A stretch of DNA of 64,000 nt from the NCBI GenBank assembly GCA_025526935.1, contig JAHLKD010000019.1:62001-126000 (forward strand). Reading direction: 5' to 3'. This stretch comes from Cladochytrium replicatum. Lineage: Eukaryota > Chytridiomycota > Chytridiomycetes > Cladochytriales > Cladochytriaceae. The notes under the pieces were generated by a model that saw only the letters and a program-made list of their open reading frames with translations, had not been told where the DNA came from and ran no database searches. The position numbers were made by a program, and so were the translations under genes. This document shows positions 1 to 64,000 of this stretch, one piece after another; the first letter of the stretch is position 1, and every line of letters begins with the position of its first letter.

Positions 1-3000
1 GTACCATCGGTGTTCCGGTTCTCGGATCCCGAGGAGAAAACTTGAGGTGACTGATAAAAACATCCATTTTGTCAGACCCAAATGACATCCTTACAATGAA
101 ACAGCTTACTAGTCGATCATCAAGAGCATGGGTGTTATTCCTTGGGAACAGAATGCGGAGATTAGTCGAAGGTGGGGACGTCAGGTGTCCGGTGTCTTCT
201 AACTAACCTGTTCCGCCGGCAATCATTCCCACAATTTTCCACAGTCCCAGTGGGGTATTTTGATTCAGAGCGGACCATGATGCTACGAGTGGTCCTCTAA
301 TTCGCATCGCCCGAGATTGCTCGATATGCTGTGTCATTCGTCCACCTGGATATACCTTAATCACAAGCTCGAGGGAGCCTTTGTTGACGCACCGAATAGG
401 GGTGTACGCACGAGTAACGATATTTCCGTTCTCAAGGTCAGGAAACTGGGTGTGGTTGATTCAGATACAAACAGCATTGAGAGAGAAGATCTCACATCTT
501 TACCTGCAAGTAAACGTGCTCACCCGGTCTGACAATCAGAATATCTTTTGGGTTACTGAACAAGAACACAAACTTGTACGTTTCCGGTTTCCCAGGCACT
601 GAGTACTTGATCACTTTCTTCTTATTTACAAGTGAGAAATGTCTATACTCGCTCGCCGAGAGGGGTGAAGATCTGACAGCTCCCCTTCGCATAGGAATCA
701 ATGTTGCGGTTGGGCCAAACAATTCGTTTTTCGGCGCGACGATCGTGAGCCCCATCATCCCATCATCACCTTCCGAAGAATAAACGATCTCAACCGGCTG
801 CTCTTCATCGTGCAAAAGTTTCTGCATCCGGCTCTCCTCGTCTCCGTCGTCAACATTATCGCCCTCATTTTCGACCACGCTGGGCCTCTTCAGCCTTCCC
901 ATGGCAAGAGCCCCAAGCTGGAAATGAGCAAGCCTGGAGTGCTCGTGGAAGAACCCGATCATTTCGTCGAAGCCGTCCCCACGACTCTTTCCTCCAGAGT
1001 ACCCCTCATTGCTTGCGCTTGGTCTCGGGTCTGACCCGTCGCTGTTCGAGCGGTCGACGGTGGGATAGTTGCTACTCGCGGCAGAAGAGCTTTTTTCTAT
1101 GGATTTGATAGTCGAAGCTCTCATTTTTCTCGACAGGGACTCGGGTGCAGTACTACCGTTCGGCGACTTCCCACGAATGGTTCGACGGCCTGTGATATGG
1201 CCCATCAGTGTATTTGTTCCGTTGCGAGGTAATCCTACTGGTGCAGATGAATTGTAGAATTTTCCAGCATCCAAACCAATCACTGACCACAGGGGTTTGG
1301 GTCCCCCGGGATGGCTTTTGGCAAAGTTCGAGACGTCGTCTTTGGGGGTAAAAGGTGAAGTATGTTAGACAATTTGGAAACTCCAATGAGTTAGTGACAG
1401 GAGACTCACATATTACCCCATTAATGACGATCCATTTAGCCCCCAACGACACTCGCGTGTGGACATCTTCCCATTCAAACTCTGGGAGATTGTCTTTGAC
1501 AGTGCCCACAGTTCCCTTTAGCAAAAGCGACTTGTCGGTCCGCTTCAATTTCTCTCCGTACCAAAGTAATCCTCCCGCAATCATTAAGTTTAGTCCGAGA
1601 TACACCCATGGCAGCCAGGGGCGAACCCACGGCACGTTGAGCTCCGTGATAAGCTGAACACCAAGTACGCAGTTATATAGCCCCATGACGTATATCGAGT
1701 AGCCGAGAATCTTGTGCAAGTAGCGCACGTAATTGAGACCGCGCTTTGGGATGACTTTGGTGATCCACATCGAAATGGCGTAACCACTGACAGTTGTAAC
1801 ACAGACCACACCGGCAGTGATCATACCCATGTAGTTATGGAATGTGTTTTGAGTTCCGAACCCAGATACGAGGGCAGTCAAGAACGAGATGATGACCTTT
1901 TTTTGAAGTTTAACCCTCAGCCTAATCTTGCTCTTTCACTTACATTGGACGTGATGGTGGACATGAGCGCGATATGTATATCCAGCCATTTACCCAAACC
2001 TTGGTAGTACCTTAACGCATTCATCAACTTTGAGTGAATCAGAGTTCCTGATTTACCTCTACCTCGCGACAAAAATTCCCATCGGATACACAAAAGCAAA
2101 TGATAAGCTCATCAACGTTCCGTGAAGGGATTTGAGCTGAGACAAACCACCCGCAGCAGTTGTGACAATCACGGCCGAGTTGCTTGAAGTAGGGCTCAAT
2201 ATGTTGAGTTTAAGTTGAGTTCTATTCATCCCATGGTATGCTAAAACTGGGTTAAGCGACCAAGCAAAGAGCATCGGAACCTGTCCTGACGCGATCGAAA
2301 TGCCGGAATCTGTGGAGACACCGAGGTTTCTCGAAAATCGAAAGGCGAGCTTGGACGACACTGATGTGAGAGGGGTCAAGTTCTCGATATTTGATTTGAT
2401 TCCTTGCTGTTCTACAGGTTTCGGGATATCATTCACAGTGCTGGAATCCAAGTTCAGCTAAGAAACATTTATAGGTTCGATGGAGCAGTCTCACCTGCGC
2501 GCCTCAACGATCGTATAGTTTCCATTTCCCCCACTGTAGTTATCCGTACACAGATAAATGTTTGCGTCTCTCATGTTCGGTCCAAATCCGATCCCAAACC
2601 ACCCGGTTGAGTTGCTCATCATGGCAATCCACACCTTCCCACTACCCTGGATCACCATCCAGCTCATCTTAATCATGCCAACCTGAACCGTGCTCCAAAC
2701 ATACGCATCGCTGACACCCGCGATACCGTTGAGTTCGTCAGGGAGCCCATCGGTGTTTTTTGAGCTTGGAGTCGATGAAATGTCAGAGGAAGGTGTGAAG
2801 GCTGGGACGAGGAAGGTATTGTCAGGGAAGGCGGTGATGTTGGTGTTGAGTTTGATGAGAGTTCCGAGCGAGATGTCGGTCAGATCCAAGGCTTCCGAGT
2901 CAGTGAGTACACCAGGGTTCTGGTACCACCAACGATCCGCTGCACGAAGTCGCAGAAATTGGTCCTGAGAAATACAACGGGTTGTGGGAAACGCTTGTGT

Positions 3001-4932
3001 GAACATGTCAACTGAATTGTACCTTCAGAGCGGCTCTGATGAGGGGTCCGGCGTTGTGCGTTCCGTTGTGATGCTCCGCAAAAGCACCTGGAGTTTGTTG
3101 GGTTTCAGAAAATAATGGATCTGGTAGTAAATTCCCGAACGAACGAACGCACCAACATAAGCATCAACTGTGTCAATACTTCCGTACACCTCTTTCATAC
3201 GATTCTGCAGATCTACATCGGGGGTGATATCACTCCAGTTCTTTACTTTCGGAAGCCCGTAAACGCCGCGGCAGGTATTGTAGTCGGGCAAGCCAAGCTC
3301 CCTTCCTCTAACATTCACAACTTTGAACCAAGGTCATAATTAGACTTACTAATTATATTCACCTTTCAATTCCAATAGAAATCAGATCGTAAGGTGCTTT
3401 CCCATCATCGTTTAAGGGCAAGTAACTCCTCAGGTCATCAACAACGTATCCATCAATGTTTTGATCGAGCTGCGACAAAAATCCGCGGAAATATGGCTCA
3501 AGTCCGACAACGAGATAGTCTTCTGGATTAAATATGGTGTCCCTTAAAATCTTCATTCACAGTTTGGAACAGAATATTGAAATTCAGTTGTCACCCCTGC
3601 ACTAAAATTTCACTTACGAGATGGCCTTCGGGAATGGGTTGCCAGTCCTCATCGTAGCGGAGAACGAGCGTGTTTGTTGCAGAGTGGCCGTACCTGAGTG
3701 CGACGTTGGAGAAGAAGAGCGACACGGAAGGATCCACAGAAGAGTTGTACCCCGAGTACGGCGGCGCCGGCTCACCAACGATGAGTGGGTAATACTATTA
3801 TCTTGTCAAAAAAGATTCGGGTAGTAAGCTCGAGGCCTCACCCAAAGCATAGTTATCTTCTGAATGATTGCGATAACCCAACGTCTCGCGCGATGAAAGA
3901 TCTGGTCGTCGATCCACTGCGGATTCAGTGCAGCCAAATACCTTGCACGGCGGTTGTGCTCCCTCAGCAAAAGTGTGTATAATACCGAAAGTTGCTAGCG
4001 AGCAAATTTAACCAGCGAGGTGACATAATCGTTGATGTTTATCTCGTAGCTCTTACCGGCACGATGTTGATGGCCTCATGTCCAAACCAATATCGCTTCC
4101 CCCCCTTCGAAATGGGCAGCTCGCCAACACCCTCCACAAGCTGACTCTTCATCAAACCCCCTTGGTAAGCTCTCAGAATCTTGTGACGTTCCTCAGTCGG
4201 CCCGTAAAGCCCTGATCCATCAATCCAGTGGGTGAACGAGTTCGGGTGAATGCGTGCTCCGGACGTGTCGACCCCGGAGTACACCGACCTTGTTGCCGCG
4301 ATGGGAACATTGAGACGTCGAAAGGCGTCAAACACAGGGTCATTGTTTGGAACAGGGATGGGGATAGGGTCTGAGTCATTGCGATCCAAGATCGTGACGT
4401 CGAGATGGAGGTAGATACCCCAGGTCGGAAGTAGATCCGAGACACCATTTGGATTCAGAACGCCGAATTGGACAGAGGGGACGCCCAGGACACGAGAAGA
4501 CACAAGCCGTGCATTCGGGAGCGGGGACTGTGTCGCTGTGGCAAGAAGATAAGTAGGGGATAAGCTGGAGTGGACCCTATTAGCTACCATTGCCGTATGG
4601 GGCGACGTAGACGAGAGGGGTGTTTCTTTGGTATGGGCTATATGAAGATCCCAAGTCTGGATGTTGTAGATTATTTTTCTTCCCATCGATGGCCTGGACT
4701 TCGCCAGGCATGATACCCATGAGTTCAATCTGTCCTCGCTTCACAAAGTCGAGCTGGTCCTCGGAAGTGCCAGATACTTGGTCGACCACGATCTGAAATC
4801 GCAAAATGTCGGGGATGCGTCAAATGATGTTCCTCAACTTACATGACGATCATGGCTAGTGTCGGCGGCGAGCTTGTATGCTCCCCACACAAGCACGACG
4901 ATACAAACATAGGTTATCCAGTAGCGAAGCAT
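1..4932 (-). CDS. Haem peroxidase-DOMON-cytochrome b561-cytochrome b5-b5 reductase fusion (3' end off window)
   Basis: Multi-exon membrane redox protein. The start at 4932 gives a short N-terminus with one hydrophobic segment (signal anchor). Exons 4792-4588, 4535-4057, 3994-3842, 3794-3618, 3550-3364 and about 3307-3023 encode an animal-type haem peroxidase: [38 protein letters not shown] with the proximal His, RYGHS, and [15 protein letters not shown] domain (about 2950-2210) has GWFGIGFGP and YHGMNR. Cytochrome b561 (about 2150-1540) shows four haem-ligand-type His in HGTLM, DIHIALM, HNYMGM and LHKILG. Cytochrome b5 (about 1480-1200) has SHPGGP. The C-terminus has FAD/NAD reductase motifs [14 protein letters not shown] and AGGTGITP, the last split over a 31-nt exon (140-110). 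Expected topology: peroxidase and DOMON outside, b5 and reductase in the cytosol. The reading continues to base 1 without a stop, so the protein is incomplete here. Architecture is seen; electron flow is inferred. Confidence 0.88.
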
Positions 4933-5273
4933 TTATTGAATATTTTGAAAGTTTGATCCAGAAGATCGTTAAACACTCGAGAAGGAGATTTAATCAGTTT
5001 GGAGTGTTGTTCTTTTGCCAAGCAAACATAGAATAGTTTTTAATAGCCGAAGCTCTGATTGGACATGCTGCTTCTCGAGGATGTGAGCAAGCAGATCGGA
5101 CTGAGTCTACTGTTTTCCAACGTGGTTCCTCCGTGGTTGATATCCCTCTGCTACGAGTGACGAATGCCATCCCAAAACATCATTGCAAAATTTGAAAACA
5201 AATCACTTCAAAATTTATCACTCGCTCCACGACTTCTGAGTTTCTCCGCGCTCCTCCAGAGAAAGCCGTCCTA
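4933..5273. promoter_or_regulatory. Shared divergent promoter region
   Basis: A 341-bp spacer lies between two divergent starts, the peroxidase fusion at 4932 (minus) and the gamma-glutamyltransferase at 5274 (plus). No coding sequence was recognised in it. It must hold both 5' regions. No specific factor site was identified. Confidence 0.5.
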
Positions 5274-7911
5274 ATGGTGCGTGACTTTGCGCGTAGCTGT
5301 GCATGCTTTCGTTCTTTGCTGAACGTTATCTGCCTTGATTTCTGCCAGTCGCTGGGCTTGCCCTCTTACTCTCCCCTCGCTTCGGACGAGAAATCCCCTG
5401 CACTCACTTCTGACCAGCTTCTCGACAAAATGCAGTCTTCATGGCCTCGCAAGACCCGTCGCTCGCTGTTCCCGCGCTCTTTCTCCCGCAGTGCAAGCAT
5501 CCTCGCTCTCGGGTCCGGTCTACGTAAGCCTCGATAAGTGAACATCCTGGGATTATCCCGCTGAACATCTCAATCATACAAGTCCTTTTCGCAACCGCCG
5601 TACTCTACATTGACTCTCAGAACCTCTCCCCGACCCCTCGAAAATGTAACTGGCCCTTATCGTTGCCGTTTCATTGCTCAACACTCAAATTCTGTTCAGA
5701 CTTCCCCACTCGACTCGTTTCCTCACCGCACGCAGCTGTCGCGTCGGAAAATGAACTTTGTAGCATCATCGGTCGTGACGTACTCCAGGACGGTGGCAAC
5801 GCGGTTGATTCTGTAGTTGCTGCCTCCATCTGTATCGGCGTGACGAACATGTACTCGTCAGGAATCGGGGGTGGCGGGTTCTTGGTCCTCAGGACACCAA
5901 ACGGAAAGTCGGAGTACATTGATTTTCGAGAAGAAGCACCTGCAGCGGCCAGCAGGGATATGTACGAGGGGAATCCAACTGGGTCTATGATCGGAGGGCT
6001 TTCCGTTGGAGTTCCGTACGTCATCCTTGAAAAAAGGAAATCAATATTGAGATCTTTTAAATTTTAGGGGCGAGATCCGTGGGTTCGAGTATGCACATAA
6101 AAAGTGAAGGCATCCAAATCTTTTGTGCTTTTGGGATGCTTAACGAAAATTCGTTTTTAATAGGTACGGAAAGTTGCCATGGAAGCGACTCTTCGAGCCA
6201 TCCATCGAGCTGTGCTTGAATGGATGGACAGTAAACCGCGTCCTGGCGATGCGGATCAATGTGAGCACTTTGCCGTGGTCGTGACACCAACCTCACACAC
6301 TTGTGTGTAAATATAGACCTACGCTGGTCTTATGCTCAACAACACCGAATTCAGTGAAGTCTTTGCACCCAATGGCCGCATCCTTGTCGAAGGAGACACC
6401 ATTCGGAGGACTGCGCTTGGTCACACCCTCCGTGCAATTGCGGACGAAGGCCCCGAGGTGTTCTACACTGTGAGTGGGATCGATTCCACTCTACTCTCAT
6501 TTGCTGATAAAGATCACATTTTGAAGGGCTGGATCGGAAAGTCATTGGTCGACACCACCCGCGCGAACGGGGGAATTCTAACGATGAAGGATATGAGTGC
6601 GTACGAAGTCAAGACTTCGCTGCCATTGGTCGGGACCTACCGCGACCGAAAGATCATCACCAGCCCGCCTCCAAGCAGGTGTGTATTAATGCAGTTCATT
6701 CCCCACGCATCTCTCATATCAATGGTAATTTTTTGAAGCGGGCCGGTTCTTTTGTCGGTTCTAAACATTCTGGAGGGGTACGCGCTTGGGAAAGAGGGCA
6801 GGACCCAGTTGAATTTCCACAGGATCGTGGAGGCATTCAAGCACGGCTTTTCGCAACGTAGTTTCTATGGTGATCCATCAGATGTGAGTCACAAGTGATT
6901 ACGTACTCCCCCCCGGGGTTTCTTTCGCTAATGGAATCCTGTCTTTTGTAGCCCGAGTTTGCTAACATCACCGAGATCGCTGATGATTTCATGAGGAAGG
7001 AGAAAGCTGAGGACATCCGTGCTCGAATCTTCAGTGTATGTGTAAAGATCCACTAGATATGCACCCGATTGAAGCTGGAAAACTGTTCATTCATTGCAGG
7101 ACCGTACTTTTGATCCTTCGTACTATAACGCCGAGTTTGACATCTTGGACGATCATGGCACGGTGAGGACCGTAAATTTCTTGATGCTTATGTAATATAA
7201 CACACCAAATGTCCATTACCATAGATGCATGTGTCTGTTATCGATTCTGATGGAATGGCAACGTCACTCACCTCTACAGTAAATCTCGTGTTTGGAGCCC
7301 AGCTGATGGATGCCAAAACGGGGATTATCCTGAACGACGAGATGGACGACTTTTCGCAACCCAACATAACCAACTACTTTGGTCTCAAGCCATCCCCCTA
7401 CAACTTTATCAGTTGAGTCGACCAGTCCCAGGTACCTTTGGTGTGTTCACTTACGGAGTATTTTGTAGAGCCGAAAAAGCGACCTTTGTCCTCATGCGTT
7501 CCCACGATCGTCGAAAGGGACGGCCAAGTAGAGTTTGTCGTCGGAGCATCGGGAGGCTCTCGCATCATCACCGCCACAGCGCAGGCCATCGTCAACGCCA
7601 TCGATTTTGGGATGAACCCTTTGGAAGCTATCGACGATCCGCGGTTCCACGACCAGCTGTATCCTAATGAAGTGATGGTCGAGCACGAGTTTAGCGACGG
7701 GTTCACAAAGGGTTTACTGAGAAGGGGTCACACGATCTCGCGGATGGCCGAGGGATATTACTTGACTGGTGTGAGCATGGTGCAGCGGCGTTCGGATGGA
7801 GTGGTGTTAGGTGAGTTGGAATTCAACAATCTCTTCTGACTGTGTTTGACCGTACTTAACAAATTAGCGGCGGGTGATCATCGAAAAGGAGGAGCAGCGG
7901 CGGGTTATTAA
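5274..7911 (+). CDS. Gamma-glutamyltransferase (type II membrane precursor)
   Basis: Cleaves or transfers the gamma-glutamyl group of glutathione at the cell surface or in the vacuole lumen. A short cytosolic N-terminus is followed by a hydrophobic anchor (LLFATAVLYI, near 5580). The family core then reads through about ten exons: GRDVLQDGGNAVDSVVA, SSGIGGGGF, IDFREEAPAA, GGLSVGVP. The processing site GTMHVSV straddles an intron at 7161-7225; its Thr is the expected nucleophile and new N-terminus of the small subunit. RPLSSCVPTI and VVGASGGSRI are the substrate-site motifs. The last exon ends in a GG-AAAGY tail with stop 7909-7911. The first exon is uncertain: ATG 5274 can read straight through, or splice from 5277 to about 5348. 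Either way the later frame is the same. Confidence 0.9.
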
Positions 7912-8084
7912 GTTGCTCAAGTTGAAAATACACTCTGAACGGACCATTTTGTTTTTCTTAGGCTCTGCCACTGAGCGAATTGAGTTCATATCAATATTCA
8001 AACTCGTTAAGAACCACATATATAGTTTAATAAGGAGGCTTTTGCATGGAGGCTATTTCTGCAGACTGCCAATAAAACGTGGAA

Positions 8085-8455
8085 GATGAGATCCACAGAC
8101 AAGCTAGATAAGCTAAAAAGATAGACAATCACAATCTCGAATGGGAAATATGCTGGATCAAACATTCTCTCTCAGGTGCGCGTCTCTGCCCAGACATATA
8201 TGAACTTGACATGGACGTTGAGGCCTTTCACAGAACATGGTTAATTTTGGAATCAGCTTGGTCGCCAATGGCCAAGCGCCAGACCACAGGCACCGAGATG
8301 ACCACAGAGATAATCAACAGAACAATCGGGTGAGCGGAATGTGGTACACGATGAGCGTTGCCCGGGAGGATCACGATCTGTTGGATCAACCGTTCAAGCT
8401 TAATTTCCTGAGCGGAGGTTATTGAAGATTCTTCGTACAACATAGAGTAAAACAT
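8085..8455 (-). pseudogene. Decayed tandem copy of acyltransferase 3' end
   Basis: On the minus strand, 8455-8228 encodes LIQQIVILPGN, HPIVLLIISVVISVPVVW and a degraded end. These match the last about 60 residues of the intact acyltransferase at 9076-10323 (LIQQIVILPA, HPIVLWIISSAISVPVVW). The downstream flank is also shared: GAGATCCAC, then ATATGCTGGATCAAA and CAGGTGC, near 8090-8180 and again near 8947-9020. So the copy includes 3' noncoding DNA and arose by local DNA duplication, not retroposition. The upstream part of the gene is not recognisable in 8455-8940. Confidence 0.75.
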
Positions 8456-9075
8456 TATGGACTCGGTAACTTTCGCAAAAATTCTTGGAACTTTCGCAGA
8501 TGCACGATTCCGTTATCGATTAGCAAGATATGAACAGTGAATATGGTGTTTCGGCATCCAGCTGATGGGATGGCCCGGAAAAAGCATTTATGGTACCACT
8601 CCCTTGCAATTTCTCTCCAGAACTGATGGATACAACTTGGGGTTAGCCCGATGCAGCGGTGTGCGGAATTGAAGGCAATACGTGAGATCATCGTCCCACA
8701 TTGAACATGATGAAAACTCATCCTGTGTGGACGAGCAACTATTGCCCGTGTCGCGTCCTGTACAGGTACAGGCTGTTGTGAACACAGACACTTACGTTAC
8801 TAAACTTGATACTTCATATTATAAGAGGTTCGCTGAGCGAAGGCACCAACCCAAAACCAAACAGCCAAACTATTTCCACTGCTACCACCACGATAAATCA
8901 ACTACCTTTAAGCTTGCACCAACACTCGACAACGAGACATGAGAAGTGAGATCCACGGCACAAGATGTTAAAACCGTTCGGATACACCGTAATATGCTGG
9001 ATCAAATCATTTCGCCCAGGTGCAGATAGAAACGGCGGGTCGCCAAGGGTGTGAGACGGGGGGGGAGTCTCGTGA

Positions 9076-10323
9076 TCACAGAATACGGTCGATCTTGGGA
9101 ATCAGCTTGATCGCCATAGCCAGGAGCCAGACCACCGGCACCGAGATGGCCGAAGAGATGATCCACAGAACAATCGGGTGAACGGGGATGTAGTACACGA
9201 TGAGCGTGGCCGGGAGGATCACGATCTGTTGGATCAAGTACACCGTGTAACTAGCCTCGTTGACACGTTTCCACCACGCCGAGGGTTCTTTGTTCGCATA
9301 CCGTCGGAAGAAGGTCACAAAGAATGCCGACGTGAACACCAAGAACGCCGACTCGAGCAGAACGTCCACGGCCGCCTGCCAGTTGGCTCCGCCCTCCGTC
9401 AGTGGGTACGATCCTGACAACGCCATATAGCCGCGGAACCCGAAGAGCGCGCCAAAGATGATCGCCATGGCTGGGAGGAGCCATCTGTTTGCGTTCATGG
9501 GGATACGGTCGATGATCTTGCGTTGCTGGGAGGCGATTCCGGCAGAGAAGGAGAGAATGTATCCCAGGAGGTAGGCGAGCTGGCCCAGAGATGGAATCCA
9601 CACGCCGATGGGAAAGGCGATACGGAAAGGGAAAGTGACGGCGAAGAGCACACCGACGCAGGCCAAGAAGAGCAGGAAGGTTGACACATGAGTCAGTGGG
9701 TCGGTTTTGGGGGGAGGCGAGGTGAGGGCTCGGCGGATAGCGGGGATTCTGTAGAACCCTGCGAAAGTGAGCGAGAAGATGAACAAGTTGTGCAGGAACT
9801 GAAAAAAGGTTTTCACGGTCAGCTTCGAGCTCTATCCTTTGGAACTGCACGTTACCCAAGTGTGATCGACCCTGTACGCAGAGAAATAGATTCCCCAAAT
9901 ATCTGCACCAGGAGTGTCTGCAGGCACACCAGGAACCCTTCCGGCAATCACGCAAAGGTAATAGGAAAGCGGAGAGAATAGGAGGTAAACGAAGATGATG
10001 GGAACGAGCAACCGCAGGGCTCTGTCAAGAAGGAACACTCCGGTGCCCTTCCGGTCGAGACTCCTGTGGACGAAGAGTCCGGCGAGAAAGAAAAACAACG
10101 ACATAAAGTAAGCCTGGTTCGCGCCGGCAAAGCACAGATAAATGTATGCAAAGGCTTCGTCGGAATTAGGGTAGGGCGGAAGAGGGAACCAACCGGCGGC
10201 GAGGGTGTACATGCAGTGGTGAATGATGACGATAAAGGTCAGAAACGTGCGGAGGTTGTCGATGTAGAAGGTGCGTGGTTTGGCATCCTTCGGAGAGGAA
10301 AGAGCAGAGTAGGTTTGCGACAT
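9076..10323 (-). CDS. Membrane acyltransferase (acyltransferase 3 / OpgC-like)
   Basis: Polytopic acyltransferase-3 family protein of 396 residues, which typically moves an acyl group onto a sugar or other acceptor at a membrane. Exon 1 is 10323-9856, the intron 9855-9799 (57 bp), exon 2 9798-9076. The N-terminus has the family start YIDNLRTFLTFIVIIHH with the conserved His pair. About ten hydrophobic helices follow, including FFLAGLFVHRSL and, across the splice, HTWFLHNLFIFS. The last helix ends in a basic tail. The acceptor cannot be read from sequence. A degraded copy of its 3' end lies just downstream at 8085-8455. It is divergent from BBS1. Confidence 0.85.
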
Positions 10324-10710
10324 GTTGATGATTTGAGGCAGCACAGGCTTGATTGTTTCACTACTAGAGGACAAGATCGGCGGTTTTAAAGTTTTGCAAA
10401 ATTTGTGGAAACAACCGTGCCATTCCAAAGTTTAATTTGCCGGTGCATGCACAGGAATAATGATAGGGGTAACCCCCCGCAATGGTGGATACCGTTTGGA
10501 TACTGTTAGATGCTCTCTGGGGCTTAGGGTTGGGTACCATTAGGGGCTTAGTGATGTTGGTGGTGACGAGAGACACCAGAGCCGCATGGGAAACTGCTAC
10601 ACTGCCACTGTGCTAGCTGTCCATCTATTGTTGTTTTAATTAATCATCAGTAAATCAATAAGCACATCCTTTGCTCAGAGTACTGCACGTGTGCACGCGT
10701 TGCGTTGCCG
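10324..10710. promoter_or_regulatory. Divergent spacer, acyltransferase / BBS1
   Basis: A 387-bp spacer between divergent starts. No gene, RNA or clear repeat was recognised. It presumably holds both promoters. Confidence 0.4.
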
Positions 10711-13566
10711 ATGGACAAAGCCAACCCAAACCAACACCGCAGACCTTCGTCTCGTTCGGAGCGAACATTGAGAGGCTCGTTACAATCACTCACCACTAAT
10801 GAAACCTCACACCGTACAGAGTCGGTCCTAAAAGATGGAAATGACCTCGACATACCTGGGACGCACCATTCATCGGATGTGGTGGATCGGGCCATCGCTG
10901 AACGAAGAACGAGTGGAATCCATCCTCAGGGAAACATACCCAACAATTCAACCCTCTCAAAGCAAAAGAGTGATCGCGCGAGCCAGAAGAGCACTTGGCT
11001 CGCCGCATGGACCAACCCGAATGCTGCAATACAACAAACCATCAACCCATGCGTCGCACTACTCCAGTGCGGAGAAAATCAAAAAGGTCCTGCTGATGAA
11101 GGTTATCTAGTTATTGTGGACTACGGCTCGGCGGAGGACGACACCAGCAGGAGCAGCAGTGTCCGAAGACCATCCTCTGCATTCAGTGTGTACGGCATGG
11201 GGAGACAGAATGCAAAAACGCAAACACCTAGATCAATATTGAAGCTGTTCAAGGGTACGTACAAGAGCCTTGACGAGATTCACAAGGTTCAAGTAAAAAT
11301 TCTCTTCAGCCGACCAATGCGTGCTAGCCTTTGAGCTCGATTGCCCACCATCCGCAGTCGTCCCTTTGCCAAATTCCGCCATGTTTGCAGTCGCAGCTGG
11401 AGACTCAATCACAGTATATTCTCTGTCGCACACTCCACAGCCAGCGCTGTCGACGTTTCGAACAATCCAAATCCCCTCGATCGACCCACATCCCATCGAA
11501 TCAGAAATATGGACCGAGCAGCTTTCTGAAGCGAACATAGGCGCTACGGAAGTTGATTTCAACCCTGTCCCGATCATTGAAGCTCGTTCTAAACTGGAGG
11601 AGATTCGCACAATGCCATTCGTTGAGCTTTCTTTGCGAAGCAAAATTTTTCTGAGCATTGACGCCGACGAAGAAGTTGTTGCCTTTGTGAGAAAGTATGG
11701 CGGGGTAAAGCCCATCGTCAAGGTACTTTCGTGACGGTCCGCAAACATTCGCGATAACTTATGATTAAAAAGAAAGTCCACTGTGACAGCAATGACATCG
11801 ATATCACGAACCGGGAAAGATGCCTCACTTGTTGTTGGCATTCTGGAGAAGATGATTTATATCCTATCTCCACCTGGTTTCTCAATCACTCACAAGGTCG
11901 GTCGTTGATCATCTAAGCGTTTTTCTGACGAGCTTTTAGTTCCAACTCTCAAGCCCTGTTGTAATGATTTCTGCCTGGGGAAACTTGGATTCGGATTTTC
12001 ATCTGATCGTATGCTGTCGCGATGGTCATGTTTATCTGTTGAAAGAGTTTAGTTGACAGCCCCGCGCATAGTCCAAAAATAGCTGAACAACTTGAACAGA
12101 AACGCATGCAACAGACTCGGACAGCTCGAAATTCTTGCATGCGAAGTGATCGCGTTTCGAAACTCGGTTGTCATCGGATCAATGGCTAGCCGTATTCACT
12201 CATACTCGCTTCAGGCATGCATTAAAAATGCAGATGTACAAGTTTGCCAATAGTAATGTACTGAACTTCCCAGGGAGTCAAGCAGTTTACAGTTACACTT
12301 CCGAGTTCCATAACTGCAATGGAAGACTTCTTATCAGCACCAGGCTCGCTGGTCGACCCTTACCTTGTTGCGCTCGCAAACGGGCAAGTACGAGTATACT
12401 CACATCAAACATGTGTGTCAATTATAAAATATGAGGTTTGATCTCACTTTTGTACCGGGAAAGCTCACTGAAAGTTTTCGAAAGGATGCGGCCATAGGAA
12501 TCGCGTTTGGAACGTTTGCGAGGGCTCAACATAGCTTGGTGGGTGTTATGAAAGGGGGAGGAATCAATGTACATGTCCTTCGTCGCGGCAAGGCTTTGAA
12601 GATTGAATCGCCTGCGGTGGTGTCAGCCAGCAACGAAAACATATCGCTAGATCCCGGCAGTTTCCCATCTTATCCACCGAAAGAGCAAGAGATCCCCATA
12701 AACGTACCGAAGAAAACCAAAGCTTTCTTGGACATTATGCAACGCGAAAAGGCAGATTCGGCGGGTGGGTTCACTCCAAATCATTAAATCCTGTCGTCTA
12801 TATTCTTTCAAATAGGAATCTACCAACGCTTCCAGAGAGATCTTTCAAGATTGAGGAATCTAATCGAATCCAGCCATTCTAAGCTCCAGTCATCCACGTC
12901 CGATCCTACCGCTGCACCTCCGCTTATTGGCCCTGACAGAACTGAGAAGCTCTCTCTTCGCTCAGACACCACCCTCTCCTCCAGAATTTCGCTTTCCCCG
13001 CCACCCAGCACAGCAACATCGTCGAAAAACGAAGTTCATCCCTTTGAAGCACTTTCGGATGGGATACCGTTGGAAGAGATTCGCATCAAGCTCGAGACGG
13101 AGGTAAGACTGCCCCCCCTTTTTTGGCCGCTTCTGTATTTCCAAAACGATCGATCAAGGTCCTCGGCAAAAGCGCGCCAAGAAAAATTAGGCTTCACCTG
13201 CAGAATATGAGCAGCGAAGGTCGTGCGATCGCCCAAGGACTTTTGGTCATATTAAGACATGATGACACAATCCTCAGAATATCGCCGCCAATGCTCCAGG
13301 TAACGTCAACCATGCCGATTTACAGAAAATAAAGTCTGACACTTTATGAAAAGGTTCCTTTCATGATCCCAGGGTTTCGGTACACACTCGAGTGCGAATG
13401 TGATGAAAGAGAGTCTGAAACCAAAAAAGAGGCGAACGGATCGAGCTGTGTCCAGGTCTTTGTTGTGGCTCCACCTAGTTTAGCGGGACAAAGCACTGGA
13501 TCTTTCTCGGGGCGAGTAATTGTTTCTTCCCAGCTTGATCTTCTTTGCCTTGACTATTTGCTATGA
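10711..13566 (+). CDS. BBS1: BBSome subunit BBS1
   Basis: Subunit of the BBSome coat that carries membrane cargo in cilia. The start is ATG 10711. Exons keep the order of the family: a low-complexity N-terminus, then STWLAAWTNPNAA and INPCVALL, a beta-propeller with LKLFKGT and SITVYSLSH, the conserved helix LEEIRTMPFVELSLRS, KSTVTAMTSISR, SLVVGILEKMIYIL, CCRDGHVYLLKR, and ALANGQVRVYSHQ. The C-terminal part has GVMKGGGINVHVLRRG, PKKTKAFLD, YQRFQRDL, a gamma-adaptin-ear-like domain (RLHLQNMS), and VPFMIPGFRYTLE. The stop is 13564-13566. It is the best single clue that the organism makes a cilium. Exon edges in 11740-12430 were not all placed. Confidence 0.85.
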
Positions 13567-13728
13567 GATATATTGGAACAGAAGTTTAAGAAGCTTTTTT
13601 GCTAATATTTTGATGAACAAAAATTTGAGGATTTTTTACCGATCGGCGTGGCGGGAGTGGCTGACGGTTATCTATTTCTGACAGGAAAACTTTCCCACGT
13701 TTCCCATTTTTCTTTTGTATTTCTGGCA

Positions 13729-16467
13729 ATGGCCAAAGCAAAGGAAATCATCGAGGATGGCCAGCAAGTCGAGGCGGAAGCAGCCACCACCTCTGTCTTG
13801 GAGCTGAAACAGAAGAAGAAGTCGAAGAAGAGGACCGATGAATCCGTCGAAGAAACGAACGACGAGGTCCCCTCCACACCAAAGAAGTCCAAGAAGGCCA
13901 AAAAGGAGTCGGATGACAACGAGTCTCAAGAGAATGCCCAAGAAGAGCAACCAAAAAAGAAAAAGTCAAAGAAGAACAAAGACCAAAACGATGAGCAATC
14001 AAACTCTGAACAAGGCGAACCAGCCGATGCAAAAGTCGAAAAGCCAAAGAAGAAGAGGAAATCTGAAGACGCCGATGATGATTCGAAGAAGAAGAAGCGT
14101 TCATCATCCGACGATGATGCTTCCTCTTCAGAGGAGAAGCCGGCGAAGCGTGCAAAGACTGGCGCAACCAACGGAACTTCCACAAATATCGCCGTAAAGT
14201 CTAGCGAAGGTACTATTACGGTGAATGCAGTGGACATGTCCAAGGAAGACCAGATTCCCGAGGAATTGAGAGTCAGCTCTTTCAATCTGGCGCAATCCAC
14301 AGTCGCCGCATTGAAAGCCCGTGGAATCGAAGCCCTCTTCCCGATTCAGGCGGCAACCTTCACTCCCATTTTCGTTGAAGGCAAAGACTTGCTCGGGAGG
14401 TGCGTGTTTTGAAGTATCTATTTCTTTCCGCAACAGACTCACAATTGTGATGTTACCCTCTCAGAGCGCGAACGGGAAGTGGAAAAACCCTTGCGTTCTG
14501 TCTTCCGATCGTCGAAAGATTGAAGAAGGAACAGGCAAACGCTAGCCTTCCGCGTGGGAGGGCCCCGAAGGTGTTGGTCCTCGCTCCAACTCGCGAGCTC
14601 GCAATGCAGGTCTCTCGCGATTTCGAGTCCATGTTCACTTCTGGATCCGATGCCGCATTCCGCGTCTTGTGCTGCTACGGTGGTTCCCCGTACGACCCTC
14701 AGAGTAAGCCTAATGTTATACTGTCATTCAACCATTTAACTGTCACCAGTGGATGCTCTCCGCAATGGCGTCGACATTGTGGTCGGAACACCCGGCCGTG
14801 TCAAGGATCACATTAACCGCTCGACGCTGAAGCTTGCAAAGATCCGGTTTCTGTGCTTGGACGAAGCAGACCAGATGTTGGACCTTGGTTTCAAGGATGA
14901 CATCGACGAGATTCTGCAGTCTGTTGTAGACCAGCGAGCCTCGGAGGGAAGTGCGTCACTGCCACTACAAACCTTGCTGTTTTCCGCGACGATGCCCACC
15001 TGGATCCGTCAAGCTGTCGAGACATACATGCGCCCTCCTCCCGACCGCGTCACAGTCGATCTGATCGGTGACGCCAAGATGAAGACCGCCGAAACGATCC
15101 GACACATTGCCATTCCCACAAGGTGGCAGAACATGAAGGGTATGCTCGGCGATATCGTCCGAGTGTACGGTCGTGTCGGTGGTCGCGCCATGATCTTTGT
15201 GGAGACAAAGAACGAGGCGAACGAGCTGGCTCTCGACGACAAGCTTATCGCCGCTGCGACTGGGTCGCTTCAGGTCATCCATGGAGACATTGCACAGAAG
15301 AGCAGGGAGATTGCAATTCAAGGTTTCCGCGATGGGAAGTGCAGGCTGCTTATCTGCACGAACGTTGCAGCCCGCGGTATTGACATTCCCGAAGTTGACC
15401 TCGTCATCCAGACCGAGCCCCCATGGGATGGTAAGTTTGCCAAGACTGCTGGTTCTTCCCAGCAAGAGACTAAAATATTCCTGTGCCTTTCTGCAGTTGA
15501 ATCGTACATTCACAGGTCTGGACGAACAGGCCGTGCTGGGAAACGTGGAACGTGCGTCACTTTCTTCAAGCCTGCATCCGAGCACATGATGAAGCGCATT
15601 ACACAAAAAGCAGGCAAGTGCATGATGATCAGTCCTATTTATCACATAAATCTGACCATGATTTTTTTAGGTGTTCACTTTGAATACGTTTCGGCGCCGC
15701 AGCCCATGGACATTGTCAACTCCCTCGCCCGAGACACTCTCGACACCCAGTTGCCCAATGTCGATCCTGTCGTCCTACCCTACTTTACAAACACAGCAGA
15801 GATGGTTTTGTCTCGCTACGAAGGCGACGCGCTTCAGGCCATCAGCGCGTGTCTTGCACTCATCACGCACACCACAAGGCCGCTCTCGACCCGCTCGCTG
15901 GTCACTGCGAATCCAGACTGGACGACGCTCTTGTTCAAGGTGAACGACAACGTAGCGCGTCGAGGTGAGTCTGGGATGCTCGCTGCTGTGCGTAGCGAGG
16001 TGCTGCGACAGGCACCGCAGATCGTGTGGTTCCAGAGTTTCCAGAGCTGGAGGTACACTGTAGACGGGAAGGGGTTGGTTGTGGACATTCAAGCCAGCAA
16101 AATCTCTGTCACCAAGGACGAGAACGATTACGATGAGATTTGGTTGGATGGGAGCAAGTGGACGGACCCTGACTCGTTCTCGCTTGAGGTTTTGAAAACA
16201 TTGCCTGAGCTAAAGGAGTTGGATAACGGTGGTGGGGCTGGTGGTGGATGGGGTGGTCGTGGAGGCGGAGGATGGCGAGGAGGTGGACGTGATGGTGGAA
16301 ACGGTCGGGGTGGTTACGGAGGTCGAGGAGGTGGTGGTGGTGGTGGATATGGTGGTCGTGGTGGAGGCGGTGGATTTGGTGGTCGAGGAGGTGGTGGATA
16401 TGGCGGTCGCGGTGGCGGCGGCGCGGGTGGTGACCGTGGATCTCGCGGTCGATGGTCACGGCAGTGA
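13729..16467 (+). CDS. DDX21: DEAD-box RNA helicase, DDX21/Gu type
   Basis: ATP-dependent RNA helicase, expected in the nucleolus for rRNA processing. Residues 1-150 are Lys/Glu/Ser-rich and charged. The helicase core has the Q-motif FPIQAATF, motif I ARTGSGKT (rebuilt across the intron at about 14400-14465), PTRELA, VVGTPGR, DEAD (LDEADQML), SAT (LFSATMP), [15 protein letters not shown] and [10 protein letters not shown]. After it comes a GUCT-type domain (roughly 15,840-16,150: [16 protein letters not shown]), which marks the DDX21/DDX50/PRH75 branch. The tail is about 75 residues of [14 protein letters not shown] repeats, an RGG-type RNA-binding tail. ATG 13729 is chosen because upstream codons read in from a non-ATG. 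Introns are near 14400, 14704, 15430 and 15615. Confidence 0.92.
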
Positions 16468-16577
16468 TATGTTTTTCAGTGTTTTCAGTGGAACATAAGC
16501 TTCCAACACTTTTCTTCTTGGATTACTTTAGATGGTAGCGAGGATCCATATTTGCAGCCAATATATTATTACTCGTT

Positions 16578-17853
16578 TCATGCAGAGGGTCCTTGGTTTT
16601 GTTGCTGCTGCTGCCTCTGCATTGCCATCTGGCGAAACATGTCCATGGTGGCCTGCTCCTTTTGCTGGAACACCGCTGCTCGCTCACTCAAGCTTCCTGC
16701 TCTGTCTGTCTGTCTTGCTGCCTTTGCCTCTTCACGCCTAGCCTTCGCCCTATCCCGAGCAGCAATTCTAAAAAGTTAATAGAAGAGCGTGAGTTGACAT
16801 TAATGGGGCTGTGACCATGATCAACCTCGCTTTGAAATCATCTCCGCCCATAAGATCTGCATCATTCAGCTCAACATCGTAATCTTTTTCGGCTCTGCTC
16901 CGATGATATGCAGTCTCAGCCCTCTTTTTCTCAAGTTGCGCTTCTCGTGCGTCCGCTGGTTTTGGAGCGATATCTTCCAATGCGACGTCTTCTCGTTCCT
17001 TTGAATGACAGCACTCATAAACGTTTGACTCACACAAAAGTACTGGAATTGATACCTTTAAAGCCCTGCGCTCCCGTTTCTCTTTCAATCGTGCTTGTTC
17101 GCGTGCCTCCTCTAACTCGAATGTATCAAGAGCCTTAGGAAGCTGTGGCCCAACCGGTCCCCGTCGCGAGCTGGAGGACTCTTCGGGCTTTTGTGGTTGC
17201 ATGTGATACACCAGTTGTTGAGTAGATCGATTTAGAGAATCGACACTATCCTTCGCTGCTTCCAACTGTACATCATCCTATGGTTTTTTAAGTTGACACA
17301 ATTAAGAAATATAAATTGACCATTAATTCACCCAAGCTTACGACATTCTTAAACTTCCACTTGTATTGGGTTCGAGCGGCGGCTGGGATCTCCGAAGAAA
17401 GAATTCCTATGTAGTATTTCTCTAAGTAGAGAAAGGTTATTGAATGGTACCTGGAATTACAAAAAAAAGGGTGCCGAGTCCAACCGCCACTGTCTACGGT
17501 GCTCTTGTTAGTCAGTGATCCTCACCTTCCAGCTTTCCGTTGTTCCACCGCTTAACGAATTTCTCGAATTCCATGTGTGATTCTACTGAGCTCATGTCCC
17601 CAAGATGCTTCTGCCTTCGCTCTGAGAGATAGATTTGGAATTCGGACGCTCGCTGAAAGTAGTCGTCGGTGCTGATAGCTACGGAACAAAGCACAATCGT
17701 TCAGCATCAAAAGGTATTACACCTCGCCAGCATACGTGATATTGGCCCTGCGTAGCGCTCATGTCTCTTTTCCCTCTTTTCCTTCTTCCTGCCCTTTTTC
17801 TTCTTCTTCCCGATGTCCTCCCCAACGTCCCCGTCGTTCCTTCGCTTGCCCAT
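16578..17853 (-). CDS. Conserved lysine-rich eukaryotic protein, function unknown
   Basis: Four or more exons. Exon 1 (17853 to about 17737) encodes MGKRRNDG, a KKKKKGRKKEK stretch and GPIS. Exon 2 has ISTDDYFQRASEFQIYLSER and FEKFVKRWNNGKLE. Next comes a segment with EIPAAARTQYKWKFKNV, then an arginine/glutamate-rich helix with a VALEDIAPKP and REAQLEKKRAE block and DADLMGGDDFK. The last exon ends MDMFRQMAMQRQQQQQN. I recognise the pattern (an acidic/basic N-terminus, a DYF...FRxWL-like block, KWKF and a long charged helix) as a conserved eukaryotic family, but cannot give it a name or function. Its charge pattern suggests a nuclear, possibly RNA-processing, protein. Its start lies 18 bp from the start of the divergent F-box gene. 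Confidence 0.7.
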
Positions 17854-17871
17854 AGCCCACAAGCCACGTTG

Positions 17872-19392
17872 ATGAGTGTTCCAACGCTCGAATGGCTGCC
17901 CGAAGACGTGCTGGATGCGCTAGTGAGGTGGGTCGACGACGCGGCATCGTGGAGACTGGCTCAGGGATGCCGTCGCTTGAGGACAATTCTACTGCCTGCT
18001 GCTCTTTCGCATCGACCCGTCATCCTTCACTCCCGCGATAAGGACAGTCTTGAAGCATTTTGCCATGCGTTTGAAGACAGGCATGATCTTTTGGAAATGT
18101 TCAGCGAAATCCAGGTTACGAAGGGTGATCCGGAGCCGTTTGCTTTCAGAAACAATCCCAACTATGCAACCATGTTTCGGATTCTGAGCACATTTTGTCT
18201 GCACAATCGACTGAAATCGCTCAGCTTAACGCTCAAGCAGGCATCGAGTCACGACCAACTTGATGAAAAGCTTGTGATTCACTTCTTCGGTGTCGTCAGG
18301 GAACAAGTTCGGCTTCAGCACCTAACTTTCAACGCACTCTATCTTCGACGCGGAATGCTGTCATATCCAACCATCAAAAGCGTTTCCGAAGCACTCGCCA
18401 AAGTTCGAGATACAATTACTCGATTTGAGTGGAGGGTTGATTGCTCCAACTCGGTGGATCATGCAAAAGTCGTTCTTCTTCGCTCATGTCCTGAACTGCG
18501 GGAACTTCGATTGTACACCCCAACCTCGAACCCTGAACTTTTGGACGAGTCTCCAACCGCAATTTCTCAAAATGAACGAGGTAATCTGTGGGAGCTGGAA
18601 ATTGGATTCATAAAAAGCAACTTCCAGCCTCAACTACTGGCTCGCTGGTCGAAAACAATCTCCACATCCTCGATCTTCCGAAACCTCCACGCTTTAACCC
18701 TCCACGTATCTTCCCCTCGCTGCGATGAACTTGCATCAATGTTGCGTGGCTGCTTTCAATTAAGGCGGTTGTGTATCGACTTGCATACCACTGCGTTCTA
18801 CGAGCCCTACAAAGCCGGCTCTCCTAGCTTTGAAGCTGTGGCCCGAGCCATTTCAGAGCACCCGAATGTATCGTACTTCAAGTTCTCCTTGTTATGGCTT
18901 GGACTACATTTTGAGCAGCGGATGGTGGAAGATTTGGCTTGGGCTATTGCTAAGAGTGTCTCGATAACATGTATCGATGTTTCGGTAGGCAACTCTAGTT
19001 GCGCGTTTGCGTTCCTCAAGCGGCTGGCAGAGGAAGTGTGCCCAAAATTGGGAGAAATCGTTTTTTCAGGTAAAATTTCAAAGCTGCTCCTATTTTGTTT
19101 TCGCTTTAATTGAAAAGTCGTTTCTTTTGGTTTCTCGTTAGTTTTCTTCGATTCAATAAGTCAAGCGTGTGAACGCGACTGGCAGGAAGAGCTGTCCCCC
19201 ACACTTGCATCGGCTCATGCACTGAAAACATTTACTCTTCACGTCCATGCCCGAAAGTCCAGCAAGCAGGACATGGCGGTTCTTCGCGACAAGCTAGCTC
19301 ATGTTCGCGATGGCAGGGCAAACTCCCAAGTTCAGCTTACTTTCTCCGTTTTGGTTTCTTTGATGTCAGGGCCGGACGTGAAGTTGTTTTGA
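17872..19392 (+). CDS. F-box-like protein with leucine-rich C-terminus
   Basis: About 480 residues in two exons (intron about 19071-19140). The N-terminus WLPEDVLDALVRWVDDAAS and CRRLRTILLP reads as a divergent F-box, which would dock a target to an SCF ubiquitin ligase. The rest is a loose array of leucine-rich segments such as LKSLSLTL, LRELRLYTP, LHALTLHV and LRRLCIDLH. The target is unknown. ATG 17872 puts the F-box at residues 8-45. An in-frame ATG at 17761 would add a stretch that is the antisense of the neighbour's Lys-rich exon, so I did not use it. It lies in tandem with a second F-box-like gene. Confidence 0.65.
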
Positions 19393-19456
19393 ACCGTTCC
19401 TGTAACGAAGATCTGTGTAACAAAGATCTGTGATTGGCAAGTTATTTTCCGCTTCC

Positions 19457-20965
19457 ATGCCGGAGATTACCGCTACAACCAGGCGATCTCAACCAGCGTT
19501 CATCGACCTCCCGGTCGAGCTGGTTTCAAACATCGCTGCACTTATCGCCACGGAGGAGCATGGATCTGGGTGCCCCCTGGAGCATCAGCATACCGACATT
19601 TTTGGCTCTGAAAACGGTAGCTCCTGTAGGGTCGGTGCATGCCAACGACGGTCGCAGAGGCCAATACGGAGCGATCGGCAGCGCCGTGCAATCTTGCCCT
19701 TTTCGCAAACATGCCGAAGAGTGCATGAAGCGCTTCTACCCCTGATTTACAGGAGAGTCCACTTTTTCGACGAAGAGAAAGGCGCACAGGACGATATCAG
19801 CACTTCTTCGGAGGGTTGGGAAACGAAACAACGCAGGAAAGTTGAGGTGGTCTGTGCACTAATGACGGAGCGACCGGAGCTCACGACACATGTTCACACC
19901 GTGGACATTGATGCAGCTGTTTGGAGCAGCTTGCCTGCGTTTATCCATAACCTGCTCAGCAGCTTATTGGTCAGAGTTGAGCGTGCCAACATCCGCTTGT
20001 CAAACTCCAAACACTTCAAATCGCTATCGGTTGCGATAGCCTGTCTTGTCGAAAACTCACGTCTGAGAACGCTTGCAATATCGGATCTTGTGGCCATGGA
20101 AGTCGGAGTATCTGGATTGCTTGGAGCCATACTTGCGCGAAGGCAGGTTGAAGATCTGAGAATCGGTATCGCCGGATACGAGCGCTGTGCGATCCCTTCA
20201 AGACCTGCGATAGCACTGAGTTACGCTACCGAGCGTTTGAAGTCCGTCAGTATTCGCTTCAGCTCACGAAGAAACGATGCCATGTTTTTGAGAGCTTCTG
20301 GAATGATCCTGCGCGAACTTCGGTATCTTCCAGTAACACACGTCGAGTTCTCCTGTGTTCGAGAAATGGGGTCGATGATCTCAAAGTGGCTCCAGCACTC
20401 ATTCACACTCCAAAAGCTCAAGACTTTGATCTTCGAACATATGGATCTTGATCGAGTGCTGACGTCTCTGTCGACGGCCATGATGAACGAAGAGTCTGGA
20501 TTTTCACCTCGAGAGATTGTGCTCGATGACGTGCAAGCGACTGACGCTAGCTGGGAGAGTCTTGGACAAGCAATACGTTCCTCGAAAGCACTCCAAAAGT
20601 TTAGCTTGAGCAGATGCCTCTATTTCGACCCGCGAATCTTCTTGGTCGAAATGCTTGCGGGGAATAAATCGTTGATATCACTCTCGTTGGACGGTCAGCG
20701 GTTCGGAGGGTCTTTGATGCCCAGCGTTTTCAAGTACATAGGTTCGATATTAAATCTGAAACATCTCGAGATGGGCTTGCTTTTAGGAAGCCCGCCTTTG
20801 AAATCGATCCACGAACTGGAGGCGCTTCTAGTATCTCTGCGATCGTTAAAAACGCTCTGCGTCGAGAAAACATCACTGGACGACAAGCATGTCTGCGCCG
20901 TTCTCGAGCGCTTGAAATTAAGAAGCCCGGATTTGCGAACTGTTATTTTCGAAGGTTGGCTCTGA
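19457..20965 (+). CDS. F-box/LRR-like protein
   Basis: Single-exon protein of 502 residues from ATG 19457. The family-like N-terminus IDLPVELVSNIAALIA, then FSQTCRRVHEALLPLIYRRV, reads as an F-box interrupted by a 45-residue Ser/Gly/Arg-rich insert. The C-terminal two thirds is leucine-rich with repeats such as LRTLAISDL, LQKLKTLIFEHMDLD, LQKFSLSRCLYF, LISLSLDG and LKHLEMGLL. It resembles the upstream neighbour in layout but not closely in sequence. Probable substrate adaptor; partner unknown. Confidence 0.65.
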   Translation: MPEITATTRRSQPAFIDLPVELVSNIAALIATEEHGSGCPLEHQHTDIFGSENGSSCRVGACQRRSQRPIRSDRQRRAILPFSQTCRRVHEALLPLIYRRVHFFDEEKGAQDDISTSSEGWETKQRRKVEVVCALMTERPELTTHVHTVDIDAAVWSSLPAFIHNLLSSLLVRVERANIRLSNSKHFKSLSVAIACLVENSRLRTLAISDLVAMEVGVSGLLGAILARRQVEDLRIGIAGYERCAIPSRPAIALSYATERLKSVSIRFSSRRNDAMFLRASGMILRELRYLPVTHVEFSCVREMGSMISKWLQHSFTLQKLKTLIFEHMDLDRVLTSLSTAMMNEESGFSPREIVLDDVQATDASWESLGQAIRSSKALQKFSLSRCLYFDPRIFLVEMLAGNKSLISLSLDGQRFGGSLMPSVFKYIGSILNLKHLEMGLLLGSPPLKSIHELEALLVSLRSLKTLCVEKTSLDDKHVCAVLERLKLRSPDLRTVIFEGWL

Positions 20966-21204
20966 CTCTTTTCTCTACTTTGACAACAGTGCTTCCACCT
21001 GTGGGCGTGAAGGGGACCGTTCCGAAGAAAATATTGTAGGATGGGAAACCTTTTGCAAACACCACAGTTCCCGCACGTTCTTTTTCCTTAGCATGTTTAC
21101 AGTTGATTTATTAACAAACTCATCAAACACTGCACTATTTGCACAACAATTTGCACTTCACACTACGCCACACCATGTTTATGTACAATCTGCCTACTTC
21201 ACTC

Positions 21205-22847
21205 TCAAGCGAGGTCCGACGGAAGCTGAACATCATCCGGAATGAGAACGTTGTTGATCACATGCAAAACGCCATTCCCAGAAAGACCGTCGGTGAACTG
21301 AGTGAATTCCCCCCCTCAGTACGCCATGCAGAAATTCTGGATCTGTATAACTCACCACAATTCTTGCTTCGCCGTCGTTCACGGTGAACAAATATTGATG
21401 AGGGGACCGACCACGCGAGCCATCGCCGCGATCGGGTTTATCCTCCCCGCCGAACGCAAGAACAATCTCTTCGTCGGCTTCACGGCTTCGATCGTTGCTG
21501 TGGTGGCGTCGGCGTGCTTCAATCTCGACATCCCGCTTCCCGTGAAGAGTGCGAAGATTGACCTTGCGGTCTTTGATAAAGTCTGGCGAATAATGAAGCT
21601 CGGTTCCGATCTGTTACATTACCTGATCAACGATATGGTTTCAAAGTAGGGAAAACAGTGACATACATGGTATTGAACAATTTTTTTGAGTTCGTTGATG
21701 CCGCGGTCGCTGAAGAGGTAAGCCAAATTGTGGTATCCCAAGTTCTTTCACAGAGATTTGCTCCAGAGATGTTGCAGCTTCAATCAACCATTGCTTTTAC
21801 CTTCCAAGCTGCATTGTTTGGAGCAAGTACAGTCAATCCTTCTTGGTTGTTCCGTCCCGAGCTCTGTCGCTCCTTCTCATGCTCTCGAAGCTCATCAAGA
21901 AGCCCAGTGCGTGCTGCGGCAGTGTACAGAGTCGAAAACTCCGTTGGAATGAGTGCAAAAGTTTCCTCAAGATCAATCCTGGTAAAAGTAGACATGAGGG
22001 TTGCTGAGACAATGGAATCAGGATGCAAGCTCACGGAAGGTGCAGAACGCGGTCGACAATATACAGTTCTCCATTTTCCGCCTTTTCCCCCTCATTCAGT
22101 TTCACATGTGCCTGCATGTTCTGAAAAGCATGATCCGTAAGTGCACAGAAGCCAGCAGAAAGAACGCTACATACCAAAAACACAGCATCCTGACGATACT
22201 TGAACACACGGATGCGCTGCCGCTGGCCTCCCAAAGACTCGAGCTTTAGGTGTGTTTCAAGGACTTGTCCATCGTAGAAATCGCCCTCATGCAGAGCATG
22301 ATCGCGAACAATGTGGTAGCGCAAGATTTTCTCCGGGTCCTCGTCTTGATGCTTCTTTTTATGGTGATTGCTTGCATCGTGGCCGTCTTCATCATCGCGT
22401 CGGTGACGCTCGTGCTCGCGCCAGGCATCGTCAGTCCAAGCAAACCTTATCAACATCAAGATACAAGATAGAAGCAGATCTTGGAGACTTACACCGTGAG
22501 CTTGCTGCCTTTATTGTACAAATCATCCTGAAGGCTGCGTCCCGCTTGCTGCAAAGTTTTCTGGAAGCGCGAAAGTCGATCGTCTCGTTCGATAAGCTCT
22601 CCTGAATAAGAGGTGTGAACGATCCTGCCAATGAAGAATTTTCAGAAGATTTCAAACCAATGGTCTTGCCACGACGGTCTCGATCGTTAATTTTGTGATC
22701 TCTTGATAGCCAAGACGAGACGAAGGAACCTAGTCCGTCTCCAGGAACACCTGCAATATCAGTCACCCAGCTCGAAGGACCAAAGAGCGGGCTTGAGGAT
22801 CCGACAGCTGCCAGCGCAGCAAAAACTATTGGATTCGTGATGTGCAT
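21205..22847 (-). CDS. Secreted protein with two fasciclin (FAS1) domains
   Basis: Cell-surface or wall adhesion-type protein. ATG 22847 gives a signal peptide (MHITNPIVFAALAAVGSSS). The first FAS1 repeat follows: RLSRFQKTLQQAGRS, LTVFAPTDDAW, ILRYHIV, then NGELYIVDRVL. The second runs from FSTLYTAAARTGLLDELRE and LTVLAPNNAAW, through IVQYHV, to a C-terminal NGVLHVINNVLIP and stop at 21205. Both repeats carry low-complexity charged inserts, one His/Asp-rich (HHKKKHQDED), one Arg/Asp-rich (RRRHHSNDRSREADEE). Six or more exons. No GPI-type tail is seen. The final exon lies opposite plus-strand open frames at 21139-21649, which are shadows. Confidence 0.82.
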
Positions 22848-23780
22848 TGGATTCGAGGGCTCGAGTAAGCTATGGAGTTGAGGTTGGAGCAGCGATCTTT
22901 TATTGGGCAGCCGGCGGAGGTTTGGTTCACACGATAGGTTGCGGGAAGCCGGGATCCTTCGCACGCAATGGCTCAGAGACGGAGAGGGGATGAGATGCTT
23001 TGATGGAAGTGAAGCAGTATATGATTGTGATCTTGATCTATGATTACATTTCGCGGCAGACAAAGCGTGAGGGGCGTGTGCCACCTCTGATCCTTCCAGA
23101 AAGAAAATGATGGTGAGGATTAGATTTAGAGTGGAATCATAACGTCTTTTTCTGCATGGAGCCAGAGCTGGGCTCAATAAGTTCACAGGTTGGGAGACTG
23201 TTTCACACATTTCCCTGGTTGGAAAATCTGTATTAGGAGTTTTGTTTTTGGTCAATGGATTCATCGCTTGCAACCATTTTGTATCCGCAGATGCGATTGA
23301 AATCTTGAAATATTCTATGTGACGCAGTTGATTGGTCTGACCATCTCTAGCCTCTTTTTTGGGGAACTAAACAGATATCAGTACAGAAAATATAAACCTG
23401 AAAGAAGAACCAGAACTAATTGTACAAAACGCAATAGAGGAGCACTGCATTTGGCAGTGGTATTAAACCAGTGTAATATCAAAAACTCTGATCCTCGCAC
23501 CTCGGCCTTTGGTCAACCTTGTGGCTGAATTTTTGGGAGGGATTTTGTTATTATTTTCCGAGCTCAGTGACAATTTACCTTGTGAATTGCCCACTAGAAG
23601 ATACACTAGAAGAAGATGCAGTTGATACCAGCGGCCTGTAATCACAAGAGCAACCGGGAGTAATCGGTCGTCATGCTATTGTTCCTGTCACAGCGTTTAT
23701 CATATAATGCAATCAAGCTACAGGTGTACCTGCTGGAAAGCTTGCACTCTGAACGCAAGCTTTTCTAGAGCCAGACGGGT
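22848..23780. other. Intergenic, no gene recognised
   Basis: About 0.9 kb between the fasciclin gene and the kinase relic. Short open frames show no family match by eye and biased, AT-rich composition. Nothing further is supported. Confidence 0.4.
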
Positions 23781-23821
23781 GACAATTCCAACTCACTGCA
23801 GCGAGCCCACCACAGCACCTC

Positions 23822-24480
23822 TTAAATCTTGTGTCTCCATTTCCTGTTTTCAATACCCGCGGAAGTTGAAGTAAGAAATACCTTTTGGGCAGGCAAATCA
23901 ACCCAATCAAGAACCTCGAGGTCAAGAAACATTTCCACCAGCTCCTCGTACATTGGAATTTCAGATATCCCGATGCTTCGCACATAAAGCAAAGCTTGCA
24001 AAAGGCTGTGCGGAATAGTTCTCGCATACGGCAGTGAAAGAATGGCCGCTTTTAAGCGCACAGTTTCCAGCCACTGGTCAGCGGTACCGATCAGGGTTCC
24101 AAGGGAGCGTTCTGTTGGATTGCACCGTTTAGTCAAGCACTTCATGTGTACTTTCACGTGAGTTACCCCACGGCGAGCTCCATCGCTACATAAACTAGCG
24201 ACTCTAGGTCGTCTCTCCAGGGGCGGCGACATTCCTTGAGAACGTTAGCCGACGCATACCGTACGTTGACAGGTGCCCGCGGGGTATGTGCCTGACCTTC
24301 AAATTTGGACAGCGCAAAGTCAACCAGGAAGTAGTTGGCTGCCGACGAAAATCCTCGCCGAGTCGCCCGATACAGAGCTGCCCGGCGTTCTGTTTGGACA
24401 ACAGAAAAATGGGGGAATTAGCAGAATGGAGTTGTTACCACATCGCAGTGAATGATTCCTTGTGAATGGCCCCTTATAAC
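23822..24480 (-). pseudogene. CK1/VRK-like kinase, C-lobe fragment
   Basis: Minus-strand sequence encodes the second half of a casein-kinase-1/VRK-like kinase. A catalytic-loop block HSQGIIHCDV (about 24455-24425, HCD in place of HRD) is followed by a possible intron. Then come NYFLVDFALSKFEG (DFA where DFG is expected), VNVRYASANVLKE, WRDDLESLVYVAMEL (the APE-to-helix-F region) and a typical C-lobe ending IPHSLLQALLYVRS and MYEELVEMF. The join after HCDV is out of phase with the next block, and no N-lobe lies upstream on this strand. I call it a broken gene or pseudokinase relic; splicing I cannot resolve could rescue part of it. Confidence 0.6.
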
Positions 24481-24532
24481 TTCATGGTAGTCAATTTAGC
24501 TATATAATCTGGCACGATCCGCTCATTATGTT

Positions 24533-24728
24533 ATGAAAGGTTGTGGAACACTTTGGTCCCAGACTGAATCAGATGCTGCAAATAGCACCGACTGGATTGC
24601 CGCTCCGCACCGTCGGGTATGTGATGGAACAGGCAGTGAAAAGAATCAAGTTCCTGCACGTTGCCCACACCGGAACACCTCTGGGAAGCCCGGTGCACCA
24701 CGAATTCGATCGTAACAAGGTCCTTTGA
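24533..24728 (+). pseudogene. CK1-like kinase, mid-region fragment
   Basis: Plus-strand frame VVEHFGPRLNQMLQ, then LRTVGYVMEQAVKRIKFLH, matches the end of the N-lobe and helix E of CK1-family kinases (the GPSL...ML..Q...R.EYLH pattern). It stops being recognisable right where the catalytic loop should begin. It lies head to head with the C-lobe fragment on the other strand, less than 100 bp away. No glycine loop or lysine strand was found upstream. Probably a truncated relic. Confidence 0.55.
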
Positions 24729-25551
24729 AAAAGTTCAATGCTATCCATTTACTTTAGATCTATCACCTACGTTCTTGCAGAAGACTCGCTTCTTGTCCGG
24801 CTCATTCAATCTTAATAGCGACTCTTGCTCCCGTCAAAGAGTTAACTGCTTCCCACACTGCACTGAAACCCCTTCGGCCAGCTTTCTCTGAGTGAACATT
24901 TACCCTCTTTCAGGACATTTGTGGTGGCTCACTGAAAAAATGTGCCGTAAGTTCATATCTACCAAGAAATAATGCCATTGCTCTTGAGGGTCAGTCGGCG
25001 AGTTTCGTAGTTTGAGTACAGTTAGACGGAATCATCTAAGAACCGGAGAATTGAAGAATTTGCTTGTAAAACAAATAGGTAGGAAGTTTCTCTTCTTTTT
25101 TAAGCCGAAGTTAGTCGGCCCAATCACTGCATCAGTTTCTGTTTACAAAGCAACCGTTTATGGTCATTTTGTTTTGTTTCCTGTGAGGATTCTTCCAATT
25201 GGCACATTGCACAACATCGCCTCGGAGCATAGAAACTCCAGATAATTCCGATCCAAAAAAAGACAACGAAAAAGCTGGAAACTATTTATTTGTTTTCATC
25301 AGAAGCTTTTTTAGTTTGTATCGCATTTTAAGTGCACGATTGCCCGAACCCGTCTCAATTATGTGATACCGTTTTGTGAACTATGAAAACTGACCACTTC
25401 AATACACAAATCTCCAAGCACAAATTTCCCAAATAACAGTTCTGTTTCAATCAACCAAGACTCTCTCGAATCTGCCAGATCGGTTGGATAATCAAGACCG
25501 CATGTTTTTGTATCTAACCGTTACACTTGTCCACACAAATTTTAGGTATAT
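24729..25551. other. Intergenic, no gene recognised
   Basis: About 0.8 kb, AT-rich. Short open frames at 25012-25245 and elsewhere show no recognisable family. Nothing else is seen. Confidence 0.4.
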
Positions 25552-26695
25552 GTGATGAAGCCAATAATGCCCGACATGGACCATGGTGAACGTTATTCAT
25601 TAGCACGCGAAGACGTCCGTTTATATACAATATTGGCTGGAACAGGACCCAACCAGGAACGCTTCGACTTACCGGCATCCACCTTTGGGTCGTTTCCTTC
25701 GACACTTCTGTATGAGCGTACCCACGCCGCCGCCTTTGAAGGTTCTAACGAATTCCGTCTTTCGGAGTGCTCTCCGGAGGTCTTCCGTCGGATAGTTCTC
25801 ACTTTTTACAATACATCCAAGGATTGGAAGGTGCCGGGTTTCTTCACGGGAGAAACTCCGTCTTCCGACTTGCGTCGAAAAAGCAGAACTTTTTTCGGAT
25901 TCCTCTTCCAACGACGAAGCGATTCCCGATGAAGGAGCAATCATTGAAAATCTGATGACATTCTTAAGAGCCAAATCGACTCCAGAGCAACATCAACAAA
26001 GCAGCGAGGATGGAGATGAATTTGCAGTTCTACCGCCTGTAATCAACCAGGAACTAAGTTTTCTACGTATCCCTTTCCCAGTCAACATCCCACATTCGAT
26101 CCAGACATTCTGCGCACCTGAAGACAACGAGACTCTTCAACGGATGCTCGATGTAGTGCGAACCTCGACATGAAGTGGAAAGGAACCACCTACTCTTCGC
26201 CGACCTTCGGAAAGAGGTGTGGGAACGAGTGGGGAAATCTGTATTTCCGGCGACTCGATATATTCGCGAATGTGCATAGAAGGTCAGCCCGCTCGAAACT
26301 CCTTCCAACTAGCACTGATCGCTTGTCCTATTGCTTGTGATAGGTGTGACGCCTACAGCAGCTTGTTCACCGGTGACGGGCATATGGAAACTTTAGAATA
26401 CGCGCTCGGCGACGAGTACCGTCTCATTCCTGAAAGAATGCGTACAAATAGTAAGGGGAAGGTTCTGCCCATCGCCGGAAATGTCGACAAGCTTCCGGAA
26501 TCCGACGGTGGGAAGAAGGTTTACAGAGGTGAGGACATTAGACGAGTGACAAGGGCAGTTTTGACTGGTCGATACTATAAGAGGGAATATGGGTATGCGG
26601 AACCAGTAGATATGTGGATCTCTGCTCGCCCGTGCGACTGCGATGGTTTCGAGGTGGTTGATCCATTGTTGGGAATGGTCATATTGAAACGTTGA
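25552..26695 (+). pseudogene. BTB/T1-like gene with frame breaks
   Basis: The first frame (25552 to about 25860) encodes a BTB/T1-type (KCTD-like) fold: RFDLPASTFGSFPSTLLYER, then ECSPEVFRRIVLTFYNT. The natural continuation (KLRLPTCVEKAELFSD, then DEAIPDEGAIIENLMTFLRA) is in the next frame, so a one-base shift falls near 25850. A second shift near 26170 separates LQRMLDVVRTS from HEVERNHLLFADLRKEVWERV, which then meets TAG at about 26277. A further open frame to 26695 (GDEYRLIPERMR, GYAEPVDMWISARP) looks like the C-terminus, with no phase-consistent intron to join it. Either a pseudogene or a gene with base errors in this assembly. Confidence 0.55.
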
Positions 26696-27701
26696 CCCCC
26701 AATGCTAGGCTGCTTCAAAATGATTACAGGTGATCATCTGTGCGATTTTTTTTCTTTGATTTGTTTTCCCGCAAGATGTTTTCATAAAGTTTCAATGTTC
26801 ACTTCTTTCCACCAAATCCAACCCAAAAAACCACAGTAAAGCGAGAAATAAACTGCGTGAGCAACCTTCCGATGTGTTAGTCGAGGGTTATTACCAATCA
26901 GAATAGCAACAGATCATGGAAATCAAATTACCGACCCAACTCGTTTGACTCTCTGTTGTTTTTCGTTCGGGCATCCCTCTGCTCTTCGTTTTAGCCCTTT
27001 ACCTTTCCACGCAGCTGCCTTCTGTGAATCATCTCCAAAGACTTTTCTGCAAATTGTCGTACCTTGCCATTTCTTGATCTTATTTTTGAGCTTACACGGC
27101 TCAGTCTCAGCAATTCGTCAGTAGAGAAAGGCCGACACATCTATATAGAACAGTTGGGTCCCTGGGGACAAAACGATATCCGGAGAGTGCGACTCTCGTA
27201 ACGGCTACTCATCGAAGTGGGGATTACACGTAGATCAACCACGCAAAAGTGGTTTGGGCAGTTGGGATCAAAGCGAGTGCCGGACGTCGAGGGGTGGATG
27301 TTGAGAAGAAGAGAAGAAAATGGGTCACGGCGAATAAAAAAAATTAGAAAAGCAGTTTGAAAGTGCCATACTCGCACTGCAGCGACAGGTAGTGAACAAT
27401 TCGTTATTCACACCACCACCAGGTTGAACTTGACTTGCATAAGAAGATTGTAGACGCAGTCATGGTATCACAACCGTTCAAAGCCAGCTCTTGTTTCATC
27501 TGTATCGAAAGCATATTTATAAGAGTTGCTTTCGATTAATTGTTAAGCCACCGTTGGGGCCACAAACAGATATAGCATCACCATTTGCATTGTTGCGATT
27601 ATTGATATATTTGCAATTAGAAACCATATCTACACATCAGATCACAGAACCCTCCTCCAAACCATTACATTCGAATCACATCCCTGCATATCCGACAGCA
27701 T
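26696..27701. other. Intergenic, no gene recognised
   Basis: About 1 kb between convergent units. It is AT-rich with pyrimidine tracts. No supported coding frame, RNA gene or repeat was seen. Confidence 0.4.
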
Positions 27702-28226
27702 TCATTCCTCCGTATCCACATCATCATCGTTTCGCTGGAAATAGTTCACGAACGCCGAGCGTGTGGGCAGGGTGTCGAGCTTCCAAACCCCGCAGCACGG
27801 ATTCGTTTTTTCAAAGCGACTGTTTTTCACCACCTTGTCCCTCCTGCACGACCCAAACACCTCAAACGTGCCCTCGTCAAGATCGACGACGTACGCCCAC
27901 TCACAGAACAGGGTGTCGTGGATAAAGTTCAACGAAATCACGATGGGGACAGGCTCGGTCGCGTTGGCGACGAGGTTGAGGATCATTGCGCCCGTGTCCC
28001 TGTTCAGCGACCGAGGCAGAGTGTCACCCCTGTACTGGGCGTTCTCTTCTGCTTTGAAGAGGACGTCAGAGTCAACTGCAGACTTTAGAGAGTCCAGGTT
28101 TGATGGGTCTGAGATGAACTCGAGGATGGTGACGCCTGTGCCCTCAGGGTAGCCGTCCCACTGGCCGTACTGTGCGATGCAGTATCTGCCCTTGTAGTAG
28201 ACGATGGTGAGATTGCGCGTTCCCAT
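27702..28226 (-). CDS. Small conserved fungal protein, function unknown
   Basis: Single-exon protein of 174 residues from ATG 28226. It starts MGTRNLTIVYYKGRYCIAQ with YGQWDGYPEGTG close behind, a pattern I know from a large uncharacterised fungal family. Later come RDTGAMILNLV and DTLFCEWAYVVDLDEGTFEVF. There is no signal peptide or membrane segment. A fragment related to its middle part lies just upstream (about 28330-28480), so the family has been duplicated locally. No function is assigned. Confidence 0.7.
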   Translation of the reverse strand: MGTRNLTIVYYKGRYCIAQYGQWDGYPEGTGVTILEFISDPSNLDSLKSAVDSDVLFKAEENAQYRGDTLPRSLNRDTGAMILNLVANATEPVPIVISLNFIHDTLFCEWAYVVDLDEGTFEVFGSCRRDKVVKNSRFEKTNPCCGVWKLDTLPTRSAFVNYFQRNDDDVDTEE

Positions 28227-28329
28227 TATGTGTACAAAGACAGGATATTGTTGGAGCGCTTTAAAGTCACCTCTGCGCAGCCCTTGCCACACCCTGTGCC
28301 ACAATAGGCTGCGGGAATGCCCTGTCCAC

Positions 28330-28480
28330 AAAATGCTTTGAAGTAACCAACCTTCACACGCTCGCTCATCGGCTTCCGCATTCGCAACGATCTCGAGCAT
28401 CTTTGCGCCGGTTTCCTGGTCGACCGAAGGGGGTAGGTCCTTGAACCGGGTATGTTTTTCAGGGATATGGAGCCAGTGGA
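28330..28480 (-). pseudogene. Fragment related to the adjacent small family protein
   Basis: The minus strand reads RFKDLPPSVDQETGAKMLEIVANAEADE, which aligns by eye with YRGDTLPRSLNRDTGAMILNLVANATEP in the neighbour at 27702-28226. No start, no family N-terminus and no matching C-terminus are seen around it. Confidence 0.45.
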
Positions 28481-28585
28481 TGTTTCACTTTCGAAAGCAA
28501 TTCCAAAAAAATAATGCAAATAATCACTTTGTGTTGGGCCGAATAAAACATTCATCGAAGCTACATGAATTTCCTCTGTCCCATA

Positions 28586-29739
28586 TCATGCTCTCGAAAA
28601 ATTGCCGTCGTTGCTCCGCATGTAGCTCTGCCTCGCCGCTTCCTGCACGACCGTCTGCCCAACTCCCGACTTGACTCCAATTGTGACCGCCTCATTCCTC
28701 GCGCTCTCGAACGTGTGTCCTGCGGCCCTAAAGTGGTCGTTCACGAGCTTCCACATCCAGAACCCGAACAGCGCCTCTGCGACCCACCCGAGACACCCTA
28801 TGCCGGTGAACACCCCCGCGACGATGGCACCCCCCGTGGCCGTGGCGAGAAAGCTGATGAAGCCAGATGAGCCCGAGCCTGGAATGCCGACGGCCATGTA
28901 GGCAGCAAAGAGGCAGTGGAAGCCCGCAAAGACCATGTAAATGTCTTTGTTATGAAAAAAGAGTGAGACTCAAAAAGAAGATTCGTTTGGGCACATACAG
29001 AACCAGAAGGAGGACTCTTTTTGGTAGGCTTGGTAGACGGGGCGGTACCAGAGGAAGAAGGAGCCCAGACCAATGGTGAATACTAGAACAGAGCATTAAC
29101 ACACGGGGAATTACCATTGTATCAACCGGAAAACTCACTGTAAACAAAGCTGACCTGTTGGAAGAAAAGTAACAGTCAACACATCAATGAGTTCTTATTA
29201 TCTTATGTTTACTGTACCCCGAAATCCGAAGCGACGTTCGTCATGCCCTGGGGATGGCTCACCATCATGGCAAGGCAGGCGATCATATTGAACAGCAAGA
29301 GTCCGAGCGTGGCGAGCCAGTAGTAGTACAATTTCCACATGGTGGTCCTCGCCAAGCCCTCTGGAATCTCGTCGTTGATGTCATGATAGATGTACGGATA
29401 GAACGGTGGGAAGTTGGGTGGTTTGAACCCGGCGCGCCGGATTTCGTCCTGCTGCTGGTTCAGGCGCGCCTCCCTGGCAGCAAGCTCCTCCTCGCGTCGC
29501 CTGAGCTCCGCTTCCTTTGCGGCAAAGTCGGAGAGATGGGTTGCGGAGTCGTGCTTTGGGGGGTAAGATGATGCGGTGGTGGCGGAAGAAGCAGCAGAGG
29601 AGGCGTTTACAGAATGGTGGGCCTGGGGAGGCGGGTTGGGGAGGTAGGAGTTTGAGGAGATGGCAGTGGAGATGGAGGGGTCTGCGAAGGGGTTGCGGGT
29701 GTCGTCGTCGGCCATCTCGAAGGGATTGGTGGAGGACAT
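28586..29739 (-). CDS. Secretory carrier membrane protein (SCAMP)
   Basis: Four-helix membrane protein of post-Golgi and endocytic vesicles. The start at 29739 gives NPF motifs (STNPFEM, RNPFADP) of the kind that bind EH-domain proteins. A Ser/Ala/Pro-rich linker and a coiled coil follow (KEAELRRREEELAAREARL), then the SCAMP hallmark PPFYPYIYHDI and the membrane core: YYWLATLGLLLFNMIACL, FTIGLGSFFLWYRPVYQAY (the conserved WYRP turn), FAGFHCLFAAYMAVGIPG and GAIVAGVFTGIGCL. The cytosolic tail ends at stop 28586. Introns lie near 29215-29155, 29140-29080 and 29000-28940. It is divergent from CDC48, with 334 bp between the starts. Confidence 0.9.
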
Positions 29740-30073
29740 TTTTTTTGAACTTGACGAGCACAAGCGACCAAGCGACAACCCAGAAAGTGAATAAGTTGAT
29801 GAAATTACAACCAAATAAAAATAAAATCAAGAGAGGTTATTAATACTAGTTATACAATACTACCAGCAAATGTAGAAATATCTCATAACGCACAGACGAA
29901 TTAATTACCCTAACACTTTCAGTTTGAAATGTCTTATTTTTCAACTCGAGAGTGACGACGCGTCACCACCCAGCAACCCACCCAGCAACCCTCCACGTAA
30001 ACAGATCTGACACCCACCTGCCCTGCTGAACTAGCCGCCCCCGTCTTGCCCTCGTATATCAATCTCTCTACCA
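29740..30073. promoter_or_regulatory. Divergent spacer, SCAMP / CDC48
   Basis: A 334-bp spacer between divergent starts. It is AT-rich on the left half and C-rich near the CDC48 start (CACCCAGCAACCCACCCAGCAACCC at 29967-29991, a 12-bp near-repeat). No gene was seen. Confidence 0.4.
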
Positions 30074-32907
<2,834 letters not shown>

Positions 32908-33101
32908 ACAGGGAAGAACTGGGGGGGGGGATGTTAAGACATATTGGATAGTTCAAAAGAGTTGATTGTAAGCAGACTTTGTGTACGTAACAACGTTACG
33001 ATCGGCTGTTAAATACACGGCACACACGGAACATTTGTGACTTTTTTTTCCATCGATATGGGGCAAAGAGACACCGTGAAAATTCATCACACATCCCGAA
33101 C

Positions 33102-36100
33102 ATGGCAACGGCCGATCCCGACTCGCTCGTGCCGCTGATCCGTGCATTCCTGGCGAGCCAAGACGTAGACTCGGTCACGACACACCAGATCAGAACAAGA
33201 CTGCGCGCAGATCTCGGGGACATCCTGCCGCTTAACGAAACGGTCGTCAACAACGTCATCTACGCCGTCTTTGCCGATTTCTTGCGCGAGAAGAGGGATG
33301 AATCCGCAGGGCAAGGGGGAGTCGACCCTCCACGGGGAAATGAAGAGAACCTGGTATCGACGCAAGAACATGCAGAGTCTATCCAAGGAACAACATCGGA
33401 AGACACCTCCCATCTCCCGGCTGCGGGTGCGATAGTAACGCTGACGGCGCCCGAGTCCACGCAAACGCAGGATCCATTCGGGTTTGAAACCGACACCGAC
33501 GAAGCGTCCACAACTTACAAATCGCACGCCGCGAACCTGCAAAAGCCTCGATCGCGGCTCGTGCGCGCGGGGACTGCGCTGCTCATGGTCCTAGGCGTCA
33601 TCTTTGGTGTGCTCATACTCGGGTTCGCGCTTGGGATCCTGCGGCCGCACGATAGCGAGTCGACGATCGTCGTGGTGGATTTCGACGAGTGGTTGCGGAA
33701 CATGGTGGCGAGTCTTCCGGAGGAGGAGGAAGGTGGGGGCAATTGGAGCCGGAGGCTGTTGGAGAGCATTAATGTTTCGGTGACGGCGATTATGGGTGGG
33801 CCTGGGAGGACCGACGCGGGGATGCCGGTCGAGTTTTGGACCGACATGGCTTTGGCGGGTAAGTTGAACGCACGTAGCATGTCGAAGACGAAATCAGCGC
33901 CGTTATATTTAACCAAGATGCTTGATATTCACGACGCACGGCGCGAAGCGCCGTTGCATTACCATGACAAAACCCCACCGCGCTGACACTTCTCGATTTG
34001 AGTTTTGACCGCACCCCCATCTCTCTTTTCTCCGTTGTGGGGTGTTTTTAATTCTAGTGAACACTACGATTCTGAATATACGGGGACTGGTGTCGTCTTC
34101 GTCTTCGGTAGATGCCGAGAACGAGCCTCGCACGCTCGCGAGTTTTCTGCAGAGGGTTCTTTCACCGAGCGGGAACGGGACAGGTGTGGGTGGAGATCAG
34201 GTTAGTTGGACGCTCAGGGAATGGGTAGCGAGTTTCAACGTGACCAACTCGAACGGGACCTCGTGCGCGCCGGGCCAAGAACAATGCGTCAACAGCACCG
34301 TTCCGACATTTCTGGATCTCGTCAACAAGATCACAGATTTGCCCAACCAGCTGTTTGGAAGCACGCAGAGCGGTTCCGGTTCCAGCGGCACAACACCCGC
34401 CGCGTATGCGCCGTTCCAACCCGCCACCAGCCTCCTCCAAAACGGCGTGCCCCTGACCCGCAAGCACCCCATCGTGATCATCCCCGGCATCGCCTCGACG
34501 AACCTCGAAGCCTGGCCGCAGGCAACGAACGCCTCAAAGTCGTGCGGGAGCCAGCACTATCGCAAGCGGCTCTGGGGTTCCCTGGAGCAGTTTGGGATCA
34601 TGCTGACGAGCAAAGATTGCTGGATGCAGGCGATGATGCTGGACCCCGAGACGGGTCTCGATTCGCCCAACGCGAGCATTAAGCTTCGGGCCGTGGAGGG
34701 GGTCACCGGGGCGGATTACATGTTTACGGGGTACTGGGTTTTTGCAAAGATGATTGAAAATCTGGCGTATATTGGGTACGATACGACCAACATGGCGGTC
34801 GCGGGGTATGATTGGAGGCTGAGCCCGACGCTGTTGGAGGAGCGGGACGGGTACATGACCGCGCTGAAGAATAGGATCGAGAGGATGGTGAAGGTGACCG
34901 GGGAGCTGGCGGTGGTGGTGCCGCATTCGATGGGGAACCTTGTGTTCTTCTACTTTTTGAATTGGATAGAGAGCGTGGAGCCCGGTTGGGCGGGGAAGAA
35001 TTTAAAGTCGTGGTTTGGGATTGCTGGACCGTTGCTTGGTGCGCCGCAGTGTAAGTTTTTCTTCTCTCTCTGGGAGTTGCTTACTGTTTCGCTGCTGTCG
35101 CTGATCCCACGAATTATTTTTTTTTCTTGGTGTAGCTCTGGCGGGTGCTGTGCTGACGGGTGATATGGGTAACACGGCGTCGTTGTCTCCGATGACGTAC
35201 AAGGCTGTCGAGCAGGTGATCAGTCGGAAGGATCGGCTGGCTTTGTATCGAACCTGGGGTGGGGTAGCTACGTTGTTCCCGAGAGGTGGGGACGTGGTTT
35301 GGGGTGGGGATATGGCGGGAGAATTTGGAGCGGACAAGTCGCGAGACGACGGCGATAGAGCTTGGGCGATTCCTGCGCCAGACGAGGTGCATCGTTCTAT
35401 CGAGAGTTTCTGTCTCAAGCTCGTGGATGCACTCCCGCTGGACGAGTCTGCAGACGAGTTTCTGTCTACGGGATGCAAAGTGTACAGACAGCTTCTGAGC
35501 AAGCTGACGCCGCCGTCCCCGACGTCGAGCACTGTTGCGTTGGCGTCGCCGTCGGATGTGTCGGGATCGAATTCGACGAGTGGTGTGATGCGCCAGCTGC
35601 ACACGTCGTTCTCGCACCTCATTTCGATACGTGTGGCGACCACCGCATCGACGTCGCCGTCAAACACCCGTTTCCCGGGATCCTGGCTATTCGAGTCGGT
35701 CTTGCCGACCATCCCACCGACGTGCGATCTTCAAAGCGCATTCGTCGACGTCTGTGACCCCTCGGAGCTGGAGGCGAGGTTTGACCCGGACATCCCGACC
35801 TGCCGCTGTGCCAACGCCATGAAAACACTGTTTCCAAACTGTTTCCGCGAGGCGCCGACGTCGCCATGCCCGCGCTCGATGCGCTCGCTCTGCGCCTGTG
35901 CGTTCAGTCGGTACATTGACACGCCGTCCACGACGCCGTACAGCGGCGCGATCAATCTGACTGTGTCTGCGGCACACGCACTTTACTCGTACCTCAACTC
36001 ACACCTGCGCGACAAGCAGCACTACCACCTCGCGCAAAGCAAGTCGGACCTCGAGTCAGCGCGGCACGACCCGCGGGCATGGACCAACGTCTTGCTGACG

Positions 36101-36598
36101 CCGTTACCCAGCACGCTCCCGCGAGATTTCCAGATCTACTGCGCGTACGGGCTCGCGCAGCCCACGGAGCGCAAGTTTTTCGTAGTCGCGCAGCAGCAGC
36201 AGCAGCAGCAGCAAGGAGAGAAGGCCGAGTGGGATTACAGGATCGACGCGGAGCTAGTGGACGCAGACGAAGGGACGCGGAACGGGATGCAGCATACGGA
36301 CGGGGATCTGACGGTTCCGATCATGTCGTCGGGGTTCATGTGCGCGCGGGGGTGGAGGATGCGGAGGTACAACCCAGCGGGAGTGGGAGTTGTGACGAGG
36401 GAGATCGAGGACCGGAGGAGCAGTGGGGATCGTGGGGGGCCGGGGGCAGCGGATCACACGGATGTGTTGGGGAACTATGCGTTGGTGGAGGACGTGTTGA
36501 GGGTTGTGAGCGGGGTCGGGGGCCTCGAGGACCGGATTGTGAGCGAGATCCGGAGGATCAGCGAGCGGGTGAGGCTGCCTGAAGGGCTGGACGAGTGA
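33102..36598 (+). CDS. PDAT/LCAT-family acyltransferase with N-terminal DEK_C-like domain
   Basis: Probably phospholipid:diacylglycerol acyltransferase, making triacylglycerol in the ER. Residues 5-60 (LVPLIRAFLASQDVDSVTTH, VRTRL-like QIRTRLRADLGD) match the DEK C-terminal fold, not usual for this family. A transmembrane helix follows (LLMVLGVIFGVLILGFALGIL). The lumenal alpha/beta-hydrolase part has HPIVIIPGIASTNLE, the lid region, GYDWRLSP, the nucleophile motif VVPHSMGN, a FGIAGPLLGAPQ block, DGDLTVPIMSSGF (Asp) and DHTDVLGN (His), so the catalytic triad is present. An eight-residue poly-Gln run (about 36190-36215) sits before the Asp motif. Introns are about 33860-34060 and 35050-35135. 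Confidence 0.85.
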
Positions 36599-37249
36599 CC
36601 AAGACTCTATGCGATTTTTTTAGGGAGATTACAGTTTTGCAAATGGGATTAAGGCCCCAATAGACAGACGGTGACAGCCGAGCAGCCAACACGGCACGAC
36701 CGCTTTTCCGCATTTCCACTTTCCCATTATTATTATTTTCCACTTTCCACTTTCCAGTCCACTGCCCCACGTGACCCTTCTCACCTCCCAACGTCAAATC
36801 GACACGGAGAGGAAGTCCTCAGGTTCGATTCGGGTTCGATTCGGATTCGGTTCGATCCTCGTCTTTGCTCAGCTCGGTACACACCCTGCAGCGCTAGCTC
36901 GGGCGCTTACTTACTCTACACTGCTTCGCTGCATTACTCCAGTGGAGCGCGCTGCTCACTGATCCTTACTCTGCACCCGCCCCCGGATCGACATTCGATT
37001 CAGGCTCTTTCTTGCACTACTGACAACATTGGTTCGGAGCGACGCCCTCGAGTTTCTGATTCGCTGCGTGGATCACCGTTTGATTGTTTATCATCAGCTG
37101 TAGCTGTGATTCGGACTCCACACATTTTTCAGCAAACGTCACCGTCAAATCCCGTTTGTCACTGCAAAAGTCTCTTATTCCCACCATCTCCCGACCAGTG
37201 CGAATACGGTGGAGTCCCCCGGCTTCACGTTTTTGAATAGAGAGTGATA
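36599..37249. promoter_or_regulatory. Intergenic, TAF12 upstream region with short repeats
   Basis: About 650 bp. It holds TTTCCAC microrepeats (36717-36757) and three to four imperfect copies of GGTTCGATTC (36822-36857). No gene was recognised; it presumably contains the TAF12 promoter and 5' UTR. Confidence 0.4.
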
Positions 37250-40200
37250 ATGTCACAACAGAATTCCGCACAGACTCCTACTGCGAATGTATCGCCCAAC
37301 GTTCCCCCAGGCTTCGATGTCAGTGCACTTGCGGCCGCGGCTGCAGCCGGCGGACGGCCCAATCCAGCGCTCCTTCTCCAAGGGAACCCGGCTCTCCAGG
37401 CGGCGTTACTGGGCCGTGTTCGACCACAGCCTCGACCTGGAATGCCGACGATGTCGCCGGCGACTCTGGCTGCTGCGGTGACCGCTGCTGCTGGCCGTGG
37501 GAGGGGCATGATGGTCGGTGGAGTACCGGGGATGAATGCCCGGCCCGGTATGCCCAATGTCGCAGGGATGCCGAATGTGCAAGGCGCACAACCGTTCTTG
37601 AATCAGCAGAATCTGTTGAACACCCCGGCAGGTCAGACGATGCTTGCACAGCAGCAGCAGCTCGCGCAACAGTTGGCGGCTCGGCCGGGGATGACACAGC
37701 AGCAGATCAATCAGCTTAATTTCTTGAGGATGATGAGGCCTGGGAACGCACAGGTTGGAGGGCAGGGTGTGAATCCCGCTGCAGCGAATTTGATGAATGC
37801 GATACAGCAGGGTGGGCAGATCAATCCGATGCTGGTACAACAGCACCTTATGTTGCAGAGAATGCAGCAGGAGCAGCAGCAGCAACAACAGCAACAACAA
37901 CAGCAACAGCAACAACCACAGAATCCGCAGGCGCAACCCATCAATCAGATGACTCCACAACAACAACCGGCTGCCCAAGCCGCTCCACAGCAGACACAGT
38001 TTCAATCCCCGGCACAAGGGACTGCTCCTGTCAACCTTGCCGTCTTCCGCTCCCAGGTTGAAGAGCTATTGAGAAATCCAAACCTGCCGCAAGCACAACG
38101 CGAGACCATCGAGAAGGCACTAGCCTCTGCTCCAGCTCCGCCGCAACAGTTGGTCACTCAACATAATTTGCAGCAAGCGATTGCAGCTCAACAACAGCAG
38201 CAGTCCCAGCATATAGCTGCGGCCATCGCTGCACAGCAGCTCCATCAACAGCAGCAAGCCCAGCAACAGCAGCAACAACAGCAACATCAAAGCTCACCGG
38301 CGCTTCAGAATCAACAGCAGCCGCAGCCCCGACCCGCAATGTCACCTGCAGTGTCCCATGCATCTCCGTCTGTACAGAACATCCAACCCACAAAAGATGC
38401 TATGCCAAAACTCTCGACACCTCCTGCACAGATGCAACCACAACCACAGAACCAGCAGCAGTTCCAGCAACAACTACAACAATTGCAGCAGCAGCACGCG
38501 GGAGCAGCGCAAGCGTCCCCGCGATTGCAAAATAACCTCCCCCTCGCACAGAGCCCGCAGTTTGCTCAAATGACTTCCCCATCGTTCTCAGGTATTGTTT
38601 GTCATTGCCATTTAACAATGTTGCTTTTTGAAAGGTTGATATATTTTTTGTTGGTTATTCGTTTTTTTGTTTGTTTTAGCTGCACCCGCACCTGGCTCAG
38701 CGACGCCCGCTGCTCCCGTCTCGGCGGCGGCATCGTCAATGGCACAAAACGCAATTGCGAACCAGCTGTCGGCGCTGGTGCAGCAGGGGATACGGCCGGG
38801 AGCGATGAATCCGATGGCGAACTGGGCCGCGGCTCGACCCAACCAGGCCGGAACAGCTGGGGCAACACCCAACCAGCTAATGAACTCATTGCCTTTCGCA
38901 CAGAATCCGGGAATGTTGTATGCGATGGATGCTCTGAGGCAGCAGCATCAGCAACAGCAGCAACAGCAACAACAACAGCAACAGCAGCAAAATGGTAATG
39001 CTAATTTCGGGGCAGGAGGTGAGTGTGTGAGAGCAGGAAATAAATGTTTTGATTGCTGAGCTGGGATTGTGAATTCGTGAACGTAGGAGCACCTGTGCAG
39101 CTTCCAAACCGACCGGAAGGACAGGTTGCGAATCCGCTCCTGCAATACCAACTCCACCAGCACCTCATGATCCAGCAGTTCCAGAAGCAACAACAAGCGA
39201 ATGCAGCCGCCGCAATCGCCGCCGCAGTGCAGCAACAGCAGCAATCGCAAACCGGGGGACAGATCGCACCGTCTGTGAACCTCGCCGGACTCAACCCCAA
39301 CAACCTGGCGCAACATTCCGGTCTAGCGGGTCAGTCTCTCCCCGGGACACCTGGCAACCTTCCCAAAACCGACGGGAGCTCGACTCCGTCCATGACGCAG
39401 ACCTTGCTTCCGAACGGCCAGCCGATCGCGGTTCCCGGACTGCTCTCGGCCGTCCTCGCGACGCCGGTGCTGCAGCACCTCCAGGCGCAACAGCAGCAGC
39501 TTCAGCAGCAGCAGCAGCAGCAGTCCAACGCACGGGGGTCACCGCAGTATCCGTACAGTCCTCACCAAAGCATGAAGATATTCTCAGAGATCCCGACGCA
39601 CGGCGTGGGGACGGTTCCCAAGCCATCGCCGACGGGGAAACCCGACACTTCGTCGTCGTCGAGTGACAACAGTGCGATTGTGAAGCGCGGAATCGTGGGC
39701 CTTGGCAAGGTGGCTTTTGGCGGGATCTCTGCGGACACCAGTGCGGCGGAAAAGGGCTCGCAATTGGGCAGCGCGACGTCGTTGTCGCTGATGTATCCGA
39801 ATGCAAGTGGGGAGGTGGAGAGCAATGCTGCAGTGGACGCGATGGTGTGTTCCGAGGAGGACGTGCTGAGTATGGTCGGGACGCGGAGGCGGGAAGTGGA
39901 GGTTTTGAGGCGGGTGAAAGGGCTCGAGGCGTCAGCGCAGATCAATCAGCCTACGAGGGCGAAGAGGAAAATATCCGAGTTTGTGCAGCAGCTGGACCCT
40001 AAGGAGAAGCTTGATCCGGATGTGGAGGACGTGAGTTTAGAAGAATGGCGAATATTTAGGGTTTTTGAATTTTTGTTTCTTTTGAGCTAGATTTTGCTTG
40101 AGATTGCCGACGATTTTGTTGAGCAGGTGACGACGTTTGCGTGCAAGCTCGCGCGACATCGAAAGTCACGGCGGGTGGAGCTCAAGGACATACAAATGCC

Positions 40201-40785
40201 ATTAGGTACAGCAGAGGATGGGGGAAGGGGGATTGTAAAAGCTTTTCCATTTACGTTTCTATTTCTTCAGAGAAAAACTGGAACATTCGGATACCGGGGT
40301 TTTCCGCCGACTCGCCGATCCGCAGCAACAGCAACAAAAAGACCAACCTGAACACGCACCACACAGCGCGCGTGGACGCGGTTCGGAAGAGCGCCAAGGA
40401 AGCGCAGGTGCGGGCCGGGATGGAGCGAGCGCGAGCGCAGTTCAACGATGCCGAGCGGGAGCAAGGGGAGGGAGCAGGGGGGCCGATGGTGGTGAACATA
40501 CACGGGACGCTTGTGAATCTGAAGGATGGGACGATGAGCACGCATTATCCTGTGCAGCACGTCGGCGTAGCGGCGGTTGCGGTGGGAGGAACGACTGTTG
40601 TTCAGGGGCAACCGAGCGCGGTGACTGTGGTTCCGAACGGGGGGACTACCACTGTGGTGGCAAGTCAAACAACTGTATTAAACCCGGATGGGGAAGGAGC
40701 CAAGGTGGATGGGGAGGTGGGTGAGAAAGTGAGAGCGAGCGGGGTTGAAGCGATGGCGGTCTACGAAGAGGGAGAGGCCAGTTGA
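37250..40785 (+). CDS. TAF12: TFIID subunit TAF12, glutamine-rich
   Basis: Histone-fold subunit of TFIID and SAGA. From ATG 37250 the first about 900 residues are Gln/Ala/Pro-rich, with long CAG/CAA runs near 37875-37915, 38190-38290, 38935-38990 and 39490-39525. The C-terminal histone fold is clear: [20 protein letters not shown] joined over an intron to [26 protein letters not shown] and VELKDIQ, then over another to [11 protein letters not shown], the TAF12 signature. A basic stretch ([19 protein letters not shown]) and a Val/Gly-rich tail follow. Introns are near 38590-38680, 39020-39087, 40030-40090 and 40205-40270. Ordinary TAF12 is far shorter; the excess is the Q-rich activation-type region. 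Confidence 0.88.
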
Positions 40786-41010
40786 AATGGAAGAGCAGCA
40801 ATTGCAATTCATGAATTGCCAGTTCTTGTTAGAATATACACCCGGTATGCAAAGTTTGAGACCAAACTTACCATGGAGGTTCGGACATTTTAAAACATGT
40901 TAACAAGCCTGATCCCGTGTTGGACAAACAGATCTGCATTTAGAAGAGGACTCAGTCCTCGTCTTGTTTTCACAGTGTATCTGTCATGGACTAATGGCAT
41001 AACGGACAGT

Positions 41011-41041
41011 GACATTCATCGCTGTTCAGCGACCAATAACT
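41011..41041 (+). repeat. Short direct repeat flanking the transposon block, copy 1
   Basis: GACATTCATCGCTGTTCAGC at 41011-41030, continuing to 41041, recurs with three or four mismatches at 48599-48629 in the same orientation. The two copies bracket the 41-48.6 kb block. Confidence 0.6.
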
Positions 41042-41160
41042 GTGACCATGGATTCTTGTTCCTAGTCGAGAACAAAAGAACACTCTTGGATTGATGACCT
41101 GGAAAAGGAATTATTACCAAATGTGGTAACATCATAGAAGACACTTAATTACACTGGAGG
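41042..41160 (+). repeat. LTR-like fragment
   Basis: Shares ATTACCAAATGTGGTAACAT and the following TAGAAGACAC with 47401-47500 (same strand) and with the reverse complement of 48166-48285. The core TTACC-A-ATGTGGTAA is near-palindromic. Probably pieces of one LTR family. Confidence 0.6.
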
Positions 41161-44100
41161 AATACTTCCACGCAAAGGGGCAAAGTCCACCGCTACTAGC
41201 GACGTACACGCAAGGGTCCAGGACTTCAAACTTCGCCTGCTCAGTTGATGTTGCCTTTCCGGATTCAGTTCTCTCCTGATGTTAGTACTGCAGAAGCGGA
41301 TGATGTTCAAGTACGAAGTCCTGAAATCATTAATCCTATATCGTACAGCTTGCGAGTTAGACGTGCCCTCCACTCTGGACGGTTGTTTGGACAAAGAAAC
41401 AGACACAAACGTTAACGCGGAGGACGTTCCTGGTTACAGTAACACGGATATATGTGGGACAATTGATGACTTGAAAGACGCAAATCCACATCAGAGGAGT
41501 GTTGTAATCCAGTTTTGGGGCAAAACTGGTGTGGCCACTGTGATCCCTTGCGTACTGGTGAAGGTTTGAACCCTACATGCCCACCATGGTGGAGCATAAC
41601 CAAACCCTCGCGTTGCTCCGAGATGTTCATGAACAGCTCCAGGGAATGGTGACGACATGTGGGGAAATAGATAAGGCACAGAGGCAGTGGAAAAAACAAC
41701 TTGCTGATGAGCTGCCATAGATCATGACCTGCATCGCTACCTATTACCTTCCCATGAATAATATTTTGTGACTATACCCATGACAGCTAGGCAGCAGCAC
41801 TTACACGACTCAAATGATTGCAGACATGCAAATGCTGTGTGGTAACTAAGTAACCACGGGAAGTTGGAATTGTATCTTTCCGCAACGTTGTGGAGTCCAT
41901 ATGCGTATGGAATTCTTGTTTTGATTGGGGAGGCAGGTAAGGTTCTTGATAAGAGGTACTTGTTCACATCTATTGAAGCTAAATGCTCACACCTTTTATA
42001 GGTTCTCCTCTCCTCCATCAAGCCTCCCTTACTTTAGTCCACGCCACTTCCCACGTAAGCAGCGGCGCCTGCTCCTCAGGGAAGTTCCTTCAAGCCTGCT
42101 AGTGCTCTGGAAAATGCTGGAGCACCAGCTGAAAAATTCTCCTCCCAAGAATACTAAATGCTCAAATATAAGCAACAAGCAAATTGAGTTTTTTTGTAAC
42201 AATATTATTTATTTATTTTGCACCTACAATGCATAACAATAAACAACGTCCCAAAGTGCCTTATAGGATAGTCATGGACCAGCATATAGGGAAGCTTACA
42301 TAGCATAAGCAAAATCAACAAAGAAAACAAAGAAAGTAAGCTCAAACTGTGGCTACCCATCAGATACTTCTAAGGTGACAAAAAAACAGGTGAGTAATAA
42401 ATAATGAAAAAAGAAAACGTTAGAGATCCACAGATGCAGGGCCAAAAGGCCGAAAGGGCCAAAGAGGGAGTCTGGAGGAGAAACTTCTAATGGCAGACCC
42501 AGACAGTGAAGCCAAATCTTATAAAGACACCAGAAAACGAGATATTACAGTGGAAGATTCGCTGGGTTGACAATGTGAAGTGGACAAAGGCTATTAATTG
42601 CAACATCAAGCGGAAGCCGTAAAATAGGAACAGGAACAGGAGGCAACAGTAGGTCAAGACGCAAACATTCTGAAACATGAGATCTAGAGAGAGTTGCAGT
42701 ACAGCAGCCACAATACTGCTTGCAGTGGTGATAAAACACATGTCCAAGACGATTCTGCAGAAGCCTCGAGATTGACGAAATAGGGAAGCATGGATGAGCA
42801 ACATGCTAGCGCATAAGCGTGGGCAGATGCAAGGGGAGCAAAGCTAGCAGCTATAGCAACCAAGGCAGATGAGGCTAATTGGTGAAAGTGATTTGCAATA
42901 ACATCAGAAGGTTTAGGAACTACAACATTTGCAGCTGGGAAGAGGAAGGGATTGTTGAAAAGGAACAGGAGAACAACAAAAATACTTTCCCTGGTGAAGA
43001 AAGAATGACAACATAGAGTGAACCATATCAGTGGCATTAAGGTTCAGCGGGTCTGGGTCGGTCAGGGTTTCAGAGGCAACCCCAATAAAACCCTTATGTT
43101 GGGTTGAATTTGTCCAGGCACCTGCCAGGTGACTTCGGGTAGCTAGTATACCTGGACCGGAAGTGGTTGAAACCTGTACCTGACCCTGACCTGCCGGCTT
43201 TTTGCTGCTCAGGAGAGGAGTGATTGAATGACCAAGAAAGGTCCAAATTGGCTATACCATATCCAAGTCGCACTATTGTAACAAACTTGGATGTATTTGG
43301 AGTTTGGTGTGCTAAGAAGTTTTCTAACCTCAAGTCAAACCCTTTTGCTGATGCACATGCTAAGTGGAAAAAAATAGCAAAGGATCCCAATGTCAAAAAT
43401 AACTCAGTTGAGAATCAGCAACCATCATCATCTCAACAAAAGCCTGAAAAAGAATCGTCCAAAAAGTCAAAATGCTCCTATCTGCCAGCAAAAAGTGTTT
43501 AAAGTGAAGTTGAAGATCCTGACTGGCGAAAAGCAAATCCGCTGCTTGGAAAGGAGCTAAGCATTATATACGGGACTGCTACAATTATCAGAATCAGAAA
43601 GACAATAGTGGTTGTGCTCCAGCTACCACTTCCTCATCTTACACAATTTTCAGCATTAGTGCCGCGAGTGGAGATTCTTTGACTGAGGAGGGCTTTTACT
43701 GAGAGCTTCCCTTGAGGGAAATAAGGTGGCCTTAGTCAAGTTAGAAGATTCTCTTTCAAAACCCATATTCACTACAACACACAGCAGGCCGTTGGCAGAT
43801 GCCCCCCCTGCTAGAAAGAATCAGCATCCAAGCGCTCAGTTAAATCCACAATATTACTGAGCATTATGTACACATTTCAACATCTCCCCAACAGTAGAGT
43901 TTCTGGGGATGGAGCATCAAGATTGGCAAAGTAGTTTTGGAGCAAAGATCCAAAGATCTATAACTTGAAGGTTGTTTAGGGCCTGACCCTATCAGTTTGG
44001 AGAGCGAGACTTATTTTTACTACAATCAGCTCAAGTACCATTCAGATATCGGAGAAAAGGTTTTTGTCAGCAGAACAAACCATTGCCTGATGAATTGGGT

Positions 44101-44323
44101 CCACCTAATTAGGGGCCGTGTTAAAAACTAGCATATCAGACTGTTTGCTATATGGGTTATCCTTTGGGTTGTCTTTTTTCTCTTTGACCTGAGAGTTTTT
44201 TTGTCAATCCCTCTTCATTCTTATTTATGGACTTGTATTTCATGTATTTATATCCATGTTTGGCAGGTCCTGTGTGGAGTGATCTTGGCATTTAGTGGGG
44301 AATGTGGTGTGGCTTGGTCCTTT

Positions 44324-44418
44324 GAGTTGATGTGACCAATGTCTTTGACCACAGGTATGCCCACACGCACTGTTCACTTGAATATAGGAGTTGATGTGAC
44401 CAATGTCTTTGACCACAG
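44324..44418 (+). repeat. 31-bp direct repeat, two copies
   Basis: GAGTTGATGTGACCAATGTC begins at 44324 and again at 44388; both continue through TTTGACCACAG. The copies are identical over 31 bp and 64 bp apart. They lie upstream of the gag-integrase frame, where an LTR or leader would be. Confidence 0.75.
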
Positions 44419-44744
44419 CATTCCCTGGTTGCCTGACCAGCTTGGGTGTAGTGTACAGCCTGTCGGAGTATTAGGCATATACACACCTGGGAGAACAGGT
44501 ACTGGGCCAAGAGACGGAACCTGGAGCTGTTGTGCTAGCTACAGTACAGCTAAAGACGCCCTACCGCTGCCAGGAGAAGCCCTTGGTTTTTAACAGGTGG
44601 TGGTTTCATCCAGGACCCACCATTTTTGGACCTTTTTGTGCGTTCACTCAGGAACGTATTACCGGCTACACAAACACTTCCCTGATTACTCAGAATTACG
44701 GGCGATCAGTTTCGATTATTTTACGCATTTTTCTGAGCACAATA

Positions 44745-46651
44745 TGTCGACAACTTCGAGGGTTCAGGATCGCTTGGCGAGGGCTCATGTTGGACAGCCT
44801 TTGGAACCTCGGGAACGATTGCGGCATCTTGCGGAGCGCTTGGGGGAACCTCGCAATGCGTGGAGGAATGCGTTTTTGTTGATGTATTCATTGGAGGACG
44901 TTGCTGGATTTTTGGCCAGTATTGGATCTGGCCAGATCGCTGTCCCGAATGCACTTGTGGAATTGCTAAACCGTGCGCGTGAAGAGGGACGCGCTGAATC
45001 GGCCGTATCGCTCGAGCAGCTTGAAATCGAGAACGATGCACTTGTGATGCAGTGCTCGGCGCTTGCGGATAACTTGGTTCTGGCGACGGATCAGCTTGAT
45101 CCCATTGATGTTCCTGATGTCGAGGACGATGGAGAGAAGCGTTGGACTGATTCCCAGACCCAGACCGATTTTTGGGATGCCGATTTATCGAACCATGATG
45201 GAATTGGCCAAAACTTGGCAGACCTGCAGCAGGAACTGGCTAGTGCTTGTCGAGAGCTTCGCGTTGCACAGGAGAATGCAGCGGAAGCACGGCGCAAGGC
45301 AGCCAGTGCTGCAGCGGAGCTAGAGACGGCTCGATCGGTGGAGGCAAAGCGAGTTTCAGCTCTGGATGACTTGGAGAAGCAGTTGAAGGTGTCCCAAGAG
45401 CTTGCCAGCCAACTCCGCATCGAGGCCGAACTGGTAGAGGCGGAATTGGCCTCAGTGAAGGCTGCCGGAGCCAGTCTTCGCACTCGTTTGGATCGCGCCA
45501 ACATACCCGACGGCGAAATGGCGCAGCAGAGCGGGCGTGGGAGCGAGGTCTCTTCACAAAACGAAAATGGACCTCCAACGTTGGCAGATCGATTTTGTGG
45601 TCTGTGGCGAGCAGAATGCAGGGCCAACCACAAATTGCGTGAAGCTTTGGATTTATCAATTGCTGAATGTGACAGATTGAAGAGGGATCGTGATCAGATT
45701 CGAGCATTACTTGCAGTGTCATCATCATCTGACGATCAGCACTCCGATATGCAAGAGCTTGGACCAAAGGACTCGGCATCACAACAAGCTTCCCCAGTTT
45801 TACCATCTGCCCAATTTGTTTTGAAAGATGCAGCTGTACCAACAGTGAAAACACTTGGAACTAGTGATTATCATGGACCTACAGCGGATGTTTTCCAGAG
45901 CTTTCCAGTTGGCCAATCTTCCCCTCCACAGGGAAACATTGGACTGGAAATTGTTTCAGCACTCCAACAAACTGGGCTTCTCACCAAACGATCAGAGAAG
46001 TTAGACCAGAATGCTCTAAACAGCATACCTCTTTTTGCTGGGACTTCTTCTTCAGGCCAGGCTGATGATGCCAGCTCAAATGAGTTAGGGAAGTTTTTCA
46101 AAGCAGTGACAAAAGTTGCAATTAGTCAAGCTTGGACAGAACCAATGCAAGCTCAAGCTATGGTGCTACGGTTCAAAGATAATTCTGCAGTGTCACGCTG
46201 GTGGGACGATCGTGATGAACAGTGGAGGCGTGAGCGTGTTCAGGATTTGGAAAAGCCAGCACAGCGTTATCTAGCAATTATAGAAAAAAATAATGGAGAT
46301 TTGAAGCAGTGCAGTGAGCAAGAGCGAGTCTTTGCCACCTCTTGGGAATTTATAGATAATATTCTGTATCATAATGCTGGAGGTTGGAAGGTATTTGTAC
46401 CAACTGAGGTTGCCGAAGCAACTATCCTCCAGGATAGACATGAAAGAGGTGGTCATTTTTCTGCTGAAAAAATGTTTGCTGCATTAGCTACAGTCTTCTG
46501 GTTTCCAAAGATGCTGCATAAGATCAGGAGATGGGTCAAAGGTTGCCAGGTGTGTCAAGATCATGCCCGAGCACCCCCTCATTCAACTTTCCTCCGGAAT
46601 ATTGCAGCCATAACTGGTCGTTGGGCTCATTCTGTAGTTGTCATCCATTGA
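44745..46651 (+). mobile_element. Gag-integrase open frame of an internally deleted LTR retroelement
   Basis: One 635-codon frame. The first 350 residues are coiled-coil-rich (SLEQLEIENDALVMQ, LQQELASACRELRVAQENAAEARRK, LDDLEKQLKVSQEL). A gag-like segment follows (FFKAVTKVAISQAW, AVSRWWDDRDEQWRRE). Then comes an integrase zinc-binding H2C2 domain, DRHERGGHFSAEK to CQVCQDHA. Protease, reverse transcriptase and RNase H are absent, so the element is deleted inside. The integrase core continues out of frame at 46700-46877 (HGLPERFTSDRGSVF). Composition shifts near 45640 from GC-rich to AT-rich. An alternative is a host gene that captured an H2C2 domain. Confidence 0.65.
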
Positions 46652-46699
46652 TTGGCATTCTTGTGTAGTCTGTTGTTTCTCTTCACGATGTCATGTCTA

Positions 46700-46877
46700 C
46701 AAGTGCAACATCAACCCAACATCTGTAGAAGTGGGCAATTTGATATATGAGAGATGTCATCCACTCCATGGTTTACCAGAGAGATTCACATCAGATAGAG
46801 GATCAGTCTTTGTTAGTGGGATGACGCAGACAGTTCTGAAGCGATTGGGAATCGAACACCTCCTCCCAATCCTTTAA
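46700..46877 (+). mobile_element. Integrase core remnant
   Basis: LIYERCHPLHGLPERFTSDR, then GSVFVSGMTQTVLKRLGIEH, matches the catalytic core of Ty3/gypsy integrases around the second Asp (SDRG). It follows the H2C2 frame after a stop at 46651. No third catalytic residue block was found before the stop at 46877. Confidence 0.7.
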
Positions 46878-46929
46878 CATCGTAAATGTCGCTGGCTGGG
46901 CTGTCAAGCAAAACAATTGAGGACCTACT

Positions 46930-47370
46930 AGATCAGTTTCTATCTATTTTAAGACAAGATCATCTCTAATCCCAATGTATTATGATGTTTAACAAACAAC
47001 TTGTATGGCAGTGGTTTTGTGAAAATATCCGCAGCCATATCTGTTGTGGAGACATGCGTGATTTGAACTAACTTCTTTTTGATAGATTGAGTATCAAATT
47101 TTTCTCAATTATGCAAGTATTTGGTACGTCGATTGTAAGTAATATTGTTTGCAATTGCCTCATTTGACTGTTGTCCTGATACATAAATATAAGTGATTTA
47201 ACCCTGAAAGCGTCTAACACAAGACTAATTCATGCTATCTCACTGGTCAATTCATACGTGCAATCAGTTCTGCTTCTGATGAAGACAGAGTTATGATTGA
47301 TTGCGAGTTAATTGCTGCATTTGCAAACATTACACATAAACAGTTCGTGAATACCTTGATGGATCGTTTG
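46930..47370 (-). mobile_element. Ty1/copia RNase H C-terminal remnant
   Basis: The minus strand reads AAINSQSIITLSSSEAELIARMN (the copia RNase H SSxEAEx motif) then, after a stop, a broken stretch. Next comes TQSIKKKLVQITHVSTTD with MAADIFTKPLPYKLF, the typical copia end (ADIFTKPLP). There are several stops, so it is inactive. It lies between the two inverted gypsy-type integrase copies. Confidence 0.75.
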
Positions 47371-47400
47371 CAAAATCTGGATTAGCCTGTGGATGATGAG

Positions 47401-47500
47401 CTGTAGAATATACATCATATTACCATATGTGGTAACAATATACAAGACACGTAAGTACGTTTCCACCATCATAAATACATATTACTCTTCCCGAGGCGGC
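47401..47500 (+). repeat. LTR-like fragment
   Basis: TTACCATATGTGGTAACA, then CAAGACACGTAAG and ATACATATTACTCTTCCC, match 41042-41160 and, inverted, 48120-48285. Confidence 0.6.
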
Positions 47501-47504
47501 AACC

Positions 47505-47935
47505 TCAGTTAGTACAAATACAGAAAAATGACCACCTCTTTCATGTCTATCTTGGAGGATAGTTGCTTCAGCAACCTCAGTTAGTACAAATACCTTCCAA
47601 CCTCCAGCAGTATGATAGAGAATATTATCTACATATTGCCAAGAGGTGACAAAGACTCGCTCTTTCTCACTGCACTGCTTGAAATCTCCATTGTTTTTTT
47701 CTATAATTGCTAGATAACGCTGTGCTGGTTCATACTGAGTTTTTTGCACTTCATTCTGTAACAATTCTATCAGGCTATAGGGCCCCACAGTTCCCACACT
47801 CACCTGATAAATCTCCTGCCTGGATTTTTGACAGCAATACAGCATCCAACTAGATACAGCAATGGGACCATCCATTGCATACAAAGCTGAACGTGTTACT
47901 GACCAAGAGTCCTCAGTACGAGGCAACTGTGTCAA
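47505..47935 (-). mobile_element. Inverted partial copy of the integrase region
   Basis: On the minus strand PAQRYLAIIEKNNGDFKQCS to LQDRHERGGHFS is nearly identical to the plus-strand element at 46246-46462. A 22-bp piece with CAACCTCAGTTAGTACAAAT is repeated at its left end (47501-47522 and 47572-47593). The frame then runs into the LTR-like fragment. To the right it reads VGTVGPYSLIELLQNEVQ, unlike the plus copy. A rearranged second insertion. Confidence 0.75.
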
Positions 47936-48119
47936 AGCATCTGGAACAACAGTAACTCATTTCATGAGTAACAACGCGTTATGACACCAAAACGCGTCCT
48001 ATAGCAACAAACGCCACAACAACAGTACACCACAAACCACAATACAACATAATACATAGGCTGTAGATGTCCGAGAGTTCTCAATGCGGGATGCAGAGAG
48101 ACCAGATGGGGTTAGGCTG

Positions 48120-48285
48120 ATAACAATTGTTTACTTGGGAAGATTAATATGTATTACGCATGCTTACATGTCTTCTATGATGTTACCACATGTGTAATAT
48201 TACGTATATTCCTTGTCATATCAATCCAACTGAATTCTATGTTCTCAATTATGAACAAAGAATTCATTGTCTGATTGAAGCACTA
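48120..48285 (-). repeat. LTR-like fragment, inverted
   Basis: Its reverse complement carries TTCTTTGTTC, GAGAACA, TTGGATTGAT, TGTGGTAACATCATAGAAGA and ATACATATTAATCTTCCC in the same order as the fragments at 41042 and 47401. Confidence 0.6.
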
Positions 48286-48397
48286 TTTAGTAATCCTGGT
48301 AATTCCTCAGTGGGAACAGTAGTATATTAATCAAGCCGTATCTGTAAAAAGGTACGCTCAATGGTTGAATGGCGTGTATGAGTCTCAGGATCAACTC

Positions 48398-48443
48398 TTC
48401 TTAACCACGAAGTAATGGAGTTCTTAACCACGAAGTAATGGAG
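48398..48443 (+). repeat. Perfect 23-bp tandem duplication
   Basis: TTCTTAACCACGAAGTAATG plus GAG occurs at 48398-48420 and again, without a gap, at 48421-48443. Confidence 0.9.
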
Positions 48444-48598
48444 TGCACCTTACTCCTACAACGCCCATTCACCAACATTCATCACATTAATAGTAACACA
48501 CAAGCATCTTAATCCAAAATCATCTTGACCAATGAGCACAACAGGAAAGCTGTACTGGTGCAATGCATCGCATCTGCGGACAACGTTGCGGACCTTCT

Positions 48599-48629
48599 GA
48601 CATTCATCACTGCTCAGCGACCAACAACT
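48599..48629 (+). repeat. Short direct repeat flanking the transposon block, copy 2
   Basis: GACATTCATCACTGCTCAGC and CGACCAACAACT match copy 1 at 41011-41041. It lies about 130 bp upstream of the proton-channel start. Confidence 0.6.
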
Positions 48630-48760
48630 CTCTTTTGTGTTTACACATTCACATTATAACGGGCATTTTCCCACACTCTAAAGTGGCAGTGCTACGCCTC
48701 TCACCCGAACACTTGACCCACCCAGCACAATTCCCTAGCCGCACCCAGCTCATCTCTCCC

Positions 48761-49683
48761 ATGTCAAAGAAACTTAAGCTGCCCCAGTGGAACTCGCCGG
48801 TACAAGGGGACGCTGCTGCCACTAACAGGGGACAGCACGGCTCAAAGCTGTCGGCGTTTGGCAGAGACCTCGACTCGTGGCAGGCTCACAGAACAATCGT
48901 AACCCTCGTCCTCATCGACTTTGTCCTCAACCAAGCAGCACTCTCCCTCGCCCTCTACGACCCCGCGGCCTCCTCGTCCATATTCGCCCCTGTCAACCTC
49001 GACACTCCCAAAGGCGTTAACGCCTCCACAGACTTTATCTGGAGCATCATCCGCAAGGTTCTCTTTGGTCTCATCGTGCTCTTCCGCGCAGGCTTCTTCC
49101 TTGAGATTTGCTTCAAAATCTTTGCCTTGGGCTTTGTCACCGCGTTCAAGGACGGCTGGTTTGTGTTCGACGCCATTGTTGTGTTCGTTGCGCTGCTGGC
49201 AAAGTTGGCTCTGCCAGCAAGGGAGTCGCTTGTCGTGTGTCCGGTAGTCATTCTGTTTAGGCTATGGAGAATCAACAGGTACAGACAGTGGAACCACATT
49301 GTTCCCGTTCTTTTTAAGGTTACAACAAATAGGGGTGAAAACTGACACACCACTTTTTTCATTTTGTAGAATTCACTACTTGATTCTTGAGCAGCAGCGT
49401 TTGCAACACCTTGGCGAGATCGAGAGTCTCAATTCAGAATGGGAGGCGAAACTTTTAAAGGTTGGAATTGAAGTGTTTTTTATTCTGTGGGTGCTGAGAG
49501 TTCTTTTTTCCTATGTAGGAGAAGGAGAGAGCAAAGTCGTACAGGTCCAGACTCGAGGTGGCAAACGGCAAACTCAGAGTCCTGATGGGAGAAGACCACA
49601 TTCTCAGCACAGACTTACCCGACGACCTTACCGTCTCACAACCATCCACCCCTCGCTTGGCGTCAGGACGTGTTGGAAAGTAA
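48761..49683 (+). CDS. Voltage-gated proton channel (Hv1 type)
   Basis: A stand-alone voltage-sensor protein that would let H+ out of the cell on depolarisation. Three exons: 48761 to about 49280, about 49370-49459, and about 49520-49683. S1 has TLVLIDFVLNQAALSLAL, with an Asp where the Hv1 selectivity Asp sits. S2 has LFRAGFFLEICFKIFALG, S3 has DGWFVFDAIVVFVALLAKL, and S4 rebuilt over the splice has ILFRLWRINRIHYL, which fits the Hv1 signature RxWRxxR. A coiled coil follows (LEQQRLQHLGEIESLNSEWEAKLLKEKERAKSYRSRLE), the usual dimer region. There is no pore domain. The stop codon sits in a 30-bp tandem repeat. S4 and the coiled coil are separated only by a splice. Confidence 0.88.
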
Positions 49684-49725
49684 AAGAAATTGTCCGGACG
49701 TGTTGGAAAGTAAAAGAAAATGGGG
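49666..49725 (+). repeat. 30-bp tandem duplication over the channel's stop codon
   Basis: GGACGTGTTGGAAAGTAAAA at 49666-49685 recurs at 49696-49715, with the following GAAA also shared. Each copy includes the GGA-AAG-TAA end of the coding sequence, so a spare stop lies 30 bp downstream in the same frame. Confidence 0.9.
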
Positions 49726-50199
49726 AAATATGCTCTGCTTTTGCCATCGCGGATTTCCTTCCTTGACTCGCTCGAAATCTCTTTCTTTTTCTCATGAGGG
49801 CAGTGCGGTAACCTTTGTTCCAAAGTGTCATTTCTATTTTCTATCATCTTATCGTTTTTACTGCTTCAACATTATTCGCACTGTTCACACCAATGCGTAG
49901 TTAGAAAGACGGAGGGTCGCTTTTTTGGGGAGGAGATCTCAGTTTTTCTTGAATGTTTCTATTCTTTGAGGTTCTCATCCACTCACACACACGCTCTCTC
50001 TCGGCAAGTTCGCAGTTTCACTGTTCTGCTTGTGTTGAATGGGGTTGTTTTTTGATACGCAGCTTGCTTGCTGGTTCGACGATGTGTTTAATAGACTGGA
50101 AGTTTCTTTCTAATGTAATGCCTAGTGGCCAATACAAGTTTCTTTGTAAGAGTGGCCCCTCAAGGAGATTGTCGTGGCTCGGAGATTTTCTTCTCACAC

Positions 50200-50815
50200 C
50201 ATCCCAATGTCTAAACGAAATCGGCTGGCTGGTCTATCTTCCGCAGCTCGAGCTTTATTTTCAAGCGCAATGCTGAGCGCGGAAAGCTGTACAACAAGAA
50301 CGCTTACAAATACTCCAGTACTTAAGTGAGTGATATTTTGGGGAGATCATGACTCAGTGTTGGACAGGCGATCACTGCATGCTCTGGGCTTTCATGAATA
50401 GAAAACAGTTGGACTTCCGTGATCATACTACTCGACGCTTAACCCGCATTTTGGGACCACTTTTACAGTCGCTCGACATCTCCTCCGATGGAAAGGAGGG
50501 CGTTGTCATGACAAAGTCCAAGAAGGATGGCAACGGTCTCGCAAAGACAAGGTACACCACCGCCATCAACCAACCACCCCACGCAACCGCCCACAGCATC
50601 AGCAACCTTGTCCGTCACTACAAACTGAGCCTGTCCAAGGTGCGATGATGATGAGGGAGAGTGTGATGTTTTCCACATATTTGGCGGCATTGATATGTTT
50701 TGACAATGATCAGGCTGCTTGTCCCACGGGTCGGCGATCATTGCGAACCAGAAGCCTGGTAAGCCGCTTCACGCCAAGAAGCCGCGTCGAAGAAGGCCGG
50801 CTCCGCATAGATGAA
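50200..50815 (+). pseudogene. RPL28: Ribosomal protein eL28-like gene, disrupted
   Basis: Large-subunit protein eL28 is recognisable in pieces: SSSFIFKRNAERGKLYNKNA with YKYSS (50250-50325), then SLDISSDGKEGVVMTKSKK with RYTTAINQPPHATAHSISNL (50468-50640), then GSAIIANQKPGKPLHAKKPR and RRRPAP near the end (50730-50812). The joins are not in one frame. ATG 50211 would read the normal N-terminus (NEIGWLV) only with one base fewer at about 50216 and again at about 50242. A TAA sits at the end of the second block, and the last intron join is off by a base. Either a decayed copy or several single-base errors. Confidence 0.6.
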
Positions 50816-51091
50816 TAGTTTTGGAACACCAGGTGATGTTCTTGACAAAAACCCCATCCCATGCCAAAAGAACGAATTCTGGGATTAGAATAGAAGGGTG
50901 CACATTGCATCTATTTTCTCAAAACACCACAAATCCACATGATTACTGTTTACCCACCAACAAAAGGTACCCTCACAGATCCCCCATTATTCCACCGGAT
51001 TAGTAATAATAAACAGAAATAAAGACCGCCAAATGCTACCCCACAACGACCCCACAATTCTGTGCCACGCGCGTATCTTTTTTTAAGAAAA

Positions 51092-52732
51092 ATGTCTTGC
51101 GAAATGGAACGGGCTGCGATCTCGGAGCTGGCGAGGGCCAACCTCAGCCGTCCCAGCATCCTCATCAAGGGATTCGCAGCATGCAGCGCAAACCCATACC
51201 ACCCCGACACAAACCCCTCGGGCCTGATCAACCTCGGAACCGCAGAGAACAAACTCGTTGCACACAAGATGGCGGAAAAGATAAGCCAGTTTGTGGAGGT
51301 AAAAAAGAGCAGCACCCAGTGACTATATCACGCGCTGAATGGAAAATCCACCAGATCAACGCGGAAATATTGTGCTACGGTGCGTTCGAGGGCAGTTTGG
51401 AATTGCGGACTGCGGTCGCGAATATGTACGGACGCACTCTAAAGTTTCCGGCCAGCGTGGCCCTCCAACCGGACAACGTGATGATCACCAACGGATGTGC
51501 GGGAGCCGTCAACATCCTCACTGAGGTAAATTTCAGCACACATCCCCGAAATTTCTACTATGCTGTTTTTCCTTAAACATCCCCTTCTATTCACTAAGGT
51601 TCTATGCAACAAAGGCGATGGAGTACTTCTCCCCGCACCCTTCTATGGCGGATTCGACTTTGACATCCGTAGCTGCGTAAGTTACGATTCGCCCCAAACT
51701 AGGGTCAATATCCAGTTTGACTCCTGTCATCAGAGCGGCGCCAAAATTGTTCCAGTGTACACGAAACAGGATGACCTCGTCCCAACCATCGCCGAGCTCG
51801 AGCACGCGTATGAGGCTGCCGAAGGAAAGCACATCAAGATCAAGTACATGTTGCTGTGCAACCCCGTGAACCCTACCGGACGGATCATGGAAGAGGACGT
51901 TCTCCGTGCGTACTTGAAGTTTGCTGAATCAAAGAACATACATTGCGTTGTTGATGAGATCTATGGTAGGGGTTTTTTCTAGTTAGAGGGTGGGAATTGC
52001 ATTTTGTTTTTGTCTCACCACGACGACATTATACCTTGTAGCCCTATCTACCTGGGGAACCCACAAGTTTGTCTCCGCACTTGCTTTGGAAGACGTGCCC
52101 GACCCTTCCCGTCTCCACGTCGTGTGGTCCTTGAGTAAGGACTTTAGGTATGTTGTTTGTTGCTTTTTCCCGGAAGCAAAACCCCTTGAACAGAATATTA
52201 TCCCTTCCTTGTTTGTTTCCCCCGAAACAGCGGAAGCGGTCTCCGCATAGGCGCCATCTTCTCGCGCTCCCAGACCGTCCTCTCAGCCTGCAAAACCTAC
52301 GCCCATACAAGCGCGATCCCAAACTTCCTCTCCACAGCAGCCGCAAAAGTCCTCTCCGACGAAACCTTTATCGACGCCTTCATCGCCGAAAACCACGCCC
52401 TCCTGCGCGACAATTACGTCAAGCTCTCCGCGACCCTCGATGCCAAGGGCATCCCACACATCCCCGCGCAAGCAGGGTTCTTTGTGTGGATGGATTTGGG
52501 AAAGTATGTTGCGGCGGCAGCGAGGATCGCTGGACGGAGCGAGGCGGAAGGCGAGACGGCATTGTTTGAGCTGTTGTTGGAGGAGGGAATCTATTTTGCA
52601 CCCGGATCAGCGTTCTTTGATGATCGGTCGGGGTTCTTTAGGTTGCTGTTTGCGGCGGAGTGGAAGGACATGCAGCTTGCGCTGGAGAGGATCTTTGCTG
52701 TTTTGGGTAGGCTGACAGTGTCGTGTAAGTAA
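51092..52732 (+). CDS. Class I/II aminotransferase, ACC-synthase-like
   Basis: PLP enzyme of the aspartate-aminotransferase fold. ATG 51092 gives IKGFAACSANPYHPDTNPSG and INLGTAENKLV. Then come LCYGAFEGSLELRTAVA, VMITNGCAGAVNIL, DGVLLPAPFYGGFDFD, KYMLLCNPVNPTGRI (the NPxNPTG motif), HCVVDEIYALSTWG (the Asp and Tyr that hold PLP), the lysine motif WSLSKDFSGSGLRIG rebuilt over an intron, and QAGFFVWMDLG with a C-terminal FRLLFA. These fit the ACC-synthase/alanine-aminotransferase-like branch. Fungal members are often not true ethylene-pathway enzymes, so the substrate is left open. Introns are near 51299-51350, 51525-51599, 51677-51735, 51966-52042 and 52149-52230. Confidence 0.88.
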
Positions 52733-53159
52733 AAGAAGGGGCCAAGTCTCTGTTTTAAAAAAAAGAAGAGTCGCCATTTTGCAATGTTTTGCGGGATAAA
52801 ACACCCCTTGATATATATATATGTGTTCTGCTAAACCAAATTTAATCACCGAATTGCTGCTTGTGCAGTTGGATACAGGACTTTAGTTTGCACTACATCA
52901 AAAGAATTCGGAATTGATTGTGGGACTGTACCTTCTGGAATGCTGTCGCTTCGAGAACAAGGTTGGCTAAGGATGATCCTTGTCATCAGTGTCACACAAA
53001 CTCTATTCCTGGGCTGGCGGTTGTGCAAGTCCCATATATGCAATTCTCACGAAAATGGTTGGGGTTTGCCATTGTTCATAGTTACGGTTGATGTATTGGT
53101 TTGCTGGAGGCTGTCTAACGCACATATGATACAAAACTAGGTACAGAAAAGGTATGCTG
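52733..53159. other. Intergenic between convergent genes
   Basis: About 430 bp between the ends of the aminotransferase and the WD-repeat gene. A short (AT) run lies at 52812-52821. A T-rich tract is present and no gene was recognised. Confidence 0.4.
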
Positions 53160-56100
53160 CTATTGTTTCTTTCTTCTGCGCAAGTGCTGCCTCCCAGGTT
53201 CAGACAACAAATGCGATTTAACCGCCTTGTTTAAGGTATGTAATGTCCCAGCTGTAAGTGGACGTCGTTGTGCTGATATTTGATCCCTTTTTGGCAGTGA
53301 TAGGTTGGATTTCAACAGCTGCTGTTGCGGTGCAGATCTCGGCCGTGTACCAAACTCATAGTGCATCCAAGCAATCGCCGCATCCTTGTCTAGCCCAACT
53401 TGTCTTCCTTGGTTGGTGTTCCTCCAAGTTTCCTTTCTTTTTTGGACATCTGATCTAACATGAGAGCCGGGACTGCCCCCCCCCGGATTGTATGCGCTCT
53501 TCACATGCTGTTTATTCCCAGAGCCACCTCTAACCACAGCAAAATCTGCTCGTCCGGGTTCATCCCATGCCGCAATCATGCCACTTGAATAACGGCTGCG
53601 CGTGTCGTTCATTCCAACGCCGGACACAAACTCTGCGTCATCTGTGTGGTCCCGGTACTGGTTATACGCAGCGACTGCACCGTAAGGATGGGATGCCAGC
53701 ACAGCCAGCGAAGGCATTGGCATTGTGAAGCCAGGAAGGTCATGCGGGAAAAAATCTCCAGCAAGATGTTGTTCAAAGCTTGACGTGCGTCGAAGGCCCC
53801 AAAATAAATCAGAACTCATATTGGAGAGCCAAGAGCGAACTGCCTCAATACTCTCCATTCTTTGCTCATTGACTTCCCGCTGATGATGTTCCAAAAGAAG
53901 CTGTGGAAGGGTGGTTGTTTAAATGTGTTGAGCAGGAATACCTCAATTGCTCACATCTAGTAATCGTGATGGTAGGTTCTTTGATCCTATGTTTTTAACA
54001 AGGCCAACTTCGATCATTGTCTGGCGTAATGACTCCCTGCAATTTATGCCAAAATGTCGCAGACTGCCAAGGGCCATCAGACTAGTTAACATGTTTAACT
54101 CAGGTAAAGGAACATTCATCAAACAAACAATTACCGGACAGTTGAGTTCTCATCCCTTAAACTTCCAATCAGAGCGCTCAAAATTTGGGAGTCTCGAACA
54201 TTATAGCCAGCCATATTGCTGCAGAGTTGGGCTCTAACCTGGCACAAAAACACAAAATAAACCAAACTTAACAAGATCAGCCAGTATGAAGGCTAACCTG
54301 CCAGTTGTCGTCACTTATCCATTCTAACTGAGGTATTAGAATCAGATTAACCGGATCACGGAAATCTGTCTTGTATGCAGAGAATAAGAATAGAAGTGCT
54401 TTTGCTGCTTCACACTTTTCTGACCACAATCCACTCCTCATGACATCAAACAGAACACAGATGATATTTGTTAAGTTCATCGGTTTACCCTTTGTGAGTG
54501 TTTCATTAGACAGACTCTTGTGTGTTTGAATAGTCAATGCAACTTACCTTAAGCCCTGGAAACCAGAAGCAATTAAGAATGAGGGAAATTCCTTCGGGAA
54601 TATTCTTGCTTAGAATCTTGTCTTCAAAAGCTGCATTTATTTCCTGGTCGACATCTGTCATTAATGCATCGAGACTGAGATCTTCATCAGTTGTGTCAAC
54701 ACTCTCATCATCGTTATCCCTCCAGTTATCATTTCTTCCATGAGTTACTTCTACAATTTGTGTTGGGTGGAATATAATATTCTGTGATGATTCAAGGCTC
54801 TTTGTCTTAAGCTGAGAGTTGTGTTGTTGAGGCAAAGCCTGTTGAGGTTTTAATGGAGCTGTCTTTAAAACTGAAGGAACTTGATATGGAGATATGCTAA
54901 ACACATTTGCAGGCTTTGACACAGTCTGAGATGGCATTTGAATAAGCTTAGCATGCTCTGTGGTAACTCTGTGTGGAATTTTAGGCTTAAACTGTTTTGT
55001 GGCTTTTGGCAAACTGGGTTTTCTGGTGCGTATCTTTTGGTGTTTTGGTTCCACGACTTCAGTTGCTGAAATTTCTTTTGCATCAGGCAGTGATAGTTCG
55101 AGAAAGTCGTCCAAATCATCCTTGATATCAAGGCTGTCAATGTTTTCACTAGACACTGCAACTGCTACAGTAATATTCTGATCATCAGTGTCTAAAAATT
55201 TTGGATCCATTTCAATCTGATCTAATAGTGCTGATGGTATTGAAATATTCACAGGATCAGATATGGTATTTGAAGCTTTTGGGGTAGCTTTTCCTCTGTA
55301 GCGTTGAAGGTTTTCTCGATTTAAAGGTAGTTGAGTGGGTCTGAATTGTCTACTAGGTTGACTCTGTGATATTCTCACAGCATCATTGTTATCTTTTGCG
55401 CTTCCAGCAGAACCTCCACGAGATGTTACAATCTTGGTCCTCTGCCTTTGCTTTTCTGGGGGAGGTGCAACTTCAACCAAAACCGATGAGTTTGGCAACA
55501 TGACTCCAGCTGCTTTAAGTTGGCGTCTGACTCGATCACGACGCTTTGCGATGGATTCTGTTGTAACACTTTGCTGTGGAACAGTTGGTCTTCTAAGCAA
55601 CTCAATGTATGGGCCAGTTTTCTTTCGTGAGGATTTGGGTCGTTTTGAGGTATTTTTCTCTAACTCTTTTGTGACTTGTGAATGATGCTTCTTTGCAACC
55701 TCTAGACCCATGGATATGCTAAGCTCCAATCTAATAGAATCAGGACAGAGCTATTTATTACCTTGAATAATAGGTCCTGGACGAGCATCTTGTGATGAAA
55801 TCATTTCTACATCAATGACTTCTTCAGATGCCGGAACACTGAACTGACTTTTTAGTTAGAAAAGGGATTAAATTATGTGGGAAAAAAACTTTATTCACCT
55901 CTGTTGGTGAGTTTGCTCTTATTAGTTCTACAGGTTGGAGTGCAATGAAATCCTCATATACTGAAGTGACAATGTTATAAACTTGCCCCTTCTTGCTTAT
56001 GAAAGCCTCTTCATCTGGTTCATTCTCATTTTCGTCACTTTCTGCTGACTGATAAATTTCTGTTTGCTTGCGACTATGTTTGTATGCTGAAACTTCTTGT

Positions 56101-59100
56101 TGCAAGAACAAACGTTTATGCCGACGCTGCACGTGATTGTTCAGATGCTTTTAAATCGACATATAGAATAAGGTACCTTGTGTGTCGATTTGTCCTGTGC
56201 ATTTCTGGGCTTCAAGCTAATGGAGTGCAAATGTGCAGGTATATCAATTTCTTTCAAAAACTCATCTCTAACTCTTTCAACAAAACTGCAAATTAGAAGA
56301 AACCTAAATTGAACTTTTACTGATTACCGATGAACATGCCAGAATCCATCAATGCTCTTGCTTTGATTATAGTAGTACTGCCAGAAATCTAGATTTGAGT
56401 CAAACATTAATGGAATTTCTGCCTCATCATCTGTAAATGTCTTCGATGATATTGCTTTCAGAATATAATGAGGAAGATCTTCAAAAGTGACAAAATTCAT
56501 TTAGATGAGCCAGATGCAAATACGATCCTTACAATCTTGTATTCTTAGAAGTCCAATTTGGTCTGATAATCCCAAAAGAAGGTCTCCACGACAATTAGCA
56601 AATTCGACAGATGCAATGGATTCACCAAACTGAAGCTCCCTTCAATTTATTAACTTTGAAAAAACAAACATAAGAATCTTCACATACCTGATTAGTGTAG
56701 CACTTTCATCCCAGATCTTTACCCAACCATCTGTACTAGAAGTTACCCACAAATGCAGCTCAGGCAAATTCGATACACATGTAACAAGACCACTGGATTC
56801 TTCTTCTAATGTAAGAACATTAACAATATCTAGAATAGAGAGTGGACTTCAGAGATGGAACAAATTCACGTCCAATATATGATCTTACTGTCAGTATGGT
56901 AAGGTTTCAAAACTAATGTCCCGTTTATTGGAACTCCAATTTGCTGTGTCACTGGATTAATACTCACAATAAACTCCAGGGGTACCTGGGAATGCCCAGA
57001 TAAATGCTCCATCCATCCTGAAAATGTGATTGTATTGTGCAATTCTAATGCAACTGGACAACCTTGTTGGAAAGAAACAGCACCTCCAGGCTGCTTTGTT
57101 TGCTCTGAATCAGCAAATTTACATGTGCAATTCTTAAGGTTTGAAGATTTCAAAGTATTGACTGTGACAGGATTAGCAACAGGGTTTTGTGACACTGGCT
57201 TAAAATGTAGTTTCCATACATGGACAGTTAAATCTACTCAGTTTTTGTAAATATTTATATAAATGAGAATCTTTAACTCACCTCTTGACACTGAGAGTAG
57301 AAGAAGATTAACATGATCAAATTTGATTGTTGCTACTTCTGAGGAGTGTGCCTGAAAAGATCAATTATAAAGCGAATATTTGGAGTTTACATAACAAAAT
57401 ATATACCTGAGCAATAATATATTGCTTTTCATGTGAACTAATATCAATATAGACAATTTGGCCGCCTGATGTTCCAGCCAGTAAATGAAACACTCGTTCT
57501 TTCTTTGATTCTGGCCTTGTTTCAAAAACAAAGCTTGCAGCACTGCTGTCAATACCAAGCCGTGAAATTGTACTGTTGAACTGTTGCTCTTGCTTCTGTA
57601 TGTAGTTTAATTGATCTTGTTTTGGAATGTCAATTGTTTCCTCAAGTTTTGTATTGCGAACTGGCTGGTGAACTGCTGCATGATAATCAAGATGGAGAAG
57701 AATATCAATTCCCGTGAAACAAGTTATTGTGTCAGCTTCAAAAGCTCTTTAATGAGTTAAACTTCAATGCAATTTTTTTCTATATTTACGATTTACTGTT
57801 GGATTGCGTACTGCAATAATGGAAGCTGGGTTACAAGTAGTATTGTACACCACTATTTCTCCTGCACTGTTCAGCATATAAGCACATCCTTAACATGAAG
57901 AATGAATGCATGATTTCCTTGTCAAGTTCTTCTGTTACCTTCTTCTGTATTGAAGACTACATTCATAATGGGGCTGTCATTCTGACTTGGATAACCAGTT
58001 AATATGACAGCTCCAGAAACAGGTGATACAAATCTAATTGAACCATCTGTTGCAACTGACAAAATTCGTGATGGAGCTCTATCAAACAAAGACCTCACTG
58101 GATTAATGCCAAGGCTTCTCAGGAACATTTCTGATTTCTCTTGGTTATTAAAATGTGAATATGCGTAACGCTTCAGAATAAATGGTTGTGATCTTTGAAA
58201 GAACCTTTAGAATTCTTTTCTAAAAACAGAATTAACCTACCTAAGAAATGTCATGGTAAGTTGATTTCTATTTAGCTTCCACACATAAATACAATCTTTG
58301 GAGAAATGGAAAAACAAGTCCTTTCTGATCATTGACATTCCCAAACACTCCCCATTTGTGTCAAGCCTGCAGATAACTTGAGGAATGTAAAGATGCTATA
58401 GATAATAATAACCTGTATGTACATTGACCAGTTTCAAAATTCCACATTCTGATGGTGCTATCAAGAGAGCATGACATAACTACAGGAACACTTCGAGGTG
58501 CTGCTTCACACAAGTTCTCAACTAAAAGAAGAGATGTTACCGCACTTAAATGCTCATAGAACTCATAAACTAGGCAATGTTGAGAGTTCCATACTTTGAC
58601 TAGTGCTCCAGTTAATAATTCCTCACTGTTGCTTGATACATCATATTGTGATACCTTTTCCATCTTTAGCACCTGTAATCAGATAGTCCATTGGCTCATA
58701 AACTGCTATTGCAGTTATTGACATTGAGTGAATATTTAGCAATTTTGACAGGCAGTCTCCAGTTGTGTAATCCAAAATCTTGAGAAGAAAATTTGATTTA
58801 CAAATTTGTATATTTTTACTGTTACTCACATAAACACTGGACTCAACAGTTGCAATAAGCTGATCAGTACTTGGTTCATATTGTACAGACCCAACCCAAT
58901 CCTCGTTGCTGAAATGCTTAATTCTCAAGGTTTCTTGCAAAGAATATAAATTCAGGTCACGGTTTTGAAGGCTGGTAGACAAAATGCCGGTGTCAGAAAT
59001 TTAATGGTCAGAATTTGCAATCTCACCCTTCAGATGCATGTATTCGCCAGAGCTATTTTAAAGTTATTAGTATTTGGTTTTACAGACAAGCTTAAATTCT

Positions 59101-60154
59101 GATTACTCTCATGCTTCCGATCTCGCCTGTGACAATTTCATAGTTTCCATTTCTCTCCAACCAATTGATGCTAAATGAATAAATCGATCAGTCAGATCTT
59201 CAGTGTGGCAATGTAATAATTACCTCAAGACTGGTTTAGATGTTGGAACATTTGACATTTCCAGCAGGTGGGAATCTAAAACCTTATTGCAACATTCAGA
59301 TGCAGTTTTGATAGAATAGCAGACTTTATACGAACTCTAAGCTGAAGCTGATTGCTTACTACCACAAATATCTTAAGAGGTTCGATATAGATCCACTTGC
59401 TAATTCCAAATACACCAGCACGTCCTCCTCCACCCAGTGCCAGGGGGAGGTCATCCTGGTGTTCTGAGTGGATTCCGATTGTGGGGATTTTTTTAATGCG
59501 ATCTGCTCCGCGATAAACATACACGTTGTGTGCATCGACAGAGACGAAAAAGTCTGCGTTTGTGGGGCTCGGGGTGTGCAGAACGCTCCGTACAGTTGGA
59601 CGTGAGTGCGGCATGCTGCGAACCAATTGAAATCCATGTGGGATGGTTAGCGACATTGCTGTGGAGCTGGGTACTCCGCCGTGATGCTCATTGCCAAGTC
59701 CAGAACCCGTGTCTGCTCCCATCATGCTCACTCGCCTAACATTTTTGTCCTTGGGTTTCTCCACAAAGGCGGGTGCAAGTCCTTTAGAATTGAGCAACGT
59801 AGAAATTTGTTCTTTCACCGACTCCCACGGTTGGATAGGTAATAGCGATGTGACAGTGGCACTATCGTTTGGACCCGGTTGATCGCTTCCATCAGCGGTT
59901 TTCCTCGCGCGAAACGTAGCTCTGAATTGTGGTGCATTTGTATCTGATTTCTCACCTGCACCGGAAAGATTACGCTGCTTCTGTTCGTACAATTTTCTGA
60001 TGCGGTCACGTTCTGCGCTGATGAGCCAGTCTTCGGGTTCAGGCTTCAAGCCATGCGGTGCAACATCCTCAATGAGCAGGTTTATTTTCTTCTGCGACGG
60101 CGAAGCGTAGAATCGAGCTGACGTGCTCCTGCTGCCAGCTGCCGAGGAGGGCAT
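53160..60154 (-). CDS. Large multi-exon WD40-repeat protein
   Basis: A gene of more than ten exons. ATG 60154 starts an N-terminus with LIEDVAPHGLKPEPEDWLIS and a charged helix (RDRIRKLYEQKQRNL). Propeller segments follow: VFGISKWIYIEPLKIFVVVS (59400), DYLITGAKDGKG (58690), a clear WD unit VMSCSLDSTIRMWNFETGQC (58450), and IRFVSPVSGAVILTGYPSQ (58020). The middle (55729-54540) is low-complexity and basic (AKRRDRVRRQLKAAGVMLPN). The C-terminus (53894-53160) reads VRSWLSNMSSDLFWGLRR and ends in a RRRKK tail. It resembles long WD-repeat proteins of cilia such as WDR87/WDR97, a weak call. From about 59.2 to 53.9 kb it is far more AT-rich than its ends. It could be two genes; exon edges are approximate. 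Confidence 0.6.
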
Positions 60155-60319
60155 GGGAAAGTCGGTAGTCCTGATTGGGACGGCGTGTGGCACAGCCAGT
60201 TGTCCCGTTTGGGCAGTTTCCAGTGGCAGTGCTCAGCGGACCCACCGTTCGAGCTTCGCTGCCCCGCTCTGCCTCACCGATCTCGACCCCCGTTGACGCT
60301 GCGAGAGTAACCGCCCAAT
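60155..60319. promoter_or_regulatory. Compact divergent promoter
   Basis: Only 165 bp separate the WD-repeat gene start (60154, minus) from the HMG-box gene start (60320, plus). Both must be driven from here, unless the WD gene has further upstream exons. Confidence 0.4.
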
Positions 60320-61454
60320 ATGTTTGCTGTGAGGAATCTCGCCGCCGTCTCTCGCTCGCAATACCGGCTCGTCGTCGTTCGCGATGGCGCTCGTAGCTTG
60401 AACGCAGTTGCGGCCAATTTGGGATCCAAAGGTGCTCTTTTAATTGTATACGATTGTCTGGTCCCCCTGACGTCTTGATCTGCTGCTAGAAACGTTGATT
60501 CGTCGACAGCTTCGTGCCCTACCGCCCTCCCAGGCTCCGAAGAAACCACCGAACGCGTTTGCGCTGTTTGTGAAGACCAACTTTGAACAGGTTGGGAAAG
60601 TGTACAATGGACCGAAGGATGGGAAAGCCCAAGCCATCACCCTGAAGCTCGCCGAATTGTGGAAGAGCGCACCAGAAAACACCAAGACGGTATTTGTTTC
60701 TCTATTTTGATCAAACCTGTCATCTAAAGCATAGGGTGCCTCCAGGAATATACCAACGCTGCAAAAACTTTGCGCGAAAAGTACGTCAAAGAGCGGAAGG
60801 TATACGAGGCAAACTTCACCCCAACCCAGGCGATTGTTGAAACCCGACGAAACGCTTTGAAACGCTCGCTTGGCCGCCCCACCGCTCGCGTTCCAGCTGA
60901 TCCTAACCGCCCTAAACGTCCAACAACATCATACATGCTTTTCGCGCGCGATATGCAGGCTGCCAGTGAATCCCAGCAAAAATCCGCTCTTGGTGAGAGT
61001 TTGGGGAGTCTTAGCGTGGCCGAACGGGGTCATATTTTGGGCAAGGCATGGAGGTCACTGGACGCTAAAGTCAAACAGGTATTAACGTCTGGATCTGCAT
61101 ATATTTGTTTTGACACGCCTGAAATGTGATCGTTTACAGCGTTATATCGACACAGCAGAGGCCGAACTTAAGGTTTACAAGAAAGAAATCGAGGCTTACA
61201 ACGGCCGGACGAAAGTGGGAGCTCGCCGTAAGGAGCTATCTCGGGACCTGAGGAGGGCAGCAAACGGTCCCTCCACGGCGAAGACAGGTTCCCGTCGCCC
61301 TGTTGCGAAGAAGGCGAAGACGAAGAAGCCCAAGGTGGTGAAGAAGACTGCTGTGAAGAAGAAGGTAGCCGCAAAAGCTAAGACTGCCAAGAAGACTGTC
61401 GCAAAGAAGACTGGATCCAAGGCAACTGTAAAGAAGGTGGCCAAGAAAAACTGA
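60320..61454 (+). CDS. Two-HMG-box protein, probable mitochondrial nucleoid protein
   Basis: DNA-bending protein with the TFAM/Abf2 layout. ATG 60320 gives an Arg-rich, acid-free leader MFAVRNLAAVSRSQYRLVVV, typical of mitochondrial import. HMG box 1 follows (KKPPNAFALFVKTNFEQVGK, then AELWKSAPENTK, KYVKERKVYEANF). Box 2 is NRPKRPTTSYMLFARDMQAAS, then GKAWRSLDAKVKQRY and ELKVYKKEIEAY. The tail is a histone-H1-like Lys/Ala repeat (KKTAVKKKVAAKAKTAKK, ending VKKVAKKN). Introns are near 60434-60489, 60690-60745 and 61079-61139. Known TFAM and Abf2 have no such long H1-like tail, so a nuclear role is possible. Confidence 0.78.
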
Positions 61455-61770
61455 AAGTAGGCAGCGTGAAAGTTATTCTGTGGGCCGGGAAAGCGCACTC
61501 TTGGGCACACATTTTGTAACAACAAGATTGGACTCTTTATGTAATGTAAGACATGTTAATGCAATCTTTCGAGCCCACGTTCCACAGCCGTCCCGGTCGG
61601 AGGCTCCACTTTCCCGATAAGTACCTTTTGTCTCGTGATGGTAGATCAGGCCCCGCTAGCAATTTGGAATGTCTCCACACGAATAAAAATAAGATTTTGC
61701 CGGCCCTCGCAGTTAAGAACAACTGTGCAAATCCACAACTCTCTGCAAGTCTCGCATCACAGCTCACATC

Positions 61771-62726
61771 ATGTCTGAAGTTTCAATCCGCTCAGCTGAG
61801 CTTCTGGCGAGGATGGCCAAACCGGCAACTCCAATCCCCTACATTCTCAACCTGTTACAACCAGGGCTGTATATCTTGATCATCCTATTGACAGGTGTCC
61901 CGCTTGCAGTCCGTGAACAATTTCGCAAATGGAGCTTGAGGAGCTGGGTCAACATATTCCACTGGAGGCAGCTGATCTTCGGGCAAGGTTTTGGCGTGCT
62001 TCTGGGCGTTGCGGCTCAACAAAACCTTGGCGTCAAGCGGTCTCTCCTTGGTAGAGCGCATGGAAGAGTGCTGGAGATCGGCGCCGGGAGCGGGGAGAAC
62101 GTAAAGTTTTACAATCCCGACAAGGTATTGCTACTACTACAAGCTCTTACAAATTGCACTGAAACCCCTTTGTTGTTGATCAGATTGGCCAGCTCTACTG
62201 CTTGGAGCCCTTCGACGAGCTCCGGTCAAAGCTTCTGACCGCCCTCTCCAAAGCCAAGCTTGATTCCAAAGCAACCGTGATCGCCGCTGGCCTCTCGCAC
62301 GACCACACCGCACTCGAGTCCGCCGCCATCCACGAATCGTCTCTGGACACCATCGTGCTCGTCCAGGTCCTCTGCTCCATCCCTGACCCAAAGTCTCACC
62401 TCTCGTACCTGCAAAAGCTTCTCAAGCCGGGCGGGCAGATCTTGCTGTACGAGCACGTCGGCTCGGACGATCGTTTCACGAGGTCCTTGCAGCGTTTCTG
62501 GAACCCGCTTTGGAAACGGTGCGCGGGAGGATGCGAGATCGTCCGTGACAGCGCGGATTGGTTCAGAGACATTGGAGGCTGGAAGAGCGTGGATATTCAG
62601 TACCCCTCTGCAGAGGTGAGCAACTAAATGTTGATGTGAATGGGAATCGAATCGTTTTTTGCTTGCTTTCATCAGAACTCGGCGGACCTCTTCCCACATG
62701 CTGTAGCTCGTTTTGTGAAGGCTTGA
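61771..62726 (+). CDS. METTL7-like SAM methyltransferase
   Basis: Class I methyltransferase of the METTL7 (thiol methyltransferase) type, about 270 residues. It has a hydrophobic N-terminal anchor (ILNLLQPGLYILIILLTGVP). SAM-site motif I follows as GRVLEIGAGSGENVKFY, then YCLEPFDELRSKL, LDTIVLVQVLCSIPDP (motif IV) and LLKPGGQILLYEHVGSD (motif VI). The C-terminal RFWNPLWKRCAGGCEIVRDS block is the family marker. Introns are near 62125-62184 and 62616-62674; the last exon ends VARFVKA. It is probably anchored on the ER or lipid droplets. The acceptor is unknown. Confidence 0.85.
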
Positions 62727-63027
62727 GGCAACCCTCCATAACTGACCCCTCATCATTTTATGCATTGCCGCCGCAGTTCATCTATCTCATGTACATAGTG
62801 TGAAAACTGTAGTTAACTCTTATGCTTTCTGAAATCAACTCTGAAGTATATCATTGCAAAGATTGTCCATATCCTGCACGCAAAGCAGTCGTGCGTAGAG
62901 CTCTTTTTTCAAACCACTTCATTGTAGCAACTCTTATTAGAAAATAACCAAACGACCACGGCATACCCAAAAACATAGACTGCAATTGTCAGAAGGAAAA
63001 GAAGCCACAGACTGAATTAAACTTAAA
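62727..63027. other. Intergenic between convergent genes
   Basis: About 300 bp between two 3' ends. It is AT-rich with no recognised gene. Confidence 0.4.
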
Positions 63028-64000
63028 CTATCTCCGACCAAAGCCATCTCTCATGCCGACTTCAACGTCCCTCAAATTGATACCCGCTTCCCCTCCAATG
63101 ACCGATCTCATGTCAGCTCGGTTTCGATACGCTCCGTACGCTGTAGAATTTGTGTCGTCCCTCATGGACAAGATAGAAGACCTACGTCCTGGTCTCCCAG
63201 TTATCTCAGCAACAGGTGGTGGTGCAGGAATCGGTGGTACGAAGGTCGAAGCTCTTCTGAACGCAGAGGTGGAACTTCCGCCCCCTGGCGTGGTCCCCAT
63301 TCCTCCCATAAAGTCTTCGGGGATCATCAAAGGAGCCATCTCGATCCCACCGACAATCTTTCGGACGAGTTGTGCGAGCATCTCGATCTCCTCAATGATG
63401 CTCTGCTGGGCTTGCGCGTACGCGAAGAAGTAAATGTAATCAGCCTTGCGCTTTCGCCTCGCTCGCTTGTCTTGGACCTTCTCGACGGACTCGAGGAGAA
63501 GAGTGTTGCGTGGCGCGAGCTTGACCGTGCCTCCCCCCCGTCGGAGCTTCGGCTCGTTCCCTTTGGTTGGCGTACCGCGCTGAGATTCGAGTAGGTGATG
63601 GTCGCTTTGATAGGAATCAGGAACGATCGCAGCGTCGTCATACGAGGCTGGCCCTTCGACTTCATAACTTGGAGCATCGGCACGAATCTCAAGTGATCCT
63701 CTCGGAGCCATGTCGTGTTGACTGTCGAGAGATCCGCCACTCTGCCACGTTTGCCCAAGACGATGGTCCTCGTCGTCGTTGCTTCGCGCGCCGTAAGCGC
63801 CAAAACTGCTGTCTCGAGGATCTTCTCGATCGGCTAGACTGTCTTGATCGCTGGAATATCTCTCACCTTCTTCGGTGTCAAAGTCCTCCGAATCAGAATA
63901 AATCCCAAAGAGGTCTCCGCTATCTTCGTCCTCTTCTTCTTCGAGGAGCTCTCGAGGACGCCGGCCGTAGTACAACCGCATGCCAAAGATCTTGATAAAC
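63028..64000 (-). CDS. Unidentified protein, C-terminal part (5' end off window)
   Basis: The frame is open from base 64000 down to stop 63028, so only the C-terminus is seen. It begins FIKIFGMRLYYGRRPRELLE, possibly the end of a membrane segment followed by a basic turn. A long acidic, Ser-rich region follows (EEEEDEDSGDLFGIYSDSED). Then come a basic stretch (KRARRKRKADYIYFFAYAQ), a helix with IIEEIEMLAQLVRKIVGGIE, and a Gly/Pro/Ser-rich tail with RRASTF and RRSSIL, possible kinase sites. I do not recognise the family. An in-frame Met at 63981 is probably internal. Confidence 0.6.
   Translation of the reverse strand, partial: FIKIFGMRLYYGRRPRELLEEEEDEDSGDLFGIYSDSEDFDTEEGERYSSDQDSLADREDPRDSSFGAYGARSNDDEDHRLGQTWQSGGSLDSQHDMAPRGSLEIRADAPSYEVEGPASYDDAAIVPDSYQSDHHLLESQRGTPTKGNEPKLRRGGGTVKLAPRNTLLLESVEKVQDKRARRKRKADYIYFFAYAQAQQSIIEEIEMLAQLVRKIVGGIEMAPLMIPEDFMGGMGTTPGGGSSTSAFRRASTFVPPIPAPPPVAEITGRPGRRSSILSMRDDTNSTAYGAYRNRADMRSVIGGEAGINLRDVEVGMRDGFGRR

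Follow-up and report, generated by a model that had tools for sequence, protein, structure and literature searches.

The window analysed here, a stretch of 64,000 nucleotides of Cladochytrium replicatum DNA, carries a minus-strand gene whose sequence supports a single protein chain joining a cytosolic NADH-cytochrome b5 reductase to a peroxidase fold on the opposite side of the membrane, by way of cytochrome b5, cytochrome b561 and DOMON domains. We think it likely that this chain is an NADH-driven transmembrane electron carrier ending in a peroxidase fold, which in this protein would be repurposed. Hand splicing, checked by a script, gave 17 exons that start at position 4932 and end 957 bases past the window; the part of the gene outside the window was read on C19, a contig belonging to the same assembly. 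The 16 introns are 47–70 bases long and all of the GT-AG type, and the coding sequence (4965 bases, single stop) encodes 1654 amino acids. A deposited protein, P0001, annotated as 'heme peroxidase [Cladochytrium replicatum]', has exactly the sequence of this model from end to end, which bears out the single minus-strand exon chain read in the earlier note. Our own spliced aligner, applied to the same gene, placed 15 of the 16 introns exactly, misplaced one acceptor, and called one intron that does not exist, within low-complexity sequence. Exon 1 (4843..4932, minus strand) contains the start codon and a hydrophobic N-terminus (aa 5–23; hydropathy 1.68) that may be either a signal peptide or an anchor. 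The earlier note had named positions 3000–2950 as a place where the gene might break in two. This interval is an ordinary intron of 58 bases (3022–2965) followed by the first bases of exon 9, and it lies inside the peroxidase domain. Exon 9 (2495..2964, minus strand) carries the C-terminus of the peroxidase domain and the start of DOMON together, so that the fusion is independent of splicing and a gene break at this place is excluded. Scanning the window against Rfam and for tRNA genes gave no matches.

A Pfam search of the spliced protein returned peroxidase, DOMON, b561, b5, and NADH-b5-reductase in this order, which is the five-module order proposed earlier. The matches to An_peroxidase (PF03098; aa 63–555, 4.3e-108), Cyt-b5 (aa 951–997, 9.3e-10), FAD_binding_6 (aa 1224–1303, 2.2e-12), and NAD_binding_1 (aa 1324–1409, 6.7e-8) were joined by matches below the Pfam cut-offs to DOMON (aa 602–719; 6.3e-7, 30.1 bits, cut-off 32.7) and Cytochrom_B561 (aa 766–889; 0.0018, score 18.9, cut-off 23). 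The latter two assignments are backed by a family profile of eight rows, the window protein included, which matched in the PDB the DOMON domain of dopamine beta-hydroxylase (2.3e-5) and duodenal cytochrome b (9.9e-5). The second match aligned four His of duodenal cytochrome b, which we take to be its haem ligands.

The DOMON domain (aa 602 to His730; 2233..2673, minus strand; Pfam, family alignment, and PDB profile) has Met635 and His730 as candidate haem ligands by alignment. The b561 domain (aa 766–945; 1489..2127, minus strand; Pfam, alignment, hydropathy, and PDB profile) comprises five hydrophobic helices with two haem His pairs, 767/829 (outer) and 799/870 (inner), and the cytochrome b5 domain (930..1473, minus strand; Pfam and alignment) has a long low-complexity loop and the ligands His981 (HPGG) and His1105 (HEHS). 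These ligands are conserved across the relatives from Chytridiomycota, Blastocladiomycota, and diatoms: in an alignment of 46 rows, the DOMON columns hold Met in 44 and His in 45, the four b561 columns hold His in 45, 45, 45, and 44, and the two b5 columns hold His in 44 and 42, every miss being a gap, save that P0036 carries Thr in the DOMON Met column. The three predicted cytosolic loops contain 13 Lys/Arg, versus 2 in the three opposite-side stretches; this asymmetry, together with the five helices, predicts that b5 and the reductase lie inside and the peroxidase domain outside.

The domain order, the ligand residues, the lost distal residues, and the clades are thus read from sequence, as is the topology to the extent that hydropathy and charge reveal it, whereas we infer haem occupancy, the direction of flow, NADH as the donor, and the terminal acceptor. 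In the cytosol, NADH would reduce the FAD of the b5-reductase module, which would pass electrons to cytochrome b5 and from there to the inner and then the outer b561 haem; the outer haem would in turn reduce the extracellular DOMON haem, with the peroxidase-fold domain as the terminus. Where relatives have kept an intact site, H2O2 would be consumed by their peroxidase domain, which would receive electrons or oxidant from its own chain. In the window protein and the degenerate clade to which it belongs, described below, the fold would be repurposed as the terminal haem or the substrate-binding head of a cell-surface reductase.

The reductase module consists of a FAD-binding half (aa 1224–1303; 287..584, minus strand; Pfam and alignment) with the motif RAYT and a NAD-binding half (aa 1324 onwards; 1..226, minus strand; Pfam) with the motif AGGTGITPM. 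Past the edge of the window, the latter half goes on with a long insert and then CGPSGM, before the stop at −957 in window coordinates; its end, with CGPSGM, all of exon 17, and the larger part of exon 16, is thus not contained in the window. RAYT, AGGTG, and CGP agree with the b5-reductase motifs (FAD RxY(S/T), NAD GG and CGP), and the best PDB matches of the module were to NADH-cytochrome b5 reductase 3; an NCBIfam search gave matches to other reductases, far under their cut-offs. The low-complexity insert of the NAD half makes the distance from the FAD Arg to the CGP Cys 365 residues; among 33 other rows that were measured, just 2 have a greater distance. The b5 loop, with 124 residues between its His, is the longest among 42 rows. 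Given these two insertions, the b5 and reductase functions are assumed. In four members of the degenerate clade (P0004, P0006, P0012, and P0015), the Thr of the FAD motif is replaced by Trp and the first NAD Gly by Glu or Asp, so the mode of action of the reductase may differ among clade members.

The animal-haem-peroxidase domain (2812..4696, minus strand; exons 2–9) had its best PDB sequence matches in 8s6c and DdPoxA (6erc). Both of our structure models are of relatives, not of the window protein, and these relatives are 31–39% identical to 8s6c and DdPoxA; the model of P0094, a member of the degenerate clade (pLDDT 86.0), shows a peroxidase fold with a TM of 0.89 by the length of 8s6c. The 50 matches listed for each fold search included cyclooxygenases and alpha-dioxygenases as well as peroxidases and DUOX; neither a DOMON nor a b561 protein was noticed among them, and the fold searches are therefore uninformative for the two domains. 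The site was read at positions Q91, D94, H95, R239, and E242, which we take to be in MPO numbering. The window protein has Ile139, His142, and Leu143 at the first three, Ala253 at R239, and Ile at E242, so that none of the distal residues Gln, His, Arg, and Glu is left at its position, and Leu143, directly after His142 (4405..4407, minus strand; alignment), occupies the distal His position. The proximal haem ligand position, His346 (RYGHS; 3684..3686, minus strand; alignment), is kept; a His stands there in 45 of the 46 rows, the sole exception being a gap in P0012, and in all 18 rows of the degenerate clade that have a letter. In that clade, the distal Arg is found in 0/19 rows and the distal Gln in 0/16 rows with a letter, with Val, Ile, Leu, or Met at Gln91 and mostly Leu at His95, whereas the site is intact in 16 of the 46 rows. 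Since the distal residues are replaced, the 'peroxidase' of the window very probably does not perform ordinary peroxidase chemistry; since the proximal His is retained, the degenerate fold most likely still holds haem without classical peroxide splitting, a haem predicted from a single conserved His. In this respect, the earlier reading of the domain as a peroxidase is not supported as it stood.

The same protein search that returned P0001 also gave 18 more fungal proteins that have the full domain set or the greater part of it (P0002–P0019). The domain order, for which the earlier note had proposed a search of other chytrid genomes, was found there and additionally in Blastocladiomycota and diatoms, whose members exclude a chytrid-only family. 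Since the three protein searches scored the 7999–8000 candidates with most words in common, and one comprises 120 of 893 hits, this list of taxa is a lower bound. The peroxidase-to-reductase order is that of an old and widespread family. All 44 scanned proteins have the peroxidase domain, but they were selected for it, so this count is no independent evidence. Our literature search found no publication describing the peroxidase-DOMON-b561-b5-b5R order; the gene itself was already deposited, and the order is recurrent.

The genome of C. replicatum also encodes paralogues that keep the catalytic residues, on contigs C84 (P0035) and C104 (P0036). Our own model of the C84 gene agrees with the deposited P0035 at 98% identity across its entire length, and the distal His of P0036 is present in our model and a gap in the deposited version. 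In the peroxidase tree, the degenerate chytrid clade forms one side of a branch (19 rows, 100/99), and it was recovered in a separate DOMON-to-reductase tree (18 rows, 97/92), so the peroxidase half and the DOMON-to-reductase half seem to have travelled together. P0081, with the full module set, does not group with the remaining fused rows when the peroxidase domains are placed in a tree; its placement would speak against a single fusion, an argument weakened by its long branch. The family thus includes both intact and degenerate peroxidase members, and their presence in one genome makes the role of a catalytically depleted peroxidase domain testable, which addresses the long-standing question of what purpose such a domain serves once its catalytic residues are lost.

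A tentative alternative is that the chain is a DUOX-like oxidase that would reduce extracellular O2 to superoxide or H2O2, with the degenerate domain as a docking or structural piece and the intact relatives using the H2O2 on site. The DUOX parallel is closer than the earlier note supposed, as the DUOX peroxidase domain is itself described as degenerate in two reports (PMC7794343, PMC4420034): according to the first, the His that would ligate haem is missing from the hDUOX1 domain and no haem was seen, and a further report proposes a docking role for the inactive BLI-3 domain (PMC6411640). In our alignment, the distal His is absent from 5/5 invertebrate DUOX rows and the proximal His kept in 4/5, much as in the window protein. 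Against this reading, Pfam detected no NOX-type core (ferric reductase TM domain, FAD_binding_8, NAD_binding_6) in the window protein, and the genome's 18 matches to FAD_binding_8 all lie outside this gene. Moreover, we know of no b561 domain with two bis-His haems that acts as an O2 reductase. The proximal His in 18/18 clade rows suggests more than a docking piece, but this is not decisive, because DUOX rows retain it too.

More doubtful is a cell-surface metalloreductase, that is, a ferric/cupric reductase of the CYBDOM type in which NADH would replace ascorbate and the peroxidase fold would be a spectator or bind substrate. HYP1, which has a ligand set of the same type, reduces ferric and cupric substrates when fed by cytosolic ascorbate (PMC10784544); this reading leaves unexplained why the peroxidase fold was retained, and intact in 16 of 46 rows. 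We regard as improbable that the degenerate fold works in reverse, as a reductase built on a peroxidase, whose NADH-fed haem, ferrous and five-coordinate in a distal pocket devoid of polar catalytic residues and with His142 at the rim, would bind and reduce extracellular O2 or NO. If true, the fold would be an extracellular oxidase or NO-handling enzyme and, with the intact clade, would represent a second, NOX-unrelated origin of one-chain enzymes leading from NAD(P)H to an extracellular oxidant. It is quite improbable that the degenerate clade has remained a peroxidase in which His142 takes over the acid-base job: this His is found in 17/17 clade rows with a letter versus 0/23 other rows with a letter, but it is offset by one helix residue, and the distal Arg and Gln are gone from the clade. 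That two adjacent genes were merged in the gene model is barely conceivable, as we found no point in its support, exon 9 joins both halves, the order recurs in other species, and the clade agrees between two trees.

The electron carrier that we favour can be compared with several known systems. As in CYBDOM proteins such as Arabidopsis HYP1, a DOMON with Met/His is followed by a b561 with two His pairs. The ligand pair M90/H174 given for the HYP1 DOMON matches the Met635/His730 type, and the donor named in the same paper is cytosolic ascorbate (PMC10784544), whereas the window chain adds b5 and b5-reductase and is preceded by a peroxidase domain; it would thus be an ascorbate-free, self-contained DOMON-b561 electron conduit. 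With the peroxidase-cyclooxygenase superfamily (DdPoxA 6erc, lactoperoxidases, and cyanobacterial 8s6c) it has the fold and the proximal His in common, but its distal Gln, His, and Arg are gone, and it is membrane-tethered and joined to a reductase. CYB5R3 and CYB5R4 (b5 reductase and b5-b5R fusions) have the same kind of FAD/NAD module adjoining b5, but the window protein has long inserts and is joined to b561, DOMON, and peroxidase domains.

DUOX is the textbook case of a single protein that links cytosolic NADPH with an extracellular peroxidase fold. The window protein and animal DUOX have in common one chain with an N-terminal extracellular animal-haem-peroxidase fold, a two-haem membrane domain, and finally, on the cytosolic side, a FAD/NAD(P)H module. 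They differ in that DUOX has a NOX-type core, EF hands, and the partner DUOXA, and the window protein has DOMON, b561, b5, and FAD_binding_6; Pfam gave no EF-hand match in it at E 0.1, and a DUOXA search of the genome gave no match, as was also the case in the control genomes. DUOX was placed apart from the family in the peroxidase tree, and a tree uniting 41 family rows with four DUOX peroxidase domains was narrowly rejected (p-AU 0.043, for a group named after the tree had been seen), as was, with it, descent from DUOX. The family is thus apparently not DUOX-derived, by this narrow test. The earlier claim of a second way to connect NAD(P)H with a peroxidase fold is supported in that the chain is not a NOX and, narrowly, by the rejection of a joint clade. 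A DUOX-like layout is reached here from other building blocks in zoosporic fungi and diatoms.

In the 50.5 Mb assembly of Cladochytrium replicatum, a chytrid of the Cladochytriales, the fusion gene lies on the minus strand of contig C19 (window, 62001–126000) and runs from an ATG at window position 4932 to position −957, beyond the window start. Splice sites were picked by hand from the sequence and then verified by script; the resulting model has 17 exons, 16 GT-AG introns (47–70 bases), and 4965 coding bases with one stop, and encodes 1654 aa. Its translation is identical to a deposited protein recovered by a protein search, 'heme peroxidase [Cladochytrium replicatum]' (P0001). The single minus-strand exon chain proposed in the earlier note was borne out. 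That note had also suggested a possible break at 3000–2950, between the peroxidase and DOMON; this position is a 58-base intron (3022–2965, minus strand) plus the first bases of exon 9 (2964–2495, minus strand), inside the peroxidase domain. In exon 9, the C-terminal end of the peroxidase and the beginning of DOMON share a single open frame; this exon bridges the two halves, and their joint is therefore independent of splicing.

A Pfam scan of the spliced protein yielded An_peroxidase, DOMON, Cytochrom_B561, Cyt-b5, FAD_binding_6, and NAD_binding_1, confirming the claimed order of peroxidase, DOMON, b561, b5, and reductase. Since DOMON and b561 scored below the Pfam cut-offs, both were tested separately with a profile of the DOMON-b561 stretch built from eight family rows, the window protein included (8 of 20 stretches). 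The profile matched the DOMON of dopamine beta-hydroxylase (2.3e-5, limited to the part that precedes the candidate His ligand), duodenal cytochrome b (9.9e-5, where four His aligned, the haem ligands of that protein), and a plant ascorbate ferrireductase (0.0086). The best match of the reductase part was NADH-cytochrome b5 reductase 3 (2.4e-12).

The first protein search listed 34 proteins, including P0001–P0019, which are fungal, carry all or most of the domains, and, C. replicatum excepted, are presumably chytrids, the phylum being taken from their names; P0028 is a transcript of the diatom Thalassiosira minuscula. A second search, with the paralogue on contig C84 as query, gave 893 proteins, of which 120 were listed. 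Among these listed matches were Nowakowskiella, Quaeritorhiza, Spizellomyces, Boothiomyces, Gorgonomyces, and Borealophlyctis, whose taxonomic placement we assume, and the Blastocladiomycota members Sorochytrium and Paraphysoderma. A third search, using the DOMON-to-end part of the diatom protein, returned seven proteins, with Thalassiosira profunda and Stephanodiscus triporus among their sources; P0156–P0158 were omitted from the seven, as their Pfam column held peroxidase only. Listed matches with a Pfam peroxidase and at least one of DOMON, b5, and b561 formed a family of 44 proteins (20 from the first search, 21 more from the second, and 3 more from the third). The Thalassiosirales diatom proteins P0153 and P0154 list an additional DEP domain.

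We scanned this family with Pfam at E 0.01 in two sets, the 19 members of the window protein's clade, all chytrid proteins without the distal catalytic peroxidase residues (degenerate clade), and the 25 others. In these proteins, which had been selected for carrying such domains, the peroxidase was found in 19/19 and 25/25, DOMON in 18/19 and 18/25, b5 in 18/19 and 23/25, FAD_binding_6 in 17/19 and 18/25, NAD_binding_1 in 13/19 and 13/25, and b561 in only 4/19 and 9/25, respectively; b561 was identified mostly through alignment and its four His. P0094, P0038, and P0095 are short or cut sequences. P0088 (896 aa, eukprot) and P0125 (904 aa, JGI metagenome) end after b561, with no b5 or reductase and with intact peroxidase residues; they are possibly ascorbate-fed relatives or a stage preceding the full fusion.

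Ligand residues, which played no part in the selection, were read from a 46-row alignment of the 44 proteins and our gene models of the paralogues on C80 and C135. The DOMON ligands were present in 44/46 (Met) and 45/46 (His) rows, the first three b561 His in 45 each and the fourth in 44, the b5 His pair in 44 and 42, and the proximal peroxidase His in 45. All misses were gaps except one, a Thr at the DOMON Met of P0036. The His of P0125 in the first b5 column may be an alignment accident, as no b5 is listed for this protein. The outer b561 His pair was spaced by 60–72 in 42 of the 44 rows giving a spacing (exceptions, P0015 with 32 and P0038 with 53), and the b5 loop ranged from 24 to 124 across 42 rows, with its maximum in the window protein. 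In P0004, P0006, P0012, and P0015, the FAD motif has Trp for Thr (RxYW), and Glu or Asp replaces the first Gly of the NAD motif, which counts against a uniform reductase; these four form a sub-clade of degenerate members, as if the reductase were also undergoing alteration. The fusion is real, complete, and conserved.

In myeloperoxidase numbering, the residues of the peroxidase active site are Q91, D94, H95, R239, E242, and proximal H336. Their counterparts in the window protein are Ile, His, Leu, Ala, Ile, and His. The His at D94 occurs in all 17 window-clade rows with a letter there (P0013 and P0017 have gaps) and in 0/23 other rows with a letter. Across the 46 rows, the distal His is kept in 17, missing in 6, and replaced in 23, namely 17 of the window clade, three diatoms, Paraphysoderma, and the C80 and C135 models. 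The diatom proteins P0153, P0154, and P0028 carry Arg in its place, and the metagenome relative P0155 retains His. Arg239 is kept in 22/46 rows and in none of the 19 window-clade members; Gln, distal His, Arg, and proximal His are all present in 16/46. The earlier note's picture of a one-chain electron path to an extracellular peroxidase fold fits the family; for the window protein, whose distal residues are lost, it very probably fails on a single count, that of a working peroxidase.

Peroxidase matches were found at six places in the C. replicatum genome (C19, C84, C104, C80, C135, and C134), with the full domain order, by match or motif, on C19, C84, C80, and C135; the NAD half is absent from the Pfam list of the deposited C84 protein. 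The C104 paralogue (L061, P0036) has no recognisable DOMON and holds all four site residues in our gene model, the deposited version being gapped at the distal His; it offers a natural experiment on whether b561 and peroxidase require a DOMON to link them. As C. replicatum paralogues retain the site residues, intact and degenerate wired peroxidases coexist in this species. The C80 (L062) and C135 (L063) copies are near-identical and represent a third type of the same fusion, in which Glu stands in for the distal Gln, Gln for the distal His, and the Arg is lost; both lie on long branches in the two trees and may be a recent duplicate or an uncollapsed haplotype. The sixth gene, on C134 (L064), encodes a peroxidase with WIQFLIHD at the distal site, putatively of the fatty-acid-oxygenase type, and no other domain of the fusion set was seen there. 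FAD_binding_8, the domain of NOX or ferric reductases, had 18 genome matches, all at other places, the nearest on C19 approximately 440 kb away. Head to head with the window gene is a gamma-glutamyltranspeptidase gene (window 5528–7839, plus strand; PF01019 in three pieces); both genes bear on redox or glutathione metabolism, perhaps by chance. Downstream and convergent are ordinary genes for a V-ATPase E subunit and a concentrative nucleoside transporter (905–3464 of L009, a stretch of C19 below the window; plus strand).

The peroxidase tree comprised 56 rows (44 family and 12 others), and its root was not inferred. The 19 window-clade rows grouped with support 100/99, and a 95/89 branch separated 41 fused rows from DUOX, peroxidasins, and bacterial enzymes. 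P0088 and P0125 fell on the DUOX/peroxidasin side, as did P0081 (DOMON, b5, and FAD domains by Pfam), a protein that argues against a single fusion event if its position is not an artefact of its long branch. Forcing the 41 family rows and four DUOX rows together cost 16.7 log units (p-AU 0.043), and this grouping, named after the tree had been seen, is narrowly rejected. With distal His presence labelled on 49 rows, at least five changes were required on this tree, implying several losses or gains of the site across the superfamily. In a second tree of the DOMON-to-reductase part only (44 rows), a branch again set the degenerate clade apart (18 rows, 97/92), with deeper branches weak and long. 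A single loss of the distal site in this clade, in a protein fused beforehand, fits these results.

Structures were modelled for two relatives rather than the window protein, P0038 (Nowakowskiella, intact clade, 1035 aa; pLDDT 77.1, pTM 0.58) and P0094 (Zopfochytrium, degenerate clade, 784 aa; pLDDT 86.0, pTM 0.74). In both, the first part is a peroxidase (Foldseek TM, normalised by target length, of 0.89 against 8s6c and 0.88 against DdPoxA), followed by a stretch of strands and then long helices, the arrangement that DOMON and b561 would be expected to give.

The window protein has an N-terminal hydrophobic stretch (aa 5–23) and five hydrophobic helices within aa 768–921. Loops 787–799, 851–876, and 922–946 contain 2, 5, and 6 Lys/Arg, and stretches 753–767, 819–831, and 896–902 contain 1, 0, and 1; by the positive-inside rule, this distribution places b5 and the reductase in the cytosol and DOMON and the peroxidase outside, so that the outer haem site would be His767/His829 and the inner one His799/His870. 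The sequence shows the domain order, ligand residues, topology by charge, distal residue loss, and clades. Electrons would most likely pass from NADH to FAD and b5, on through the inner and then the outer haem of b561, and so to that of DOMON. The peroxidase domain of intact members would then draw on its own chain for electrons or H2O2. That of the window protein most likely keeps a haem via His346 without the usual peroxide splitting, and candidates to be reduced or bound are O2, NO, metal chelates, or a partner peroxidase.

Among the open-access papers listed by our searches, we found none that describes the peroxidase-DOMON-b561-b5-b5R order; an earlier mention, for example in DOMON surveys or subscription papers, is possible. 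PMC3591440 names two distinct cases, ferric reductases that carry DOMON and DUOX with its peroxidase. HYP1, a plant DOMON-b561 protein described in PMC10784544, passes electrons from ascorbate to ferric and cupric substrates and resembles the window protein in its outer/inner b561 haem-site arrangement and its DOMON Met/His pair. Like the window protein, invertebrate DUOX has lost the distal His (5/5 DUOX rows) and kept the proximal His (4/5). The family is the idea known from DUOX in changed form, made from DOMON-b561 and b5-reductase parts.
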